Source: Halorarum halophilum
GTDB taxonomy: Archaea > Halobacteriota > Halobacteria > Halobacteriales > Haloferacaceae
Assembly (NCBI RefSeq): GCF_013401515.1
Contig: NZ_CP058529.1
Location: 1,488,001 to 1,552,000, forward strand
DNA: 64,000 nucleotides
Direction of reading: 5' to 3'
Positions 1 through 64,000 of this stretch are shown piece by piece. Position numbers and translations under genes: made by a program. The notes below the pieces were generated by a model. The model was not told the origin of the DNA. It ran no database searches and was given only the letters and a program-made list of their open reading frames with translations. How positions within the stretch are numbered: position 1 is the stretch's first letter; each line of letters opens with the position of its first letter.

Positions 1-363
1 GATTGGCCGCAGATCCGCGTCAGTGTAGGCGTCGAATTCGTCGAGGGCGACGTTGGGGAAGCCGTCGTCGACGAGGATGGTCTCCGTGTTCGTCCCGTCG
101 ATGAGCGTCCGAGCGTAAGACGCGAGGTCGACCTCAGCGCGCTGCTGGAGCAACGTCGCCTCGTCCGCGCTGCCGAACTGCTCGGCGAGGAGATCGAGCA
201 CCGCACGGTAGTTGAGCGTGTGGCGGGCGTGTTCGGGCGAGAGTTGGCCCTCGGTAAAGTAGTCGGCGAACGAGTCGGTGATCCGCTCCCGTTCGAGCGG
301 TTCGACGGCGTGGGCGTGGTTGTCCACGAGCGGCGTCGACGCGACGACGTCTCGGATGCTCAT
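1..363 (-). CDS. FluG-type amidohydrolase, N-terminal part (runs off window)
   Basis: The reading frame starts at ATG 363 and stays open for 121 codons to the window edge, so the C-terminal part is missing. Residues 14-18 read DNHAH, the HxH metal-binding motif at the start of amidohydrolase TIM barrels. The following helices and a TETILVDDGFP stretch resemble the amidohydrolase domain of FluG-like proteins, which in other organisms accompany glutamine-synthetase-like enzymes of amine metabolism. A TATA-like box lies 26 nt upstream (386-393), so it probably has its own leaderless transcript although it follows the aminotransferase on the same strand. The family call is good; the substrate is unknown. 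Confidence 0.75.
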   Translation of the reverse strand, partial: MSIRDVVASTPLVDNHAHAVEPLERERITDSFADYFTEGQLSPEHARHTLNYRAVLDLLAEQFGSADEATLLQQRAEVDLASYARTLIDGTNTETILVDDGFPNVALDEFDAYTDADLRPI

Positions 364-385
364 ACGATACGCTCGACCGACGAGG

Positions 386-393
386 CCAATAAG
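386..393 (-). promoter_or_regulatory. TATA-like box for the FluG-type amidohydrolase
   Basis: On the minus strand this reads cttattgg, centred about 26 nt before ATG 363, the spacing expected of a leaderless haloarchaeal promoter. Confidence 0.45.
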
Positions 394-414
394 GCGTCGC
401 GTCCCGGTACTGGA

Positions 415-1725
415 CTACCAGCCAGCGTACCGTTCCAGTAGCGCCGGGTCGAGCGCTGTCGTCTGGGCATCTACGATCGCGTCGGCCAGCCGATCGACAC
501 CCGCATCGAGTTCGGCCTCGGAGATGGTCAGCGGTGGCGTGAGTTCGAGTACGTTCGAGTGCATGCCGACGTAGAAGACAGCGAGGCCGCGACGGCGTGC
601 GTGAAGGCAGACCTGCGCTGCGAGCTCGTGCGACGGGTCGTCGGTCCCGGACGCAACGAGTTCGACACCCTGCATCAGTCCCCGGCCGCGAACGTCCCCG
701 ACGACGGGTGAGTCGGCAGCGAGGTCGTCTAGCGCAGCTGCGAGACGAGCGCCGAGGCGGGCGGCGCGTGCGGGAAGATCCTCGGACTCGATGACGTCGA
801 GCGTGGCGAGCCCGGCCGCAGCCGGGAGCGGCCCCCCGGCCGTCGTCATCATGTGACTCGCGGGCTCGTAATCGACCAGTTCTGCCCGGCCGACTACCGC
901 ACTAATGGGAACGCCACTGCCGAGCGGCTTTCCGAGCATGATCGCATCGGGTTGGATGCCTGCATGTTCGTACGCGAAGAACTCGCCGGTGCGCCCGAGC
1001 CCGGCTTTCACCTCGTCGACAACGAAGTAGGCATCGTTGTCAGCACAGATGTCCGCGAGCCCTTCGAGGAACCCAGTGGGCGGAACGAGGATACCGCCGT
1101 CACTTTGGAGCGGCTCCGTGATGAGGCCGGCGACATCGTGCGTCTCGAACGCCTCGCTGACGGCCCCCAGCGCGCGTTCAACGAGCGCGTCAGCCGTACG
1201 GTCGGAGCGGTACTCGTCCGGGAACGGCAGGGTAACGACGTCCTCGGACCCGACGCCCGCCTGCGCGCTGTGGCCCGAGATCGTCGCCGCGCCGGTCGTA
1301 ATGCCGTGGTATGAGCCCTCGAAGGTCACGACGACGCCACCGTCGCCGGTCGCTGGTATGGCCTTCGAGAGCAGGTCGCCTGCTTCCGACCCGGAGTGGC
1401 CGAACCACACTTTCGTCGGGAAGTCCGCGTCGAACCGATCGCGGAGTCGTTCGGCGAGTTCGATCACAGGACCGTGCGGGAGCGAGATCGGCGAGTTGGC
1501 GAGCGCACGGTCGAGTTGGTCCCGGAGTGCGGTGACGACAGCCGGATGTCGGTAGCCGGTATTCGCCACAGCCCACGCGGACGTAAAGTCGATCAGTTCA
1601 TCCCCGTCGACGCCTGTGAGCGTCGCGCCAGCCTGCGTGTCAAGGACGAACGGGAAAAACCGGATTTTCATCGCCTCCGAGAGCACGTCAGCGTCGCGGT
1701 CGAGCAAGTTCCTCTCTCCACTCAT
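415..1725 (-). CDS. class III (acetylornithine/GABA-type) aminotransferase
   Basis: This is a 436-residue PLP-dependent transaminase of fold type I, class III. The visible class signature is VVDEVKAGLGRTG with the PLP-N1 aspartate at D237, followed by LGKPLGSG with the Schiff-base lysine K266. Length is normal for the class. These enzymes move the amino group of an omega-amino compound (GABA, ornithine, putrescine, beta-alanine) to an oxo-acid in the cytoplasm. It lies between the FluG-type amidohydrolase (51-nt gap, same strand) and a divergent APC permease, which suggests one amine or amino-acid utilisation locus. Substrate cannot be read from the sequence. Confidence 0.9.
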   Translation of the reverse strand: MSGERNLLDRDADVLSEAMKIRFFPFVLDTQAGATLTGVDGDELIDFTSAWAVANTGYRHPAVVTALRDQLDRALANSPISLPHGPVIELAERLRDRFDADFPTKVWFGHSGSEAGDLLSKAIPATGDGGVVVTFEGSYHGITTGAATISGHSAQAGVGSEDVVTLPFPDEYRSDRTADALVERALGAVSEAFETHDVAGLITEPLQSDGGILVPPTGFLEGLADICADNDAYFVVDEVKAGLGRTGEFFAYEHAGIQPDAIMLGKPLGSGVPISAVVGRAELVDYEPASHMMTTAGGPLPAAAGLATLDVIESEDLPARAARLGARLAAALDDLAADSPVVGDVRGRGLMQGVELVASGTDDPSHELAAQVCLHARRRGLAVFYVGMHSNVLELTPPLTISEAELDAGVDRLADAIVDAQTTALDPALLERYAGW

Positions 1726-1941
1726 ACGTCCGGTAACGGCCGACGGGACGATACGTCTTCAGGTCCTCCCAGTGCGATCAGTCGACCGCACGACGCGTAC
1801 CCTTCCGTCGCGGACAGACGATCTGGCAGTGACCGATCGGGCACAGCCCACTGAGGACTGGCCCGTCCTCAAGTGCTCCCAACAGATCCCCCGCGAACGC
1901 TTAAGTGGGCTGTTAGTGATTGTGTGCCACGAACCGAAACC

Positions 1942-3333
1942 ATGTCAACAGACACCGACATTGCCGAATCGAAAGGATTAGCGAAACAGCTAGGGTTCTG
2001 GCACCTCTGGGCAATCGGTGTCGGTTCCGTCGTGGGTGACGGTATTTTCCTGCTCCTCGGCGATGGAATCGCGACGGCCGGCCCAGCAGCCATCCTGGCG
2101 TACGTGCTGGCGGGGCTGTTCATGCTCTTCATCGCACTCGCCGTGAGCGACCTCGCGGTCGGCCTCCCAAGTGCGGGCGCCATGTGGATCTGGGGGCGAG
2201 AGATTCTCGGCGACTATGCCGGGTTCATTAGCGGCCTCTCGTACGCCGTTGGGTGGATAATCGCAGGCGGGAGCGTTGGACTGGCGATGGGCCGCATCAC
2301 CCAATTTTTCGTCCCCGACCTCGGCGTCCCGGCCGCAGTGTGGGGCATCCTCTTTGTGACGATCTTCGCGCTCATCCAGCTCGGAGGCGTGTTCCTATCG
2401 AGTCGGCTCCAGCTCGGCACCGTGCTCCTCCTCGTCGGCATCGTGTTGATATTCGGCATCAGTACCATCCTCAGCGGCAATTACTCCGGGACGCGTTTCA
2501 CGCCGTTCTTCCCGAACGGGTACGGGAGTGTCTGGGCCGCGATGGCGTTCGGGATGTATGCCTACATGGGACCGCTCACGCTCACGACTGGGGGCGACGA
2601 GGCGAAGAACGTCGAAGACATCCCACGGGCGCTCGTCGTCGCCTGCGTTACGTTCCTCTTCATCTACACGCTCGCGATGATCGGCATGATCGGCATCATG
2701 GGCTACGAGCAGTTCACGTCACTCGAATCGCCGTTCACCACGACCGCACAGATGGTTTGGGGCTCAAACGCCGCGCTCATCATCAACTTCGCGGCATGGA
2801 TCGCAGCGTTCACGAGCCTGTTCATGGGGACGATGTACTCCGCACCTCGGATGCTCTACAAGATGGGCGAGATGAAGGTTCTCCCCGACATATTTGGCCA
2901 GGTGTACGAGGGAACTCGCGTTCCGCTCTTCTCGACCGTGTTCGTCTGGGCGTGCAGCGTCGTCCTGCTGCTCGTAGCGCAGTACGAGCTGCTCGACTAC
3001 GGCCAGCTCTCGCTGCTCCTAGTGTTCGCATGGCTGGTGACCTGGGGCGTTGCAATCGTTGCCGCCGTCAAATACCGCCGTGAGCACCCTGGGCACGTCG
3101 CAAAGCAGAACTGGAAGCAACCGCTGTTCCCGCTCTTCCCGGTACTCGGGATGCTGGGCGTCGCGTTCATCCTCTACGGCACGTTCTCGGGTGCCGCCGC
3201 TTCATTCGGTCTCGGCATCGTGTTTCTTATCGCCATCTCCGCGATCTACTACTTCTACGGTCGTCACCGAATGGACAACGCAGAGATACCAACGGTGCTC
3301 GACACCGACCGGCAGCCGAGCACCGACGACTAA
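1942..3333 (+). CDS. APC-family amino acid/polyamine permease
   Basis: This 463-residue membrane protein has about 12 hydrophobic segments. The first carries the GVGSVVGDGIF signature near residues 27-37, the APC-superfamily unwound-helix motif that binds the substrate amino group. ATG 1942 (MSTDTDIAES) is chosen because an upstream in-frame extension reads as non-coding leader. It probably imports an amino acid or amine across the cytoplasmic membrane, driven by cation symport or exchange. It is divergent from the class III aminotransferase with a 216-nt shared intergenic region, so the two are likely co-regulated. The C-terminal tail is short, acidic and cytoplasmic. Confidence 0.88.
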   Translation: MSTDTDIAESKGLAKQLGFWHLWAIGVGSVVGDGIFLLLGDGIATAGPAAILAYVLAGLFMLFIALAVSDLAVGLPSAGAMWIWGREILGDYAGFISGLSYAVGWIIAGGSVGLAMGRITQFFVPDLGVPAAVWGILFVTIFALIQLGGVFLSSRLQLGTVLLLVGIVLIFGISTILSGNYSGTRFTPFFPNGYGSVWAAMAFGMYAYMGPLTLTTGGDEAKNVEDIPRALVVACVTFLFIYTLAMIGMIGIMGYEQFTSLESPFTTTAQMVWGSNAALIINFAAWIAAFTSLFMGTMYSAPRMLYKMGEMKVLPDIFGQVYEGTRVPLFSTVFVWACSVVLLLVAQYELLDYGQLSLLLVFAWLVTWGVAIVAAVKYRREHPGHVAKQNWKQPLFPLFPVLGMLGVAFILYGTFSGAAASFGLGIVFLIAISAIYYFYGRHRMDNAEIPTVLDTDRQPSTDD

Positions 3334-3731
3334 TCCTCCGGCCGTTTTCTCGCTCTCTCATATGGCGTGACGGCTCACACTTCGTTGCTGAGCGACCACA
3401 CTAGCATTTGAGCGGAGAGGGGTCATACTGCGTGAGGTACGAGCGGCCAGGTGGCCGTCTTCCCTGGCTCCGACTCGTTGAGTGTGTGAACACTCAACAA
3501 GAAATCGTGAGTGGATGCTGTCTGTCGACCGTGAATGCCTTGAGAGCGCTACCCTCCCAATATTGCGACCTCGGCGGTGTTCACTCGTCGCGGTTGATAC
3601 CTGTTCACGCAGGTCGCCGACGCTGATTCCGCGCTGGTGGGCGTGACGATGCGTCCCGCGCTGCAACGCGGAGTACCACGCACAACCGTGGAGAGGTCGT
3701 GAAAAGCAGAATCCGCCCAAAATCGCGTGGG
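3334..3731. other. intergenic region without a supported gene; contains a hairpin
   Basis: No frame here shows haloarchaeal codon bias. A perfect inverted repeat occurs at 3477-3498. The reverse frame at 3358-3777 lacks recognisable domains. The region could be decayed mobile-element DNA, but no transposase motif is visible. Confidence 0.5.
3477..3498. repeat. perfect 9-bp inverted repeat with 4-nt loop
   Basis: Arms gttgagtgt (3477-3485) and acactcaac (3490-3498) flank gtga. It lies 144 nt past the permease stop codon and is not followed by a T tract, so a simple terminator role is uncertain. It could instead be a protein-binding site or the trace of a mobile-element end. Confidence 0.6.
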
Positions 3732-3741
3732 TTTTTATATA
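3732..3741 (+). promoter_or_regulatory. TATA box of the PadR gene
   Basis: The sequence tttttatata is centred about 27 nt before ATG 3764, indicating a leaderless transcript. Confidence 0.6.
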
Positions 3742-3763
3742 CTTCTGCTCGTCTGTCCACCAA

Positions 3764-4039
3764 ATGTACGATCTCACTGGCTTCCAGAGGGACCTACTCT
3801 ATTGTACAGCAGGCTTCGAGGAACCGCATGGCCTCGCTATCAAGGACGAACTCGAGAAGTACTACGAATCCGCCATCCAACACGGCAAACTCTATCCGAA
3901 TCTGGATACGCTCGTGGAGAAGGGCCTCGTCGAGAAGGGTGAACTGGACAAGCGAACCAACTCCTACAACGTCACGAAGCGTGGCCAGCGGGAACTCGAT
4001 GCCCGGCGTAGCTGGGAAACCCAGTACGTCGACGAGTAA
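3764..4039 (+). CDS. PadR-family winged-helix regulator
   Basis: This 91-residue DNA-binding protein matches the small haloarchaeal PadR family. It starts with FQRDLLYCTAGF, continues with a recognition helix around GLAIKDELEKYY, and has the wing segment LVEKGLVEKGELDKRTNSY typical of PadR proteins. Length is normal for the minimal PadR core without the C-terminal dimer extension. Such proteins usually repress a neighbouring membrane or stress gene and respond to a small ligand. The CPBP protease gene starts 150 nt downstream on the same strand and is a plausible target. A strong TATA box precedes the ATG. Confidence 0.85.
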   Translation: MYDLTGFQRDLLYCTAGFEEPHGLAIKDELEKYYESAIQHGKLYPNLDTLVEKGLVEKGELDKRTNSYNVTKRGQRELDARRSWETQYVDE

Positions 4040-4158
4040 CGGTCGACTGAGCCCATATCCGGTGCCTGCCAGGAGCCCCTGTGGAACTCCTCCTGAACCT
4101 GACTCTGAGGTCGTCCGCCACCCGATATCCGCATCACCGCCGTTGTTTGAATCAGAAA

Positions 4159-4165
4159 TTTTATA
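4159..4165 (+). promoter_or_regulatory. TATA box of the CPBP protease gene
   Basis: The sequence ttttata is centred 27 nt before ATG 4189. It decides between that start and an in-frame GTG at 4081, which would lie upstream of the promoter. Confidence 0.6.
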
Positions 4166-4188
4166 GAGAATTAAAGTGGGCGGAGTTC

Positions 4189-4797
4189 ATGGGGCCAGGC
4201 ATCACAAACGGGATACACGCGGGCGCCGCCCCGCTCACGTTCATCGCCGATTGGATTACGGCCGGCGAAGTCGTGCCGCTGATCGGGTTGTGGATCCTCC
4301 TTTCGTCCGTCGATGTCGGGATACAGTACGCGCTGGAATCCGCGGTTCACCGGGAGTTCCTCGTCGCTCCACCGTTCTCGTATCGCCACAAACGCTGGCT
4401 ACGGGTAGTCGCCCCGAACCAACACCTGAGAGGGATTCTCCCTGCGTACGAGCCCCAGGACTCGATCGGGTACACCGTAACCGACTCCAGTTGGATCGGT
4501 CTTGGCCAACGGTCGCTCGTCGTGACGGTCGGGGTGTTGTTCGAGGAAGTGCTTGCCAGGGGCCTGCCGCTCGCACTCACACAGTACGTCGGCCTCCCTG
4601 TAATGTGGTGTATCGCTGTCGGTACCGTCTACTGGGCGTTCCTTCACAGAACCGGACGCGGCCTCTCGCTGGTCGTGACAACCGGGTGGCTGCTTGCCTG
4701 GCTGACCGTCGCCGGGCACTGGCCGCTTGCTGTCGGCCTCCACCTCGGAAACAATCTCGTGGTCCTCCTGTACACCCACGTCACCAGCCATCGATGA
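4189..4797 (+). CDS. CPBP-family intramembrane metalloprotease
   Basis: The product is a 202-residue integral membrane protein. All three CPBP (Abi, Rce1-like) motifs are visible: EExxxR at E119-E120-R124, FxH around F151/H153, and HxxN at H185/N188, so the glutamate and histidine catalytic set is intact. The family includes prenyl-protein endoproteases and peptide self-immunity proteins; this member's substrate is unknown. ATG 4189 is preferred over GTG 4081 because of the TATA box at 4159-4165. It follows a PadR regulator and precedes a Tat-exported beta-helix protein on the same strand. Confidence 0.85.
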   Translation: MGPGITNGIHAGAAPLTFIADWITAGEVVPLIGLWILLSSVDVGIQYALESAVHREFLVAPPFSYRHKRWLRVVAPNQHLRGILPAYEPQDSIGYTVTDSSWIGLGQRSLVVTVGVLFEEVLARGLPLALTQYVGLPVMWCIAVGTVYWAFLHRTGRGLSLVVTTGWLLAWLTVAGHWPLAVGLHLGNNLVVLLYTHVTSHR

Positions 4798-4975
4798 GTC
4801 CGCTTGCCGACGGCCCGGTCGTGGCTGCCGGCCTCCCAAGTCGTCATCGTCGGTTCAATTCACAGAACGTGGCGAATCTGTGGGATGGGCAGTGTCCACG
4901 GCGTTGGGGAACCCGTGAGTTGGCGCCGACCCGACCAACGACCTATGTACGTTGCCTCCGAAGGATTCAGGACCG

Positions 4976-6268
4976 ATGATGGTGTCGAGACGACGCCTCC
5001 TCCGAGTGGCGAGCAGCCTCGGCATCGCCGGTTCGGCCGGCCGCGTGCCGACGCCACGGAGCGAGGGAGACGGGCAACGGGCCAGCAGCGCGGCCGATCC
5101 CGGAAGCCAGGGCGTCGACGCCTTCACGGCGACCGGCGAGGGGCGCGACTACGACACCATCCACGTGCCCCGGGATTACAAGACGATCCAGGCTGGCGTC
5201 AACGCCGCCTCGCCAGGCGACCTCGTCTTAGTGGCGCCAGGCACATACGCCGAAGAGGTCGTCGTATCGACGTCAGGTGTGACCGTCCGAGGACGCGACC
5301 GAAACGAGGTCATCCTGGACGGCGGATTCGAGGGGGAGAACGCCATCGAGGTGACTGCTGACGGGGTCGCCCTCGAGAACCTGACCGGACGGTTTTACCG
5401 AGGTACCGCGTTCTACTGGTCCGGTGTGGAGGGGTTCCGCGGCAGCTTCCTGACGGCCTACAACAACGGCTACTACGGAATCTACGCCTACGAGTCACGG
5501 GACGGACGATTCGAGCACAGTTACGCATCAGGCCATCCCGACGCCGGCTTCTACCTCGGTCGAAACCGACCCTACGACGCCGCAATCTCCGATGTCGTCG
5601 CCGAGCACAACGCCATCGGGTATTCTGGCACGAGTACTGGCGGCCCTCTGACTGTCACGGACTCCGTCTGGCGGTACAACAAGGTCGGCGTCTTCCCGAA
5701 CACCCTGGATCGGGCGGACCCACCCCAACGGGCCTCCAGTATCGTCGGCAACCAAATCTACGCGAACAACAATGCGGACGCCCCAGCCCTCCAGTCGTAC
5801 CCGCTCATCGGGATGGGAATCCTCCTCTGGGGAGGATCCGACAACGTCGTCGCCGAGAATCGCGTTCGGGACCACGACCGCTTCGGGATCGTGGCCCATC
5901 CCAACGTCGTCACCCCCTCGGGGAACGAGGTCCGGAACAACCAGATCGGCGACTCCGGCCGGGCTGACCTTGCACTCGGACGGCCTGCAGGCGAGGGAAA
6001 CAGCTTTCATAACAACATGTTCGACACGAGCCTCCCTCCAGCGATCGAATCGGGTCCGACGGAGGGCAGTGCGAAGGTAACAGCTGTCTTCTCCGCGCTC
6101 GAACGCCAGGTCGAGACCGGGACCTTCCCCGCCGGCGACTGGCGCGACCAACCGGTTCCCGGCGACCAGCCATCGATGCCAGACCCAGAGGCCCCGCCCA
6201 GACCGGCCGAGAGAGCCAGTTCGTTAGAGGCCCCAGAAGCGCAGACTGACGGCTACGGCATGGAGTGA
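4976..6268 (+). CDS. Tat-exported right-handed parallel beta-helix protein
   Basis: About 430 residues, with two possible adjacent ATGs (4976, 4979). The N-terminus MVSRRRLLRVASSLGIAG carries a twin-arginine signal, so it is exported folded. The segment IHVPRDYKTIQAGVNAA with APGTYAEEVVV is the usual opening of pectate-lyase or NosD-like beta-helices. It is followed by repeated N-rich coils (VVAENRVRDHDRFGI, GNEVRNNQIGDSG). The last 60 residues are Pro-rich and probably disordered. Such proteins bind or cleave polysaccharide, but no catalytic residues can be assigned. There is no membrane anchor, so it is likely released or bound to the cell surface. Confidence 0.8.
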   Translation: MMVSRRRLLRVASSLGIAGSAGRVPTPRSEGDGQRASSAADPGSQGVDAFTATGEGRDYDTIHVPRDYKTIQAGVNAASPGDLVLVAPGTYAEEVVVSTSGVTVRGRDRNEVILDGGFEGENAIEVTADGVALENLTGRFYRGTAFYWSGVEGFRGSFLTAYNNGYYGIYAYESRDGRFEHSYASGHPDAGFYLGRNRPYDAAISDVVAEHNAIGYSGTSTGGPLTVTDSVWRYNKVGVFPNTLDRADPPQRASSIVGNQIYANNNADAPALQSYPLIGMGILLWGGSDNVVAENRVRDHDRFGIVAHPNVVTPSGNEVRNNQIGDSGRADLALGRPAGEGNSFHNNMFDTSLPPAIESGPTEGSAKVTAVFSALERQVETGTFPAGDWRDQPVPGDQPSMPDPEAPPRPAERASSLEAPEAQTDGYGME

Positions 6269-6583
6269 GCGACGCGGCAGGCGCCAGCGTCACGCGGGAT
6301 GGGTCGTCTGTGAATGAGGCGAATTTCGGAAAAGATGTTCCGTCGGACAGTCCTTCCTTGCAGCAGTGTCCCATCTCCCTTCCGTTGAACCAACACAGCC
6401 TGCAGCTCGCTAGCGGTGTCGGTTGCGCAACCCCGCCGTCTCAAGATGTAGTAAGGCAGCCGTGTACGGTTTGGTTGCTGTTTCGCCCCATGCTTCGACC
6501 GATGCCGGGTGTGAGATGGGTAGAGTAGTACTGTCGATTCCTGCAGCGAAGACTCGAGCCTCGTTGACGCTGGCGTTCCCTCG
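6269..6583. other. convergent intergenic region, nothing recognised
   Basis: This 315-nt gap separates two convergent genes. Open frames in it lack G/C third-position bias and family motifs, and I see no RNA gene. Confidence 0.5.
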
Positions 6584-7999
6584 TTACGGGGCGTGTCCTG
6601 TCTCCTCGCTACCTGGCTGGGTGTTTGCCCATCGACGAGCCGCGAGTACGGCGAGCGGAAGCCCGAGCAGCGCAGCGAGGATCGCCCCGCCGACTGTGAG
6701 AAAGAGGATGAGTCCCCACGGACGGGAGTCGAATGGAACGAACACCATCCCAGCGAGCGCAAGGCTGGCGAGTGCGCCCACGAAGGCACGCACCGTCGAT
6801 CGGCGGTTGCCATGCTCGGTGGCCCGTACGACTGCGAGGCCAAACGCTGGGGCGACCGCTAGCGGCAGGTGGAACACCATCCCGCGAAGCACTGAGGGTG
6901 CGACATACTCGAACGGCCGAGTACCGAGGCCAAGTCCGAGGAGGATCACTCCGACAGCGAGGACACTACTCACGGCGACGGTGAGCGCACCACGAACAGA
7001 GCGAAGCGATCGGGGGCGGAGCAACGCAATCCCCCCAGTCACGAGGTAGATCGCTCCGAGACCGGCGAATGATGACGGGCCAGTCTGTAGCGTGGTGAGG
7101 ACTGCAGCGAGAACCGTTACCAGACCGATTCCAGCAATGACTGCTGCGACTCGATTAGCGTCGAGCGAAACGTCAGCCGCCCAGCGTGCACCAACCGTGA
7201 CGCCCGCGAGCAAAAGCCCGTAGATGACGACAGCCGGAAGGACGAAGGCCTGGACGTTATCGAGCCAAATCGGGCCTGTCGCAATGGTGAGTGCTGCATC
7301 CACACGAAGCGAGCTGGTTTCCGGCCCACCGTACGCAATGTAGACGTCGTCGTAGAACGCTGCCCCGTACTCATGGGTGGCTGCCCCCCGCCAAGTTGCG
7401 TTCCCCGCAGTCACCTCAGGGGCGACGTCTGCGGACGTGTATTCGTCAATAATTGCTGACCGCGGGTTGTTGACGACGTCAGTTCCGGGTGGACCATGGA
7501 GTGTGAACCGGTCAGCGTTGAGTATCCAGCCACCTCGAACGCCTTCCGAGTGGAGGTAGTCCACGACGAGAACGCCGGCGTGTCGAGTACCAGCGTCAGA
7601 ATCCTGAAACTGGATACGAATGGTCCGATCGTCGATTGACGCAGTCTGGAATGTTACCCCACCTTCTTCGTAGACGTGTGGGAGTCCCCACCCCTCGGCT
7701 GCGGCCTCACGAGCGATCCGATTGAGCAGGTCGGAGTTCTGTGAGAGTCGGGAGGCGGCGGATTCGTTCACGCGATTCGTCACGATCCAGGTCGCCGATC
7801 CGTTCTCGTGGATCTGTACTGTCGCCGTGCTGTGTGTGACGTTCACCGCGACGCCATGATTCTCGGCGATTTCTTCGAAGGAGGATCCACACGCGCCACA
7901 GACGGGGTCTGGCTGTGGACTCGCGACCGCTGGCGTGACCGTAGGAAGGAGCGCACTGAGAGCGATGAGGAGGGCTGTCAGGAGGGCAATGCGTTTCAT
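6584..7999 (-). CDS. polytopic membrane protein with exported N-terminal domain
   Basis: The product has 471 residues and its family is not recognised. Residues 1-26 form a Sec signal peptide. An extracytoplasmic domain of about 230 residues follows, with a CGAC pair (C34, C37) and N-glycosylation-like NxT/S sites. About seven TM helices then run from roughly residue 255 to the C-terminus. The ectodomain has a strand-rich Ig-like character (TATVQIHENGSATWIV) resembling haloarchaeal surface proteins of unknown function. It is monocistronic, convergent with the beta-helix gene and followed on the other side by a gene remnant. A sensory or envelope role would be a guess. Confidence 0.7.
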   Translation of the reverse strand: MKRIALLTALLIALSALLPTVTPAVASPQPDPVCGACGSSFEEIAENHGVAVNVTHSTATVQIHENGSATWIVTNRVNESAASRLSQNSDLLNRIAREAAAEGWGLPHVYEEGGVTFQTASIDDRTIRIQFQDSDAGTRHAGVLVVDYLHSEGVRGGWILNADRFTLHGPPGTDVVNNPRSAIIDEYTSADVAPEVTAGNATWRGAATHEYGAAFYDDVYIAYGGPETSSLRVDAALTIATGPIWLDNVQAFVLPAVVIYGLLLAGVTVGARWAADVSLDANRVAAVIAGIGLVTVLAAVLTTLQTGPSSFAGLGAIYLVTGGIALLRPRSLRSVRGALTVAVSSVLAVGVILLGLGLGTRPFEYVAPSVLRGMVFHLPLAVAPAFGLAVVRATEHGNRRSTVRAFVGALASLALAGMVFVPFDSRPWGLILFLTVGGAILAALLGLPLAVLAARRWANTQPGSEETGHAP

Positions 8000-8097
8000 A
8001 ACTAGCGGTGGGTCTCGGGTTCACGGTAAAGGTCTTCTGTAGACACACCACACGGTGAGAAAAACGCTGAAAACGACCTTAGGGGGACGAACGGCAG

Positions 8098-8418
8098 CTA
8101 CGGACCAATCTTTTCGAGGTGACTGAGATCGGGGTGTAGGACTTTGCCATCGCAGACGACGTACCGTTTGGCCAGCACCGGAAATCGGCACTTCGTGTAC
8201 CCCGCTGTCTGAATGTCGAGTTCTTCACCGGATTCGAGGTAGTTGGCCCGTTTTCGGAGGAACCCGTGGGTGACGGGACTGCCTTCGTAGTCGGGAAGAC
8301 TATCTTCACTACTTCGTCGATCTCGAAGTTTCAGATGACCAGAGCTGACCCTGACTCGCTCCGGCTTCGGTGGCCGTAGAGGTCGGCAATTTAGCCGCGC
8401 GTCCCACGTGCCGTGATG
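8098..8418 (-). pseudogene. start-less gene remnant (C-terminal fragment)
   Basis: A reverse-strand frame of about 106 codons runs from directly behind the TAG stop of the regulator at 8419-8811 to its own TAG at 8098-8100. It contains no ATG, and its only GTG is near the end. Its codons have strong G/C at position 3, and the product reads like real protein (LPDYEGSPVTHGFLRKRANY, then KRYVVCDGKVLHPDLSHLEK). I do not recognise the family. The simplest reading is a 5-prime-truncated gene left by a rearrangement at the regulator's 3-prime end. In-frame read-through of TAG is formally possible but has no precedent in haloarchaea. Confidence 0.45.
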
Positions 8419-8811
8419 CTATGAATAGGCGTCATTGAACTCGTGTTCGCGGCGCATCAGCTCCTCGACGCCGTGCTCGAGGATGCCGCGCCCCATTGTA
8501 GTCGGCCGGTAGTACGTGAAGAAGCCCTGGCTATCGGCGGTCCGTCGCTGGCGCTTGTCGACGAGCCCGACGTCGACCAGTTCGTCGAGGTGGTAGTGGA
8601 AATTGTGGGATTCAACATCGACCGCAGCGTTGAGATCGGCGGCGCTCAGTTCGTCATTGGCGACGAGCGTTCGCAGGATACGAAACCGCGTTGGGTGACC
8701 GATCGCCTGTTGCATTGCGAGGTACTCCTCGAGCGTCAGTCCGCTCTCCTCGGGAAGCGGCGGCTCCGGCTGACGAACCTCGTCTGTGTGATGGCGGTCG
8801 GTTTCGGCCAT
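8419..8811 (-). CDS. ArsR-like winged-helix transcriptional regulator
   Basis: The product is a 130-residue cytoplasmic DNA-binding protein. After an acidic 30-residue leader, residues 32-105 form a winged helix: AIGHPTRFRILRTLVANDELSAADL (helices 1-2), then SHNFHYHLDELVDVGLV (recognition helix) and a basic wing KRQRRT. No cysteine metal site of the classical ArsR type is present, so ligand sensing is unclear. It diverges from the DUF7509-like gene at 8924 with a 112-nt shared promoter region, which makes regulation of that gene or of itself likely. An open frame continues directly past its TAG stop. Confidence 0.85.
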   Translation of the reverse strand: MAETDRHHTDEVRQPEPPLPEESGLTLEEYLAMQQAIGHPTRFRILRTLVANDELSAADLNAAVDVESHNFHYHLDELVDVGLVDKRQRRTADSQGFFTYYRPTTMGRGILEHGVEELMRREHEFNDAYS

Positions 8812-8890
8812 TGGAGGATACCTTGGGGAATGGGTAAGAGCGCGGTATACTTAGTCATTCTCGACTAGAAGATTCCTGAAAACACCGAGT

Positions 8891-8898
8891 TTTATATA
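8891..8898 (+). promoter_or_regulatory. TATA box of the DUF7509-like gene
   Basis: The sequence tttatata is centred about 30 nt before ATG 8924 in the divergent region shared with the ArsR-like regulator. Confidence 0.6.
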
Positions 8899-8923
8899 TG
8901 CACTGGCCGAATCGCCGACGTAA

Positions 8924-9592
8924 ATGCGGGACCGGATTATCGACAACCTTCCTCGGGCCGTCGGTGACTCGGGTGCCCTACCCGCAGTTCGACGCGAGCA
9001 GTTTCTCGTCTATCTGATGGGCCCGTACCGGACGTTCGACGTCGACACACTGCTGCCGGCAGATGCCGATGTCGAGACCGACGCGCCCTCGTTTGCGACG
9101 TGGAACGAAGCCAGCGGCGAGTACGCCGAGGACGAGGTCTTGCGCCTCCTCCAAGAGACGCGTGACTGCCTCCGCGACCGAGGCTTCAACGCCTTCCTCG
9201 CGATCGATGTCGGAATCCCACTTGATGAGCTGGATGCCGCGTCACAGAGTATCGCCTTCGCGAACGCGAGCAATGCAACCGTGTTCATCGCGCCACAGGT
9301 CGGCGATAATCTCGGCGTCGGCATCGAAATCGGGAGCGTCCTCGAAGACCTGCTATCGAGCGACGGAATGCACGGGCCGGCGGCCGAGGCCACGCCACCA
9401 CCGTGCACGCGACGGGTGATGGTTGCGACCGAGCCGTCGGTGCGGAGTGCGATGCTTGGGTCAGTCAACGCACGCTGGGACGCGAGTGTTCGGACGTTCA
9501 CGGATGCTGCAGACTGCTGTCGACTATGCGCGCAGTTCTGTACACATATTCAGAATGCGGAGCTCTACGGCTCACTTGCCCGCCTAGACTGA
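8924..9592 (+). CDS. haloarchaeal DUF7509-like protein with C-terminal cysteine cluster
   Basis: The product has 222 residues and no signal or TM. It opens with MRDRIIDNLP and FLVYLMGPYRTFDV, includes NAFLAIDVGIPLDELDA and SQSIAFANASNATVFIAP, and has GVGIEIGSVLEDL, the order I associate with the haloarchaeal DUF7509 family. That family recalls nucleoside 2-deoxyribosyltransferase-like Rossmann folds, but no function is known. The C-terminus is unusual: near residues 197-206 it reads DCCRLCAQFC, four cysteines in nine positions, in a proteome where cysteine is rare. A metal or redox site is possible. It is divergent from an ArsR-like regulator. Confidence 0.65.
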   Translation: MRDRIIDNLPRAVGDSGALPAVRREQFLVYLMGPYRTFDVDTLLPADADVETDAPSFATWNEASGEYAEDEVLRLLQETRDCLRDRGFNAFLAIDVGIPLDELDAASQSIAFANASNATVFIAPQVGDNLGVGIEIGSVLEDLLSSDGMHGPAAEATPPPCTRRVMVATEPSVRSAMLGSVNARWDASVRTFTDAADCCRLCAQFCTHIQNAELYGSLARLD

Positions 9593-10619
9593 ACTGCGTA
9601 CCGAAACGAGGAGTACCACTCCAGGATCGACCCAGGAATTCTCCCCGGAAGACAGCACGCATGGTCGGCTGTCTCCGGGTCTCGATCGTAAGGTGGACGC
9701 CTGGTTGGGAGCGACTACACGAAGGAACGCGAGACGCAGCAGAACGAGTATACTCTCACTGGCCGTAGCATGTGGGTTGTCGAGGAGAATCGCGACGTCA
9801 TTAAGGGGATGGTCGGCCCAGCTGGTGGCCGAGACGCAGGGAAGCAGTACTGCGGGTCGAACGCCATCGCATCGGCTTCGAATGTGTTGATGAGCGGAAA
9901 TGAGACACACGCCCGGACTGGTCGGTCGCGAGCGACGCGCCGGGCGACAGCGGCGAGCGGGGCGGGCCGGAACTGAACCCGTGGCAGTCGGATTCGACGC
10001 GTGGTGACGCGACCACGATTACGGTGACTGCAGAACAGGCTGAATCGATCCATGTCACCATGATCGTCGAGATCGACGGGGCGGCCAAGCGACTCAACGA
10101 GCGAGACCTACAAGGGTGCGTTCAGCACGGCACCGGTACCCCCTGGGCCGGCAGCGCCAGTTGCTTGGTCGGCACCGTCACCGGACGAGGCCGATTCAGC
10201 CGCGGAGTACGTGCCACCGTGTTCAACGTGGACACGGTACCGCCTGCATGCAAGCTGACTCCATAGGAAAGCCCTCCACAGGAACCCGTCGGTGACCCCT
10301 GGACGTGATGAGCGACTTGCTGGATGAAATCGCGGAGGTGTTGGTTCTCAGCTCGACAGTGTTGGAGCCGACGTCTCGTCCACAGCAGTTGGCGTGACAC
10401 TGTGTTCGGACAGAGAACAGTTCAATGCAATACCAAAGTGAGCATGACGGATAGCCGCACCCCTGGACAATGTCTCCAAGCGCGCCGAGGCGCATCGACG
10501 GAGTCATCGCCTTGCTGTAGCTGAACGGGGTCTGCAATGCCACTCTGCAGGCGGTTCAGTCGAACATGTCCAGGCATTGTCCCAATACATATTCACGTGA
10601 GGCGCTCATCTCAACGGAC
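9593..10619. other. about 1 kb without a supported gene
   Basis: Open frames on both strands here lack consistent third-position G/C bias and recognisable motifs. Together with the gene remnant at 8.1-8.4 kb and the orphan VirB4-like domain at 11.6 kb, it reads as decayed accessory DNA. I see no tRNA or structured RNA. Confidence 0.5.
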
Positions 10620-11258
10620 ATGCCAACGGATACCAAACCAGTCGAGAGCACGGTACTCGACCGGTTGGAGCAGTGCTCGACGTCCGCAATTGCAGACACG
10701 AACCACGGAAGTGTAACCACGCTGGCCTCCGCGATCGAGTCGATCCATACCGACGGCACGGTCGCCGGACCGGTCCGGACAGTCGCGCTCGACCCCGCGG
10801 CCCTCTCGGCACCTGTCCAGACCCTCGATACTGCGCGCAAAGATGAAGTCGTGGTGGTTGATGCTGAGGACAGCACTGACGAGGCCATCTGGGGCGAGTT
10901 GCTCTCGACATACGCGACCGCGACTGATGTGCGAGGGATGGTCACGAACGGAGCGGTCCGGGACGTGTCCGGAATACGAGACCTTGGATTTCCCGTCTTC
11001 GCACGGGCAGTCACGCCGCGCGGGCCGAGCGGAAGCGAGGAAGCCGAGCGGAATGGGCAGGTCACTGTTGGCGGCGCGCTGATTACCCCGGGCGACGTAC
11101 TCGTCGGTGACGACTCCGGCGTGGTTGTTATCGAACGTGCCGCCGTTGAGGACGTCACCGCAGCCGCCGAGGCGATCGCTGAGACGGAACGAGATGTAGA
11201 TCGATTGATTGGCGAAGGACGATCGCTCGAACAGGCCTTCGAGGACGCGGGGATGTGA
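10620..11258 (+). CDS. RraA-family protein (HMG/CHA aldolase-like)
   Basis: The product is 212 residues and cytoplasmic. The RraA-fold signature is present: GELL at 92-95, RGMVTNGAVRD at 105-115 with the paired R114/D115 that bind oxo-acid and divalent metal in 4-hydroxy-4-methyl-2-oxoglutarate aldolases. ITPGDVLVGDDSGVVVI follows near residue 160. The usual Asp of the DGxxRD box is Asn here (N110). Possible roles are class II pyruvate aldolase or oxaloacetate decarboxylase; RNase E inhibition does not apply in archaea. Start ATG 10620 (MPTDTKP) is chosen over an upstream in-frame codon whose leader looks non-coding. There is no operon partner. Confidence 0.8.
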   Translation: MPTDTKPVESTVLDRLEQCSTSAIADTNHGSVTTLASAIESIHTDGTVAGPVRTVALDPAALSAPVQTLDTARKDEVVVVDAEDSTDEAIWGELLSTYATATDVRGMVTNGAVRDVSGIRDLGFPVFARAVTPRGPSGSEEAERNGQVTVGGALITPGDVLVGDDSGVVVIERAAVEDVTAAAEAIAETERDVDRLIGEGRSLEQAFEDAGM

Positions 11259-11522
11259 TATACCGGCTCTCGGCATGGGCTCGACGCCCTGATGTCGTGC
11301 CGGCCGCCATGCGGGAGGCTGCTCCTGTCTGCACTCTGTCGGCCCGTGTCATGTAACTGCAGACCAGAATCACGTTCCGCGCGTTGTGGCATTGACAACG
11401 ACCAAAACGTGAAGTCGTCAGCTTGCTCCGTGCAGTTCTGTATGCGAAACTTCACTGCACACCTGGAACCGGCTCGTGTGGACGTGCACTTCCTCAGTTC
11501 GCCGAGCGCGGGCTCCGAGCGA

Positions 11523-11535
11523 TTTTTAGTATATC
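11523..11535 (+). promoter_or_regulatory. TATA-like promoter of the orphan VirB4-type domain gene
   Basis: An AT-rich element around tttttagtatat lies about 31-35 nt before ATG 11563, so the truncated gene may still be transcribed. Confidence 0.45.
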
Positions 11536-11562
11536 TAATTGTATGCGAGCGTTGGTGGAATA

Positions 11563-12489
11563 ATGTCGCTGGATGCCACGTCCCTGACGACGTCCCGCGA
11601 GTACATCGCGGTTCGCCCGACGACCGACCCGCTCGACCCGGCCCAGGTCGAGACCGCGCTCCGTACCCTCCACGGCCAGGGTGCCAACGCCATACCGACG
11701 ATCGAGATGCTGCTGGTGACCGCAGGCGCCGACGACGGCGTCACGTATCTGTTCGACGGCGATGCCATCGACACGGCGCGACTCGAGCGGACGCTGCGGC
11801 GGTGCGTTCCACCGAGCTACGAGTGCACGCGGCGGACGACCTCGATCGCCGACCTGCTCATGGCCGAGTCCCCGCCAGACACCATAGCGGACACCGACAC
11901 TGACGTCCCCGCGCTGATGGACCGGCCGATCGCCGGCCTCGAACTGCGGGCGCGCGAGGATCGCCGGGGTGACTGGCAGACGCAGCTCCGGCCGTTCGAG
12001 ACGTTTCGAACCGAGGAGCGAGCTAGCTGGCCGCTGACCGATGTCGTGGATGCGCTCGGCGCCGTGGACTGCCCGCTGCTCCTCCAGACGCTCCTCACGC
12101 CGAAACCGGACTGGACGTACGAGGCGAACCAGACGATCGAGGATCTCCACTGGCCACAGCCGTCGCTGCTCGGAGAGCTCATCGGCGACCTGTTCGGCCC
12201 GATCGACAGCGGCCAGTTCGAGCGCCGCCAGCGCGAGGAGCTCTCCCCACCCACCCGCCAGCGCATCGCAGAGCTCGAGGCGGTCGACACCCGCCAGTCG
12301 TTCACGGTGAACGTCCGCGCACTCGCGGTCGGCACCGACTCGACGCCACCCGCGACCGCGCTCGACGGACTCGGCGAGCCGTTCACGGAGGTGAGCAACA
12401 CCACCTACCAGCTGACGACGACCCGCTACGCCGCCGACACCGCCGATGCCCACGCGCTCGCCACGGCCATCGCAGACCGCCAGGACTGA
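11563..12489 (+). CDS. orphan N-terminal domain of a VirB4/HerA-type conjugation ATPase
   Basis: The product has 308 residues. TSREYIAVRPTTDPLDPAQ near the start, DWQTQLRPFETFRTEE mid-way, LTPKPDWTYEANQTIEDL and RQSFTVNVRALAVG match in order the N-terminal domain of large haloarchaeal VirB4/HerA-like type IV secretion ATPases found on plasmids and integrated elements. Those proteins are usually several times longer and carry Walker A and B motifs. Here the frame ends before any P-loop, and no ATPase half follows. It therefore looks like a truncated relic, or a domain kept for another use. The family call comes from memory of the alignment and needs a profile search. Confidence 0.55.
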   Translation: MSLDATSLTTSREYIAVRPTTDPLDPAQVETALRTLHGQGANAIPTIEMLLVTAGADDGVTYLFDGDAIDTARLERTLRRCVPPSYECTRRTTSIADLLMAESPPDTIADTDTDVPALMDRPIAGLELRAREDRRGDWQTQLRPFETFRTEERASWPLTDVVDALGAVDCPLLLQTLLTPKPDWTYEANQTIEDLHWPQPSLLGELIGDLFGPIDSGQFERRQREELSPPTRQRIAELEAVDTRQSFTVNVRALAVGTDSTPPATALDGLGEPFTEVSNTTYQLTTTRYAADTADAHALATAIADRQD

Positions 12490-12508
12490 GCATCGAGGCC
12501 AGGGGTGC

Positions 12509-12847
12509 TCAGGACGTCTGTCTCAGTGAATCCACCGCTTCTCGGACCTCCATGAGAGCCTCGCCAACCCGGTCCGTCTTGACTACGACATCATCCGACT
12601 GCTCGTACTGAACCAGGTTGGCCTCCTCCAATCTCGGCACATGCTTGTGATAGAGCGAGAAATACACGTCTCTCACCCATTCTTCTGAGATGGTCGTCAC
12701 GTCCGTCCCCCGTTCCTGTTCGGCGACGTGCTCCGCCAAATCAGGTAAGAACACGGTCTGGTGCTTCTGCAGGCAGGAGAGAGCAGCACGACGGCGGGTG
12801 TCTGCCAGCGCCCGAAACACGGATTGAAGCTCACACACAGTACGCAC
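12509..12847 (-). CDS. DUF7344-type winged-helix protein
   Basis: The product has 112 residues. The pattern FRALADTRRRAALSCL, LPDLAEHVAEQE, VRDVYFSLYHKHVPRLEEANLVQYEQ is the haloarchaeal DUF7344 winged-helix fold, with an 'LYH.H.P.LEE..LV' recognition region. These small proteins are presumed transcription factors; targets are unknown. It lies 44 nt downstream of the DUF1616 gene's stop codon on the same strand, separated by a short AT-rich spacer, and is convergent with the VirB4-like relic. It could regulate the adjacent envelope cluster. Confidence 0.75.
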   Translation of the reverse strand: MRTVCELQSVFRALADTRRRAALSCLQKHQTVFLPDLAEHVAEQERGTDVTTISEEWVRDVYFSLYHKHVPRLEEANLVQYEQSDDVVVKTDRVGEALMEVREAVDSLRQTS

Positions 12848-12891
12848 GAATATCAGGGGGGCATATCAATCTGTTTTGTAGGCCGCCAGTA

Positions 12892-13983
12892 CTAGCATGA
12901 GCAAGCGGGTAGCCCTTTGGTAAAGCGTGGCTCCGACGGCGGCTCGTCGCCACCCGACGGCCGAGCCGCCGGGGCACTCACGTTCACCCAGAGATGGAGC
13001 TCCCGGTACGCGTTATCGACGGTCGGTTCGGACGGTGGGTCCCCCTGGTAGAGCAGGTACGTCAACTTGAGCTCCGTCCCGGTCATCCCCGGGGCGATGC
13101 TGTGCTCGAGGTGCCACGTCTCGTTGTGGGCGACGCTCGGTTCCCATCGTTTCAGTTCCTCTCGCTCGCTCACTGTCGTCGAGTTGTCCTCGACTACCAC
13201 TCGCTGGAGCTCGACAACGACTGTGTAGTCCACTCGCATGTACTCCTGATTCTCGATCCCAACGATCAGCGACTGCGGCTGTCCCTGTGTGTACTCGATC
13301 GGGTAGCCGTCGGCCACGAGTTCGCCGTCGTCCGTCTCCGTGAGCAGGTAGAACTCGGTAAATCGCTCCCCCTGATTCGGGACGGCGACCGCATAGGCGA
13401 CGCTCGAGGCGGCGAGGATGACGCAGATGACTAACAGCACGTTCAGCGCTGCATCGGCGCGACTCTCCGGATGGACGAGCTCGGACCGGGCAACCGCGTA
13501 CCATGCTTGGTACGGGACGCTGAACCGCTCGTCCGCGGAGAGCGCCCAGCGACGATGGGCCGCGACACCAATGAGGCCGAACGTGAGGCCGCTGAGCGAC
13601 ACCATGAGCGGGAGCAGCCGGATGCCGAACGGCGTGAAGTTCAACACCAGCCCGACGAGCGGGACGACGGCGATGCTCGTCCCGAACGAGAGCGCGACGC
13701 GCTCGATCCCGTCGATGCCCGAGCGGTCGGGCGAGGACTCCTCGTCAGTCGTTTCGGTCGGTGACTCGCCCGCCTCGGGGAACAGCGCGGCGATGAGTGC
13801 GTAGCCCGGAGCGAACAGCACAAACGGAAGCCCGAGGAGGATCCGCAGTTGGGTCATCCGAACGACCGGCAGAAAGACAGCGACCAGCGTCAGGCAGACG
13901 AGGAGCGCACAGGCAGTCAGATCCGCGGGGAGCCGCCGAACCGGTGCGGGGAGGAGCTGCCACCACCGGGAGTCCGAGCGCAT
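12892..13983 (-). CDS. DUF1616 membrane protein
   Basis: The product has 363 residues. Five TM helices lie in the first 200 residues (LTACALLVCLTLVAVFLPV, then a helix containing GLPFVLFAPGYALIAALFP, the DUF1616 hallmark). An extracytoplasmic beta domain of about 130 residues follows, with the GEPQ-like segment EYTQGQPQSLIVGIENQE. DUF1616 proteins are archaeal, of unknown function and often near surface-glycan or secretion genes. This one sits 42 nt downstream of the DUF4129-type surface protein on the same strand, so the two are probably one transcript. Confidence 0.85.
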   Translation of the reverse strand: MRSDSRWWQLLPAPVRRLPADLTACALLVCLTLVAVFLPVVRMTQLRILLGLPFVLFAPGYALIAALFPEAGESPTETTDEESSPDRSGIDGIERVALSFGTSIAVVPLVGLVLNFTPFGIRLLPLMVSLSGLTFGLIGVAAHRRWALSADERFSVPYQAWYAVARSELVHPESRADAALNVLLVICVILAASSVAYAVAVPNQGERFTEFYLLTETDDGELVADGYPIEYTQGQPQSLIVGIENQEYMRVDYTVVVELQRVVVEDNSTTVSEREELKRWEPSVAHNETWHLEHSIAPGMTGTELKLTYLLYQGDPPSEPTVDNAYRELHLWVNVSAPAARPSGGDEPPSEPRFTKGLPACSC

Positions 13984-14025
13984 ACGCCGCTACTCTCCGG
14001 GCGGCTGGGAAAAAGGGGTTGGTCC

Positions 14026-16188
14026 TCAGTCGTCCGGTGAAGCGGGCGTCGACCCTTCATCCTCTCCGACGACCGACCGCGCAAGCGAGAGTGCCGTCGT
14101 CCCGAGTTCCTCCGGGACGCCCTGGCCACCAAAGGCAGCATGCTCGTACAGTGCTGCAAGCTCCGTGATCGCCGCCCGATCCGACTTGTCTCCGGACGCG
14201 TACTGCTCGACGAACTCCCGGGCCGTCAACGTGGAGGCCAGCCCGTCGCGTCGCTCGACGTGGCGGCGAACCGTGGCGAAGGCGAGTTCGACGGTCGCCC
14301 GGATGTCACCGTTCGCGTACTGCTCGGCTGCGAGCGCCAGCGGCCCTGGTTCGTCCGCAGTCGTCGTGTCTGCAGCGGTCGACGTGGTGGCAGCGTTGTT
14401 CGCGTCCACCTGTGAGGGCTCGGATCCCCGGTGAAGCGCGTACACCATTCCGAACACTGCGAGGAGCAGTGCACCCCCAGCCACCCAGTGAAGCGGGAGC
14501 TGGAGGAACGAGGTACCGACACCGGGGGCAGCTGGACCGCCATCACCGCCACCCGGAACCACGGTCCCGGAGTCGTTCGAATTCCCACCCGCCCGCCGGA
14601 GCAGCACGTTGACCTGGGCGTGCGACGCGTTCAGGTTCGTCCGCTCCCCGGAGAAGACCGCGACGACTGTCACGTTCGACTCGCCCTGAAGCGACGCTGG
14701 AACGGAGAGGCGCGTGGAAAAGTCCCCGTCGGCCCCTGTCTCCACATCGCGAATCGTCGACCCCGCAAGTCGGAGCTCGACGGATTGGTTGGGGACACTA
14801 TCCCCGTCGGCCGTGCGAAGCGTCCCGTCCACCTGAATCGATCTCTGTGTACTGGCCGTCGCGTTCAGCTGGAGTCGCGTCTCCGTCGGCGTGACCGTCA
14901 TCGGGGCCGCTGTCCCATCACCATCGACCGCTCGGTCGGACTGTGCGACGGAGGCGGTGATCGGGGTCTCGCCCGCCGACACCCCCGCAGGAAGCGCCGT
15001 GGTGAGTGCATAGCCGCCAGTCTCGTTCGTCGTTATCGTTCCCAGGACGACATCGCCTAGCGTGAGCTGGACGGGAACACCGGGCACGCCAGTATCGGCG
15101 GCCACGACCCGACCGCGAACCGTCACGTCGTCACTGAACGACGCCGAAGATGGCCCCGTCGCCGAGACGTCAGCCGTCGTCAGTGAGACAGCGACGGGAA
15201 CCGTCGCGTTGGAGCCGAGATACACGGACGACGCCGAGGGGCGGTACTGGACCGAGAGTTGCTCGGTTGAGAGTGGGAGTCGGACGGGCCGGTACGCGAA
15301 CTCGACACGTCCTTCGCCGTCCGTCTCCGTCGTGACCGTCCGCTCGCCGACGGCGAAGCGGACGGTGCGGCTTGCGACGGCGCTTCCGTTCTCGGTCGTG
15401 AGCCGGCCCGACACGACGAGAGGGTCCGTAAACGATATCGAATCCGAATCCCCGACGTGCGTGATGGAGAGACTGGTTGCGCGGAACGTCTGTGCAGCCA
15501 GCTCCGTCGTCTCTTCACTGACGTTCTGCGTGATTCCTTGGATGATCGCTTCCTCCCGATCGAAACCCGTCCCCGACGCGTTCTCAACCCCCGCGTACGC
15601 GTCAGTGAGTTCGTCACCGGAGTCGGAGAGCTGTCCGGAGAGGCGGACGAGCTCGCGAGCGTGTTGGCGAGCCTCGCGGTTGTTACCGTTCTCACGAGCC
15701 TGCTCGTAGTCCGATCGGGTCTCCTGGTACTCTTCGAGGGTGCTCGCGAACTCCCGCTGGTTTTCGGCGGCCGATTCGAACGCGTCGCCCTCTCCAGCGC
15801 TCGGCGTCTCTCCTGTGACGTCGACGTATTTTCCGTAGATGTCCGTATACTCGTCTCCCAAGAGGGTCCGGCCCTGTTCGTACTCACCCTGGCTGATCTG
15901 GATCGTACTCTCGCCAAGCCGGGCGGCCATCAACCGAGCGAGATGCGATTCGACCCCTTGGAGATCGCCCGTCTCCCCTGCCTCCTCAGGATTTTCATGC
16001 CGGACCGTGGAGTTGTTCACCGCCGCTTGGGCGGTGTTCGGCTGGAGCGACGACCCGTCGACACTGACCACGCGGGATGCATCACCAACCGACTCACCGA
16101 CGCCGAGCGTAGCATTTACGGCGGGCCCCGCCGCTGCGAGGACGAGGAGGAGGGCACACAGGACGACACGTCGGACCTGCCGTGACAC
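14026..16188 (-). CDS. large membrane-anchored surface protein with DUF4129-type cytoplasmic tail
   Basis: Translation from GTG 16188 gives 720 residues. This start lies 24 nt after a TATA box (16209-16216) and begins directly with a signal peptide (RRVVLCALLLVLAAAGPA). The ectodomain has a helical coiled segment (about 100-215) rich in E/Q/R, then three or four Ig/CARDB-like beta domains (TVRFAVGERTVTTETDGEG, VPVQLTLGDVVLG). A TM follows at about 575-595, then a roughly 125-residue cytoplasmic tail (LALAAEQYANGDIRATVELAF ending ARSVVG) resembling DUF4129. DUF4129 tails usually accompany transglutaminase domains, which are absent here. It is divergent from the DUF58 gene. Confidence 0.75.
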   Translation of the reverse strand: MSRQVRRVVLCALLLVLAAAGPAVNATLGVGESVGDASRVVSVDGSSLQPNTAQAAVNNSTVRHENPEEAGETGDLQGVESHLARLMAARLGESTIQISQGEYEQGRTLLGDEYTDIYGKYVDVTGETPSAGEGDAFESAAENQREFASTLEEYQETRSDYEQARENGNNREARQHARELVRLSGQLSDSGDELTDAYAGVENASGTGFDREEAIIQGITQNVSEETTELAAQTFRATSLSITHVGDSDSISFTDPLVVSGRLTTENGSAVASRTVRFAVGERTVTTETDGEGRVEFAYRPVRLPLSTEQLSVQYRPSASSVYLGSNATVPVAVSLTTADVSATGPSSASFSDDVTVRGRVVAADTGVPGVPVQLTLGDVVLGTITTNETGGYALTTALPAGVSAGETPITASVAQSDRAVDGDGTAAPMTVTPTETRLQLNATASTQRSIQVDGTLRTADGDSVPNQSVELRLAGSTIRDVETGADGDFSTRLSVPASLQGESNVTVVAVFSGERTNLNASHAQVNVLLRRAGGNSNDSGTVVPGGGDGGPAAPGVGTSFLQLPLHWVAGGALLLAVFGMVYALHRGSEPSQVDANNAATTSTAADTTTADEPGPLALAAEQYANGDIRATVELAFATVRRHVERRDGLASTLTAREFVEQYASGDKSDRAAITELAALYEHAAFGGQGVPEELGTTALSLARSVVGEDEGSTPASPDD

Positions 16189-16499
16189 GGGTGGGGAATT
16201 CGCCGCCCTATATTTAGGTTTGGTTGAACGGCTGACCTTCGGCCAAGCTAAGCTGTGCACCGCGTCGTATCGACGAATCCAGCCAGCGTGGCGAGCGGAT
16301 CTCCTCCCTGCATCGGTTGGCAACCGTGATACATGACCCTCATTGCAGAACAGAAGTCAGCAGTCGAGCCGAGTTTGCAACCCATCGACGTCAGTGAAGT
16401 ATTCCGCGAGCGGTTCGATCCCCTGTCCGAGTGCCAATAACCAGTTGAGGACTCGGCAGGAAGCGAACCACATTTGTCAACCCGTGGTAACAGCCGACC
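16189..16499. other. divergent regulatory region between DUF4129-type and DUF58 genes
   Basis: This 311-nt region carries the leftward TATA box and presumably the rightward promoter (weak candidate acatttgtc near 16471). No gene is seen in it. Confidence 0.5.
16209..16216 (-). promoter_or_regulatory. TATA box setting the GTG start of the DUF4129-type protein
   Basis: The minus strand reads taaatata, centred 24-25 nt before GTG 16188. It rules out the longer in-frame ATG at 16323, which lies upstream of the promoter. Confidence 0.65.
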
Positions 16500-17942
16500 A
16501 TGCGCGCCACACGCCGCACGTGGACGGTCACCGCCGCGGGGCTGGTGGTCCTCCTTCTCGGGGTCGTCTCCGAGCGACCGCTGCTCCTATTCGCCGGTGC
16601 GGCAGTCGGCGCGTGGCTACTGTCCCGTCAGTACGCCGCATACCACTCGATCCGGGCGGTCCATTCCGACCTGTCGGTCGATGTCCGCCCCATCGAGTAT
16701 CACGTGCTCATCGAGCAAGACGTCCGGGTGACCGCGACGGTCCGGCTTGCGAACCCTGCCCCCGCCCCCGTCCGGCTTTCGTTCCCCGTTCCTGTCGCGG
16801 CAGTCGCCACCGCTGAGGATGCCCGAACTGTCGACGTCCCACGCGGGGAAACCGCAGCCGCGACGACGTTCGCCTGGTCGTTCCCCACAGCGGGCCGGTA
16901 CACAGTTCCACCGGCGACGGTGACGGTAACCGACACCGACGGGCTGTTCGCGGAGACGTTCGAGCGGGGCGAGCCAGTCACACTCCACGTCGACGCTCGG
17001 GAACCCCAGGACGTCACCGTCGGCCGGGGCGGCGAGAAGGTGGCGTCCCGGTACGGCGAACACCCTGCGGGGCGAAGCGGCACCGGTCTCACGCCAGCGG
17101 AGCTGCGGCAGTACCTCCCCGGGGACGCGCTCGATCGTATCGACTGGAAGGCGACCGCCCGGCTACACACACCGTACGTCCGGGAGTTCGAGGCGGAGAC
17201 TGATCGTCAGATCGTCATGGTGGTCGACCACCGTTCGCGGATGACCGCCGGACAACCGGGGGAGACCGCGTTCGAGTATGCCCGGGAAGTCGCGCTCGGA
17301 TTTACTGCGACAACGGAGGCGGCTGCCGACCCGCTCGGCTGCTGGACTGTCGGCGACGATGGCGTGACGGGGCAGATCTCGCCAGTCACCGGGGCAGCCG
17401 GATATGCTGGCATCCGTGACCGACTGCGACAGCTCTCGCCGACGGGATCGCCAGCACTGCCGACAACGGACTCACCACCGGGGAGCGGGGTGCTCCGTCC
17501 CACTGTCGCCCGTGAGCGCGCCACACGACTGGATGGGGACAGCTCACTGTTTGCGACGCGTCTCTCACCGTTTTTCGAGGCTGCTGATCCGTACATCCAG
17601 CGGCTGGCGGGCGATCCACTGAACGAGACGATTCGGCGGGTCCGCGTCGACGTCCGGGGCACGACGTGGCTCGTGATCCTCACCGACGACACTGACCGCG
17701 ACCGGCTCCGCGAAGCTGTCAGGCTCGCGACGAACGATGGGGGGTTCGCACTCGTGTTTCTCACCCCACAGGTGCTCTTCGAAGAGCGCGGCCTCGACGA
17801 CATCGAGGCCGCGTACGCTCGGTACGTCGACTTCGAGGAGTTCCGACGAGAACTCGACCGACTCCCCCGTGTTACGGCGTTCGAAGTTGGACCTGGCGAC
17901 CGGCTCGATGCGCTCCTGGCCGCACGGAGGCGAGCTCAATAA
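16500..17942 (+). CDS. DUF58 (VWA-like) protein
   Basis: The product has 480 residues. Two N-terminal TM helices (residues about 9-45) are followed by an extracytoplasmic or linker beta domain. The DUF58 signature ELRQYLPGDALDRIDWKATAR lies near residues 200-220, then a VWA-like core begins VMVVDHRSRM (MIDAS-like DxSxS is degraded to DHRSR). DUF58 proteins are the constant partners of MoxR AAA ATPases and are thought to act as adaptors in envelope-complex assembly. The matching MoxR gene is 2.5 kb further on, on the opposite strand. A 165-residue membrane protein follows on the same strand. Confidence 0.88.
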   Translation: MRATRRTWTVTAAGLVVLLLGVVSERPLLLFAGAAVGAWLLSRQYAAYHSIRAVHSDLSVDVRPIEYHVLIEQDVRVTATVRLANPAPAPVRLSFPVPVAAVATAEDARTVDVPRGETAAATTFAWSFPTAGRYTVPPATVTVTDTDGLFAETFERGEPVTLHVDAREPQDVTVGRGGEKVASRYGEHPAGRSGTGLTPAELRQYLPGDALDRIDWKATARLHTPYVREFEAETDRQIVMVVDHRSRMTAGQPGETAFEYAREVALGFTATTEAAADPLGCWTVGDDGVTGQISPVTGAAGYAGIRDRLRQLSPTGSPALPTTDSPPGSGVLRPTVARERATRLDGDSSLFATRLSPFFEAADPYIQRLAGDPLNETIRRVRVDVRGTTWLVILTDDTDRDRLREAVRLATNDGGFALVFLTPQVLFEERGLDDIEAAYARYVDFEEFRRELDRLPRVTAFEVGPGDRLDALLAARRRAQ

Positions 17943-18142
17943 GGACCGTTGGAGAACCATCCTGCCGAGACTAGCCCGAGTTTGCTGACGACAGGTCGGT
18001 GAGTGAGCCTCTGAGTCCGGGCGCAACGCTACCGCCCCAGAACCCACACCCAACGTGATGTGCGACGATTGGGTCGACAAGTCAGGGAGACAGCGCGGCA
18101 CTGAACGGACAGGTCTAAGCCACTCGATAGCAACGGCCCATC

Positions 18143-18640
18143 GTGTTCAGTCGGCTTGCATCGCGACGGTATCGGCTCACGCCAGCGCCCGTCATCGGCA
18201 CGACGGTACTGTCGCTTGTCCTCGGTGTGCTTGCGGGTCCGCTTGGCGCCCTCGGTGGCGTCGTGAGCGGCCTTCTCGCCGTTCTGTTCGGGCCGGTTGC
18301 CGGCATCCTGATCGCCCACCTAGTGGCGGTCCTCCTTCTTGGTCGCCCTACAGGTGTCGACCTCCTCCTCGTCGAACTGGGAGTTGCCCCGCTGCTCGCG
18401 ACGCCGCTCGTCGACCGACCGACCACTCGTGATGCAGTGCTCGTCGGGTGTTCGTCCATCGCGCTCGCTGCAGTCATCATCTTAGCCGACACCTCGACTG
18501 CCTCGTTGTGGCTTGTCGCCAGTACGCTGGCAGGCTGTGTCGCCATGACAGGCTACGCCCTCCACCGGTACGAACTTGTCGTACTCGACCTCGTTCCTGC
18601 GGATGCGACGGACGCACCATTGATGAGAGGTGGGACGTGA
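18143..18640 (+). CDS. small polytopic membrane protein of the MoxR-DUF58 cluster
   Basis: The product has 165 residues from a GTG start (MFSRLASRRY). About five hydrophobic helices fill residues 16-145, with a positively charged N-terminus inside. No family is recognised; similar short membrane proteins often occupy this place in haloarchaeal MoxR/DUF58 clusters. It lies 200 nt after DUF58 and 109 nt before the coiled-coil membrane protein on the same strand, probably in one transcription block. Function is unknown. Confidence 0.65.
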   Translation: MFSRLASRRYRLTPAPVIGTTVLSLVLGVLAGPLGALGGVVSGLLAVLFGPVAGILIAHLVAVLLLGRPTGVDLLLVELGVAPLLATPLVDRPTTRDAVLVGCSSIALAAVIILADTSTASLWLVASTLAGCVAMTGYALHRYELVVLDLVPADATDAPLMRGGT

Positions 18641-18749
18641 CTCCGCATAGTCGATCGCACGCGGACGTGAGTTACGCGCGCTTGACCCCTCTACACGCGA
18701 ATACAGGTGATAGCCGTGTGGTTCGTACTCACAACCGGTGGTGGCTCGT

Positions 18750-19679
18750 ATGAGTACTGACGTGGCTGATGTGGACGAGTCCGGAGGGAGACCGTCAGAG
18801 GCGGCCGCGGCCGAGGAGGTCGTCGAACTCCGCGCCAAGCTCGACCTGCTGGCCGAGGAGAATCAACGACTCCGAGCGGAGTACGTGCGCGCTCGGCAGT
18901 CTCAGTACCGTCGGGCGGCCATTGGACTTGCAAGCGTCGGACTGATCGGCGTCGCAGCGGGCGCGTTGCTCCCTGGCGTCCGGGACACGCTGCTCATCCT
19001 CGGCGCGATCGGCCTGTTCGGGGCTACCCTGACGTACTATCTCACCCCCGAACGGTTCATTGCCGCCTCCGTCGGGCGCGACGTGTACGGCGCGCTCGCG
19101 ACGAACGAAGTGGCGGTCGCCGACGAACTCGGGTTAAGCGACCACAGCGTGTACGTACCACTCACGGGTGCCCGCCCAGCCAGGCTGTTCGTCCCCCATC
19201 GATCGGCGTACGAGGTCCCACCGCCGGACGAACTTGAATCGACGTTCATCATCACCGAGAATCCAGCGTCGCGGGGGTTGGGGCTCGTCCCAACAGGGGT
19301 CCCGCTCTACCGCGAGTTCGAGCAGTCAACCACGGGCGCCGTTGCGGATGACCCGGCTGCATTGGCAGCACAACTTGGTGACGCGATCGTTGACGTGTTC
19401 GAGTTAGCAGACGCCACCGTCGCCGACGTGGACGATGAAGACGGCCGGGCGACGCTCAGGGTCACCGAGCCGGTGTTCAACTCGTCGGCCCGATTCGACG
19501 ATCCGATCTCGTCGCTGTTCGCCGTCGGGATGGCTGTCGGCCTCAACACCCCGGTCACTGCCGAGACGGTCACCACCGAGTCTGGATTCGTAGTGACGTG
19601 CAACTGGGCTGACGAGTCGGAGCCGGCTCCCACCGAGGGCCGAGACGCAGGCGCCGCAGATGAGGCGGTGCCCGAATGA
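18750..19679 (+). CDS. coiled-coil, two-TM membrane protein of the MoxR-DUF58 cluster
   Basis: The product has 309 residues from ATG 18750 (MSTDVADVDE). Residues 25-58 are a predicted coiled coil (EEVVELRAKLDLLAEENQRL). Two TM helices follow at about 61-98, then a soluble alpha/beta domain of about 190 residues containing FIITENPASRGLGLVP and LYREFEQSTTG. I know it only as a haloarchaeal conserved protein of MoxR-DUF58 loci. The coiled coil next to the membrane suggests oligomerisation or bridging to the cytoplasmic ATPase, which is inference. The YdjM-like gene starts 34 nt after its stop. Confidence 0.7.
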   Translation: MSTDVADVDESGGRPSEAAAAEEVVELRAKLDLLAEENQRLRAEYVRARQSQYRRAAIGLASVGLIGVAAGALLPGVRDTLLILGAIGLFGATLTYYLTPERFIAASVGRDVYGALATNEVAVADELGLSDHSVYVPLTGARPARLFVPHRSAYEVPPPDELESTFIITENPASRGLGLVPTGVPLYREFEQSTTGAVADDPAALAAQLGDAIVDVFELADATVADVDDEDGRATLRVTEPVFNSSARFDDPISSLFAVGMAVGLNTPVTAETVTTESGFVVTCNWADESEPAPTEGRDAGAADEAVPE

Positions 19680-19713
19680 GGCGCCGGATCGCCCGCCAAC
19701 ACACGGTCAGGCA

Positions 19714-20259
19714 ATGTGGCCAGTAGGGCACCTGGCAGTCGGGTACTTCTGCTACGTGGCAGTCGTGGCGTGGACTGACCGATCGCTTCCAGCCAACTGG
19801 CGGTCCCTTGCCGTGCTCGCGTTCGCGACGCAACTCCCGGATCTCATTGACAAACCGCTCGGGTACGCCGGAATTCTCCCCAGCGGCAGGTCGCTGGCCC
19901 ACTCGCTCGTCGTCGTCTTCGTCGCTACCGCAGGCGTCCGGCTTGCCGTCAGTATTGCGCGCGCCAGGCAGGATCTCCACCTGTCGCGGTCCATTCTGGC
20001 TGCGTACCGTCTTCCGCTACTGGTAGGCTACCTATCCCATCTCGTGGCGGACTCGTATGGAGCGCTTCTCGCCGGTGGGGTCTGGCGTATCCGGTATCTC
20101 GCGTGGCCGCTCCTCCCTGCGATCGAGTACGGATCTGACGGGGTCGCACCCTGGAACCGACTCCTCGCTATGACGCTCACCCCCCAAATCCAGGCGGAGC
20201 TACTCCTCGCTGCAGCCGCGATCGTGGTGTTTGTAGCACTCAGACTGAGGAAGCAGTGA
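19714..20259 (+). CDS. YdjM/DUF457-type membrane-bound metal-dependent hydrolase-like protein
   Basis: The product has 181 residues from ATG 19714 (MWPVGHLAVGYFCY). Conserved polar residues inside TM helices follow the DUF457/YdjM plan: GHLAVGY (H6), QLPDLIDKP (D), GRSLAHS (H) and YLSHLVADS (H, D). Together these form an intramembrane metal-like site. The YdjM family is annotated as metal-dependent hydrolase, but its substrate is unknown. It is the last gene of the rightward block starting with DUF58 and faces the MoxR gene convergently. Confidence 0.78.
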   Translation: MWPVGHLAVGYFCYVAVVAWTDRSLPANWRSLAVLAFATQLPDLIDKPLGYAGILPSGRSLAHSLVVVFVATAGVRLAVSIARARQDLHLSRSILAAYRLPLLVGYLSHLVADSYGALLAGGVWRIRYLAWPLLPAIEYGSDGVAPWNRLLAMTLTPQIQAELLLAAAAIVVFVALRLRKQ

Positions 20260-20398
20260 CGCATTTTGTGGCGAGGCGCTGTTTATCTCCATCGAGAGAG
20301 TTGCCAACCCAACCACTATGAGGAGTATTGAACGGAAATAACAACCCGAAGGTCGCGGCCAGACGGGACGAGAGGCACTAGCGAGGGACTACGTTCAG

Positions 20399-21415
20399 TT
20401 AGTTCGAATCGTGTTCTGCAGGTTTCTGGTCGGCCTCTTGTGGGGACTCGGCTGACGGGACACTGCTCGGCGCGTCGACGGTGTTGACGAGCCGGTCGAC
20501 GATGTTCACGGGGGACTCACCGCCGAGCTCCGCCTCCGTGGAGAGTACGAGTCGGTGGGCGAGCACTGGACGCGCAAGTGTCTTCACGTCGTCCGGAATG
20601 ACGTAGTCACGGCCCCGGATCGCTGCCCGTGCTTTGCCGGCATTGAGGAATGCCAGGGTCGCACGGGGGGACCCACCGTGCTCGACGTTGGGGGAGTCGC
20701 GCGTTGCGGCAACGATATCGAGGATGTACTCCCGGACCGGTTCGGAGACGTGAACCTCCTCGACCGCTTCACGGGCGGCCAGGAACGTTGCTTTGTCGAC
20801 CACCTGCCCTGCGGTCTCCGGTCCGAGGGTCGGGTCTTTATCGAATCGATCGAGAAGCTGGCGTTCCATCGCCCGGTCCGGGAGGTCGACAGTGAGCTTG
20901 AACTGGAAGCGATCGCGCTGCGCCTCGGGGAGGGAGAACGTTCCCTCCATCTCCAGCGGGTTCTGCGTCGCGATGACAGTGAACGGCTGGGGGAGTGGGA
21001 GCGTCTCGCCTTCGATCGTGACGTTCGCCTCCTCCATCGCCTCGAGGAGCGCGGACTGGGTCTTCGGCGTCGCGCGATTGATCTCGTCGGCAACAACCAT
21101 GTTTGCGAACACCGGCCCCTTCTGGAGCTCGAACGCTCCCGTTCCCTCTCGATAGACGTGGGTGCCGGTGATGTCCGCCGGGAGGATGTCCGGTGTCATC
21201 TGGATCCGATTGTACTCCAGTCCGGTCGCCCGCGCGACGAGGTTTGCGATGGTTGTCTTGGCGACGCCAGGGACTCCCTCGAGCAAGACGTGACCGCCGG
21301 TGAGCATGCTGATCGTGATCCCCTCGAGCACGTCGTCGTTCCCGATCAACACCCGCCCGACCTCCTCGCGAATCGTTGCATGGACGGCCGCTGGGTCGAC
21401 GTCTACGTCACTCAT
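20399..21415 (-). CDS. MoxR-family AAA+ ATPase
   Basis: Translation from ATG 21415 (MSDVDVDP) gives 338 residues. Walker A is GVPGVAKT at 47-54 (K53), and Walker B is VVADE ending at D110-E111. The MoxR-specific segments NRIQMTPDILPADITG and EEANVTIEGETLPLPQPF are intact, as are sensor 1 (ATQNP) and the C-terminal lid. MoxR ATPases act as chaperones that insert cofactors or assemble complexes together with DUF58/VWA proteins. It overlaps the upstream DUF4350 gene by 8 nt, so translation is probably coupled. Confidence 0.95.
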   Translation of the reverse strand: MSDVDVDPAAVHATIREEVGRVLIGNDDVLEGITISMLTGGHVLLEGVPGVAKTTIANLVARATGLEYNRIQMTPDILPADITGTHVYREGTGAFELQKGPVFANMVVADEINRATPKTQSALLEAMEEANVTIEGETLPLPQPFTVIATQNPLEMEGTFSLPEAQRDRFQFKLTVDLPDRAMERQLLDRFDKDPTLGPETAGQVVDKATFLAAREAVEEVHVSEPVREYILDIVAATRDSPNVEHGGSPRATLAFLNAGKARAAIRGRDYVIPDDVKTLARPVLAHRLVLSTEAELGGESPVNIVDRLVNTVDAPSSVPSAESPQEADQKPAEHDSN

Positions 21416-22541
21416 CGTCACGTCCTCGCCCACGGTGGGCAATAACAGCTGTTATGACACGATCGACCCTGTCCTCATCCCATTCGGGATGGCGTTCCCG
21501 AAGGGATGCTGCCAATGCCGCCTCGTCGATATGGAGTCTAGTCCTTCCCGAGACACCCTGTGTCCCTGACACCCGCCCGCGTGAGCTGTGAAGGTCGAAC
21601 GTGGCCACGAGACGGCGCCAGAAGGTGGCGCCGCTTCCGAGTATCGCGACGGCAAGGAGTCCGAGAACCCCCACCAGTGCCGTGAGAACGCTCGACTTCT
21701 GTAACGCAAGTGCGATCGCCACGAGCGGCGGTTGGCCTGTGACGTGAGAGTAGTCGAGCAGGACGCGGTCGTGTGCCCCCATGACGTTCGCGACGAACTG
21801 GGCGTTTCCAGGTCGGTCAAGCATCGTATTGATGAACGCACTCGGATCCGACACGACGATCACCTGCCCATCGCCAACCGATTCGACCGCGACCACTGGT
21901 CGTTTCTGCAGGGATTCCGACTGGTCCAACTCTTCGTTGCCGTTCGTATCGAGGTACCCGTACGCCGACGAGTTCGCCACGGGCGTCGCCTCGGAAGCGA
22001 CTGCCGTGCCGTTCTCCGTGGTGAGCACCGACCCATGATTGAGTGTGATTCCGTCGACACCGGCCGTCAGCGGGTGGTTGCCGACCCCGTCGGCGACGGG
22101 AAACGCGGGGCTCCGATAGTATCGTCGCTCGTCCCGGAGCGGGCGTCCGTCGACGCGTGTCGACGCCCCGACGCCAACGAGAAGTTCGTTCCCAGTCGAC
22201 CCGTAGTCTTCCGCGACGAGCAGCGTTCCACCCTCCCGAACGAATCGATTCAGGACTGCCTGGTCCGCGGGCCCATACGGCTCTTCGGGCGCCAGGACGA
22301 TCGCGACCGTCCCGCTGGGGTCGACCTCTCCGTACTCCGAAACGTTCGTCACGACCGTCGCCGTCGTATCCTCTCCATCAGCGATACCGCGGAGTTGCGA
22401 GGCGCCATCCCACTTGGCATTGTACGCACCGAAGGCGGCCGCGGACGTTACCCCTGCGACAATGATCGAGAGACAGAGTGCGGCGACTAGTGCGAGGAGT
22501 ACCGCGTGCGGGACCCCCATCGAGTCCGACCACGTGTCCAC
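21408..22541 (-). CDS. DUF4350-type membrane-anchored GATase-like protein
   Basis: The product has 377 residues. An N-terminal TM (residues 11-36) is followed by a GATase-like Rossmann ectodomain (TVAIVLAPEEPYGPADQAVLNRFVREGG) with VAEDYGSTGNELL, the DUF4350 core. A second TM lies at about 283-305 and a cytoplasmic tail follows. DUF4350 genes regularly accompany MoxR and DUF58; the domain may bind a ligand or peptide outside the cell. It starts one base from the 91-residue membrane protein's stop and overlaps moxR, so these three genes form one leftward operon. Confidence 0.85.
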   Translation of the reverse strand: MDTWSDSMGVPHAVLLALVAALCLSIIVAGVTSAAAFGAYNAKWDGASQLRGIADGEDTTATVVTNVSEYGEVDPSGTVAIVLAPEEPYGPADQAVLNRFVREGGTLLVAEDYGSTGNELLVGVGASTRVDGRPLRDERRYYRSPAFPVADGVGNHPLTAGVDGITLNHGSVLTTENGTAVASEATPVANSSAYGYLDTNGNEELDQSESLQKRPVVAVESVGDGQVIVVSDPSAFINTMLDRPGNAQFVANVMGAHDRVLLDYSHVTGQPPLVAIALALQKSSVLTALVGVLGLLAVAILGSGATFWRRLVATFDLHSSRGRVSGTQGVSGRTRLHIDEAALAASLRERHPEWDEDRVDRVITAVIAHRGRGRDDE

Positions 22542-22817
22542 TCAGATCACCCCCGCCGGCAGAATCGCGAGTATCCGTCGGATGACGACGTACCCAAAGA
22601 CGACCAGTCCGATCGCGATGAGCCACCTGAGCCGATGCCGCCAGGCCGGCCCGACAGCAACTGGGGCGGTGAGCTCGGTGACGACGAGGAAACCGATGAG
22701 CGAGACGACGAAGAACAACTCGTATGAAAGTGCCCCCAACAGGGAGAGAACAAGCGTCGCTGCCAGCATCCAGGCTAGCTGAGCCCGAACGAACGCGGTG
22801 CGGCTCCCCATTTCCAT
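22542..22817 (-). CDS. small three-TM membrane protein heading the moxR operon
   Basis: The product has 91 residues. Hydrophobic helices lie at about 14-32, 33-52 and 66-84, with basic loops between helices 2 and 3. No family is recognised. Its stop directly abuts the DUF4350 start, so it is the first gene of the operon. It could start at ATG 22817 or at the second ATG two codons later. It probably serves as a membrane subunit of the MoxR/DUF58 machinery (inference from context). Confidence 0.65.
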   Translation of the reverse strand: MEMGSRTAFVRAQLAWMLAATLVLSLLGALSYELFFVVSLIGFLVVTELTAPVAVGPAWRHRLRWLIAIGLVVFGYVVIRRILAILPAGVI

Positions 22818-22954
22818 GCAACCTGTCTCTGCCCCCCTGATACGAAAGTGTCGCTCTCGTCACCGATGAACCAGCCCACAAAAAGTGGACTGTCGAACGG
22901 AGCGAAACCGAAGTCTGGGCAGAAGAAACAACACGGTCGGCGAAATAAACCCCG

Positions 22955-22964
22955 TATCTATATC
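22955..22964 (+). promoter_or_regulatory. TATA box of the 38-residue membrane protein
   Basis: The sequence tatctatatc is centred 28 nt before ATG 22988, the normal leaderless spacing. Confidence 0.55.
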
Positions 22965-22987
22965 AAGTAATTGGCAATTTTCTGTCG

Positions 22988-23104
22988 ATGGAGTTGCGTC
23001 TCTCCGAGAAACCACGTGGATTGAACATCATTGGGTGGGTCATGTGGGCAACCGCCATCGCCATGGTGGTGGTCGTTCTGCTCTGGTTTCTCGCGTCACT
23101 GTAG
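22988..23104 (+). CDS. 38-residue single-TM protein
   Basis: A complete short frame: a basic and polar N-terminus (MELRLSEKPRGLN), then one hydrophobic helix rich in V, L and W (about residues 13-37) ending directly at the stop. It has its own TATA box at leaderless spacing. An AT-rich stretch with a hairpin-like tttccga...tcgggaaa follows about 27 nt after the stop. The orientation would place the short N-tail in the cytoplasm. Function is unknown; it is divergent from the moxR operon and could be a regulator or accessory subunit of it. Confidence 0.55.
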   Translation: MELRLSEKPRGLNIIGWVMWATAIAMVVVVLLWFLASL

Positions 23105-23407
23105 TCGTGTAGCTGAATAGAGGAAACGAATGCATTTCCGACGATACAGATATCGGGAAAGACCCAAAATACGCACAAATCTGTAATCTTCATCGCGGTT
23201 TACTGGCAAGTGACAAATTCACCACGCTCTCTTGAGGTACACAAACGAGTTAAATTCCGTACGAGAAACAAGAACAGTCAAATTGACGATCGGGAATGAA
23301 CTGTCCCGTCCCTTCCTAGAGGTCACTACGCCCCCCTATACAGTTGAACAATCGACGAAAGTAAACCGTCGATACGATATTCGACGTCAGTAGAACACCG
23401 CCGCCGA
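23105..23407. other. AT-rich spacer at the compositional boundary
   Basis: About 300 nt, clearly AT-richer than both sides, with no convincing gene. To the left, genes use more A/T at third positions; to the right, GC becomes very high and genes are mostly conserved housekeeping ones. It may mark the edge of an accessory region. Confidence 0.5.
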
Positions 23408-24640
23408 TTAATCGTCGAGCCCGACCAGCCGGTTCAGCGCGTACACTGTCCGGAGGATCTCGTCGGCGCCGCCGGGGGCGAACACGAGCTGGTCGGTCGC
23501 CTCGACGTGCTCCAGCACGGAGTCCGAGGAGTGGGCCGGCGCCGCCGCGATGCCGGCGTTCGCCTCGGCGGCCCACTCCATCACGCGGAGGTCCGACTTG
23601 CTGTCGCCCATGACGCAGACGAACGGGTCCTCGATCCCCAGCGCGTCCAGCGCCGCCCGCACCCCGGCCGCCTTGTCGAGGTCGTGGGCGGCCAACTCGG
23701 CCGCGTCGGCCCGGTAGAGCGCCACCGCCAGCCGTTCGAGGAGCGGCACCGCCTCCGCGTCGGAGTCGGCCGGCACATCGGCGCCGGCCCGCTTCAGCGA
23801 CGCCTCGATCTCGGGGTCGACGTCGGCGAAGAACGCGCGGGCCGCCGCCGGGCCGTCGGCCACGTCCGTCCGCTCGGCGACCGCCTCGCCGACCAGTTCG
23901 AGGAGGTGCGCCATCGCCTCGTCGATCACCTCGTCGGCGCGGTCACTCCCCGTCTCGTAGTTCGGTTTCAGGGTGACGTTGAACTCGTTGCCCTGGAGGT
24001 GGCAGCCCCGCCGGACCGACTCGGGCGCCTCACGCAGTACGCGCGAGCGGACGTCGTCGACGACCCCCCGTACGTCGTCGTCCAGGTCGTCGTACAGTAG
24101 GCGCTTCGTGTCCGCGCCGCTACCCGGCGTGAAGACGCCCGCGCCTGCTTCGTACACAACGGAGACGTCCCCGGAGTGGACGAGTTCGTTCCCGAGCCCC
24201 TGGACGAGGAAGCCCTTCACGTTCTCGAGCGTCTGGCCGGTACAGATGACGAGCGGGACGTCGTGTTCGGCGAACTCGGTGAGGAGGTGGAGGGTCTTGC
24301 GGGGGATCTCGTTGTCCGTGTCGCCGGCCGACCGGAGCGTCTCGTCGACGTCGAGCACGAGCGCGTTCACGCTCCGACCGTACTTGCCCCGGAGATCGAG
24401 CGCGGTGAAGGCGGCCTCGCGGTCCGCACGCTGGGCGACCGACGCGAGCACGTCGCCGTCCGGAACCGAGGCCTCGATGCCGGCGCGTCGCTCGGCGAGC
24501 GCGGCGTTCGCCTCGTCCCACCGGTCGAGCGCGACGCGGGAGTCGAGCGGGGGGAACAGGTCGACGAACTCGCGGTAGGCCCGCAACGTCTCGGTGTCGA
24601 ACTCGGCGTACAGTTCGTACAGCCGGTCGTAGAGGTCCAT
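23408..24640 (-). CDS. HAD-superfamily phosphatase with N-terminal helical extension
   Basis: The product has 410 residues. Residues 1-90 are an acidic helical extension. HAD motif I is LDVDET with nucleophile D97 and D99, motif II lies around VICTGQT, and motif IV is MGDSKSDLRVM near residue 345, so the Mg site is complete. A large insertion between motifs II and III forms a cap domain of the C2 type, as in sucrose-phosphate phosphatase-like or mannosylglycerate phosphatase-like enzymes. The substrate is unknown, possibly a sugar phosphate. It is divergent from the aminotransferase at 24825. Confidence 0.82.
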   Translation of the reverse strand: MDLYDRLYELYAEFDTETLRAYREFVDLFPPLDSRVALDRWDEANAALAERRAGIEASVPDGDVLASVAQRADREAAFTALDLRGKYGRSVNALVLDVDETLRSAGDTDNEIPRKTLHLLTEFAEHDVPLVICTGQTLENVKGFLVQGLGNELVHSGDVSVVYEAGAGVFTPGSGADTKRLLYDDLDDDVRGVVDDVRSRVLREAPESVRRGCHLQGNEFNVTLKPNYETGSDRADEVIDEAMAHLLELVGEAVAERTDVADGPAAARAFFADVDPEIEASLKRAGADVPADSDAEAVPLLERLAVALYRADAAELAAHDLDKAAGVRAALDALGIEDPFVCVMGDSKSDLRVMEWAAEANAGIAAAPAHSSDSVLEHVEATDQLVFAPGGADEILRTVYALNRLVGLDD

Positions 24641-24824
24641 GGGTGCGGTTCGGGGGCGTCTGGAATAAAACCAGACAACCTATGGGGGAAGTCCCGTTTG
24701 TAGTGGGGAGTCCCTCCCTTCGCGCTCGCCGTCGACGAACGCTCCGGGTGGGGCGGCCTCCGCGAACCCGGTCGATGCGTGTGACTGTCCCACACTTATT
24801 GGCCCCCCTGTCGAACACGTTCCC

Positions 24825-26156
24825 ATGGCAAACGAGCGCGCCCGGACGGGGGGGTCGACCGATACGACCGCGATCCCTCACTGGTACGACCCGGACAGTT
24901 CCGTCCCGACGATCGTCGAGGGCGAGGACGCGACCGTCTTCGACGACTCGGGGACCGCGTACCTGGACTTCCAGTCGCAACTGTACTGCGTCAACGCCGG
25001 CCACAGCAACGAGGCGATCGTCGAGGCGATGACCGAGCAGGCCCGCCGGATCCCCTACGTCTCCTCGGCGAAGCACAACGACACGCGCTCGGCGCTCGCG
25101 GGGCGGCTCGGCGAGATCGCCCCCGGGTCGCTCTCGGACGTCTACTTCGCCATCTCGGGGAGCGAGGCGAACGAGACCGCCGCCCAGATCGCCCGGGTGG
25201 TCAAGGACGCGCCGAAGGTGCTCACCCGCTGGCAGTCCTACCACGGGGGGACGGCCGGCGCGGGGAGCCTCACCGGCGACCCGGACACGCGCGCGACGCT
25301 GGAGCGCCACGCCGCGACCACCGGCGCGGGCAAGTTCCTGCCGCCGCTGCCCGAGTGTTTTGACGCCGACTCGCCGGAGGACCTGGCCGAACAGGCCGCC
25401 GACCACGTCGAGTTCGTCATCCGGAACGAGGGCGCCGACTCGGTCGCCGCCATCCTGATGGAGCCGATCGCCGGGACGAGCGGCGCGTACACCGCGCCGC
25501 CGGGCTACTTCGAGCGGCTCCGGGAGATCTGTGACGAGTACGACGTGCTGCTCATCTCGGACGAGGTCATCGCCGGGTTCGGCCGCTGCGGCGAGTGGTT
25601 CGGCATCGATACGGAGGGCGTGGACCCGGACATGATCACCTTCGCGAAGGGGGTGACGAGCGCGTACGTCCCGCTGGCGGGCGTCGTCGTCGACGAGGGT
25701 ATCGGCGAGACCGTTCGCGCCGACTCGTTCGACCTCGGCCAGACGTTCGCCGGCCACCCGGTCGGCTGTGCCGCTGGACTGGCGGCCATCGAGGAGTACG
25801 AGGGCGGACTCATCGACAACGTCGCCGAGGTGGGGCCGCACCTGGAGTCCAGACTCCGGGACCTCGAGGACGAGTACGACGTCGTCGACACGGTTCGGGG
25901 GCGGGGGCTGCTGTGGAGCGTCGTCTTCGCGGACTCCGAGTCGGGCGAGCCGTTGTTCGACCCCCTGGGAACCGAGGAGGGGGAGAACCCGGTCGCAGCC
26001 GTACGGTCGGCGGCACAGGAGCAGGGCACCCTGTTCGGGGCCGGCCGCCCCGACGTCCAGGTGATCGTCAGCCCGCCGCTGTGCGTCACCGAGGCGGAGA
26101 TCGACGAGGCGGTCGACGCGCTCTCGGCGGGTATCGAGGAGACGTTCGGCGGATAG
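24825..26156 (+). CDS. class III aminotransferase (aspartate/omega-amino acid type)
   Basis: The product has 443 residues. The PLP site is complete: SGSEANE at 111-117, ISDEVIAGFGR with D246, and FAKGVTSAYVPL with Schiff-base K275. The LxxGxxY-type loop and the 'GQTFAGHPVGCAAGLA' segment point to the beta-alanine/taurine-pyruvate branch rather than acetylornithine transaminases. A TATA-like cacttattg lies about 28 nt before ATG 24825. It shares only the class with the aminotransferase at 415-1725 and is not a recent copy. The substrate is uncertain. It is monocistronic. Confidence 0.9.
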   Translation: MANERARTGGSTDTTAIPHWYDPDSSVPTIVEGEDATVFDDSGTAYLDFQSQLYCVNAGHSNEAIVEAMTEQARRIPYVSSAKHNDTRSALAGRLGEIAPGSLSDVYFAISGSEANETAAQIARVVKDAPKVLTRWQSYHGGTAGAGSLTGDPDTRATLERHAATTGAGKFLPPLPECFDADSPEDLAEQAADHVEFVIRNEGADSVAAILMEPIAGTSGAYTAPPGYFERLREICDEYDVLLISDEVIAGFGRCGEWFGIDTEGVDPDMITFAKGVTSAYVPLAGVVVDEGIGETVRADSFDLGQTFAGHPVGCAAGLAAIEEYEGGLIDNVAEVGPHLESRLRDLEDEYDVVDTVRGRGLLWSVVFADSESGEPLFDPLGTEEGENPVAAVRSAAQEQGTLFGAGRPDVQVIVSPPLCVTEAEIDEAVDALSAGIEETFGG

Positions 26157-26324
26157 CCGCGATCGCTGGCGACCGGATCGTTCAGACGGAAGATCGGCGC
26201 TAGGAGTTCGCTGACTATCGTCTACTCGAAGCGGTCCACTTTCGCTCGTACACGGCGTGAGACGGGGGGTCGAAAAATACCGATCGAACCCCGCCCGTAC
26301 TGCTCGGTGCTCCCCGTTCTCGGC

Positions 26325-26483
26325 TCAGGCGACCGCGGTCGCCATGGCCGAGAGTTTGAGCTGGGAGCCATCCGCGCCGGCCGCCCACCCGGTCGAGGAC
26401 TGACGGCGGTTGTAGGCGGCGGTCGTGCGGAAGCGCTTGACGACTGTCGATGCGGTCCGTCGGGTCAGGATAGTACTCGCCAT
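26325..26483 (-). CDS. small basic protein of 52 residues
   Basis: ATG 26483 opens a frame whose codons are almost all G/C-ending, unlike the surrounding spacer. The product is basic (six Arg and two Lys against one Asp), which is unusual in a haloarchaeon. It contains ILTRRTASTVVKRFRT, YNRRQSS and a small-residue C-terminus LSAMATAVA. The C-terminal stretch may associate with membrane. No family is recognised. It lies alone, convergent with the aminotransferase. Confidence 0.5.
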   Translation of the reverse strand: MASTILTRRTASTVVKRFRTTAAYNRRQSSTGWAAGADGSQLKLSAMATAVA

Positions 26484-26780
26484 AGAGTAAACTCGGTTCC
26501 CGCCCGTCGTAAGGGTTGCGCGGGATGGAATCACAAATCATCGGGAAGCGCTGCCAACATGGTGCTGAACCAGTATCATCCAACTTACCGAGATTTCGGT
26601 ACTACTAGAGGGGAGACCCTGTTGAGTAGCGTCTGAAGCCAAGTCGTGTCGATGACTCGGGTTCACCGACCCGGTGGCACGGACGGGTGAAGGACCGATC
26701 AGTGCAACGGAGGCCCGGATCACTCAGCGAAGGGAGTTACCTGCTGTCCCACGGTCGTGGTATCACGACTCTCGGAACGC
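26484..26780. other. intergenic region upstream of the cold-shock gene
   Basis: About 300 nt without a supported gene; no RNA cloverleaf or array is seen. Confidence 0.45.
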
Positions 26781-26788
26781 CTTTACGT
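26781..26788 (+). promoter_or_regulatory. TATA-like box of the cold-shock gene
   Basis: The sequence ctttacgt is centred about 30 nt before ATG 26814. A second AT-rich element (26803-26810) is too close to the start to serve a leaderless transcript. Confidence 0.35.
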
Positions 26789-26813
26789 GTACTCCCTGTA
26801 CGTTTATTTGCAA

Positions 26814-27008
26814 ATGGCGAACGGAAAAGTTGATTTCTTCAACGACACTGGCGGCTACGGTTTCATCTCCACCGAGGATGCTGACGACGACGTTTTCTTC
26901 CACATGGAGGATGTCGGCGGCGAGGATCTGACGGAAGGCACTGAGATCGAATTCGACATCGAACAGGCCCCCAAAGGCCCGCGCGCGACGAACGTCGTCC
27001 GCAACTAA
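26814..27008 (+). CDS. cspA: cold-shock domain protein
   Basis: The product is a 64-residue single OB-fold protein. The RNA-binding motifs are RNP1 GGYGFI at 13-18 and RNP2 VFFHM at 27-31. It starts MANGKVDFFND, typical of haloarchaeal CspA, and carries many acidic surface residues. It binds single-stranded nucleic acid and probably prevents RNA secondary structure during cold or growth transitions. Start ATG 26814 is fixed by the domain boundary. It is monocistronic. Confidence 0.93.
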   Translation: MANGKVDFFNDTGGYGFISTEDADDDVFFHMEDVGGEDLTEGTEIEFDIEQAPKGPRATNVVRN

Positions 27009-27218
27009 ACCACCGACTTCAGACGCCGCCACACGGCGGCACTGGACGACGGCTTCATTCTTCCAACACCACCATTCCCGAGCGACGCGACGGTTGCAAG
27101 TCCATCGAATAGCTGAATTAGTCGTCCCCGTCCGGCGGGTATCCGGAGTCCGGTCCCTCTCGACCGGGTATACCCCGCCCGGGTCCGGCGGGTACCGCGT
27201 TTCGGAGGTGCCGGTGGT

Positions 27219-27695
27219 TCACACGCGAAGACGGTCGTCGGCGTCGTCGGTATCGTCGGGGTCCCCGGTCGTGGTGACGTCGTCCGAGGGGACGTGCTCG
27301 GGGAGACAGACGATGTTCTCCCTGCCGACCTGCAGGCGCACGACCTGGCCGTCGTTCTCCATCTCCTGGAGGATGCGACTGATCGTTGAGCTCGACAGGT
27401 CGGTGAACTCGGTGAACTCCTTCTGTGGGAGCGTGCCACCCTCGTCCTCGACGAGTCCGGTGAAGAACTCGTCCGGCTGAAGGTCCACCTCCGTGAGGAA
27501 GTGTCGTCGACTGGATAGCTCGCTGGGGTCGTAGTCCGGAAGGCCCCCGTCCGACTCGGCGTCCGTCGTTTCGGACGGGAGTTCCTCGCGTTCGGTCGGT
27601 TCCGCCGCGTGCTCGGAGGGCTCGGACCCCGTCTCCCCTAGTTTGGTAACGACTCGCCGAACACGCTGTCGAAGTTCGCTCAATTCGGGACCCAA
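27219..27695 (-). CDS. winged-helix protein with acidic N-terminal region
   Basis: The product has 158 residues from an unusual TTG start (27695), since no in-frame ATG or GTG precedes the domain. Residues 1-65 are acidic and low in complexity. Residues 73-130 form a winged helix: EFFTGLVEDEGGTLPQKEFTEF, then the recognition helix DLSSSTISRILQEMENDGQV and a wing ending GRENIVCLP. It resembles haloarchaeal MarR/IclR-like regulators and type I membrane-tethered variants, but no TM is present here. A palindrome about 40 nt upstream (27735-27748) could be its operator. Confidence 0.7.
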   Translation of the reverse strand: MGPELSELRQRVRRVVTKLGETGSEPSEHAAEPTEREELPSETTDAESDGGLPDYDPSELSSRRHFLTEVDLQPDEFFTGLVEDEGGTLPQKEFTEFTDLSSSTISRILQEMENDGQVVRLQVGRENIVCLPEHVPSDDVTTTGDPDDTDDADDRLRV

Positions 27696-28105
27696 CCTAC
27701 CGTCGTTTGGCGATATCCACCCTTGAACGTGCGTCCTAATCTATTAGGGATGCCGGCGTCGGCGCTTACGACGGGAAAGCGAACCCTACTACGTTGATGA
27801 CGGGGAACGCCCGAAGTGCTCGAAGAGGGGCGTGGTACTGGCATCGCACTCACGTTCGAACGAACCGGTGGATAAATCGAACACGGTGATGGAGTCGCTA
27901 CCCGTGGGTGGATGGAGTCCGAGTGACGTGCCCGAGTTCTTGTCCGTGCGTCTTCAGCGCGGGATCAAGGGGTAGATTCGGTCTTCGACTTTCTGGGAGA
28001 CGCCGGGAGGAGTCCGAGAGCAGCTGTGGTACACCCGCCAGTACCACTCCGGTTCGGGAGATTCGCTCTAGTTCCGGTAGCTGCGACCTCCTTCGGCCGA
28101 CGTCC
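27696..28105. other. intergenic region with a palindrome, no gene supported
   Basis: About 410 nt. Apart from the inverted repeat at 27735-27748 I see no coding signal or RNA gene. Confidence 0.45.
27735..27748. promoter_or_regulatory. palindrome cctaat-ct-attagg, candidate operator
   Basis: Perfect 6-bp arms around a 2-nt centre, 40-53 nt upstream of the winged-helix gene's TTG start, near where its promoter must be. It may be an autoregulatory site. Confidence 0.35.
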
Positions 28106-28387
28106 TCACGAGGTCGGGGGTTCTCTCACCGAGTCGTCCTCGACGAACACGTGACCATCGCTCGACACGGTGACCCAGCAACCGCTGTACTCGAAGGATA
28201 TCTCGCCGGCACACCTCATTCCGCCCTCCCCCGTAAAGAGCACGTCCAGCGCGTCCGGGTCGAGCACTTCGTACAGCGGGGGGTCGAGCGAGAGGGCCTC
28301 CGTCCCCTTGTGCCGCGCCACGCTTTCGACGACCGAGTAGCTCAGGGACTCCGCGTCCGCCTGCGTTTCCGTTGAGGGACCTTTCAC
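28106..28387 (-). CDS. stand-alone HalOD1 output-domain protein
   Basis: The product has 93 residues from a GTG start. LSYSVVESVARHKGTEALSL followed by PPLYEVLDPDALDVLF and ISFEYSGCWVTVSSDGHVFV is the complete HalOD1 (halobacterial output domain 1) pattern, a haloarchaea-specific domain often found at the end of receiver-containing proteins. Here it stands alone. A TATA-like tttata lies only about 12 nt before the GTG, so start and promoter fit is imperfect. It may transmit a signal from the nearby histidine kinases, which is inference from context. Confidence 0.82.
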   Translation of the reverse strand: MKGPSTETQADAESLSYSVVESVARHKGTEALSLDPPLYEVLDPDALDVLFTGEGGMRCAGEISFEYSGCWVTVSSDGHVFVEDDSVREPPTS

Positions 28388-28549
28388 TGCCCCTATAAAA
28401 GGTGCTTCGCGGGATAAGCGTCTCGCACGACCCGTGTCGATGCTGTTCGAACCCGTCGATCGACTCGAAACTCCGTCCCGGGAGCGGAGGTCCGCCAGGA
28501 CACGTCCGACGAACTGCCACTCGGTCGGTGGCGGTCGGGGCGCTCGTAC

Positions 28550-29479
28550 TCAGACGACGTGGTTCGCGAGCGTCTCGTTCGCGTCGAGTCGGCGGACGTT
28601 CTCGCGGACGAGGGCTCCGACGCGTCGGTAGTACTCGCGGTTGGCGGCGGCGGCGTGGGGGGTTACGATCACGTTCTCGCGCTCCCAGAACTCCGACCGG
28701 TCGGGCAGGGGCTCCGTCTCGAAGACGTCGAGAGCCGCCCCGGCGAGTTCGTCGTCGCGTAGCGCGTCCAGGAGCGCCGAGTCGTCGACGACGCCGCCGC
28801 GCGAGACGTTCAGGAGGTACGCGTCCTCGCGCATCACCCCGAACTCGTCGGCACCGATCGACCCCTCCGTCCGGTCCGTGAGCGGCACTGCGACCGCGAC
28901 GAACCGGACGTCCGCTATCGCCTCCTGTAGCTCGCCCGGGGTGTACACCCGCGAGATGTGTTCGACCGGGGTGGGCGTTCGCTTGACCCCGACGACGTCG
29001 ACCCCGAGCGCGTCGGCACGCCTGGCGATCCCCTGTCCGAGCGTTCCCAACCCGACGACGCACAGCGATTCGCCGGGCAAGGTGAACGGCGCATCCCACG
29101 GCGGGAACTGCCACTCGCGTCGGCGTTCGTTGTCCCGGTGGACGTGCAGGCGACGGGCGAACTGGAGCATGTACCCGACGACGGTCTCGCCGACGCTGTC
29201 CCCGTGTATCCCGGTGCTGCTCGTGAGCGCGATGCCCCGTCGCTCCAGCCGATCGAACGGGAAGCGATCGACCCCGGACTGGATCGAGTGGATCCAGTCG
29301 AGATCCGCGTCGAGGAACGACTCGTCGTAGGAGAACGTCACGAGCGCGTCGCACTCGTCGAGGTCGGCCGCCGTCTCGACGATCTCGACCGTCGGCTCGA
29401 CGTCCGAGAGCGCGTCGCGAAGGACGGACGGGGGGAACAACACGTCGACGGACGTGTGGACACCGATTCGGGAGAGCAT
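28550..29479 (-). CDS. D-isomer-specific 2-hydroxyacid dehydrogenase
   Basis: The product has 309 residues from ATG 29479, supported by a TATA-like tttatgtgg about 26 nt upstream. The NAD-binding motif is GLGTLG at 143-148, the substrate Arg is R227 in NVSRGGVVD, and the relay Glu lies near 256 in FETEPLP. The catalytic His is H275 in TPHAAA. The enzyme interconverts a 2-oxo acid and a D-2-hydroxy acid with NAD(P)H; the exact acid is unknown. A longer in-frame start exists, but its leader looks non-coding. It is monocistronic. Confidence 0.9.
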   Translation of the reverse strand: MLSRIGVHTSVDVLFPPSVLRDALSDVEPTVEIVETAADLDECDALVTFSYDESFLDADLDWIHSIQSGVDRFPFDRLERRGIALTSSTGIHGDSVGETVVGYMLQFARRLHVHRDNERRREWQFPPWDAPFTLPGESLCVVGLGTLGQGIARRADALGVDVVGVKRTPTPVEHISRVYTPGELQEAIADVRFVAVAVPLTDRTEGSIGADEFGVMREDAYLLNVSRGGVVDDSALLDALRDDELAGAALDVFETEPLPDRSEFWERENVIVTPHAAAANREYYRRVGALVRENVRRLDANETLANHVV

Positions 29480-29670
29480 GTGGCTACGTCCTGCCGCCCC
29501 CCACATAAACTGAACCCGTGGTTCCCGGATTGCCCCTCCCTGCGCCGGTCGGCCCACCGCTGGCGGCTCGAATCCGACAGCGAAGCGCCGGCGACACCGC
29601 GACCGCACGCCGCCGAACACGCGTATAGAACCGGAGCAGCCAGTTCCGGGTCACTTCGGAGTGACCGTTC

Positions 29671-30834
29671 TCACGTGGACGCGAGAGACTGGTCGAGGAG
29701 CGTCGGCTCTCGTTCGTGGCCGTCAGGGATGGTGAAGTAGAACGCGGCCCCCTCGCTGTGATCGGATTCGACCCACATCTTCCCGCCGTGACGCTCGACG
29801 ATCCGCTCGCAGAGCGCGAGCCCGATCCCGACCGTGTCGGTCTCCAGCTCCTCGTCACGGTGGAGTTGCTGGAACACCTCGAAGATACGACCGTGGTACT
29901 CGGGGGCGATTCCGATCCCGTCGTCGGTCACCGAGAACCGCCACGTGTCGTCCACACGTTCGGCGCTCACGTGTACCGTCGGGGACTCCTCCCCGCTGTG
30001 TTTCACGGCGTTCGAGAGGAGGTTCTGGAACACCAGTGCGAGCTGAGCGGAATCCCCGGAAACCGTCGGTAGCTCGTCGGCGGTGATCGTCGTCCCCGTC
30101 TCCTCGATCAACAGGCGGAGGTTCTCACGGATGTCCCGGAGGACAGCGCCGGTGTCCGTCGGCTCCAGGGGATCGCCGCTGTTGGTCACACGCGAGTACT
30201 CGAGGAGGCGCTCCACCATGACCCGCATCCGATCGGCACCGCCGACCGCGAACCCGATGAACTCGCGCGCCTCCTCGTCGAGTTCGTCCTCGTATCGGTT
30301 CTCAAGCAGCTGGAGGTAGCTCGACACCATCCGGAGGGGTTCCTGGAGGTCGTGGGAAGCGGCGTAGGCGAACTGTTCGAGGCGTTCGTTGGACTTTCGG
30401 AGCTGTTCCACCGTCTCGCGGAGGTCGCGCTCACGGGTCTTCGCGCGTGCGTTGTAGACGCCGGCGACGAACCCGGCGACGCTCCCGAGCGCCGTGAGGA
30501 TGAGCACGTTCGTGACGAGGTTCGTGAGATCGGCGGCCAGCGCGGTGAGGAGGAGGACCCCGAGGACGACCCCGATACCGCCGAGACACCACCTGGCGAC
30601 CGTGGGGAACAGCTCGGGGCGGATCTCGGTCCGGGGCAGGCGGTAGCAGCCGTAGAGGAGAACGAGACCGGGGCCGCCGACCAGAACGCCGACGACGAGA
30701 TGGAACGTGAGCGACGGGGTCACGGCTCCCGGTACGATCGGGTATCCGGCCGCAAGTACGACGTAGAACCCGCCGAGCGCCCCGACGAGACGTCGCCCGC
30801 CGACCGCAGGGAGAAGTCGATTCGACGGAGCCAT
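29671..30834 (-). CDS. membrane sensor histidine kinase
   Basis: The product has 387 residues from ATG 30834. Four TM helices lie within residues 18-128 with very short loops, so sensing is probably intramembrane or membrane-proximal. A coiled linker follows (129-155), then HisKA with phospho-acceptor H161 (ASHDLQEPL) and an HATPase_c domain with N box (QNLLSNAVKHS), G1 (DDGIGI) and G2 (GIGLAL) near the C-terminus. No PAS or receiver domain is present and no response regulator adjoins it. It diverges from a second, soluble histidine kinase at 31026. Confidence 0.93.
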   Translation of the reverse strand: MAPSNRLLPAVGGRRLVGALGGFYVVLAAGYPIVPGAVTPSLTFHLVVGVLVGGPGLVLLYGCYRLPRTEIRPELFPTVARWCLGGIGVVLGVLLLTALAADLTNLVTNVLILTALGSVAGFVAGVYNARAKTRERDLRETVEQLRKSNERLEQFAYAASHDLQEPLRMVSSYLQLLENRYEDELDEEAREFIGFAVGGADRMRVMVERLLEYSRVTNSGDPLEPTDTGAVLRDIRENLRLLIEETGTTITADELPTVSGDSAQLALVFQNLLSNAVKHSGEESPTVHVSAERVDDTWRFSVTDDGIGIAPEYHGRIFEVFQQLHRDEELETDTVGIGLALCERIVERHGGKMWVESDHSEGAAFYFTIPDGHEREPTLLDQSLAST

Positions 30835-31025
30835 TGCATCCACCTCGAATCCGATTACTATCAGGGTAGCGATGGAGTGTGAACGCCCGAACAGGTCGAA
30901 TCGTTCAGTGCCGGCAACCGGATCCCGAATTACCCCCGACGTTCCGATACGAACACGAGTACCGCACCTGCAAAAAATGAGGATATAAACATTCCCACCG
31001 CCTAGTCGAGGTAGGGTGATGCTAG

Positions 31026-32513
31026 TTGCGTTCGCTGAGTAAGTCCACGCTTCTCGACGACCTCGACGATCTGTTCTTCGTCTTCGACGAGAGGGGAACG
31101 TGCGTCGAGTGGAACCGGGCAACAGTGGACGTGACAGGCTACGCCGACGGGGAGCTCGCGGACATGACCCCCGACGAGTTCTTCGAGGGGGACGACGTCG
31201 ACAGGGTGCTGGACGCGGTCGCGGAGGTCCTCGAAACCGGCGGGGCGACAGTGGAGGCGAAGCTCGTCACCGTCGACGGCGAGCGGATCCCGTACGAGTT
31301 CAAGATCCGCCACCTCTCCCGCGACGACGGATCGGACGTGTTCGCCGGGGTCGGTCGTGACGTGACCGAACGTCACCGCCAGCGGAAGGAGATCGAGAAC
31401 CGGATGCGCGTGCTCCGCGAGATGTACGAGATCATCGCGGATCGCCATCGGCCGTTCACCGAACAGGTCGAGGCGCTCCTCGAGCTCGGACGAGCGGAAC
31501 TCGACACCGAGTACGGCTCGCTCTCCGAGATACGGGGCGACGACTACGTCTTCGAGGTGGTGGATGCGGACGGCGACGAGATCGAACCGGGCGACGTCGT
31601 GCCGCTGTCGGCGACGAACTGCGAGATCGCGGCCAGCAACGAACGGACGCTCGTCCTACGGGACGTCGCGAGGGACGCGCCGACGGAAACCGATCGACTC
31701 GGCTACACGGACTGGGGGGTCTCGTGTTACATCGGTGCGCCGGTCTTCGTCGACGAGGAGGTGTACGGGACGTTCTGTTTCTACGACACCGAGCCGCGGG
31801 ACGGCCAGTTCACGGAGTGGGAGGTGACGTTCGTCGAACTCATGAGCCGGTGGGTGAGTTACGAACTCCAACGCCAGCAGGCGAACGAACGGCTTCGACG
31901 CCAGAACGAGAAGCTGGAGCGGTTCGCGGCGATCGTGTCCCACGACCTCCGAAACCCGCTGAACGTCCTCGAGGGGCGGCTCGAGTTGGTCGAGGAGACG
32001 GGGGATCCGGTCCACTTCGAGCACTGCCACTGGGCCGTCGAACGGATGAACACGCTCATCGGCGACCTGCTGACGCTGGCCCGTGCAGGAGCGGTGATCG
32101 ACGAGACGGAGTTCGTCGAACTCGAATCGATCGTCAAACGGTGCTGGGGGAACGTCCCGGCGACCGAGGCCACGCTTCGAGTCGAGACCGAGCGGACGAT
32201 ACGGGCCGACGGGACGCGGCTCCAGCAACTGCTGGAGAACCTGATTCGAAACGCGGTCGAACACGTCGGTGACACGGTGACGGTCACGGTCGGCGACCTC
32301 CCCGACGGCTTCTACGTCGCCGACGATGGACCGGGGATCCCGCCCGAGGAACGGGAACGCGCGTTCGAGAGCGGTTACACCACCCTGTCGGACGGAACCG
32401 GGTTCGGGCTCCCCATCGTCCGGGAGATCGCCGAGGCCCACGGCTGGACCGTTCGACTCACCGACGGCCCCGAGGGCGGGGCACGCTTCGAGTTCACGGG
32501 GGTTTCGACGTAG
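31026..32513 (+). CDS. soluble PAS-GAF sensor histidine kinase
   Basis: The product has 495 residues from a TTG start at 31026; a leading ATG at 31019 is out of frame and stops at once. Domains in order: PAS (8-115, WNRATVDVTGYADGEL), a short coiled linker, GAF (130-280, YGSLSEIRGDDYVF, VSCYIGAPVFV), HisKA with H306 (IVSHDLRNPL), and HATPase_c with LLENLIRNAVEH and DDGPGI. There is no TM, so it senses a cytoplasmic signal such as redox state or a small ligand. It is divergent from the membrane kinase with no adjacent receiver protein. Confidence 0.92.
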   Translation: MRSLSKSTLLDDLDDLFFVFDERGTCVEWNRATVDVTGYADGELADMTPDEFFEGDDVDRVLDAVAEVLETGGATVEAKLVTVDGERIPYEFKIRHLSRDDGSDVFAGVGRDVTERHRQRKEIENRMRVLREMYEIIADRHRPFTEQVEALLELGRAELDTEYGSLSEIRGDDYVFEVVDADGDEIEPGDVVPLSATNCEIAASNERTLVLRDVARDAPTETDRLGYTDWGVSCYIGAPVFVDEEVYGTFCFYDTEPRDGQFTEWEVTFVELMSRWVSYELQRQQANERLRRQNEKLERFAAIVSHDLRNPLNVLEGRLELVEETGDPVHFEHCHWAVERMNTLIGDLLTLARAGAVIDETEFVELESIVKRCWGNVPATEATLRVETERTIRADGTRLQQLLENLIRNAVEHVGDTVTVTVGDLPDGFYVADDGPGIPPEERERAFESGYTTLSDGTGFGLPIVREIAEAHGWTVRLTDGPEGGARFEFTGVST

Positions 32514-32634
32514 GCGAGGCGATCCTAATAGCTCACCGCCGTTTGCGAGGGCTCGTTCGCTCCCGGCTCACTCGCCCTCGCTCCGATCACAGGCAGCTCG
32601 CCTGCAAGCTCGCCGCCCACCTTCGAGACCTCGC

Positions 32635-33495
32635 TCACTCCGTTCGCTCGCCATCGCTGCCCCCGAACGTGACGCCCTCCTGCGAATCGGCCTGCATCCG
32701 ACGCAGCGCCGCGGCGGCCTGGCTCGCGTCGTAGCCGAAGAACACCTCGTTCGCGTACGCCTCGGCGACCTCTGTCGCGTGGATCAGGCTGTCGATGTCG
32801 ACGTTGACGGCGTACAGTTCGACCGAGAACGGCGTGTCGAGCCCGTCCAGCCGGCTCACGAACCCCTTGGCGATGGTCTCCAGCCAGTACGTCGTCCCGT
32901 AGTGGGTGTCGTACAGCGGGACGACGAACTCGTCGACGTGCTCGGCGAGCGCGTCGACGTCGAGGCCGGCGCGCTCGTGGAGGTGCCCCGGGTACGGGTC
33001 GGGGTACAGCGTGAGGTACGCGCGACCAGGGATCCGCTCGGCCGCCTCGGCGACGAAGTCGGTGATGACCTCCGCGCGCCACTCGGCCCAGTCGTCGTAG
33101 TCGCTGGCGTCGAACAGTTCGGTACAGCGATCGCACCGGCAGTACCCCTGGCGCGGGAACCCCACGTCGTCGAGGCGGACGTCGCCGTTCACGTCGGCGC
33201 AGTCCTCGACGATCTCGAGGAGGCCGCGGCGGTAGTCCTCGTGGGTCGGACAGACGTACGCCCAGTCGAAGTACGTGCGGTCGCGGGTCGCGGGGGCGCC
33301 CGCCTCGTCGACCGGGACGAGTTCGGGGTTTGACTCGGCGGCCGCGTTGTCGCCGAAGCAGGACACCATGTTCACCGCGTTCTCCAGCGGTTCGGCCGAG
33401 CGCCCGGTGACGTCCTTCACCTCGTAGAAGCCGCGGTCGAACTCCGGCCAGGCGACCTCCTCGGCGTTCCGTGTGACGACCCCGTAGTCGGTCAT
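32635..33495 (-). CDS. conserved haloarchaeal protein, possibly a glycoside-hydrolase-like TIM barrel
   Basis: The product has 286 residues and no signal or TM. It carries an RTYFDWAYVCPTHEDYRRGL segment, VRLDDVGFPRQGYCRCDRC with a CxCxxC cluster, and FVVPLYDTHYGTTYW. The DD and YD acidic pairs following beta-strand-like stretches recall DUF-class TIM barrels related to glycoside hydrolases. The cysteines could hold a metal. I do not recognise a named family with certainty. It is convergent with the PAS-GAF kinase, and the 120-nt spacer is a low-complexity ctcgctc-rich tract. Confidence 0.6.
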   Translation of the reverse strand: MTDYGVVTRNAEEVAWPEFDRGFYEVKDVTGRSAEPLENAVNMVSCFGDNAAAESNPELVPVDEAGAPATRDRTYFDWAYVCPTHEDYRRGLLEIVEDCADVNGDVRLDDVGFPRQGYCRCDRCTELFDASDYDDWAEWRAEVITDFVAEAAERIPGRAYLTLYPDPYPGHLHERAGLDVDALAEHVDEFVVPLYDTHYGTTYWLETIAKGFVSRLDGLDTPFSVELYAVNVDIDSLIHATEVAEAYANEVFFGYDASQAAAALRRMQADSQEGVTFGGSDGERTE

Positions 33496-33810
33496 TGCAC
33501 GGGGATAGACCGGGTGTGTGGGTAAGTCTCTCGGAAGATCCTGTTGGAATCCTCTCGTTCAGACACAACACAGCGTGACTATTCGGGTCGTAATCGGAGA
33601 CTCAGAACAGGTTCTTGAACTCCAGGAACCCCACCGAGCGAACTACGGTCGGAGTCACATTCTCGAATTCCACATAGTTCATTAGTGGGTCTACGTCGCA
33701 TCCAGTCACCGATCGGTGACGGCTGCCACGTGAAGGGGCAAGAGCTCATCGGTGCGATAGACGGATTCCCGACATGGCTCCTAAGGTTGTTCTGGACCAG
33801 CCTCGGCCGC
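33496..33810. other. intergenic region, only a tiny possible ORF
   Basis: Apart from the 26-codon frame at 33602-33682, nothing recognisable is seen in this 315-nt spacer. Confidence 0.4.
33602..33682 (-). CDS. possible 26-residue microprotein
   Basis: ATG 33682 opens 26 codons (MNYVEFENVT... GFLEFKNLF), amphipathic and rich in E, F and N, ending TGA 33602. No TATA box is evident, so it may instead be the surviving tail of a lost gene. It occupies the otherwise empty spacer before the HalOD1/winged-helix pair. Confidence 0.3.
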   Translation of the reverse strand: MNYVEFENVTPTVVRSVGFLEFKNLF

Positions 33811-34104
33811 CTATTCGGTTAGTCGGTCCGTGACGCGAATCTCGACCCCACCATCCCCCCAAAGTTCGACCTCGACCCCGTCAGTTCTGAAATTCACGGT
33901 CGTTCTCGGTCGTGCATCGTGGCGGAACAACGAATTGAGTGCGTCGGGGTCGATATCCTCGTAGAGGACGAAGTCGGTTCGCTGAAGGTTGTCCCTCTTG
34001 CAGTCCTCGATGGCGTCGAGGACCGCCTCGGTCAACGTCCGGTCCTGGTCCGGAGTGTAGGAGGCTTGCACCGCGTTCGCTGGTTCGTGCTCGTTCTGCG
34101 CCAT
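33811..34104 (-). CDS. stand-alone HalOD1 output-domain protein (second copy)
   Basis: The product has 97 residues. TLTEAVLDAIEDCKRDNLQR, then LYEDIDPDALNSLFRHDARPRT and VNFRTDGVEVELWGDGGVEIRV, matches HalOD1 from end to end. It is only distantly similar to the copy at 28106. It begins 3 nt after the stop of the winged-helix gene at 34108, so the two form a two-gene operon coupling an output domain to a DNA-binding protein. Confidence 0.82.
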   Translation of the reverse strand: MAQNEHEPANAVQASYTPDQDRTLTEAVLDAIEDCKRDNLQRTDFVLYEDIDPDALNSLFRHDARPRTTVNFRTDGVEVELWGDGGVEIRVTDRLTE

Positions 34105-34107
34105 AAG

Positions 34108-34569
34108 CTACTCCCACCCCCATATGATTGCGGAGTTGAAGTCGAAGAGGCGTTCCTGTATGTGTTCGAGCCGCGAGTGACCGTGATACCGCACCGTTTT
34201 GGTCCGTTCATCGTAGTCGACGAGTCCCACGGCTGCCAGTTTGGGGAGTGCGATGTGGTGGAATCGTATCGAAGCCCGAGGTTCGCCGTCGTTGTCTCGT
34301 CGGGCGGTCGCAACGGCGTCACCCGAATCAAGCTCCGCGGACGCGTCTCTGAAGTACGAGAGGGCGAAACGACACATCTCTCCCAACGTATTGGCGAAGT
34401 GCGGGGCTTCCCCCACAACGTTGCTGTCTCTGTCCCAACTGACCACACCTTCCTCCTCTAATTCTGAGAGGGTTCTGTGATTTTGTTTGAGACGTGGAAT
34501 TTCCACCTCTTCAGTGGCAGAGAGTGGATCCTCACGTCGGTCGTCTTCGGACCGTTTGCTAACACTCAT
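34108..34569 (-). CDS. DUF7344-like winged-helix protein with altered N-terminal half
   Basis: The product has 153 residues. The C-terminal part FHHIALPKLAAVGLVDYDERTKTVRYHG is the DUF7344 recognition-helix and wing pattern. The first half instead begins IPRLKQNHRTLSELEEEGVVSWDRDSN, which itself looks like the second half of another winged helix. The protein therefore may derive from a tandem two-domain regulator that lost part of each domain. It is the first gene of an operon with HalOD1. Regulatory function is presumed; targets are unknown. Confidence 0.6.
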   Translation of the reverse strand: MSVSKRSEDDRREDPLSATEEVEIPRLKQNHRTLSELEEEGVVSWDRDSNVVGEAPHFANTLGEMCRFALSYFRDASAELDSGDAVATARRDNDGEPRASIRFHHIALPKLAAVGLVDYDERTKTVRYHGHSRLEHIQERLFDFNSAIIWGWE

Positions 34570-34946
34570 TGACTGTATAAGGGGTCGAACACCGATGTAG
34601 CCCCCATATTTTCACAGAGAGTAGTTGTGTGACGAACTGAGTGACACTGTAGTCCCTGCCCACTAAGCAGGTTCTTCTAAGCGGCTGTTTCGCCTCTGCT
34701 AGGCTGAAACGAACGACGACAGTCTACTGCACACATCCGCTGTATTCAGTAAACGACGTTTGGCAGATTCCGGAGGGGTCGATAGTCGCACCGAGAATCG
34801 TAGTACCTGTATCGACCGCAACCGGGCCAGGTTGTATCACTTCCTGGGGATTTCAACGAAGCCCCTCGGAAGAATACCGGTCGGGAAGGGATGGCAGGGT
34901 GGTCGGCGAGCGATCCGGGGCGGGGGTGCCGCGTCGACGAACGACG
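34570..34946. other. intergenic region, no gene supported
   Basis: About 380 nt. A weak hairpin (gtttcgcc...ggctgaaac near 34687-34710) is present. No coding bias or RNA cloverleaf is seen. Confidence 0.45.
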
Positions 34947-35051
34947 TTACTCCTCGATGTCGACCTCGATGGGTTCGCGCTCGGTCCCGAGCACGAGGTA
35001 CAGCAGCACGACGATGCCGAACAGGACGACGAGCTTTGCCTTGCCTGACAT
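34947..35051 (-). CDS. 34-residue single-TM microprotein
   Basis: A complete small frame: basic start MSGKAKLV, one hydrophobic helix at residues 7-22 (VVLFGIVVLLYLVLG), then an acidic tail TEREPIEVDIEE. Codons end in G/C as in neighbouring genes. The layout predicts the basic N-terminus in the cytoplasm and the acidic tail outside. It starts 60 nt after the thiC stop on the same strand. Similar tiny TM proteins are, as far as I recall, conserved in haloarchaea without known function. Confidence 0.6.
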   Translation of the reverse strand: MSGKAKLVVLFGIVVLLYLVLGTEREPIEVDIEE

Positions 35052-35111
35052 GCGCCCGGCTACACAGGGCCCCCACTAATCGGTTCCGACCACCGGCGTC
35101 ACGCCGGCGTC

Positions 35112-36560
<1,449 letters not shown>

Positions 36561-36667
36561 CGATTACTCAGTGATACCACAGAGTGATAAATCTAGGAGA
36601 ATCCTCCCGCACGGAGTTCGGGAACTGATCGAGGAGAACGGGAAGGGACGATAGTCGAGGCCGACCG

Positions 36668-37129
36668 TCAGTTGACCGCGAGGTGGTCGCCGATCTCGGA
36701 GCGGATGATCTCACCGCAGTACTCGCAGCGGACGCCGTCGTCCACGACCCGGAACGTCGAGACGACCGGCTCGTCGGCGTTCGTGATGCAGTTGTGGTTC
36801 GGACAGCGCAGGAGCCCCACGACGCGTTCGGGGCGCTCGACGCGGTTCTTCTCGATCACGTCGAACTCACGGACGATGTTGACGGTCGCCTCGGGCGCGA
36901 GCAGGGAGATGATGTCGACCTCGCTCTGGGAGAGCTCCCGGCCCTCCACCTTCACGATGTCCTTCCGCCCGAGCGTGTCCGACGGGACGTTCATCCCGAT
37001 GGAGACGCCGAACCCCTCGTCGCCGTCGATGCCGAGGACCGCGAGGACGTTCAGCGCCTGGCCCGCCGTGACGTGGTCGATGACCGTCCCGTCGCGGATC
37101 TTCGAGACGCGGAGTTCGTGGTCGCTCAT
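36668..37129 (-). CDS. pyrI: aspartate carbamoyltransferase regulatory chain
   Basis: The product has 153 residues. The N-terminal nucleotide-binding domain ([18 protein letters not shown]) is followed by the zinc domain with C109, C114, C135 and C138 (CPNHNC ... CEYC) that contacts the catalytic chain. It gives allosteric control by nucleotides in pyrimidine synthesis. Its ATG overlaps the pyrB stop by 4 nt (ATGA), so the two chains are translationally coupled. Confidence 0.96.
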
Positions 37130-38049
37130 CGGTCACCCCCGTCCCCGGAGAGCAGTTCGTCCAGCAGCGCCATCCTGACCGGCACGCCGTTGTGCGCCTG
37201 GGGGAAGTACTGCGCGTGTTCGGTGCCGTCCACGTCCGGCGCGATCTCGTCGACGCGCGGGAGCGGGTGCATCACGGTGAGGTCGTCGCGGGCGGCAGCG
37301 AGCGTGTCGGCGTCGATCTGGTACTGGCCGGCCACCTTCTGGTACTCGTTCTCGTCGGGGAAGCGCTCGCGCTGGATGCGCGTGACGTAGAGGACGTCGA
37401 GTTCGGGGAGCACCTCGTCGAGTTCGGTGTGTTCCCGGAGCCTGGCGCCGGCCTCGTGGAGGTCGAACTGGACGCTCCGGGGGAGCCGCAGCGACTCCGG
37501 ACTGACGAAGTGCATCCGGGCGTCGAAGGTGGCGAGCGCCTCGGCGAGCGAGTGGACCGTGCGGCCGTACTTCAGATCGCCCATGATGCCGACCGTGAGG
37601 TCGTCGAGGCCCGCGTTCTCGCGCATCGTGTACAGGTCGAGCAGCGTCTGGCTCGGGTGCTGTCCAGCGCCGTCGCCGGCGTTGACGACAGGGACGTCGA
37701 CGAACTCGGCGGCGAGCTTCGCGGCGCCCTCGCTTGGGTGGCGGAGGACGATACCGTCGGCGTACCCCTCGATGACGCGGACGGTGTCGGCGAGCGACTC
37801 GCCCTTCTTCACGGACGAGGACTCGACGGTTCCCATGTCGACGGTGTCGCCGCCGAGGCGCTTCATCGCCGCGTCGAAGGACATCTTCGTGCGCGTGCTC
37901 GGCTCGAAGAAGCACAGCGCGAGCAGCCGGTCGGCGTGGCGCTCCGCGACGCCCGCCGGGTCGGCCGCCATCTCGGCGGCGCGGTCCAGCACCGCCTCGA
38001 TGTCCTCCCGGGTGAGCTGGCCGGCCGAGAGGAGGTGGTCGTGACGCAT
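37126..38049 (-). CDS. pyrB: aspartate carbamoyltransferase catalytic chain
   Basis: The product has 307 residues from ATG 38049; the preceding in-frame GTG is less likely. The carbamoyl-phosphate loop is FFEPSTRT (S51-T54), followed by [22 protein letters not shown] and the aspartate-side HPLPRVDEI. It catalyses the first committed step of pyrimidine synthesis, carbamoyl phosphate plus aspartate to carbamoyl aspartate. It forms an operon with pyrI. Confidence 0.97.
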
Positions 38050-38241
38050 CACTCGTGTGAGTGACGGGCGTGGCCTTCAATCGCTCGGACGCGCCATCGC
38101 CGTTCAGTCCCGCGGTTTTACACGCCCGTGCTGGTTCGCCTATCGACGATTTCGAGATTCGTAGCGTCCCTGCGAGGATCACGATGGACGGTCGTCGATC
38201 CCCCTCCTCGGGGCGGATCGAGCGCGTGACCGTCGGCGTGC

Positions 38242-38664
38242 TCACCGAACGACGGTGACGATCCCGGGCGCGCGGCGGACGACCTGCTCGGCGACGCTCC
38301 CGAGCAGGATGCGCGAGACGCCGGTCCGACCGTGGCTCCCGAGGACGACGTGCTCGACGTCGTTCTCCTCCGCGTAGTCCACGATGCCGGGGGCGGGGTG
38401 GCCGACGACGGTCGCCGTCCGGAGGTCGATCCCGCTCGCCTCGGGGAGTTGTCTCGCCTCCTCGAACAGCTCTTCTGCCTCCTGTTCCCCCCGTTCGACG
38501 ACCTCGTCCCAGTCGACGAACGGACCGGACTCGTGGGCAGCCGTGTACTCCGACGGGGTGATGACGTACAGCGCGGTGATCTCCTCGTCGGAGTGCACCC
38601 GAAGCGCGTGCTTCAGCGCCTTTTTTGCGGGGTCTGAGTCGTCGTACGCGACGAGCACGGCCAT
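38242..38664 (-). CDS. universal stress protein (UspA family)
   Basis: The product has 140 residues from ATG 38664 (MAVLVAYDDS), supported by TATA-like elements just upstream; a longer in-frame start adds an implausible leader. The ATP-binding motif Gx2Gx9G(S/T) is intact as G109-G112-G122-S123 (GSHGRTG...LGS). It therefore belongs to the nucleotide-binding Usp subgroup, which modulates stress or energy responses in the cytoplasm. It is monocistronic, between pyrB and the ferritin-like gene. Confidence 0.92.
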   Translation of the reverse strand: MAVLVAYDDSDPAKKALKHALRVHSDEEITALYVITPSEYTAAHESGPFVDWDEVVERGEQEAEELFEEARQLPEASGIDLRTATVVGHPAPGIVDYAEENDVEHVVLGSHGRTGVSRILLGSVAEQVVRRAPGIVTVVR

Positions 38665-38797
38665 GTTCCCGTGTGGGTCGTAAAACGTCATAAGCGGGCG
38701 GGATACTCCCAACCGGGCACCGCCCCACGGTTCGGTCCTTCGGGACGGGTAATCCGGAGAGATCCCCTCCCCGGAAACCGCCACCGTTCGTCGCCGG

Positions 38798-39430
38798 TCA
38801 ACAGACCGGCTTCACGTCGATACCGAGCCCCTCCAGGGAGTCCGCGTAGTCGTCGTAGGCCACCTGGACCGTGTAACTGGCGACCATCTCCGCCGACTCC
38901 CAGTCCTCCTCGTGTTCGCAGTGGTCGTCGAGGTAGGCGAGCCCGCGCTCCAGCTCCTCCTCGGTCTCGGTCCGGAACTCCCTGAACAGGTCCGCTCCGG
39001 CCTCGTCCGCCTCGTTCACGAAGTGGCTGACGATCTGGAGGTGGGACCGGACGCTGACGAGCGGCCGGCCGACCAACCCCGCGGCCACGCGCTCGATCGT
39101 GTCCTCCCGCTCGCGGAGGTACGAGTGCATCGTCCCCCCGTCGTTCGGCTCGTAGTCGGCGTCGAGCGTTTCGAGCACGCGGTCGCGGTGCTCGGCCTCG
39201 CGGTCGGCGACCCAGCCGAACAGCTCCCGGGCGGCCGGGTCGTTCTCGTGGTCGGCCCACCCGGCGAACGTGTTGTGGGCGGCGTGCTCGCTGTCGGCGG
39301 CGGCGCGGAGCACCGCCCCCGTCGAGAGGTCCGCGTCGGTGAGCGCGACGAGGAGCTTGTTCGACCCGATGCGCTCCAGTTCGGTCCCCATCTCCTCCTC
39401 GACCCGCTGTCGCAGCGCGGCCGCGTCCAT
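38798..39430 (-). CDS. rubrerythrin/ferritin-like protein
   Basis: The product has 210 residues, helical and acidic. Helix 2-3 reads DSEHAAHNTFAGWADHENDP and WVADREAEHRDRVL, an ExxH-type spacing typical of ferritin-like di-iron bundles. A second part (about 120-205) is another helical hairpin with HFVNEADEAGADLF. Some haloarchaeal annotations call relatives 'transcription antitermination protein', for which I see no basis. It may bind iron or handle peroxide, but key ligands are only partly matched. It is divergent from the rhodanese-MBL gene. Confidence 0.6.
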   Translation of the reverse strand: MDAAALRQRVEEEMGTELERIGSNKLLVALTDADLSTGAVLRAAADSEHAAHNTFAGWADHENDPAARELFGWVADREAEHRDRVLETLDADYEPNDGGTMHSYLREREDTIERVAAGLVGRPLVSVRSHLQIVSHFVNEADEAGADLFREFRTETEEELERGLAYLDDHCEHEEDWESAEMVASYTVQVAYDDYADSLEGLGIDVKPVC

Positions 39431-39489
39431 GTGGTGGGGTTGCTCCTGCGCGGCGTTAACGTTTCCCCGTCGGAGGCCGACGCTCCCCC

Positions 39490-40755
39490 ATGACTTCCGA
39501 CCACGAGATCCACCCGCAGGCGCTGGCCCGCCGCCTCCGCGCCGGCGACTCGGTGTCGGTGCTCGACGTCCGTGACCGCGACGAGTACGAGACGTGGCAC
39601 GTCGAGGGGAGGAACGTGACGGACGCCCAGGTCCCCCACGCGAAGTTCATCGCCGCGAACGCGAGGGGCGACCCGGCGGAACTGGTGTCCGACGAACTCG
39701 ACGAGCGGATCGTCGTGGTCTGCCCACAGGGGAAGGCGAGTGCGGAGGTGGCCGAGATGCTCCGCGAGTCGGGCGTCGACGCCGTCAACCTCGCCGGCGG
39801 GATGAACGCCTGGGCGCGGACGTACCTCGCGGTCGAACTCGACGCCGGCGACGCGAGCGTCGTGCAGTACCAGCGCTCCTCCTCTGGCTGTCTCGCCTAC
39901 CTGATCGTCTCCGACGGCGAGGCGGCGGTGCTCGATCCGCTCCGGGCGTTCGCGGAGCGGTACGAGGACGACGTCGCCCAGCGGGGCGTGGAACTCCTGT
40001 ACGCCATCGACACGCACGTCCACGCCGACCACGTGAGCGGCCTTCGAGCGATCGGGAACCGGGCCGCGGACCGTGCCGCCGGCGAGGTGGCGGACGAGTC
40101 GCCCGTCGAGGTCGTCCTCCCCGCGGGTGCCGAGGACCGCGGGCTCGCCTTCGACGCGACGCTCGTCGACGACGGCGAGGAGGTCCGGGTGGGCGACGTG
40201 GCGCTGGAGGCGATCCACGCGCCGGGCCACACCAGCGAACTGACGGCGTTCCGCCTCCGCAGCCGGGACGACCCCGACGTCCTGTTCACGGCGGACGCGT
40301 TGTTCCTCCGGAGCGTCGGCCGACCGGACCTCGAATCTGGCGACGACGCGGCCCGCGAGTACGCCGACCGGGCGTACGATACGCTCCACGACCGCCTGCT
40401 CGCGCTGCCCGACGACACGCTCGTCGCGCCGGGTCACTTCGCCGACCACGCGGACGCCCGGGCCGGGACCGGCGCCTCCGCCGCCGACGCGAGCGGCCGT
40501 GGCGGGGACGAGGAGAGCACCGACGGGAACCTCTCTCACGAGGCGTACGCCGCGCCGCTCGCTGACCTCCGGACACTGGACGTGCTGGAACTCGACCGCG
40601 AGGCGTTCGTGGAGCGGGTTGCCACCGACCTCCCCCCGCGGCCGTCGAACTACGAGCGGATCGTCGCGACGAACCTCGGGCGCGAGGAGATGGACGACGA
40701 GGACGCGTTCGAGGCCGAACTCGGCCCGAACAACTGCGCGGTGTCGGCGGACTGA
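39490..40755 (+). CDS. rhodanese-metallo-beta-lactamase fusion (ETHE1-like)
   Basis: The product has 421 residues. An N-terminal rhodanese domain (about 8-115) has active-site C78 in CPQGKA. The metallo-beta-lactamase domain has HVHADH (H176, H178, D180, H181), the second metal His H247 in APGHTSE and D269 in FTADALF, followed by SVGRPDL, a persulfide-dioxygenase-like segment. It probably oxidises glutathione-like or protein persulfides, or handles thiosulfate sulfur in the cytoplasm. Domain order is the reverse of some bacterial fusions. Neighbours are a ferritin-like protein and a ferredoxin. Confidence 0.88.
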   Translation: MTSDHEIHPQALARRLRAGDSVSVLDVRDRDEYETWHVEGRNVTDAQVPHAKFIAANARGDPAELVSDELDERIVVVCPQGKASAEVAEMLRESGVDAVNLAGGMNAWARTYLAVELDAGDASVVQYQRSSSGCLAYLIVSDGEAAVLDPLRAFAERYEDDVAQRGVELLYAIDTHVHADHVSGLRAIGNRAADRAAGEVADESPVEVVLPAGAEDRGLAFDATLVDDGEEVRVGDVALEAIHAPGHTSELTAFRLRSRDDPDVLFTADALFLRSVGRPDLESGDDAAREYADRAYDTLHDRLLALPDDTLVAPGHFADHADARAGTGASAADASGRGGDEESTDGNLSHEAYAAPLADLRTLDVLELDREAFVERVATDLPPRPSNYERIVATNLGREEMDDEDAFEAELGPNNCAVSAD

Positions 40756-40824
40756 GCGGGAGTCACCCGGTCGGTCGGCCGGAGGGGTGACCTTCGGTCC
40801 GGCGGCCGGAGAAACGAGAGCGAG

Positions 40825-41163
40825 TCAGTCGTCCGCGGCCGCGCCGTCGGCGCCGTCCGCCGCCGCGTCGTCCTCGATGCTCGGCGGGTACTTCCCGCGG
40901 TCGAGTTTCAGGTCGGACTGCGGGCGGGCCATGCAGGTGAGCGCGAAGTCCTCGGCCTCCTCCTCGGTGAGCCCGCGGGCGACGGCGGCCTGCTGGGCGA
41001 CCTCGCCCTCGACGATCTCCGCCGAGCAGGCGAGACACATGCCGACGCGGCAGGAGTACTCCTGGGCGATGCCCGCCTCGATGCACGCGCCCAGGATGGT
41101 CTGCGTGTCGGCCATCTCCAGCGTCTCGCCGGTGCCGACGAACTCGACGGTGTACTCGGTCAT
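40825..41163 (-). CDS. plant-type [2Fe-2S] ferredoxin
   Basis: The product has 112 residues. The cluster ligands follow Cx4Cx2C...C: C38, C43, C46 and C77 (YSCRVGMCLACSA, LTCMARP). An acidic Ala/Asp-rich C-terminal tail (residues 97-112) is typical of haloarchaeal adaptation. It carries electrons at low potential in the cytoplasm. It lacks the acidic N-terminal insertion of the main halobacterial ferredoxin, so it is a secondary type. It is convergent with the rhodanese-MBL gene. Confidence 0.92.
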   Translation of the reverse strand: MTEYTVEFVGTGETLEMADTQTILGACIEAGIAQEYSCRVGMCLACSAEIVEGEVAQQAAVARGLTEEEAEDFALTCMARPQSDLKLDRGKYPPSIEDDAAADGADGAAADD

Positions 41164-41266
41164 CGGTCGTGACGAAACGGGGAGGTTCCTAAACTGTTAT
41201 TATCGGTCCGGACGCGGTCGGTGCGACGGGTGGACGGTTGGTCCGGGGCGGAACACGCGGGACCGG

Positions 41267-41470
41267 TCACCTGGCCTTTCCGTCGGTCGTCGGGGCCGAT
41301 CGGGCCAGACCGCCTACCGCGAGTAGGCTCGCGAGCGCGAAGATCGCGAGTTGCGGCGTCCCGGATCGCGCCACCGTCATCAGCAGTGCGACCGTCAGCG
41401 TCACGAGCAGTGCCCCCCCGATCAGAACGGCGAGCGCGATCGCGGTCGCCGGCGTAACGGTTCGTGCCAT
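41267..41470 (-). CDS. small two-TM membrane protein
   Basis: The product has 67 residues. Two hydrophobic helices (about 8-32 and 39-56) are joined by a short Arg-Ser-Gly-Thr loop, with a basic C-terminus. Codons are strongly G/C-ending. No family is recognised. It lies alone on the minus strand, 103 nt upstream of the ferredoxin start. Confidence 0.55.
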   Translation of the reverse strand: MARTVTPATAIALAVLIGGALLVTLTVALLMTVARSGTPQLAIFALASLLAVGGLARSAPTTDGKAR

Positions 41471-41682
41471 TGCGGCTGATCGTCGCTGGATTGCGTCCGA
41501 GCGCTACTAAGCTCACTTACAGGTTCGATGAGTAGTACGAACCGGGTAGTGTCCAGTTGGGTACGAGCGGCCCAGACGCCTGCGATCGTGCCGGTTCCGG
41601 CGGCGCATCGAACCCAGAGAGTCCCCACAGCGGGGACCGAAACGGTTCGTTCATTCCCCTCCCCCACACAACCGACCAAGGG

Positions 41683-42156
41683 ATGCGCTCGACTCACCAC
41701 CTCGGCATCTCGATCGCCCTCGGAACGCTCGTCGGCCTCCTCCTCGAACCCACCATCCCGCTGCTCCTCGCGGTCGCGTACGCCGGCGTGCTCGGGGTCG
41801 GCATCGACCTCGACCACTTCCTCGTCGCCCGGTACAACACCGGGAACTGGAACGCCGTCCGGACGTGCCTCCGTTCGCCACGCGTCGTGCTCTTCGACCA
41901 GGGAGCCATCTTCGAACCGGACGCCATCTGGCCGATCGAACGGTTGCTCACGCACGTCGTCGCCATGGGGGCCATCGTGCTCGGCCTCGCGTTCGTCGAC
42001 GGGATCCTCGCCATCCTCTCCGCCGTCGTGCTCTACGGGCACCTGCTATCGGACCTGCTCTGGGACGTCTGGCGCCACGACGAATACCTGGAGATCGCCG
42101 CCCGATACGTCGAGCGGAACACGGCCCACGACGCGGGAACGAAGACGAACGACTGA
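41683..42156 (+). CDS. membrane protein related to YdjM/DUF457-type hydrolases
   Basis: The product has 157 residues from ATG 41683 (MRSTHHLGISIALG). Polar signatures within TM helices (HHLG, GIDLDHF with its LDH triad, HLLSDLLWD) recall the DUF457 intramembrane metal site also seen at 19714. About four TM helices are present. A longer in-frame start has a non-coding leader. Function is unknown. The DUF4013 gene is convergent. Confidence 0.65.
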   Translation: MRSTHHLGISIALGTLVGLLLEPTIPLLLAVAYAGVLGVGIDLDHFLVARYNTGNWNAVRTCLRSPRVVLFDQGAIFEPDAIWPIERLLTHVVAMGAIVLGLAFVDGILAILSAVVLYGHLLSDLLWDVWRHDEYLEIAARYVERNTAHDAGTKTND

Positions 42157-42197
42157 GATTACCAAGAAAAGATCGGGGAGGGAGCCGATACGGGCGT

Positions 42198-42902
42198 CTA
42201 CGCCGCGGCCCGTTCGTCCACGACGGGGTCGTCCTGCAGTTCGACCGTCCGCATCTCCGCGTACGAGGTGCCGTAGATGTAGGCCACCATGACACCGGCG
42301 TAGAAGCCGACGAACGCCGCGGCGATCGCGCCGAGCAGCGGGACGGCGTTCAGGAGTCCGGAGAGGACGCCGACCCCCAGCGCGATGACGAAGGCGTAGG
42401 CGAACGCGGTCATGTACGTCCTGTCCACGAGCATCGGCGTGAGTTCGCCGACGGCGAACCCGGCGCCGAGCCGGTCCGTCGCGGCGTAGTTGAGGATCGC
42501 CGCGGGCACGACGTACGCGGCCGCGAGGCTGAGGAGGAGCGCCACGAGTCCGCCGACCAGCAGCACGAGCCCGCCGGTCAGGGCGCCGGCGTCGCTCCCG
42601 GAGGCCAGTCCGGCGAAGCCGAAGGCGAACGCCGCGGCAAGGACGACGCCGGGGACGAAGCCGTACACGAGGCTGATGACGAACGCCTTCAGGCCGTCGA
42701 CGCCCATGGCCGTCCAGTCGTCGAAGACGGGCGGGTCCGCCTCGTCGCCGTGCATCGTCGCACGGAGGACGCGGAGGAGATAGCCCATCACGAGGAATCC
42801 CGGGACGAGCAGGAAGCTGAAGAAGGCGAGAAGGCCGCCGATCAGGGCGGTCCGTTCCCAGCCCTCGCCGGTTCTGAGGTAATCGAGTGAATCTGAGATC
42901 AT
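42198..42902 (-). CDS. DUF4013 membrane protein
   Basis: The product has 234 residues and about six TM helices rich in Gly and Ala. The DUF4013 features are an N-terminal SLDYLRTGEGWERTALIGG, a GYLLRVLRATMHGD segment and PPVFDDWTAMGVDGLKAF. The family is widespread in haloarchaea and methanogens without known function. It is monocistronic and convergent with the YdjM-like gene. A TATA-like promoter could lie in the AT-rich stretch after 42902. Confidence 0.85.
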   Translation of the reverse strand: MISDSLDYLRTGEGWERTALIGGLLAFFSFLLVPGFLVMGYLLRVLRATMHGDEADPPVFDDWTAMGVDGLKAFVISLVYGFVPGVVLAAAFAFGFAGLASGSDAGALTGGLVLLVGGLVALLLSLAAAYVVPAAILNYAATDRLGAGFAVGELTPMLVDRTYMTAFAYAFVIALGVGVLSGLLNAVPLLGAIAAAFVGFYAGVMVAYIYGTSYAEMRTVELQDDPVVDERAAA

Positions 42903-43242
42903 GGTTCTGCGAGACGGAGTCGTCGACTCCCGAGCCTCGAACGTATCAGACGCAGTATGAGAGATTAAGCTTTGGGGTGTCGAGGCCCCGAGTTCGTGGT
43001 AGAGGGACGTTCTATCCCATCTTTTCCTCTACCCCCCAACCACCTCTTATATGATAATTCTGGTCGTCGCTCGTCGCCCAGAGGGGCAATCGGGGAGACA
43101 GTCCCCCGGGGTCGTCCAGCCGAATGCGCCCCGAAAGTAGACGAACGTCCAACACGATTCCGGGACGACACCGGACGTCCACCGATCCACCACAACAGAT
43201 TCCTCCGTGCAAACGAAACGACTGTACGACTGGTGACTCCGC
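42903..43242. other. divergent intergenic region, no gene seen
   Basis: About 340 nt. It contains the AT-rich element cttatatgataat near 43047, a possible promoter. Overlapping frames lack coding bias. Confidence 0.45.
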
Positions 43243-43647
43243 GTGACAGATGAGCCACTCCGCGCGACGATCAGCCTTCGGGGCGTCGTCTTCCGGCCCG
43301 ACGAGCGGGTCCTGATCCTCAAACGCACCACCGACGGCGGCTGGGAACTCCCGGGAGGGCGGATCGACGAGGGGGAGTCGGTCGAAGTCGGCGTCTGCCG
43401 TGAGATCACCGAGGAGACGAGCCTCGACGTTACCGTCGACGAACCCGTCTACTCGCTCACCTGGCGCAACGACGACGGCCACGGCCGGTTCGCGGTGTAC
43501 TACCGCTGCGAGGCGACCGAGTACGACGTCTCCGTCAGCCCGGAACACGACGAGTTCGCGTGGGCTCGGCTCCCGGCCGCCCGGAGTCGACTCAGCGACC
43601 CGCAGGGGACCGCGGTCGACCGCGCGTGGGACGGCCACGAGCCGTGA
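43243..43647 (+). CDS. NUDIX hydrolase
   Basis: The product has 134 residues from a GTG start. The Nudix box GGRIDEGESVEVGVCREITEE lies at about 38-58, with the metal-binding REITEE intact; the usual glycine after it is Ser-like (ETSL). It starts DEPLRATISLRGVVFRPDERVL, common in MutT-like enzymes. It hydrolyses a nucleoside diphosphate linked to another group; the substrate is unknown. It is convergent with the enoyl-CoA hydratase gene. Confidence 0.88.
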   Translation: MTDEPLRATISLRGVVFRPDERVLILKRTTDGGWELPGGRIDEGESVEVGVCREITEETSLDVTVDEPVYSLTWRNDDGHGRFAVYYRCEATEYDVSVSPEHDEFAWARLPAARSRLSDPQGTAVDRAWDGHEP

Positions 43648-43686
43648 CCTCGGCATCACCGACCCGTGTCACCGTGGTTCGACCCG

Positions 43687-44505
43687 TCACCTCCCCTCGA
43701 ACTCCGGGTCCCGCTTCTCCCTGAACGCCTCGATGCCCTCGGCGTGGTCCGCCGAGGCGAACGCGGCCGACTGCGCGCCGGCCTCGTGCTCGATCGCCTC
43801 CTCGAGCGAGGCGAACTCGGAGTTCAGGAGGCGCTTCGACGTCCGGAGGGCGACCGACGGACCCGACGCGATCTCTTCGACGAACTCCGCGGCGCGCTCC
43901 TCGAACTCGTCGGCCGGGAAGACGTGGTTGACGACGCCGAGGTCCAGCGCCCGATCGGCGTCGAGGAGCTCGCCGGTGAACACGAGCTCCTTCGCGACGT
44001 TCGTGCCGACGAGCTTCGGGAGGAGGAACGACGTCCCCGAGTCCACCGCCAGGCCGACGTCGCGGAACCCGAAGCCGATGCGCGCCCCCTCGCTCATCAA
44101 CTGCACGTCGCAGGCGACCGCGAGGTTCGCGCCGGCGCCGAACGCCGGGCCGTCGAGCTTCGCGACCGTCGGGAACTCGCAGTCGTACACGCGCCGGATG
44201 CACCGGCCGGTGTCCTGGATGATGTGCCTGACCGCGTCGTCCAGCGGCTCGTCGTTCTCGTGCCGCTCCAGCATCGCGCTCACGTCGCCGCCCGCCGAGA
44301 ACGCCGGCCCCTCGCCCTCCAGGACGACACAGCGCGTGTCCCCGCCCTCCAGTTCCTCGAGCGCGGCCACGATGCCGTGAGTCACCTCCACCGAGAGCGC
44401 GTTGCGGCGCTCCGGCGTCGCGATGACGATCCGCGCGACTCCGGCGTCCGCGTCGCGCTCGAGCCGGACCGCGTCCGTTCCGGTGGGGTTGCGAGCGTCG
44501 TTCAT
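43687..44505 (-). CDS. enoyl-CoA hydratase/isomerase (crotonase family)
   Basis: The product has 272 residues. The oxyanion-hole loop is SAGGD at 70-74 and the second is GPAFGAGANLA. The segment FRDVGLAVDSGTSFLLPKLVG carries Asp where hydratases place a catalytic Glu, which is closer to PaaG-type isomerases. Its ATG overlaps the acyl-CoA ligase stop by 4 nt (ATGA), so the two are an operon for activation and processing of an acyl or aromatic acid. A MenB role is excluded, because menB is at 51778. Confidence 0.85.
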   Translation of the reverse strand: MNDARNPTGTDAVRLERDADAGVARIVIATPERRNALSVEVTHGIVAALEELEGGDTRCVVLEGEGPAFSAGGDVSAMLERHENDEPLDDAVRHIIQDTGRCIRRVYDCEFPTVAKLDGPAFGAGANLAVACDVQLMSEGARIGFGFRDVGLAVDSGTSFLLPKLVGTNVAKELVFTGELLDADRALDLGVVNHVFPADEFEERAAEFVEEIASGPSVALRTSKRLLNSEFASLEEAIEHEAGAQSAAFASADHAEGIEAFREKRDPEFEGR

Positions 44506-46058
44506 TCTCCCCGGAGCTCGAACTTCTGGACCTTCCCCGTCGTCGTCCGCGGGAGCTCGTCCACGAACGCGACCTCGCGCGGGTGCTTGTACTCCGCGAG
44601 GTTGTCGAGACAGAACTGGCGGATCTCGTCGGCTGTCACCTCCGCGCCGGGCGCTTTCACGACGAACGCCTTCACCGTCTCGCCCCGGCGGTCGTCGGGG
44701 ATGCCGACGACGGCGACGTCCGCGACTGCCTCGTGCTCGAACAGTAGCTCCTCGACCTCGCGCGGGTAGACGTTGTACCCCCCCGTGACGATCATGTGCT
44801 TCTCGCGGTCGACGACGTAGTAGAAGCCGTCCTCGTCGTGGTAGCCGATGTCGCCGGTGTGGAACCACCGGGTGCCGTCGACCTCGGTGAAGACGGACTC
44901 GTTCGCCTCGGGGCGGTTGTGGTACCCCTTCATCACGTTCGGCCCGGCGACGACGAGTTCGCCGGTGATGTCGTCCAGTTCGGTCTCGTCCTCGTCGACC
45001 GGTCCGCGTTCGACCGGCGGCACCTCCTCGAACTCGGGGGTCACGATCATCGACTCGACGCCTGGAAGCGTCCGGCCGATGGAGCCGATCCGACGGCCCT
45101 CGTCGGGGCTGTTGAAGTGGGTGACCGGGCTGGTCTCGGTGAGCCCGTATCCCTCGTACACCTTCACGTCGAACAGCTCCTCGAAGCGACGGAGCACCTC
45201 CACCGGGATGCCGGCGCCGCCGACGCCGCACATCCGCAGCGAGGAGAGGTGCCGGTCCTCGACGTCCGGCTGGTTGATGATGTCGTTGTACATCGCGGGC
45301 ACGCCCTGCATCATCGTCAGCTCCGCCGACTCGATCAGGTCCATCGACTCCTGGGCGTCCCACGACGGGAGCGGGTAGTAGCTACCGCCGGCGAACAGCG
45401 TCGCGTTCATCACGACCGTCATCCCGTAGATGTGGAACAGCGGGAGCACGCCGAGCAGTTTGTCGTCCGGGCGGAGGCCGCCCGCGGGGAGCGTCCGGGC
45501 CACCTCCGCGTTCGAGCGGAGGTTCTCGTGGGTCAGGAGGACGCCCTTCGGCTGACCGGTCGTCCCGGACGTGTACGGCTGACAGGCGACGTCGTCGCCG
45601 TCCCGCTCGACCGTGTCGAAATCCGGGGAGCCGCAGAACTCCTCGAAGGTGACGCCCCCCTCGGCTTCGCCGCCCACCGTGACGAGGTGTTCGACGCCCG
45701 TCTCCTCGCGCACCTCCTCCACGAACGGCGCCAGGTCGGCGAGCGCGACCACCACGTCGGCCGAGGAGTCGGAGAGGAGGTGCTCGATCTCCCGGGCCTT
45801 GTACTGCGGGTTCATCGGTACCACGACCCCGCCGGCGCGGAGCGTCCCGTGGAAGCCGACGACGAACTGGGGGAGGTTCGGGAGGTAGATCCCGACGCGG
45901 TCGCCGGGTTCGACGCCGGCCTCGGCCAGCCCCGACGCGAACGCGCCGATCTGCCCCCACAGCTCGCGGTAGGAGAGCTCCTCCCCGCGGAAGCCGACCG
46001 CAGTATCGTCGTCGTACTCGTCGACCGCCGTGGCGACGGAATTGACAAGATTTACCAT
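44502..46058 (-). CDS. AMP-forming acyl-CoA synthetase
   Basis: The product has 518 residues. The AMP-binding signature YTSGTTGQPKGV lies at 162-173, the motif YGLTETSP follows, and the C-terminal catalytic Lys is K509 (TTTGKVQK). It resembles long-chain-fatty-acid-CoA ligases, with PLFHIYGMTVVMN. It sits near the menaquinone genes, and no other MenE-like ligase occurs in the window. O-succinylbenzoate-CoA ligase activity is therefore conceivable, but its operon partner, a PaaG/ECH-like enzyme, favours fatty or aryl acid metabolism. Confidence 0.85.
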   Translation of the reverse strand: MVNLVNSVATAVDEYDDDTAVGFRGEELSYRELWGQIGAFASGLAEAGVEPGDRVGIYLPNLPQFVVGFHGTLRAGGVVVPMNPQYKAREIEHLLSDSSADVVVALADLAPFVEEVREETGVEHLVTVGGEAEGGVTFEEFCGSPDFDTVERDGDDVACQPYTSGTTGQPKGVLLTHENLRSNAEVARTLPAGGLRPDDKLLGVLPLFHIYGMTVVMNATLFAGGSYYPLPSWDAQESMDLIESAELTMMQGVPAMYNDIINQPDVEDRHLSSLRMCGVGGAGIPVEVLRRFEELFDVKVYEGYGLTETSPVTHFNSPDEGRRIGSIGRTLPGVESMIVTPEFEEVPPVERGPVDEDETELDDITGELVVAGPNVMKGYHNRPEANESVFTEVDGTRWFHTGDIGYHDEDGFYYVVDREKHMIVTGGYNVYPREVEELLFEHEAVADVAVVGIPDDRRGETVKAFVVKAPGAEVTADEIRQFCLDNLAEYKHPREVAFVDELPRTTTGKVQKFELRGE

Positions 46059-46147
46059 GACAGATTCCCGGTCGGGGTCTCACCGCTAAAGTCTTTCCCG
46101 GGGCGGAGTCGGCGGAATCAAACCCCCCCACCGCCTACCCGCCGCCG

Positions 46148-46615
46148 ATGGCCGACCCAACCGACTGGACGGGCGCGGGGCGACGACGATTCCTCCGACT
46201 CCTCGGGGGTGCAGGTACCGCGGGAACCGCGGCGCTGGCGGGGTGTGCGAGCGACGAGGGCGACGGCGGCGACCCGTACGAGGGCTGGCTCTCGGACGCC
46301 TCCGGGTTCGACGGCGAACCGGTCGACGAGACCGGCGCGTCCGAGGTGACGGTCGACGTCGGCGCCGGGGACGGCTTCGCGTACGCCCCCGCCGCGGTCC
46401 GCGTGTCTCCGGGGACGACGGTGGTCTGGGAGTGGACCGGGAAGGGGAGCCAGCACAACGTCGTCGCCGAGGACGACAGCTACGAGAGCCCCTACTACCG
46501 GTCGGTCGGCCGGACGTTCTCGAACGAGTTCCAGGATCCCGGCGTCTCGAAGTACTTCTGTTCGCCCCACCGGAACCTTGGGATGAAGGGCGTCGTCGAG
46601 GTCGTCGAGGGCTGA
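46148..46615 (+). CDS. halocyanin (blue copper lipoprotein)
   Basis: The product has 155 residues. A Tat signal (RRRFLRLL at 12-19) ends in a lipobox LAGC with C33, so the protein is lipid-anchored outside. The copper site is complete: H103 (SQHN), C138 and H141 (FCSPHRN), M146. It is a small mobile electron carrier, probably linking the menaquinol-oxidising part of the chain to a terminal oxidase. It lies between the acyl-CoA ligase and menC. Confidence 0.93.
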   Translation: MADPTDWTGAGRRRFLRLLGGAGTAGTAALAGCASDEGDGGDPYEGWLSDASGFDGEPVDETGASEVTVDVGAGDGFAYAPAAVRVSPGTTVVWEWTGKGSQHNVVAEDDSYESPYYRSVGRTFSNEFQDPGVSKYFCSPHRNLGMKGVVEVVEG

Positions 46616-46653
46616 CGGCGGGCGCTCCGTTTCGACTCACCCGATCGGCGCGA

Positions 46654-47721
46654 TCACAGCTCGTCGAACGCCGCGCCGGCGAGTCCGGGGCCGTCTGGCA
46701 CGTCGACGTAGCCGTCCACGACGGGGACCGGGTCGGCCGCCACGTCCTCGACGAGCAGGTCGCCGGTCGCGAGCCCACAGGCCGCGACGTCCGGAATCGT
46801 CGCCGCGACGTGGACCGCCGCGGTCCGGGCGACGGCGGCGTCGATGGTCGTGGTGACGACGGGGTCCACGCCCCGAGAACGGAGGTGTCGGGCGAGCCCC
46901 ACCGCCGCCCCCGGTCCGCCCTGGGCCATCGGCTTCAACACGACCACGTCGGCGTGATCCCGGATCGGTTCGGGCCACGCCCCGCTCCCGTTCACCGACT
47001 CGTCGAGCGCGACGTCGACGCCGCGACCCCGCAGGGCGGCGAGCCCGGCGTGGTCACCCGCGGGCACAGGCTGTTCGACGTACTCGAAGCCGAGATCCGC
47101 GAGCGCGTCCACCGCGCGCTCGGCGTCGTCGCGGTCCCACGCGCCGTTGGCGTCCGCCCGGAGCGCGACGTCGTCGCCGATGGCCGCGCGAACGGCCCGG
47201 AGTCGGTCGAGATCGCCGTCGAGGTCGCGCGCGCCGATCTTGAGTTTGAGGCAGTCGAACCCGTCCGCGATGGCCGACTCGGCCGCCGCGACCGTCTCGT
47301 CGACCGACCCGTCGCCGACGGTGGCGTTGACGGGGACTGTCTCGGCCGGTTCGCCGTCGCCGATGGACCGTTCGGCGAGCCACGCCGATAGCGGGACCTC
47401 CTCGCGTCTCGCCTCGGCGTCGGCGTTGGCGAGCGTGACGGCGTGCCGGGCGGCCGCCGGAAGGTCGTCGAGCGCGACGTCCTCGCCCCGACGGAGCGCG
47501 TCCCGGGCGTCGAACAGCGCGTCCCGACACGTCCCGTAGTCCTCGGTCCACGGCGGGAGCGGCGCGGCCTCGCCGACGCCGCGGAGGGGCGCCCCGTCCG
47601 GCGTCTCGCCCTCGAGGACGACGAGGGCGACGCGCCGCGTCGATATCTCGCCGTTCGCGGTGCCGAGCGGCGACCGGAGCGGGAGCGAGAACTCGCGGAT
47701 TCGGGCGTCGATGGCCGCCAT
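46654..47721 (-). CDS. menC: o-succinylbenzoate synthase MenC
   Basis: The product has 355 residues of the enolase superfamily. The acid-base and metal residues are K159-L160-K161 (KLKIG), D190 (ADANGAW), E216 (VEQP), D240 (ALDES) and K263 (VLKPM). It dehydrates SHCHC to o-succinylbenzoate in menaquinone synthesis. It begins one base from the menA stop on the same strand, so menA-menC are one operon. Confidence 0.93.
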   Translation of the reverse strand: MAAIDARIREFSLPLRSPLGTANGEISTRRVALVVLEGETPDGAPLRGVGEAAPLPPWTEDYGTCRDALFDARDALRRGEDVALDDLPAAARHAVTLANADAEARREEVPLSAWLAERSIGDGEPAETVPVNATVGDGSVDETVAAAESAIADGFDCLKLKIGARDLDGDLDRLRAVRAAIGDDVALRADANGAWDRDDAERAVDALADLGFEYVEQPVPAGDHAGLAALRGRGVDVALDESVNGSGAWPEPIRDHADVVVLKPMAQGGPGAAVGLARHLRSRGVDPVVTTTIDAAVARTAAVHVAATIPDVAACGLATGDLLVEDVAADPVPVVDGYVDVPDGPGLAGAAFDEL

Positions 47722-47722
47722 C

Positions 47723-48664
47723 TCAGACCGCCAGCCCGATCGCGAACAGCGCCGAGAACGCCGCCAGGAGCTTCCCGTTCCGTTCGAGCGCCGGGTTCAG
47801 CGCGTCGCCGGTGGTCTCCGTGAGGACGGTTCGAGTCAGGGTTGCGGCGTACGGGAGCGTCAGGAGCGGAAGCAAGGTGGCGAGATCGTCCGTCGTGACG
47901 GCGAGGGCGACCGGGACGGCGTAGGCCAGTCCCAGCAGGAGGACGAACTGGGCGCGCGAGAAGCCGTAGCCGAACCGCACGGCGAGGGTGCGTTTGCCCG
48001 TCCGGGTGTCCTCCTCCACGTCCCGGACGTTGTTGACGACGAGGATGTCGGTACAGATGGCCGCGACGGGGAGCGACGCGACGATCGCGGCGGGCGGGAC
48101 GAGTTCGGCTGACGGTACGAGCGTGAGGAACTCGACGCCGAGCGCGGCCGCCGCCTGGACGTAGTAGGACCCCGTGACGGCGACGAGGCCGAAGAAGACG
48201 AAGACGAACAGGTCGCCGAGGCCGTGGTAACCTAGTGGGTACGGCCCACCGGTGTAGGCGACGCCCGCGGCGACCGAGAGGAGGCCGATGATCAGGATGG
48301 GGAGGCCGCCGACGGCGACGAGGTAGGCGCCGACGACGATGGCCGCGGCGAAGGTGAGCCACATCGCGCGCTTCACCTCGGCGGGTTCGATGAGCCCCCC
48401 AGCCGTGACGCGGGTGAACCCCTCCCGGTCCTCGGTGTCGGCGCCCTGGACCGCGTCGTAGTAGTCGTTCGCGAAGTTCGTCCCGATCTGGATGAGGACG
48501 GCGCCGAGCAGCGCGACGAGCGCCGGGAGCGGCGCGAAGACGCCCCGGCCGAGCGCGAGGCCGGTGCCGACGACGACGGGGGAGACCGCGGCCGGCATGG
48601 TCTGGGGCCGGGCGGCCATCAGCCAGGCCCGACCGCGGGAGACCTCCTGGGTCCGAGTGCTCAT
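47723..48664 (-). CDS. menA: DHNA octaprenyltransferase MenA
   Basis: The product has 313 residues from ATG 48664 (MSTRTQEVSRG); the longer in-frame start has a poor leader. This UbiA-superfamily prenyltransferase has two Asp-rich motifs: NFANDYYDAVQGADTEDR near 65-82 and NNVRDVEEDTRTGKRTLA near 205-222. About eight to nine TM helices are present. It joins 1,4-dihydroxy-2-naphthoate to the polyprenyl tail in the membrane. It forms an operon with menC and is divergent from the dicarboxylate symporter. Confidence 0.93.
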   Translation of the reverse strand: MSTRTQEVSRGRAWLMAARPQTMPAAVSPVVVGTGLALGRGVFAPLPALVALLGAVLIQIGTNFANDYYDAVQGADTEDREGFTRVTAGGLIEPAEVKRAMWLTFAAAIVVGAYLVAVGGLPILIIGLLSVAAGVAYTGGPYPLGYHGLGDLFVFVFFGLVAVTGSYYVQAAAALGVEFLTLVPSAELVPPAAIVASLPVAAICTDILVVNNVRDVEEDTRTGKRTLAVRFGYGFSRAQFVLLLGLAYAVPVALAVTTDDLATLLPLLTLPYAATLTRTVLTETTGDALNPALERNGKLLAAFSALFAIGLAV

Positions 48665-48876
48665 TGCCGGGAGTCTGCGGGCCGTGACGGTGAAAGTTCG
48701 GGTTCCGGGCGAGTCGGCGGCGGTCACGATGTCGGCGGCGTCTTCGAGCGATTCGCGCGTCGTCGAACCGGACGCGGGGGTAGTCGAACCCGTCGGACGG
48801 GGTCGGCCGAGACCGGTCGACCATCCGGGAACCGACATGGGCGGCCCCCGACACGTTCCGGCGGGGTTCCTCCGGG

Positions 48877-48885
48877 TTTTTATAT
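48877..48885 (+). promoter_or_regulatory. TATA box of the dicarboxylate symporter gene
   Basis: The sequence tttttatat is centred 29 nt before ATG 48910. Confidence 0.6.
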
Positions 48886-48909
48886 CCAGCTTCGGGAAGG
48901 ACGGACGGA

Positions 48910-50217
48910 ATGTCATCGAGTGCCACCATGGATTACTGGCAGCGGTATCGGTCGATCCCGATCGTCTACCGGATCGGCGTGGCGTTCGTGCTCGGATCGG
49001 TGTTCGGGCTGCTCGTCGGCCAGCCGGCGACGCGGCTCCAGCCGGTCGGCGACCTGTTCGTCCGGCTGTTGAGCATGCTCATCGTCCCGATCATCGTGTT
49101 CACGCTGCTGATGGGGGCCCGCCGGCTCAGCCCGAGCAACCTCGGGAAGATCGGCGGGCAGGTCGTGCTGGTGTACGCGGCCACCTCCGCCATCGCGGTC
49201 GCCATCGGGCTCGGCGTCGCGAACCTCATCGACCCCGGGAGCGGGCTCCAGCTGGGCGACGCCGAGGCGCAGACCGCCGAGGCGCCCGACATCGTCGAGG
49301 TGATCCTCGGCATCGTGCCGGAGAACCCCATCGGCGCGATGGCGAACGGGGACGTGCTGCCGACCATCTTCTTCGTCGTGGTGTTCGGACTGGCGCTCGC
49401 GCTGGTCCAGCAGGAGACCGACAGCGACGACATCCGGAGCGGCGTCGAGGCGTTCTACGACCTGGCGGAGGCCGGCGCCGAGGCAATGTTCAAGGTCGTC
49501 TGGGGCGTGATGGAGTACGGCGTCGTCGGCGTGTTCGCGCTGATGGCGGCTGTGTTCGGCGAGGCCGGCGCGGACGCGATCGTGCCGTTCGCCCTGCTCA
49601 TCCTCACGCTCGCGCTCGCGGTGACGGCCCACATCGTGCTGGTCCACCTCGGCGCCATCGTCACCCTGCTCGTGGGGGAGTCGCCGACCGGCTTCCTCCG
49701 CGGCGGACGGGACGCGCTCATCACGGCGCTCAGCATCCGCTCGTCCAGCGGGACGCTCCCGGTGACGATGTCGAACGCGGACGAGAACCTCCAGGTCGAG
49801 GAGGAGGTGTACAGTTTCTCGCTGCCGCTCGGCGCGACCATCAACATGGACGGCACCGCGCTGTACCAGGGCGTCGCGGCCATCTTCGCGGCGAACCTCG
49901 TCGGCGTCCAGCTCGGGCTGGCAGAACAGTTCACGGTCGTCGCGGTCGCGGTGCTCGCCAGCGTCGGCGCGGCCGGCGTCCCCGGCACGGGGCTCATCAT
50001 GCTCACGCTGGTGCTGACCCAGCTCGGCCTCCCGCTGGAGGTCGTCGGCTTCGTCGCCGGCGTCGACCCCATCCTCGACCGGATGCGGACGATGACGAAC
50101 ATCAGCGGCGACCTCGCGGTGACGACGCTCGTCGCCAAGTGGAACGACGCCGTGGACTTCACCGGCGGGACGTGGACCCCCGGCGACGGCGAGTGGGCTC
50201 CGCTCGCCGACGACTGA
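48910..50217 (+). CDS. dicarboxylate/amino acid:cation symporter (DAACS family)
   Basis: The product has 435 residues. Family motifs are SSSGTLPVTMSNA (HP1 serine-rich loop), GATINMDGTALYQG (TM7 NMDG cation/substrate site), and MRTMTNISGD (TM8 substrate Asn/Asp). The C-terminus is hydrophilic and acidic. It imports C4-dicarboxylates or glutamate/aspartate by sodium or proton symport through the membrane. It has its own strong TATA box and is divergent from menA. Confidence 0.93.
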   Translation: MSSSATMDYWQRYRSIPIVYRIGVAFVLGSVFGLLVGQPATRLQPVGDLFVRLLSMLIVPIIVFTLLMGARRLSPSNLGKIGGQVVLVYAATSAIAVAIGLGVANLIDPGSGLQLGDAEAQTAEAPDIVEVILGIVPENPIGAMANGDVLPTIFFVVVFGLALALVQQETDSDDIRSGVEAFYDLAEAGAEAMFKVVWGVMEYGVVGVFALMAAVFGEAGADAIVPFALLILTLALAVTAHIVLVHLGAIVTLLVGESPTGFLRGGRDALITALSIRSSSGTLPVTMSNADENLQVEEEVYSFSLPLGATINMDGTALYQGVAAIFAANLVGVQLGLAEQFTVVAVAVLASVGAAGVPGTGLIMLTLVLTQLGLPLEVVGFVAGVDPILDRMRTMTNISGDLAVTTLVAKWNDAVDFTGGTWTPGDGEWAPLADD

Positions 50218-50343
50218 GGCGGGCCGAACAGGCCGGTTTATCGCGAACCGCGACGAGGCCGTCGTCTTCGGGAGTCTCGGCGTCCGCGGCGTTCACCGCC
50301 ACCGGTATCTTCTCGGCGCTGGTCGCCAACAATCCCCCACCTC

Positions 50344-51612
50344 GTGTCCTCGCTCAGAAGCGCCGTCGCGAACGTGTCCCGTGAGACCGCCCTCGTCATT
50401 GGCCTCGTCAGCGGCTCGCACGTTCTGAACCACATGTACCTGGTGCTGTTCCCGCCCATCCTCGGCATCCTCGCGGCGGACTTCGACGTGACCCTGGCCC
50501 AGCTCGGGTTCGCCATCGGCGTCCAGGCGTTCGTGAACACCGTCTTCCAGCTCCCGTACGGCTACCTCGCGGACACGCGCGACCGGACCCTGGCGCTCGG
50601 ACTCTGTCTCGGCGTCGGCTCGCTCGGCGTCCTGGTCATCGCCGCGGCCCCGTCGTTCGAGTGGGTCGTCGCCGGGCAAGCGCTCATCGGCCTCGGCGTC
50701 GCCGGTCACCACCCCTCGCACTTCCCGCTGCTCGCCGACGCGACGCCGGAGTCGACCCGCGCCCGGGCGTTCAGCGTCCACGGCTTCGCCGGCAACCTCG
50801 GCTTCGCCATCCCGCCAGTGCTCATCACCGCGGTCATCGCGCTCCCCGGGCTGACGTGGCGCGACGCGTTCGCGCTCATCGGCGGCGTCGGCCTCGCGCT
50901 CGGGGTGCTCTGCATCGTGGCGCTCCGGCTGTTCGTCTCGGCCTCGGTCCGGCGACCCCACCGCGAAGCCGACGACCGTACCGCGGCGTCCATCGGTTCG
51001 CGAGTCCGGGCCGGCGTCGACTCGATACTCGCCGCGCCGGGCATCCTCGGGCTCGGCGTCTTCGCGCTCGTCGCCTCGACGGTGATGTGGGGCGTGACGA
51101 CCTACGTCGTCGTGCTGCTGACTGACGGCTACGGGCTCGGAAACGGCACGGCGAACCTCGCCCTGTCGGCGTCGTTCGTCGTCGGCGCGGGGTTCGTCCT
51201 GGTCGGCGGCGACCTCACGGACCGATTCAGGCCCGGGCCGATCCTGATTGGGAGCTACCTGCTCGTCGCGACGTTCGTGTTCGCGCTCGCCTCGATGGTC
51301 GTCCCGCCGCTGGCCGCCGCCGTCTGTGCAGTCCTCGCGGGCAGCGTCGGCAGCCTCGCCATGCCCGCGCGGGACAAGCTCGCCGACGCGCTCTCGGCGC
51401 GCGGGGACGTCGGCCGGAACTTCGCCGTCATCACGGTCGGCATCATGATCGGCAACGCCGTCGCCGCGCCCCTGTTCGGCACCCTCATCGAGACGAACGG
51501 GCTCCGGACGACGTTCGGCACCGTCGGCGCCTTCGCGGTGCTCAGCGTCGTGCTCGTCGGGGCGCTCGTGAGCCGCGTCGACCCCGACGGAACCGACGCG
51601 ACGACGGCGTAG
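50344..51612 (+). CDS. MFS transporter
   Basis: The product has 422 residues from a GTG start and has 12 predicted TM helices. The MFS loop 2-3 signature is DTRDRTLALG, with a second half GGDLTDRFRPGP. The segment GHHPSHFPLLADATPESTRARAFSVHG is like the fosmidomycin-resistance or sugar-phosphate-type clade. The substrate is unknown. It is convergent with menB across a strong hairpin at 51655-51685. No regulator adjoins it. Confidence 0.85.
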   Translation: MSSLRSAVANVSRETALVIGLVSGSHVLNHMYLVLFPPILGILAADFDVTLAQLGFAIGVQAFVNTVFQLPYGYLADTRDRTLALGLCLGVGSLGVLVIAAAPSFEWVVAGQALIGLGVAGHHPSHFPLLADATPESTRARAFSVHGFAGNLGFAIPPVLITAVIALPGLTWRDAFALIGGVGLALGVLCIVALRLFVSASVRRPHREADDRTAASIGSRVRAGVDSILAAPGILGLGVFALVASTVMWGVTTYVVVLLTDGYGLGNGTANLALSASFVVGAGFVLVGGDLTDRFRPGPILIGSYLLVATFVFALASMVVPPLAAAVCAVLAGSVGSLAMPARDKLADALSARGDVGRNFAVITVGIMIGNAVAAPLFGTLIETNGLRTTFGTVGAFAVLSVVLVGALVSRVDPDGTDATTA

Positions 51613-51654
51613 CTCTGTATTGCGGTGGAGGGGCGGAAGCACCAGAGTAACCTT

Positions 51655-51685
51655 CCGCGAGCGAGGCCGCCGGCCTCGCTCGCGG
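51655..51685. terminator. bidirectional hairpin terminator between MFS gene and menB
   Basis: Perfect 14-bp arms (ccgcgagcgaggcc and its complement) close a 3-nt loop, followed by ggttttgg. It lies between two convergent stop codons (51612 and 51778). A second, imperfect repeat follows at about 51715-51767. Confidence 0.65.
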
Positions 51686-51777
51686 GGTTTTGGCATCGAC
51701 GGGTTTTGCGGGGGTTCGACGAGCGAGCGCGTCTCCGGCGCGCGAGCGAGGAGGACCCCCGTCAAAAGAGGTCGTGG

Positions 51778-52704
51778 TTAGTAGTGCCAGGGGAACCCCG
51801 AGAAGTCCTGCTCCCTGCCCTCGAGGAACGCGTCACGGCCCTCCCGCGCCTCGGGCGTCATGTACGCCAGCCGGGTCGCCTCGCCCGAGAACACCTGCTG
51901 GCCGACGAGGCCGTCGTCGGTCATGTTGAACGCGTACTTCAGCATCCGCATCGCCGTCGGCGACTTGCTCGTCATCTCGTCGGCCCACTCCAGCGCCACG
52001 GTCTCGAGGTCTTCGTGTGGGATCGCCTCGTTCGCCATCCCCATGTCGACCGCCTCCTCGGCCGAGTACGTCTTCCCGCGGAAGAACACCTCGCGGGCCT
52101 TCTTCTGGCCCACCTGCTTGGCGAGGTACGCCGAGCCGAAGCCGCCGTCGAAACTGGCGACGTCGGGGTCCGTCTGGAGGAACTTCGCGTGCTCCTCGCT
52201 GGCGAGCGTGAGGTCGCAGACGACGTGCAGCGAGTGGCCGCCGCCGACCGCCCAGCCCGGAACGACCGCGACGACCGGCTTCGGCATGAAGCGGATGAGC
52301 CGCTGTACCTCGAGGATGTGGAGGCGGCCGGCCTTCGCCTCCCGGACGAGCGGGTCGTCCCCCTCGTCCGCCTCGTCGTCCTCGCGGTACTCGTAGCCCG
52401 ACTCGCCCCGGACCGACTGGTCGCCCCCCGAACAGAACGCCCAGCCGCCGTCCTTCTGCGACGGGCCGTTGCCGGTGAGGAGGACGCAGCCCACGTCGGC
52501 CTGCTTTCGGGCGTGATCGAGCGCGGCGTACAGTTCGTCCACCGTGCCCGGCCGGAACGCGTTGCGCTTCTCCGGCCGGTCGAAGGCGATCCGGACGGTC
52601 GGCGAGTCGACCGCGCGGTGGTAGGTGATGTCGTCGAACTCGTCGCTCCCGTCGACCGGGTCCCACCGGTCGGGGTCGAAGATCTCGGAGACGGTGTCGT
52701 TCAT
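51778..52704 (-). CDS. menB: 1,4-dihydroxy-2-naphthoyl-CoA synthase MenB
   Basis: The product has 308 residues from ATG 52704 (MNDTVSEIFD). Crotonase-fold MenB motifs are present: CSGGDQSVRG at 91-100, GWAVGGGHSLHVVCDL at 150-165 and SFDGGFGSAYLA with D186, which places it clearly in MenB. It cyclises o-succinylbenzoyl-CoA in menaquinone synthesis. It includes a haloarchaeal insertion near residues 104-122 (acidic EDDEADEGDD). It is convergent with the MFS transporter. Confidence 0.96.
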   Translation of the reverse strand: MNDTVSEIFDPDRWDPVDGSDEFDDITYHRAVDSPTVRIAFDRPEKRNAFRPGTVDELYAALDHARKQADVGCVLLTGNGPSQKDGGWAFCSGGDQSVRGESGYEYREDDEADEGDDPLVREAKAGRLHILEVQRLIRFMPKPVVAVVPGWAVGGGHSLHVVCDLTLASEEHAKFLQTDPDVASFDGGFGSAYLAKQVGQKKAREVFFRGKTYSAEEAVDMGMANEAIPHEDLETVALEWADEMTSKSPTAMRMLKYAFNMTDDGLVGQQVFSGEATRLAYMTPEAREGRDAFLEGREQDFSGFPWHY

Positions 52705-52821
52705 GCAGGCAAGCGCGGTCGGAGCGCGCAAAAAGGTGTACGCCTCGCGGGTGGGGTGGCCCCGAGTGGCGGCACCGGTTCGCCCACAAGACCCTTACCA
52801 CGGACCCCGGACCTCTCGCTC

Positions 52822-54135
52822 ATGGTCTCCCGCAGGAACTCGCTTCGATTCGCCGGCACGGGGCTGTTCGGCCTCGCCGGCTGCCTCGGCACCGACGCAA
52901 GCGCCGCACCGACCGACACCGCGGACGGGACGCCCTCGCCGGACGCGAGTCCGACGCCACGGAACTCGCCGACCGGGACGCCACACGTCGGCGTCGAGGT
53001 CGACGGCGCGGAGCCGGCGTGGGTCCGCTCGCTCGACGGAACCGTCCGAACCGACCCCGTCGCGGTCGACGGCCGCGTCGCCGTCGTCGTCGGGACCACC
53101 GTCCACGCGCTGGACGCCGAAACCGGCGAGACGGCGTGGACGTTCGAATCGCCCGTCTCCCCCGATCGGGACGTCGACCGACCGACCGCCTCGCTCCGGG
53201 AGCACGGCGGGACGCTGTACGCGCTCGTCGGCGTCAGTTTCGGCACCGGTGCCAGCGATCACGTCCTCCACGCGCTGACGCCCGACGGGGAGGAGGAGTG
53301 GACCTACGAGTCGGGCGTCGGCGGCTTCCACGACCTCGTCGGCTTCGGCGACGGCGCGGCCGTGCTCGCGACGAGCGACGACGCCATTGGCGGCGCGGGC
53401 AGTGGTGGTCACCCGGTGCTCGCGGTGGATCTCGCGAACGGGAGCGAGCGCTGGCGGGCGGAGTCCGCCGACGGGATGGGCGGGAGCGTCGGCGACGAGT
53501 ACGCGGTCGTCAGGGGGTACGGCTGGGTCGACTGCTTCGACGTGGCGACCGGCGAGCGCCGATTCCGGTTCGAACCGGACGGTGGGCGAGACGTGGAGGC
53601 GACGGCCGTCGGTGACGGACGAGTCTTCGTCGGCCTCCGGTCGGGCGACGACGACCCGACCCTGTACGCGCTGGCTGCGGACGGCTCGACGGACTGGTCG
53701 CAGTCCGACCGGTTCGTCAGTTCGCTCCGCTACGTCGAGAACCTCTACGTCGGCGGGAGCGCCGTCGCGCGGTTCGGCTCCGACGGGAGCGAGCGGTGGA
53801 GCTACGACGGCGGGGGACTCCTCACGGACGTCCCGTTCGACGACGACGCGCTGTACACGAACGCGGGGTCGCGGGCCGTCGAACTGGACCGCGAGACGGG
53901 CGAGGAACGCTGGGCCGCCGACGCGACCGACCTCGCCATCCCGCGCGCTCGCGGCGCCGACGCGGTCGTCTCGTCGGACGGGCAGGAACGGGCGGCGTTC
54001 GCCCACGACATCCGGACCGGCGACGAACTGTGGTGCGCCTCGCTGCCGGGCGAGTACCCGCCCGACCTCGTCGCGGACGACACCGGCGCGTACCTCGTCA
54101 CCGCCCTCGGCGGCGTGGTGAAGGTGCCCCTGTAG
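52822..54135 (+). CDS. Tat lipoprotein with PQQ-type beta-propeller (copy 1)
   Basis: The product has 437 residues. The signal MVSRRNSLRFAGTGLFGLAGC has a twin-arginine and a lipobox ending in Cys, then a Thr/Pro-rich linker (about 25-55). The rest is an eight-bladed-like propeller with repeated blades, for example VHALDAETGETAWTFES, YALAADGSTDWSQSD and DRETGEERWAAD, each carrying the PQQ-repeat W and GxxxW pattern. It probably binds a ligand or scaffolds surface complexes; there is no PQQ-dehydrogenase catalytic set. The second copy follows 43 nt later. Confidence 0.83.
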   Translation: MVSRRNSLRFAGTGLFGLAGCLGTDASAAPTDTADGTPSPDASPTPRNSPTGTPHVGVEVDGAEPAWVRSLDGTVRTDPVAVDGRVAVVVGTTVHALDAETGETAWTFESPVSPDRDVDRPTASLREHGGTLYALVGVSFGTGASDHVLHALTPDGEEEWTYESGVGGFHDLVGFGDGAAVLATSDDAIGGAGSGGHPVLAVDLANGSERWRAESADGMGGSVGDEYAVVRGYGWVDCFDVATGERRFRFEPDGGRDVEATAVGDGRVFVGLRSGDDDPTLYALAADGSTDWSQSDRFVSSLRYVENLYVGGSAVARFGSDGSERWSYDGGGLLTDVPFDDDALYTNAGSRAVELDRETGEERWAADATDLAIPRARGADAVVSSDGQERAAFAHDIRTGDELWCASLPGEYPPDLVADDTGAYLVTALGGVVKVPL

Positions 54136-54151
54136 TCCGGCCCGGAAAGCG

Positions 54152-54157
54152 TTTATC
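54152..54157 (+). promoter_or_regulatory. TATA-like element of the second beta-propeller gene
   Basis: tttatc is centred 25 nt before ATG 54179, so the second gene can be transcribed independently of the first. Confidence 0.4.
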
Positions 54158-54178
54158 CCCGACACCTGACAGCCGCGT

Positions 54179-55507
54179 ATGGTCTCCCGACGACGTACCC
54201 TCCACCTGCTCGGCGCCGGACTGTTCGGGCTCGGCGGCTGTAGCGAACGCGGTGAGAACGCGACACCGACCCGAACGCCGTCACCGACGGGGACGGCGAC
54301 CGGAACGCCGACTGCGGCCACCGACACGACCAGTACGGGAACTCCCAGTCCGTCGGGCGGGGGATTCGAGATCGACGGGGCGACCCCGGACTGGGAACGC
54401 TCGATCGGCGAGCGCGTTCACGGTGACCCGGTGTACGCGGACGGGCACGTCGTCCTCGCGGCCGGGGAGACCGTCTACGGACTCGACGCCGAGACGGGCG
54501 AGACCGCGTGGACGTTCGACCCGCCCGTCAGCATCGAACGGCGGGTCGAACGCTTCGACGCTACCTTTCGGGTCCACGACGGGACCCTCTACGCGCTCGT
54601 CGGCGTTCACTTCGGGCTCGGGGGACGGGACTACCGGCTGTCGGCGCTCCGACCCGACGGCACCGAACGCTGGTACCACGAGTCCGAACTCGGGGGCTTT
54701 CACGAGTTCGTCGGCTTTCGCGACGGCGTCGTCGTCCTCGTGACCAACGACGACGAGTTCCAGCCCGACGGTCAATCGGTGGTGGCCGTCGATCGCGGGA
54801 ACGGCCGAGAGCGCTGGCGAGCCGACACTGGCGACGCGTTCGGGGGAGCAGTCGGTTCCGAGGTCGCCACCGTGAACGCCGGAGACAGGGTCGTCGACTG
54901 CTTCGACCTCGCGACCGGGGACCGTCGGTTCAGGTTTTCACCGCCCGGTGACGATCCTAGCGTCGCGAGCGCCGTCGGCGATGGGCCCGTCTTCGTCGCC
55001 CTTCGGCGATACGATGCCGACGGTGACGACCCGACGCTGTACGCCCTGAGCCCCGTCAGCGGCGACGAGATCTGGTCCCTCGCCGTTGGGTCGGTCACCT
55101 CGCTCCGTCTCCTCGACGATCTGTACGTCGGCGGGGCGAGCGTGCGACGGGTCGGGTCGGACGGGAGCGAGGTCTGGCGCTACGACGACGGCGAGTCCGT
55201 GACCGGCGTGCCCTTCGACGAGGGGGCGCTGTACATCGACGCGGAATCGCAGGTGGTCAAAATCGACCGGGGGAACGGCCGGGAACTGTGGACCGCGAAC
55301 GCGACCGTAGCGTCGTCGCCGGTGGCGGTCGGTGGCGACGCCGTCCTCTCGGTCGGTGACTCGGCGGTCACCGCTCGCTCGGTCGGTGACGGGGTCGAAC
55401 GCTGGCGTGCGATCAGCGACGGGGAGCACCTGCTCGACCCCATGGCGGATGCCACCGGCGCGTACCTCGTCACCGGCCACGGTGGCGTCGTGAAGGTCCC
55501 GTTCTAG
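54179..55507 (+). CDS. Tat lipoprotein with PQQ-type beta-propeller (copy 2)
   Basis: The product has 442 residues, a paralogue of the upstream gene with the same plan: MVSRRRTLHLLGAGLFGLGGC (Tat signal and lipobox), Thr-rich linker, and blades such as VYGLDAETGETAWTFDP and NGRERWRADTGD, ending GGVVKVPF like copy 1's GGVVKVPL. Divergence in blade loops shows the duplication is not recent. It is likely lipid-anchored outside; function is unknown. No catalytic residues can be assigned. Confidence 0.83.
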   Translation: MVSRRRTLHLLGAGLFGLGGCSERGENATPTRTPSPTGTATGTPTAATDTTSTGTPSPSGGGFEIDGATPDWERSIGERVHGDPVYADGHVVLAAGETVYGLDAETGETAWTFDPPVSIERRVERFDATFRVHDGTLYALVGVHFGLGGRDYRLSALRPDGTERWYHESELGGFHEFVGFRDGVVVLVTNDDEFQPDGQSVVAVDRGNGRERWRADTGDAFGGAVGSEVATVNAGDRVVDCFDLATGDRRFRFSPPGDDPSVASAVGDGPVFVALRRYDADGDDPTLYALSPVSGDEIWSLAVGSVTSLRLLDDLYVGGASVRRVGSDGSEVWRYDDGESVTGVPFDEGALYIDAESQVVKIDRGNGRELWTANATVASSPVAVGGDAVLSVGDSAVTARSVGDGVERWRAISDGEHLLDPMADATGAYLVTGHGGVVKVPF

Positions 55508-55564
55508 CGGCCGCAGTCCCGCGGTCACGCCGGTCAGGAATCACCGCCGTCTGGGACGTCCCGG

Positions 55565-56920
55565 TCAGAACAGTTCGATTCCGGCGAACGAGGTGACGCT
55601 GAGCACGAGCGTCATCGCCACCGCGAGGAACACGACGATCCGGACGTACCAGAGCCATGCCCGTGGCAAGAACTGTTCGCGGACGCCCTCGCCGAGCTCG
55701 TCCATCGCCTCGCGACCGTACACCCAGCCGACGAACACCGTCACCAGGAACAAGCCCGTCGGCAGCATGACCTCGCTCGCGAACGAGTCGAAGAACTCGA
55801 ACGTCGCCTGGTCAAGCGCCGTGGGGACGCCCAGCAGGAACGCCCCGGTTCCGAGGGCGCCGGCGACCACCGGCCGGCCGGCGTCGAAGTTGTCGACGAA
55901 GTACGCCGTCGGGATCTCGAGGAGGCTGATCGACGACGAGAGCGCGGCGATGAGGATCACGAAGTAGAACACCACGCCGAACAGTTCCCCGGCGGGGAGC
56001 GACTGAAAGGCGTTGGCGATGCTGACGAAGATGGCCCCGGCCCCGGCCTCGCCGGGTTCGACGCCCTGTGCGAACAGCAGCGGGAAGACGATGAGGCCGG
56101 CGAGGTAGCCGACGAGCGTATTCACGACGACGATCGCGCCCCCGTCGGCGACGAGGCTCTCGGCGTCCTCGACGTACGACGCGTAAGTGATCATGATGCC
56201 CGAGCCGAGCGACAGCGTGAACAGCACTTCCCCGACCGCGGCGGGGATGAGCGTGACGAGGTTGTCGGCGAGGTAGCCGAAGTCGGGGGCGAGGAAGTAC
56301 TCGTAGCCGGCGCCCGAACCCGGCAGCGTCGCGGCGAAGACGGCGAGCCCGCCCATCAGGACGACGATGGCTGGCACCATGATCTTCGTCGCGAGTTCGA
56401 TGCCGCGTTCGATCCCCATCGCCACGATGCCGACCGTGATGAGCAGGAACGCCGCCGCGTAGAGCGCCGCGTCGAGGCCGACGGCGACGCTCTCGAAGTG
56501 GGCCGCCGGTTCGCCGAAGTAGGCGCCGGTCGGGCTCTCGATCAGGTACCGCAGGACCCAGCCGCCCACGACGCTGTAGTAGGACACGATCCAGAACGCC
56601 GTGACGGCCGCGAGCGCGCCGGCCGCCTTCCAGGCGCGCCCGCCGCGCCCGAAGGCGTCGACGACGTTGCGCTGTGCACGCCGCCCGATGGTGAACTCCG
56701 CGAGAATCGCCGGGAGCCCGATGAGGAGCACGGCGACGAAGTTGGCGAGGAGGAACGCCGCCCCGCCGTTGGTCGCCGCCTCGTACGGGAACCGCCAGAT
56801 GTTCCCCAGGCCCACGGCGCTCCCGACGGCTGCCATGATGAATCCGATCCGCGACCCCCACTGTTCGCGTTCTGTGACCCGCTTTACCGCCCACGATGGA
56901 AGTATATCTCCCCCTGCCAT
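55565..56920 (-). CDS. Na+-dependent transporter, NSS/SNF family
   Basis: The product has 451 residues from ATG 56920 (MAGGDILPSW), with a TATA box at 56949-56956; longer starts have poor leaders. Signature GSAVGLGNIWRFPYEAATNGG is the NSS TM1 sodium-site motif. About 12 TM helices are present. It imports an amino acid or related solute with sodium. The substrate is unknown. It is monocistronic, between the propeller pair and menD. Confidence 0.92.
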   Translation of the reverse strand: MAGGDILPSWAVKRVTEREQWGSRIGFIMAAVGSAVGLGNIWRFPYEAATNGGAAFLLANFVAVLLIGLPAILAEFTIGRRAQRNVVDAFGRGGRAWKAAGALAAVTAFWIVSYYSVVGGWVLRYLIESPTGAYFGEPAAHFESVAVGLDAALYAAAFLLITVGIVAMGIERGIELATKIMVPAIVVLMGGLAVFAATLPGSGAGYEYFLAPDFGYLADNLVTLIPAAVGEVLFTLSLGSGIMITYASYVEDAESLVADGGAIVVVNTLVGYLAGLIVFPLLFAQGVEPGEAGAGAIFVSIANAFQSLPAGELFGVVFYFVILIAALSSSISLLEIPTAYFVDNFDAGRPVVAGALGTGAFLLGVPTALDQATFEFFDSFASEVMLPTGLFLVTVFVGWVYGREAMDELGEGVREQFLPRAWLWYVRIVVFLAVAMTLVLSVTSFAGIELF

Positions 56921-56948
56921 GCCACCCGGTTTGCAATCGGACTGAATG

Positions 56949-56956
56949 TATATATT
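56949..56956 (-). promoter_or_regulatory. TATA box of the NSS transporter gene
   Basis: The minus strand reads aatatata, about 32 nt before ATG 56920. It supports that start over longer in-frame ones. Confidence 0.5.
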
Positions 56957-57051
56957 GGCCGATTTCCCGAAACGAATCTCCGAATGTGTCGGCCCGTCGT
57001 CTGGACGGCGTCCGGAGAGGACGCCTGTGACGACCACGGTGTTCCCCGAGA

Positions 57052-58815
57052 TTAGTCGAGCCCGGCGATCCGCTCGGATACGTCGTCGGCCAGCCGTTCG
57101 CGCACCCGGTGGCTCGCCTCCGCGTCGGTCGTCACCTCGATCACCTCGGTCCCCTCGCTCGCGACGGACCCGGCGTAGGCGTCGCGGAACCCCTCCCGGT
57201 CGTCCCCTTCGATCCGCGTGAACTCGAGGTCGTACAGCCCCTCCGAGTGGGCGAAGTCGAGCCCGTGGGGCGTCTTGAACTGGCTCGTGAACGGCGGGTC
57301 AAACGACTCGATGGGGAGCATGTGGAAGATGCCGCCGCCGTCGTTGTTGACGCAGACGATCGTCGCGTCGACGTCGCACCGCGAGAGCGCCAGCAGGCCG
57401 TTCATGTCGTGGTAGTACGCGAGGTCGCCGGTCACCAGCGTCAGGTCGTCGGTCGTCGCGGACCCGGCGCCGAGCGCCGAGGAGACGATGCCGTCGATGC
57501 CCGACGCGCCCCGATTGCCGAGCATCGTCAGCCCCTTGGCCCGCGGTTTCGCGAAACGGTCCGCGTCGCGCACGGGCATCGAGTTCGAGACGAATACGGT
57601 CGCGGGTTCGGGCGCCAGCTCCGCCACGTCGGCCAGCACGCGACCCTCGAACGGCTCCCCCTCCGCCTCGACGGCGTCCCAGTGGGCCGACTCCGCCGCC
57701 TCCCAGCGGTCGCGCCAGGCCGCGGAGGACGGCCCGGAGACGTGGCGGGCGACCACGGCGGCGAGCCGCGAGGGGTCGGCGACGACGAGGTCGGTCGCCG
57801 CGAACTCCGCCTCGCGCCAGTCGGCGGCGGGGTCGACGAGGAGCTGTCTCGCACCGGATCCGGCGAGGTACTCCCGGAGCGGTTTGGAGGTTGGCGAGGC
57901 GCCGAACCGGAGGACGACCTCGGGGGCGGGCCAGTCGGCGACGCCCTCGCCGGCGAGGAACCCGTCGTACCCGCCGAGCACGGGGGCCACGCGGGTCGGC
58001 GAGCCGAACCGGAGCCCGGAGAGCGGGTCGGCGAGCAGCGGGAAGCCGGTGGCGTGGGCGAGCGCGGTGATCGCCTCGGGGTCGGGTCCGGGCGCGTCAG
58101 CGGGCCCGGCGATGATGAGCCCACGCTCCGCTTCCAGTGCCCGCGCGACCGTCCGCACGTCGACGTCGTCGGGGACGACGTGGCCGAGGGTGGTGGTGAC
58201 GAAGGCGCCGTCGCGGCCCTCGGCGGCGAGCGCCGGGAGGTCGTCAGGGACGTCGCCCTCGACGTGGACGGGTTCGAGCGGCTTGCGGAACGGGAGGTTA
58301 AGGTGGACCGGACCGGCGGGCGTGCCCTCGGCCTTCGCCACTGCGCGGGCGGCGGTGGTTCTGAGCGAGCGGAGCTTTCGCGGCTCGGCCTCCGGTTCCG
58401 CGACGTCCTTGTACCACCGTACAGCGTCGCCGTACAACTTCTCCTGGTCGATGGTCTGGTTCGCGCCCGAGTCGCGGAGTTCGGGCGGGCGGTCCGCTGT
58501 GAGCAGCAGCATCGGCACTCGGCTCGCGTCGGCCTCGATGACCGCGGGGTGGAAGTTCGCCGCCGCGGTGCCGGAGGTGCAGACGACGGGGGTCACCTCG
58601 CCGGTCCGGCGCGCGCGGCCGAGGGCGAAGTAGGCGGCCGAGCGCTCGTCGAGGTGCGAGAACGTTCGGACCTCCGGGTGCTCGTCGAACGCGACGGTCA
58701 GCGGCGTCGAGCGGGAGCCCGGGCAGAGACAGACTGCGCGGACCCCCGCCTCGTGGAGTTCCGCCACGAGGGCGCGGGCCCACAGGACGTTCCGGTTGGG
58801 CGCTCGTCCGGTCAT
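57052..58815 (-). CDS. menD: SEPHCHC synthase MenD
   Basis: The product has 587 residues. This ThDP enzyme has CPGSRSTPLTVAF (isochorismate side), EADASRVPMLLLTADRPPELRDSGANQTI, and the ThDP-binding motif beginning VTGDLAYYHDMNG with NNDGGGIF. It condenses 2-oxoglutarate-derived succinyl semialdehyde anion with isochorismate. Length is normal. It follows UPF0058 and DUF4112 genes on the same strand and is separated from menF by small genes on both strands. Confidence 0.97.
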   Translation of the reverse strand: MTGRAPNRNVLWARALVAELHEAGVRAVCLCPGSRSTPLTVAFDEHPEVRTFSHLDERSAAYFALGRARRTGEVTPVVCTSGTAAANFHPAVIEADASRVPMLLLTADRPPELRDSGANQTIDQEKLYGDAVRWYKDVAEPEAEPRKLRSLRTTAARAVAKAEGTPAGPVHLNLPFRKPLEPVHVEGDVPDDLPALAAEGRDGAFVTTTLGHVVPDDVDVRTVARALEAERGLIIAGPADAPGPDPEAITALAHATGFPLLADPLSGLRFGSPTRVAPVLGGYDGFLAGEGVADWPAPEVVLRFGASPTSKPLREYLAGSGARQLLVDPAADWREAEFAATDLVVADPSRLAAVVARHVSGPSSAAWRDRWEAAESAHWDAVEAEGEPFEGRVLADVAELAPEPATVFVSNSMPVRDADRFAKPRAKGLTMLGNRGASGIDGIVSSALGAGSATTDDLTLVTGDLAYYHDMNGLLALSRCDVDATIVCVNNDGGGIFHMLPIESFDPPFTSQFKTPHGLDFAHSEGLYDLEFTRIEGDDREGFRDAYAGSVASEGTEVIEVTTDAEASHRVRERLADDVSERIAGLD

Positions 58816-58869
58816 GGGTCTGCTTCGGGGGACGGGGTGAAATAGGGCGGCGGAATCGGGCCGGCGTCC

Positions 58870-59220
58870 TCACTCGGGGGCGACCGCGCGTTCGAGCAGG
58901 TCGGCGTTCCGCACGTTCGCCTTCCAGGTGGCGTCGAAGAGGTCGCCGACCACCGGCACGCTCCCGGCGGTCGCGTCGACGGCGACGTGCGCGAGCATCC
59001 GAGCGAGCGTGGCCCGGTCGGCGCCGAGGCGGTACGCTTCGACGACGATGAAAAGCGACAGGGCGGCGGTGAGGAGATCACCTACGACGGGGACGAGTCC
59101 GAGAACCGGATCGAGGCCGACGCGGATCCCGAGGCCGGGGACGCGGATGGAGGAGTCGAGCAGTTCGGCGAGCCGGCGGGCGCGGGCGACTCGTCCTGCA
59201 ACCGCTGGCTCGTGGGACAC
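58870..59220 (-). CDS. DUF4112 membrane protein
   Basis: The product has 116 residues from a GTG start. The DUF4112 pattern GIRVGLDPVLGLVPVVGDLLTAALSLFIVVEAYRLGA is followed by GSVPVVGDLFDATWKANVRN, two helical hairpins with repeated VPVVGD turns. It is a widespread small membrane-associated family of unknown function. It lies 2 nt after the UPF0058 stop and is probably co-transcribed with it and menD. Confidence 0.88.
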   Translation of the reverse strand: MSHEPAVAGRVARARRLAELLDSSIRVPGLGIRVGLDPVLGLVPVVGDLLTAALSLFIVVEAYRLGADRATLARMLAHVAVDATAGSVPVVGDLFDATWKANVRNADLLERAVAPE

Positions 59221-59222
59221 GA

Positions 59223-59501
59223 CTATAGTTTGGACTCGGCGTCCTCGGCGAGCTCCTCCATCCGCTTGCCGACGCGGCCGGCGTTGGAGAACTCGTCCTC
59301 GGACATCGCCGAGGCGAGGGCGTTGCCGAGCACGAACACGGCGTGCTTGTGTTCGCTCTTGGACTTGTGGACGTGCGAGGGGTCCACCCCGAGCTGGTGG
59401 TACGGTTCGAACATCTCCTCGTCGACGTCGTCGCGGCCGCTGAAGTGGTCCATGATGGTGACCATCTGCTCGTGGAGTTCGAGGAGTTCGTCCTTGTGCA
59501 T
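59223..59501 (-). CDS. UPF0058 family protein
   Basis: The product has 92 residues, all-helical. MHKDELLELHEQMVTIMDHF and PYHQLGVDPSHVHKSKSEHKHAVFVLGN are the conserved UPF0058 core, a family shared by haloarchaea and some methanogens and often found near core metabolic genes. Histidine richness (HVHK..EHKH) hints at metal binding. It heads the presumed UPF0058-DUF4112-menD operon. Confidence 0.92.
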   Translation of the reverse strand: MHKDELLELHEQMVTIMDHFSGRDDVDEEMFEPYHQLGVDPSHVHKSKSEHKHAVFVLGNALASAMSEDEFSNAGRVGKRMEELAEDAESKL

Positions 59502-59581
59502 GGGCGCGCCTACGCGGTACGGTGTTTTAAGGATTGTCCGCCAGGCGGTACCACAGCGGCGCAGGAGGGTGGTTCGTGGGG

Positions 59582-59797
59582 TTAGAAGACGTACTCGTCC
59601 TCGTGGCCCATCATCCCGTCGTCCTCGAACCCGGGCTCGGTGTCGTCGTCCTGCGGTCCGCTCGTCTTGTACGCCTTCATCCCGGTCGAGATGAGCTCCT
59701 CGATCGCCTCCTCCCGATTGACGAACTCGCCCTGTTCGACCATCTGGGCGATCTGCATCTCCAAATGCTCCGGGATGGTGATTTCGACTTTGGGCAT
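59582..59797 (-). CDS. ribbon-helix-helix (CopG-like) protein
   Basis: The product has 71 residues. PKVEITIPEHLEMQIAQMVEQGEFVNREEAIEELI is a ribbon-helix-helix DNA-binding unit, followed by an acidic tail of about 30 residues. It resembles the haloarchaeal DUF7120 type. It probably acts as a dimeric regulator of unknown target. A TATA-like gttttaaat lies about 30 nt upstream. It is monocistronic. Confidence 0.85.
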   Translation of the reverse strand: MPKVEITIPEHLEMQIAQMVEQGEFVNREEAIEELISTGMKAYKTSGPQDDDTEPGFEDDGMMGHEDEYVF

Positions 59798-60005
59798 CTA
59801 CTCGGTCCTAACCCGAGGCAGCATTTAAAACCTACGGGGGGTGTTTGCAAGCGCGGAAAACACTCGTTCACGGAGGGGCGAGAACGCGTTTCGGTTTCGA
59901 AACGGAAGTTACCGGTTCCCGTCGATTTGTCGACCCGCGTGACTGACCGGGCCGCGCGTCGGCGGAGTCGATACCCTTTGGTGACCGCGACCCGGACGGG
60001 CGGGT

Positions 60006-60599
60006 ATGACCACGGACGTCACCGACCTCCACGAGGAGTTCGGCGGGGAGCGACTCCCGCCCGGCCAGCGCGAGACCGAGCGGTTCCCCGTGCTCTCGAA
60101 GTCGGGGACGCCGGGCTGGAACCCCGCGACATGGGAGTTCGAGGTCTGGGGGGCCGTCGACGAGCCGCTGTCGTACACGTACGACGAGTTCACCGACCTG
60201 CCCGCGGAGACCCAGGTGCAGGACTTTCACTGCGTCACCGGCTGGTCGAAGTTCGACTGCGAGTTCGCGGGCGTCACGTTCCCCGAACTCGCCGGGCGCG
60301 CCGGCGTCGACGACGACGCCGTCCACGTCATGTTCCACGCCCTCGACGGCTACACGACGAACCTCCCGCTCGACGACTGCACGCGCGAGGAGGTGCTGTT
60401 CGTGTACGAGTACGACGGCGACCCGCTCCCCGAGGACCACGGCGGACCCCTCCGCGTGGTGACCCCGCACAAGTACGCGTACAAGGGGGCGAAGTGGGTG
60501 ACCGGCGTGGAGTTCCTCACGGAAGCCGAGCGCGGCTACTGGGAGAAGCGCGGCTACTCGAACACCGCGAACCCGTGGCAAGAGGAGCGGTACAGCTGA
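60006..60599 (+). CDS. sulfite-oxidase-like molybdopterin-dependent oxidoreductase
   Basis: The product has 197 residues. The Mo-co domain is short: FHCVTGWSKFD with the molybdenum ligand C76, then VMFHALDGYTTNLPL and GGPLRVVTPHKYAYKGAKWV. It lacks a heme domain and a signal peptide, like cytoplasmic YedY-related or haloarchaeal SUOX-fold proteins. It probably reduces or oxidises a small sulfur or N-oxide compound; the physiological substrate is unknown. Confidence 0.9.
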   Translation: MTTDVTDLHEEFGGERLPPGQRETERFPVLSKSGTPGWNPATWEFEVWGAVDEPLSYTYDEFTDLPAETQVQDFHCVTGWSKFDCEFAGVTFPELAGRAGVDDDAVHVMFHALDGYTTNLPLDDCTREEVLFVYEYDGDPLPEDHGGPLRVVTPHKYAYKGAKWVTGVEFLTEAERGYWEKRGYSNTANPWQEERYS

Positions 60600-60804
60600 A
60601 CCCCAGGTCGACACCCCGGCGGACCACAGGCGTCGGTACCGGTTCACCGTCTACGAGCGAGGACCGCCGGAGGTGGTCCGAGCGAGCGCGTTTCGTCGAC
60701 GGTCTGCCGAGCGAGTGAGCGCGGCATCGCCGCGCGAACGGGCGTAGCGGAAAGCGTCGGGCGGGAAGGACACCCCTAAGAACCGGCCGTCCGAACTCCG
60801 GGTG

Positions 60805-62184
60805 ATGAACCCTCCGGAGCGCGAGGCGCTGGCGTCGACCCGACCCGCCGCCGACGCCACGCTCGTCAGCCGGAGCCGCGAGGTCGACGACGTCTCCTTC
60901 CGCGCGTTCCTGGCCGCTCGTGACGCACCGCGGGTCCACTGGGCCTCGCCGGGCGGGCTGGAACTCGTCGGCGGCGGCGCGGCGGCGCGGATCGCGGCGA
61001 CGGGTCGGGACCGCTTCGACGCCCTCCGTGCGGACGCCGCGACCGTCTTCGAGCGCGTCGACCACGACGGCCCGCACGAGACGCGCCCGCGGATGCTCGG
61101 CGGCCTCTCGTTCGACGCGGACCACGAGCCGGCCGGCACCTGGCGCGGCTTCCCGGCCGCCTCGTTCGTCCTGCCGGCCGTGCAACTCACCCGGACCGAC
61201 GCGGGGACGTGGCTCACCGTCAGCCGCTACGACGAGGGGACGGCCACCGACTCGGTCGGGACGGTCGAGTCCGCGCTGGACGACGCCGAGACCGCGCTCG
61301 ACTCCCTGCCGATGATGCGCCCGAGCGGCGGGCGACCGGGCGTGACCGGGACGCGGTGGCGGCCGCCGAAGGCCGAGTGGACCGCGCAGGTGGAGGACGT
61401 GATCGAGCGCATCCGGGACGGCGGACTGTTGAAGGTCGTGCTCGCCAGCGCGCTCGACGTCGAACTCGCCGACGACGTCGACATCCCGGACGTGCTCGAG
61501 CGCCTCCGCCGCACGTACCCCGAGTGCTACCGCTTCCTCGTCCAGCCGGCGGGGGGTGACGCCTTCTTCGGCCCGCCGCCCGAACGCCTGGTGAAGCTCG
61601 ACGGCCGGGAGGTCCGGACCGAGGCGCTCGCGGGGTCGATGCCCCGGGGCGACACGCCGGAGGAGGACGCCGACCACGCACGGTCGCTGTTGGAGAGCGA
61701 AAAGATCGGACACGAGCAGGGGCTCGTCGCCGACACGATCATCGAGCAGCTCGAGGCGTTCGGGACGGTCCGCGAGGGCGAGCGCGGCGTCCGGAAGCTC
61801 ACGAACATCCAGCACCTCGAAACGCCCATCGAGGCCGACCTCGACGGCGACGAGCACGTCCTGACGCTCGTCGAGGCGCTCCACCCGACGCCCGCGATGG
61901 GCGGGCTCCCGCTCCAGGACGCCCTCGCGACCATCCGCGAGACGGAGTCGTTCGATCGGGGCTGGTACGCCTCACCGGTCGGCTGGTTCGACGGGGACGG
62001 CGACGGCGAGTTCGCGGTGGGCATCCGGTCGGGGGTCGCCGGCGGGAGCCGCGCGACGCTGTTCGCCGGCAACGGCATCGTCGCCGACAGCGACCCGGAC
62101 GACGAGTGGGACGAACTCCAGCCGAAGGTGCGGCCGATCATGGACGAACTGGAGTCCGAATCGGGCGCCGGATCCAACGACTGA
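60805..62184 (+). CDS. menF: isochorismate synthase MenF
   Basis: The product has 459 residues from ATG 60805 (an adjacent GTG would add one residue). The chorismate-utilising core includes LLKVVLASALDVE with general base K210, EALAGSMPRG, SEKIGHEQGLV and NIQHLETPI, ending HPTPAMGGLP. It converts chorismate to isochorismate, the first step of menaquinone synthesis. It points away from menD, with a sulfite-oxidase-like gene, an RHH regulator and the UPF0058/DUF4112 genes between them. Confidence 0.95.
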   Translation: MNPPEREALASTRPAADATLVSRSREVDDVSFRAFLAARDAPRVHWASPGGLELVGGGAAARIAATGRDRFDALRADAATVFERVDHDGPHETRPRMLGGLSFDADHEPAGTWRGFPAASFVLPAVQLTRTDAGTWLTVSRYDEGTATDSVGTVESALDDAETALDSLPMMRPSGGRPGVTGTRWRPPKAEWTAQVEDVIERIRDGGLLKVVLASALDVELADDVDIPDVLERLRRTYPECYRFLVQPAGGDAFFGPPPERLVKLDGREVRTEALAGSMPRGDTPEEDADHARSLLESEKIGHEQGLVADTIIEQLEAFGTVREGERGVRKLTNIQHLETPIEADLDGDEHVLTLVEALHPTPAMGGLPLQDALATIRETESFDRGWYASPVGWFDGDGDGEFAVGIRSGVAGGSRATLFAGNGIVADSDPDDEWDELQPKVRPIMDELESESGAGSND

Positions 62185-62260
62185 GATCTCGAAAACGGTC
62201 GAGTCGAACGTTTAGAGGACTTATAATAACCCGTTGAGGGGTCCCACGTCGAGGAGAGGT

Positions 62261-63925
62261 ATGCGTACAATACTCACGATACTCGCCATCGCCGGGGTGG
62301 TCGTCACCGGGACGATGGTGAGCCCCGCTGTCGTCACGGCCCAGGAATCGGACACGCAGACCATCACCAGTTGTACCACCATCACCGAACCCGGCGTCTA
62401 CGCGCTCGGGAACGATATCACGAACACCTCCGCCGACTCGTGCATCCAGATCGAGTCCGGTGACGTCGTCCTCGACGGAGAGGGACACTCCCTGACCGGC
62501 GACGGTGACGGGGTGGCAGTCGACGTAACCGCGCACGAGGAACGGAATCAGGACCCCTACGTGAACGTCACCGTGCGAGACCTCCAGGTCGAGTCCTGGG
62601 GGACCGGTCTCGAGTTCGTCAACACTCGGAACGCCACGGCGAGCGACGTTACGGTCACCGACGCCGACATCGGCGTTCGGGCCGGCAGCTCGACCGCCCA
62701 CCTGCCCGGGTACGACGCGACCGCTCACGGAACGACCGTCGTCGACTCGACGGTCCGGGACGTCGGCTACGGCGTCGTCGGCGAAATCTCGAACGACGTC
62801 GAGGTCGTCGACAACACGGTGGCCGAGTACGACGATGTCGGTGTTCGCCTCGACGTGGTAAGCAACTCCTCGTTCAGCGGGAACGAGATCGTCGGATCGA
62901 ACGAGTCCCGGGACGCCGCGATCCGTCTCGGCGCCACCGAAGATCCGTACGATGACGGGAGTCACGACAACGTGATCGAATCGAACCGGATCGTCGACTC
63001 GATCGTCGACGTCGACCTCGAGCGGGACTCGGTCACCCGCAATCGGGTAGTCCGGAACGACGTCACGCGCGGCGGGATTCATGTCAGCGGGAGCCGCGGC
63101 CCGGCCACACGAACCGTCGTCGCGGGCAACGAACTCACCGACAGTAGTATCGACGTCGTATTGGCCTCGGGCGTGACCGTCGAGGAGAACGTGCTGACGA
63201 ACCCCGGCGCGGCGCCGGACGAGTCCATTCGTCTCAACGACGCGGGTCCCGTCACCGTCCGAAACAACTCGATCACGGGCGCGAGCACCGGCATCCTGAT
63301 CGAGCACCTCTCGAAGGAGAACACGGTCGTCGACAACACGGTCACCGACAGTGACGTCGGCGTTACGATCCAGGAGGATTCGGTGAACAACACCGTCGAG
63401 GGGAACACCATCGCGAACAACGGCAACGGCGTCGAGATCTCCCTCGTCGACTCGTACGAGGACGGGACGAACTACGTTCGCGGGAACGACATCGTGGACA
63501 ACGAGAACGGCGTCTTCGTCGAGGCGACGGATCAGCCGCTCGTCGTCGAGTCCAACCAGATCAGCGACAACGAGAACGGTATCAAGGTCCAGGCATCCGC
63601 CGTCTGTTCGGCCGGCGCCGAGGGTGCAGAACTGCTCTCGGTGCACGGCAACACCCTCGCCGACAACGCGGCGTACGGCGTGCTGAACGAGAACGGGGAC
63701 GTGCTGAACGCGACGGGGAACTTCTGGGGTGCGAGCGACGGGCCGTCGAGCGCCGACGACGCCGACGCGCCGTTCGAGGACCCCGTGACGGGTGAACTCG
63801 CGAACGGCAGCGGCACGGCCGTCTCGGAGGACCCGAACGCCGCCGGACAGTCGAACGTCCACTTCGACTCGTGGCTCCAGCAACCCCCCGAGGACGCGGG
63901 TGCTGGTAACGAGTCGGCATCGTAA
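62261..63925 (+). CDS. exported NosD-like right-handed beta-helix protein
   Basis: The product has 554 residues from ATG 62261. A Sec signal (LTILAIAGVVVTGTMVSPAVVTA) precedes ITSCTTITEPGVYALGNDI, the opening of NosD/periplasmic copper-binding-type helices. Many N-rich coils follow (NTVTDSDVGVTI, NTIANNGNGVEI, NQISDNENGI), then a closing GNFWGASDGPSS. The Asp-rich coils may bind Ca2+. A gaggag sequence 5-10 nt upstream may act as a ribosome-binding site. It is likely a secreted polysaccharide-binding or surface protein, unrelated in detail to the one at 4976. Confidence 0.85.
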   Translation: MRTILTILAIAGVVVTGTMVSPAVVTAQESDTQTITSCTTITEPGVYALGNDITNTSADSCIQIESGDVVLDGEGHSLTGDGDGVAVDVTAHEERNQDPYVNVTVRDLQVESWGTGLEFVNTRNATASDVTVTDADIGVRAGSSTAHLPGYDATAHGTTVVDSTVRDVGYGVVGEISNDVEVVDNTVAEYDDVGVRLDVVSNSSFSGNEIVGSNESRDAAIRLGATEDPYDDGSHDNVIESNRIVDSIVDVDLERDSVTRNRVVRNDVTRGGIHVSGSRGPATRTVVAGNELTDSSIDVVLASGVTVEENVLTNPGAAPDESIRLNDAGPVTVRNNSITGASTGILIEHLSKENTVVDNTVTDSDVGVTIQEDSVNNTVEGNTIANNGNGVEISLVDSYEDGTNYVRGNDIVDNENGVFVEATDQPLVVESNQISDNENGIKVQASAVCSAGAEGAELLSVHGNTLADNAAYGVLNENGDVLNATGNFWGASDGPSSADDADAPFEDPVTGELANGSGTAVSEDPNAAGQSNVHFDSWLQQPPEDAGAGNESAS

Positions 63926-63952
63926 CCGCCCGATCGCCCGATTTCGAGTCCT

Positions 63953-63960
63953 GTTTTTTC
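63953..63960 (+). terminator. T-tract terminator of the beta-helix gene
   Basis: A run of six T residues 28 nt after the stop, as expected for archaeal T-rich termination. Confidence 0.4.
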
Positions 63961-64000
63961 GACGTCGAATCCCATGTCGTGGCCAGCGATGGCCCGCCGA

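Follow-up and report, generated by a model that had tools for sequence, protein, structure and literature searches.

The HalOD1 gene at 33811 in Halorarum halophilum is best read as the second gene of a DUF7344-HalOD1 operon beside probable bystander kinases

The functional unit at 33811-34569 is best read, from its gene arrangement, as a two-gene operon composed of a DUF7344 gene followed by the gene of a small lone HalOD1 protein (HalOD1 b). Positions are those of the window, the whole 64-kb stretch of DNA analysed here. In the reading that we somewhat favour, HalOD1 would be the co-regulator of a winged-helix transcription factor encoded in the same operon, and the two histidine kinases nearby would be bystanders. 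Pfam searches confirmed the gene list of the initial annotation, in which two kinases and two winged-helix-type genes accompany two lone HalOD1 proteins and a receiver is lacking. Both kinases (29671 and 31026), which are divergent on opposite strands, have intact H, N, and G boxes. A genome-wide receiver search gave 22 matches, none of them between C1:1488001 and 1552000; therefore, the lack of a receiver holds for the entire window. The gene set as initially drawn left out the dehydrogenase gene (28550) and the gene of the 286-aa protein (32635), both of which interrupt it.

Table 1 Features of the neighbourhood in the 64-kb window.
Feature	Position	Strand	Basis
DUF7343 (PF24034), MarR-like winged-helix-type gene	27219-27683 (to 27695 in the Pfam search)	-	Pfam 56.3 bits; weak MarR similarity
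HalOD1 a, 93 aa	28106-28387	-	Pfam PF18545, 79 bits (cut-off 26.3)
Haloarchaeal D-2-hydroxyacid dehydrogenase; splits the set	28550-29479	-	NF041369, 469 bits (cut-off 400)
Membrane histidine kinase, HisKA_4TM/HisKA/HATPase_c; judged a bystander	29671-30834	-	Pfam
PAS-GAF-HisKA-HATPase_c kinase; judged a bystander	31026-32513	+	Pfam
286-aa protein; splits the set	32635-33495	-	Weak DUF4015 match, 18.9 bits (below cut-off 27)
HalOD1 b, 97 aa, second gene of the pair	33811-34104	-	Pfam PF18545, 48 bits (cut-off 26.3)
DUF7344 (PF24035) winged-helix-type gene, 153 aa, first gene of the pair	34108-34569	-	45.4 bits (cut-off 27.8)
Junction: DUF7344 TAG stop, CTT codon, HalOD1 b ATG, same frame	34105-34110	-	Direct sequence reading
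DUF7344 gene 5' end and ~120 bp upstream of ATG	34397-34691	-	76% DNA identity to half-DUF7344 locus

DUF7344 and HalOD1 b are neighbours on one strand and in one frame, with an in-frame stop and a single codon between them, and the read-through of this junction aligns with a natural DUF7344-HalOD1 fusion. At its start, the DUF7344 gene carries about 60 codons fused on from a 'half-DUF7344' gene, whose counterpart at C1:1210975-1211268 shares 76% DNA identity with 34397-34691 (tblastn and blastn). DUF7344 is a putative winged helix, as judged from its sequence character and from the genes that accompany it. Its predicted model (pLDDT 46) is too poor to use as fold evidence, and a search for solved structures found no relative in the PDB. 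The model of HalOD1 b, made with five sequences, had a pLDDT of 69 and consists of three helices followed by three strands; comparison with the PDB gave neither a fold match at an E-value of 0.001 nor a convincing sequence match. No relatives were found among viral contigs or in the PHROGs search, and the genome contig scan gave two relatives only.

The pair recurs in other genomes, where gene calls were made with a custom script. HalOD1 b shows 67-73% identity to the HalOD1 proteins of four paired loci and 74% identity to a plasmid copy of Natronosalvus rutilus. DUF7344-HalOD1 operons were found at L084, L085, L086, L088, and L098, where the two genes either overlap by 4 bp or lie 3 bp apart, and the order DUF7344 then HalOD1 is kept across genera and families. 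At L103, DUF7344 (53.2 bits) and HalOD1 (33.8 bits) are naturally fused in a single 210-aa frame, which lies behind an HTH_10/BAT gene; a second fused frame, in G154, retains DUF7344 in part only. These fusions occur in one genus only (2 of 391 genomes). The occurrence of the two-gene unit together with a single-protein form elsewhere suggests that HalOD1 probably serves a gene switch rather than the nearby kinases. Among 32 class-b-like HalOD1 loci outside the H. halophilum genome (L118, where the HalOD1 gene was not called, being left out), DUF7344 was present within 700 bp in 10, and any tested HTH type within the same distance in 18 and absent in 14. Genes of Bat-type regulators (BAT + HTH_10) often immediately precede the DUF7344-HalOD1 pair or an unpaired HalOD1 gene. 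However, these regulators are separate proteins, and a sequence search at the window locus found no convincing HTH_10/BAT remnant near the pair.

The small size and pairing of these genes, the existence of plasmid copies, the patchy distribution of the unit (28 of 391 genomes at an E-value of 1e-17), and its G+C content of 0.57-0.60 inside a window of 0.67 are consistent with a mobile addiction-type pair, that is, a selfish toxin-antitoxin-like cassette or a plasmid or virus regulator spread by plasmids. We consider this quite unlikely, since the HTH partner family varies (DUF7344, HTH_10, Lrp, and PadR), unlike that of a fixed pair, and domain searches of the window genes gave no toxin-like domain or family match. 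Furthermore, in the sections consulted of the report on ddfA (HVO_2176), this HalOD1 gene is deletable in Haloferax and its deletion has a shape phenotype (PMC10869688).

The H. halophilum genome contains 34 HalOD1 copies, 33 of which were called as small, receiver-free genes, and lone HalOD1 proteins are carried by nearly all haloarchaea according to the available part of Galperin et al. 2018 (PMC5847659). The statement in the initial annotation that HalOD1 is normally an output module is therefore misleading. DUF7344 was found within 500 bp of 10 of the 34 copies compared with 0.7 expected, and none of 1000 shifts, made with approximate contig extents, reached 10. In relatives, it was found within 600 bp of 15 of 75 HalOD1 genes (0.64 expected). 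Sixty immediate neighbours of HalOD1, excluding gene calls scoring below 7, included nine DUF7344, five HTH_10/BAT, and four AsnC-type genes. None of these three types appeared in the control tally, which covered 97 genes and listed the first 25 families and may thus miss a family with a single control gene; provided that the controls contain none, the Fisher p values are 1e-4, 0.007, and 0.02, respectively. These controls came from the HalOD1 loci themselves, and 97 of the 98 listed control genes were aligned. With the BAT and Lrp profiles, each derived, like the kinase profiles, from 4 to 8 sequences, a direct DUF7344, HTH_10/BAT, or Lrp-type neighbour was observed for 17 of the 34 copies versus 13 of 89 controls from shared loci; the other 17, including HalOD1 a, had no direct neighbour from these three families. 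These results indicate that HalOD1 is tied to DNA-binding genes, and not clearly to kinases, in this genome.

The neighbours of the controls, together with the high duplication and plasmid richness of both families, would also fit the absence of any functional link, HalOD1 and HTH genes being accessory genes that gather in shared variable regions. This explanation appears improbable, since conserved gene order and spacing in different families, the identity level of the paired HalOD1 proteins, and the natural fusion are unexpected from shared location alone.

The proximity of kinases was evaluated in the same genome. A HATPase domain was located within 2 kb of 4 of the 34 HalOD1 genes (2.1 expected; not significant) and within 5 kb of 10 (4.5 expected; p about 0.02), and kinase-HalOD1 co-occurrence is near chance level. 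No receiver was present within 5 kb of 29 of the 42 HATPase domains, and 9 of the 22 receiver matches had no HATPase domain within 5 kb on their contig. Lone HalOD1 genes and kinases without a nearby receiver are thus normal for this genome. Outside it, no HalOD1 gene was found beside homologues of the two kinases at 38 loci (approximately 1.5 kb on each side), and all five closest homologous DUF7344-HalOD1 loci were free of kinases within approximately 9 kb. At 9 of 19 loci of the membrane kinase outside this genome, a stand-alone receiver-like gene (judged by eye, two of the nine being checked with Pfam) was located beside the kinase, suggesting that use of a receiver is common for this kinase type. 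We take such receivers beside histidine kinases to be Rcp1-like. The window membrane kinase is homologous to kinases of these pairs, but the adjacent receiver is absent in the window.

These data bear on a two-component reading, in which HalOD1 would be the target of one or both kinases, either immediately or via an unlinked receiver, and would in turn act on the winged-helix protein. Some observations fit it: a kinase lies within 1.5 kb of three of this genome's four class-b HalOD1 copies, as noticed post hoc; one HalOD1 gene of this genome is 466 bp from a receiver; at L097 of Natronococcus pandeyae, HalOD1 is 275 bp from a 1180-aa kinase with a receiver-like gene nearby; and HalOD1-receiver fusions are described in the consulted part of PMC5847659. 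However, two of the three class-b copies are paralogues that share a contig and have kinases of different types next to them. The pattern was not repeated outside this genome: the 32 class-b-like loci had a kinase in 1 (within 2 kb) and 3 (within 5 kb), about as predicted by 42 HATPase domains per 4.28 Mb if the kinase density of this genome is assumed for the others. With the 2-kb result and the 38 homologue loci also against it, we regard this reading as unlikely, and a kinase-HalOD1 circuit is unsupported by own-genome proximity, the class-b-like loci, or the kinase-homologue loci. The phosphotransfer-free circuit initially proposed holds in that HalOD1 (33811) belongs with the winged-helix gene (34108) in a link that needs no receiver, but membership of the kinases in the set is unsupported. 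The conserved clustering suggested as a check was found for the DUF7344-HalOD1 pair across genera, but not for kinases with HalOD1.

HalOD1 a scored 71.2 bits against the DdfA model (NCBIfam NF053557), just above the cut-off of 70, while HalOD1 b, at 34.6 bits, was under it and in this differs from DdfA, the Haloferax volcanii HalOD1 protein whose deletion has a regulatory phenotype. Since the model is not specific and also accepts 6 of 33 HalOD1 proteins of this genome, the match assigns no shape function here, and DdfA identity was not used as a function for HalOD1 a. According to the part of PMC10869688 consulted, ddfA is rarely clustered with rdfA and sph3 outside H. volcanii. No relative of HalOD1 a was found in the phage collection. 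Its partner is probably another HTH protein, for example, an Lrp-type protein as in several homologues, or DUF7343. The DUF7343 gene (27219) lies about 420 bp beyond HalOD1 a.

In the co-regulator reading, HalOD1 b would bind its DUF7344 partner and set its DNA-binding or oligomeric state, which would make the pair a split one-component regulator for which phosphotransfer is not obligatory. The receiver-HalOD1 proteins found elsewhere may represent a version whose input comes from the receiver. The two kinases would owe their position here to rearrangement, and their phosphorylation targets are probably unlinked receivers. More tentatively, rather than being an output domain, HalOD1 could possibly be a detachable co-regulator plugged into unrelated HTH families (DUF7344, HTH_10/BAT, Lrp, and PadR), the many pairs per genome being a split one-component system and the receiver-HalOD1 fusions its phosphorylation-gated branch.

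The stand-alone HalOD1 (PF18545) of Galperin et al. has the same domain in the same small, lone, multicopy form; in the part of that paper available, HalOD1 is viewed as an output domain linked to receivers and possibly metal-binding, and nothing is said of its being paired with, or fused to, DUF7344 or other HTH proteins (PMC5847659). Lone HalOD1 is thus already published, whereas no printed report of HalOD1-DUF7344 pairing or fusion, and no paper on DUF7344, was found in a search with preprints and most subscription journals outside its scope. HalOD1 proteins exceeded 2,000 by 2017 (PMC5847659, as consulted in part); the lone forms number in the thousands, and in the partially consulted literature found, a role is assigned only for one cell-shape gene. 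A recurrent and sometimes fused DNA-binding partner would give lone HalOD1 a direct, testable role. Haloarchaea have few DNA-binding response regulators, and HalOD1-HTH pairing, if true, would help explain how haloarchaeal signals are connected to promoters.

The Halorarum halophilum genome comprises 4.28 Mb in four contigs, with the window at C1:1488001-1552000. The initial annotation proposed that two kinases, two lone HalOD1 proteins and winged-helix proteins could form a signalling circuit here that lacks a receiver. All gene types it named were confirmed by Pfam, which added a dehydrogenase gene and a gene of unknown function lying among them. No receiver domain was found within the 64-kb window, as had been claimed, and the catalytic boxes are intact in both kinases.

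Genes in the window
Feature	Position	Strand	Remark
Cold-shock domain protein	26787-27008		just downstream of DUF7343 gene
DUF7343 (MarR-like)	27219-27683	-	
HalOD1 a	28106-28387	-	
D-2-hydroxyacid dehydrogenase	28550-29479		additional gene
Membrane histidine kinase	29671-30834	-	
PAS-GAF histidine kinase	31026-32513	+	
Unknown protein	32635-33495		additional gene, 286 aa
HalOD1 b	33811-34104	-	97 aa
DUF7344 (winged-helix type)	34108-34569	-	

This gene combination is not unusual. The genome has 34 HalOD1, 22 receiver and 42 HATPase_c matches, the last family also including non-kinase ATPases, and for only 13 of these 42 is a receiver encoded within 5 kb. Lone HalOD1 proteins occur in nearly all haloarchaea in up to 49 copies, according to PMC5847659. 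HATPase domains lie within 2 kb of 4/34 HalOD1 genes (2.1 expected) and within 5 kb of 10/34 (4.5 expected); these counts show no clear enrichment of HalOD1 around kinases in this genome.

A search for homologues of each window kinase covered 119 genomes of the family. HalOD1 was beside the kinase homologue in none of the 38 loci from other genomes (19 per kinase), and a DUF7344 gene in one (L141). A receiver-like gene adjoins the membrane kinase in 9 of its 19 loci, of which two were verified. In the host genome, 9 of the 22 receiver matches have no HATPase domain within 5 kb on their contig; therefore, remote partners exist. Among 32 loci of other genomes with a HalOD1 resembling HalOD1 b (class-b), a kinase lies within 2 kb in one and within 5 kb in three. 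Against a bystander role, three of the four class-b HalOD1 genes of the host have a kinase within 1.5 kb, and on a Natronococcus pandeyae contig HalOD1 is 275 bp from a 1180-aa kinase, the contig carrying in addition another kinase and a receiver-like gene. Nevertheless, the window kinases look like bystanders, and the proposed circuit is therefore mostly wrong.

The host genome has 39 DUF7344 matches, and DUF7344 is within 500 bp of 10/34 HalOD1 genes versus 0.7 expected. In 11 related genomes, it is within 600 bp of 15/75 HalOD1 genes (one of the 75 under the family cut-off) versus 0.64 expected; seven of these pairs are convergent, eight same-strand and none divergent. A Pfam scan of 60 immediate HalOD1 neighbours returned nine DUF7344, five HTH_10/BAT and four AsnC-type genes, three types that do not occur among the 25 listed families of a control set of 97 genes. 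With custom profiles, 17/34 HalOD1 genes directly neighboured DUF7344, HTH_10/BAT or AsnC/Lrp families, versus 13/89 control genes from the same loci; the other 17, including HalOD1 a, had no direct neighbour of these three families.

Other arrangements were also seen. Six loci (L105-L109 and L119) have HalOD1 and a 90-aa PadR-type gene in convergent orientation, PadR having been checked in one of them. An Lrp-type gene, HalOD1 and a cysteine-containing protein beginning right after it are consecutive in L023 (2436-3539) and L034 (2449-3549); in L029 (3023-3571) such a protein immediately follows HalOD1 with no Lrp gene called (78-93 aa in the three loci). Near-identical cysteine-rich, zinc-ribbon-like proteins of 57-61 aa adjoin HalOD1 genes in L010 (3332-3505) and L021 (4647-4832), and an apparently membrane-bound 249-aa protein carries HalOD1 at its end in L032 (2560-3309). 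In L078 (1004-2388), Lrp-type, HalOD1 and receiver-like genes are consecutive on the same strand, a possible link between HalOD1 pairs and two-component input.

In the window, the TAG stop of DUF7344 is followed by one codon and then the HalOD1 b start in the same frame. Among the closest homologues of the DUF7344 protein, sought in 242 genomes, four loci of other genera (L045-L048) have the homologue followed by a 97-aa HalOD1 with 67-73% identity to HalOD1 b. No kinase was found within about 9 kb on each side of these and a fifth locus (together L084-L088), and in a further pair locus, L098, a kinase lies at a distance of 2.5 kb. L084, L085, L086 and L088 carry an HTH_10/BAT gene or a fragment of one directly upstream of the pair, in the same orientation. 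The two genes are separated by 3 bp in L084, L085, L088 and L098 and overlap by 4 bp in L086. Class-b-type HalOD1 is also encoded on plasmids of Natronosalvus rutilus and Natrinema zhouii, in the latter in the order AsnC-HalOD1-DUF7344-HalOD1, and in Haladaptatus salinisoli a HalOD1 gene faces a DUF7344 gene. A Haladaptatus caseinilyticus plasmid carries a cluster of four HalOD1 genes and one DUF7344 gene (L168 2404-4768).

In genome G297 (L103), immediately behind an HTH_10/BAT gene, a single 210-aa open frame contains DUF7344 (53.2 bits) together with HalOD1 (33.8 bits). The two are also fused in G154, which belongs to the same genus, but there DUF7344 is matched in part only. The fusion as query matched 11 of 391 genomes. 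Outside these two, matches spanning both parts, including that of the window, carry 1-2 stop codons, and the remainder cover the HalOD1 portion alone. Therefore, a stop codon is nearly all that separates the two-gene form from the one-gene form. This is the strongest sign that DUF7344 and HalOD1 function jointly; their adjacency, order, frame and fusion are established at the sequence level.

A window segment (34397-34691) comprising the 5′ part of the DUF7344 gene and about 120 bp before it shows 76% DNA identity to C1:1210975-1211268 of the same genome, a 'half-DUF7344' locus (L093 4976-5269). Judged by this comparison, the gene is a chimera with a borrowed 5′ end. A second shared element lies near both loci (64 bp, window 34734-34797; 81% identical to L093 6786-6849). 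Relatives of the DUF7344 half occur as genes of about 66-72 aa. Tiny 'half-DUF7344' genes (~70 aa) are present at L056 1495-1713, L064 1468-1680, L065 1474-1677 and L070 1480-1686, that of L064 overlapping a HalOD1 gene start on the same strand. A search at the window pair for a remnant of an upstream HTH_10/BAT gene found none, and the G+C contents of the pair are low (0.565 and 0.599 versus 0.666). We infer that the pair may be a mobile operon from which the first gene was lost and which acquired a new 5′ end.

In Haloferax volcanii, the HalOD1 gene ddfA is described as required for disk cells (PMC10869688), and another HalOD1 gene as up ten-fold in low salt (PMC12852389); ddfA was the only HalOD1 gene for which a phenotype was found in the literature searched. 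The NCBIfam 'equivalog' DdfA model NF053557 accepts HalOD1 a (28106-28387) by a narrow margin; it accepts 6 of 33 HalOD1 paralogues of the host genome and therefore over-assigns. The best reading is that HalOD1 would bind its HTH partner and modulate it. The useful outcome is the pairing of HalOD1 with HTH proteins, together with its natural fusion.
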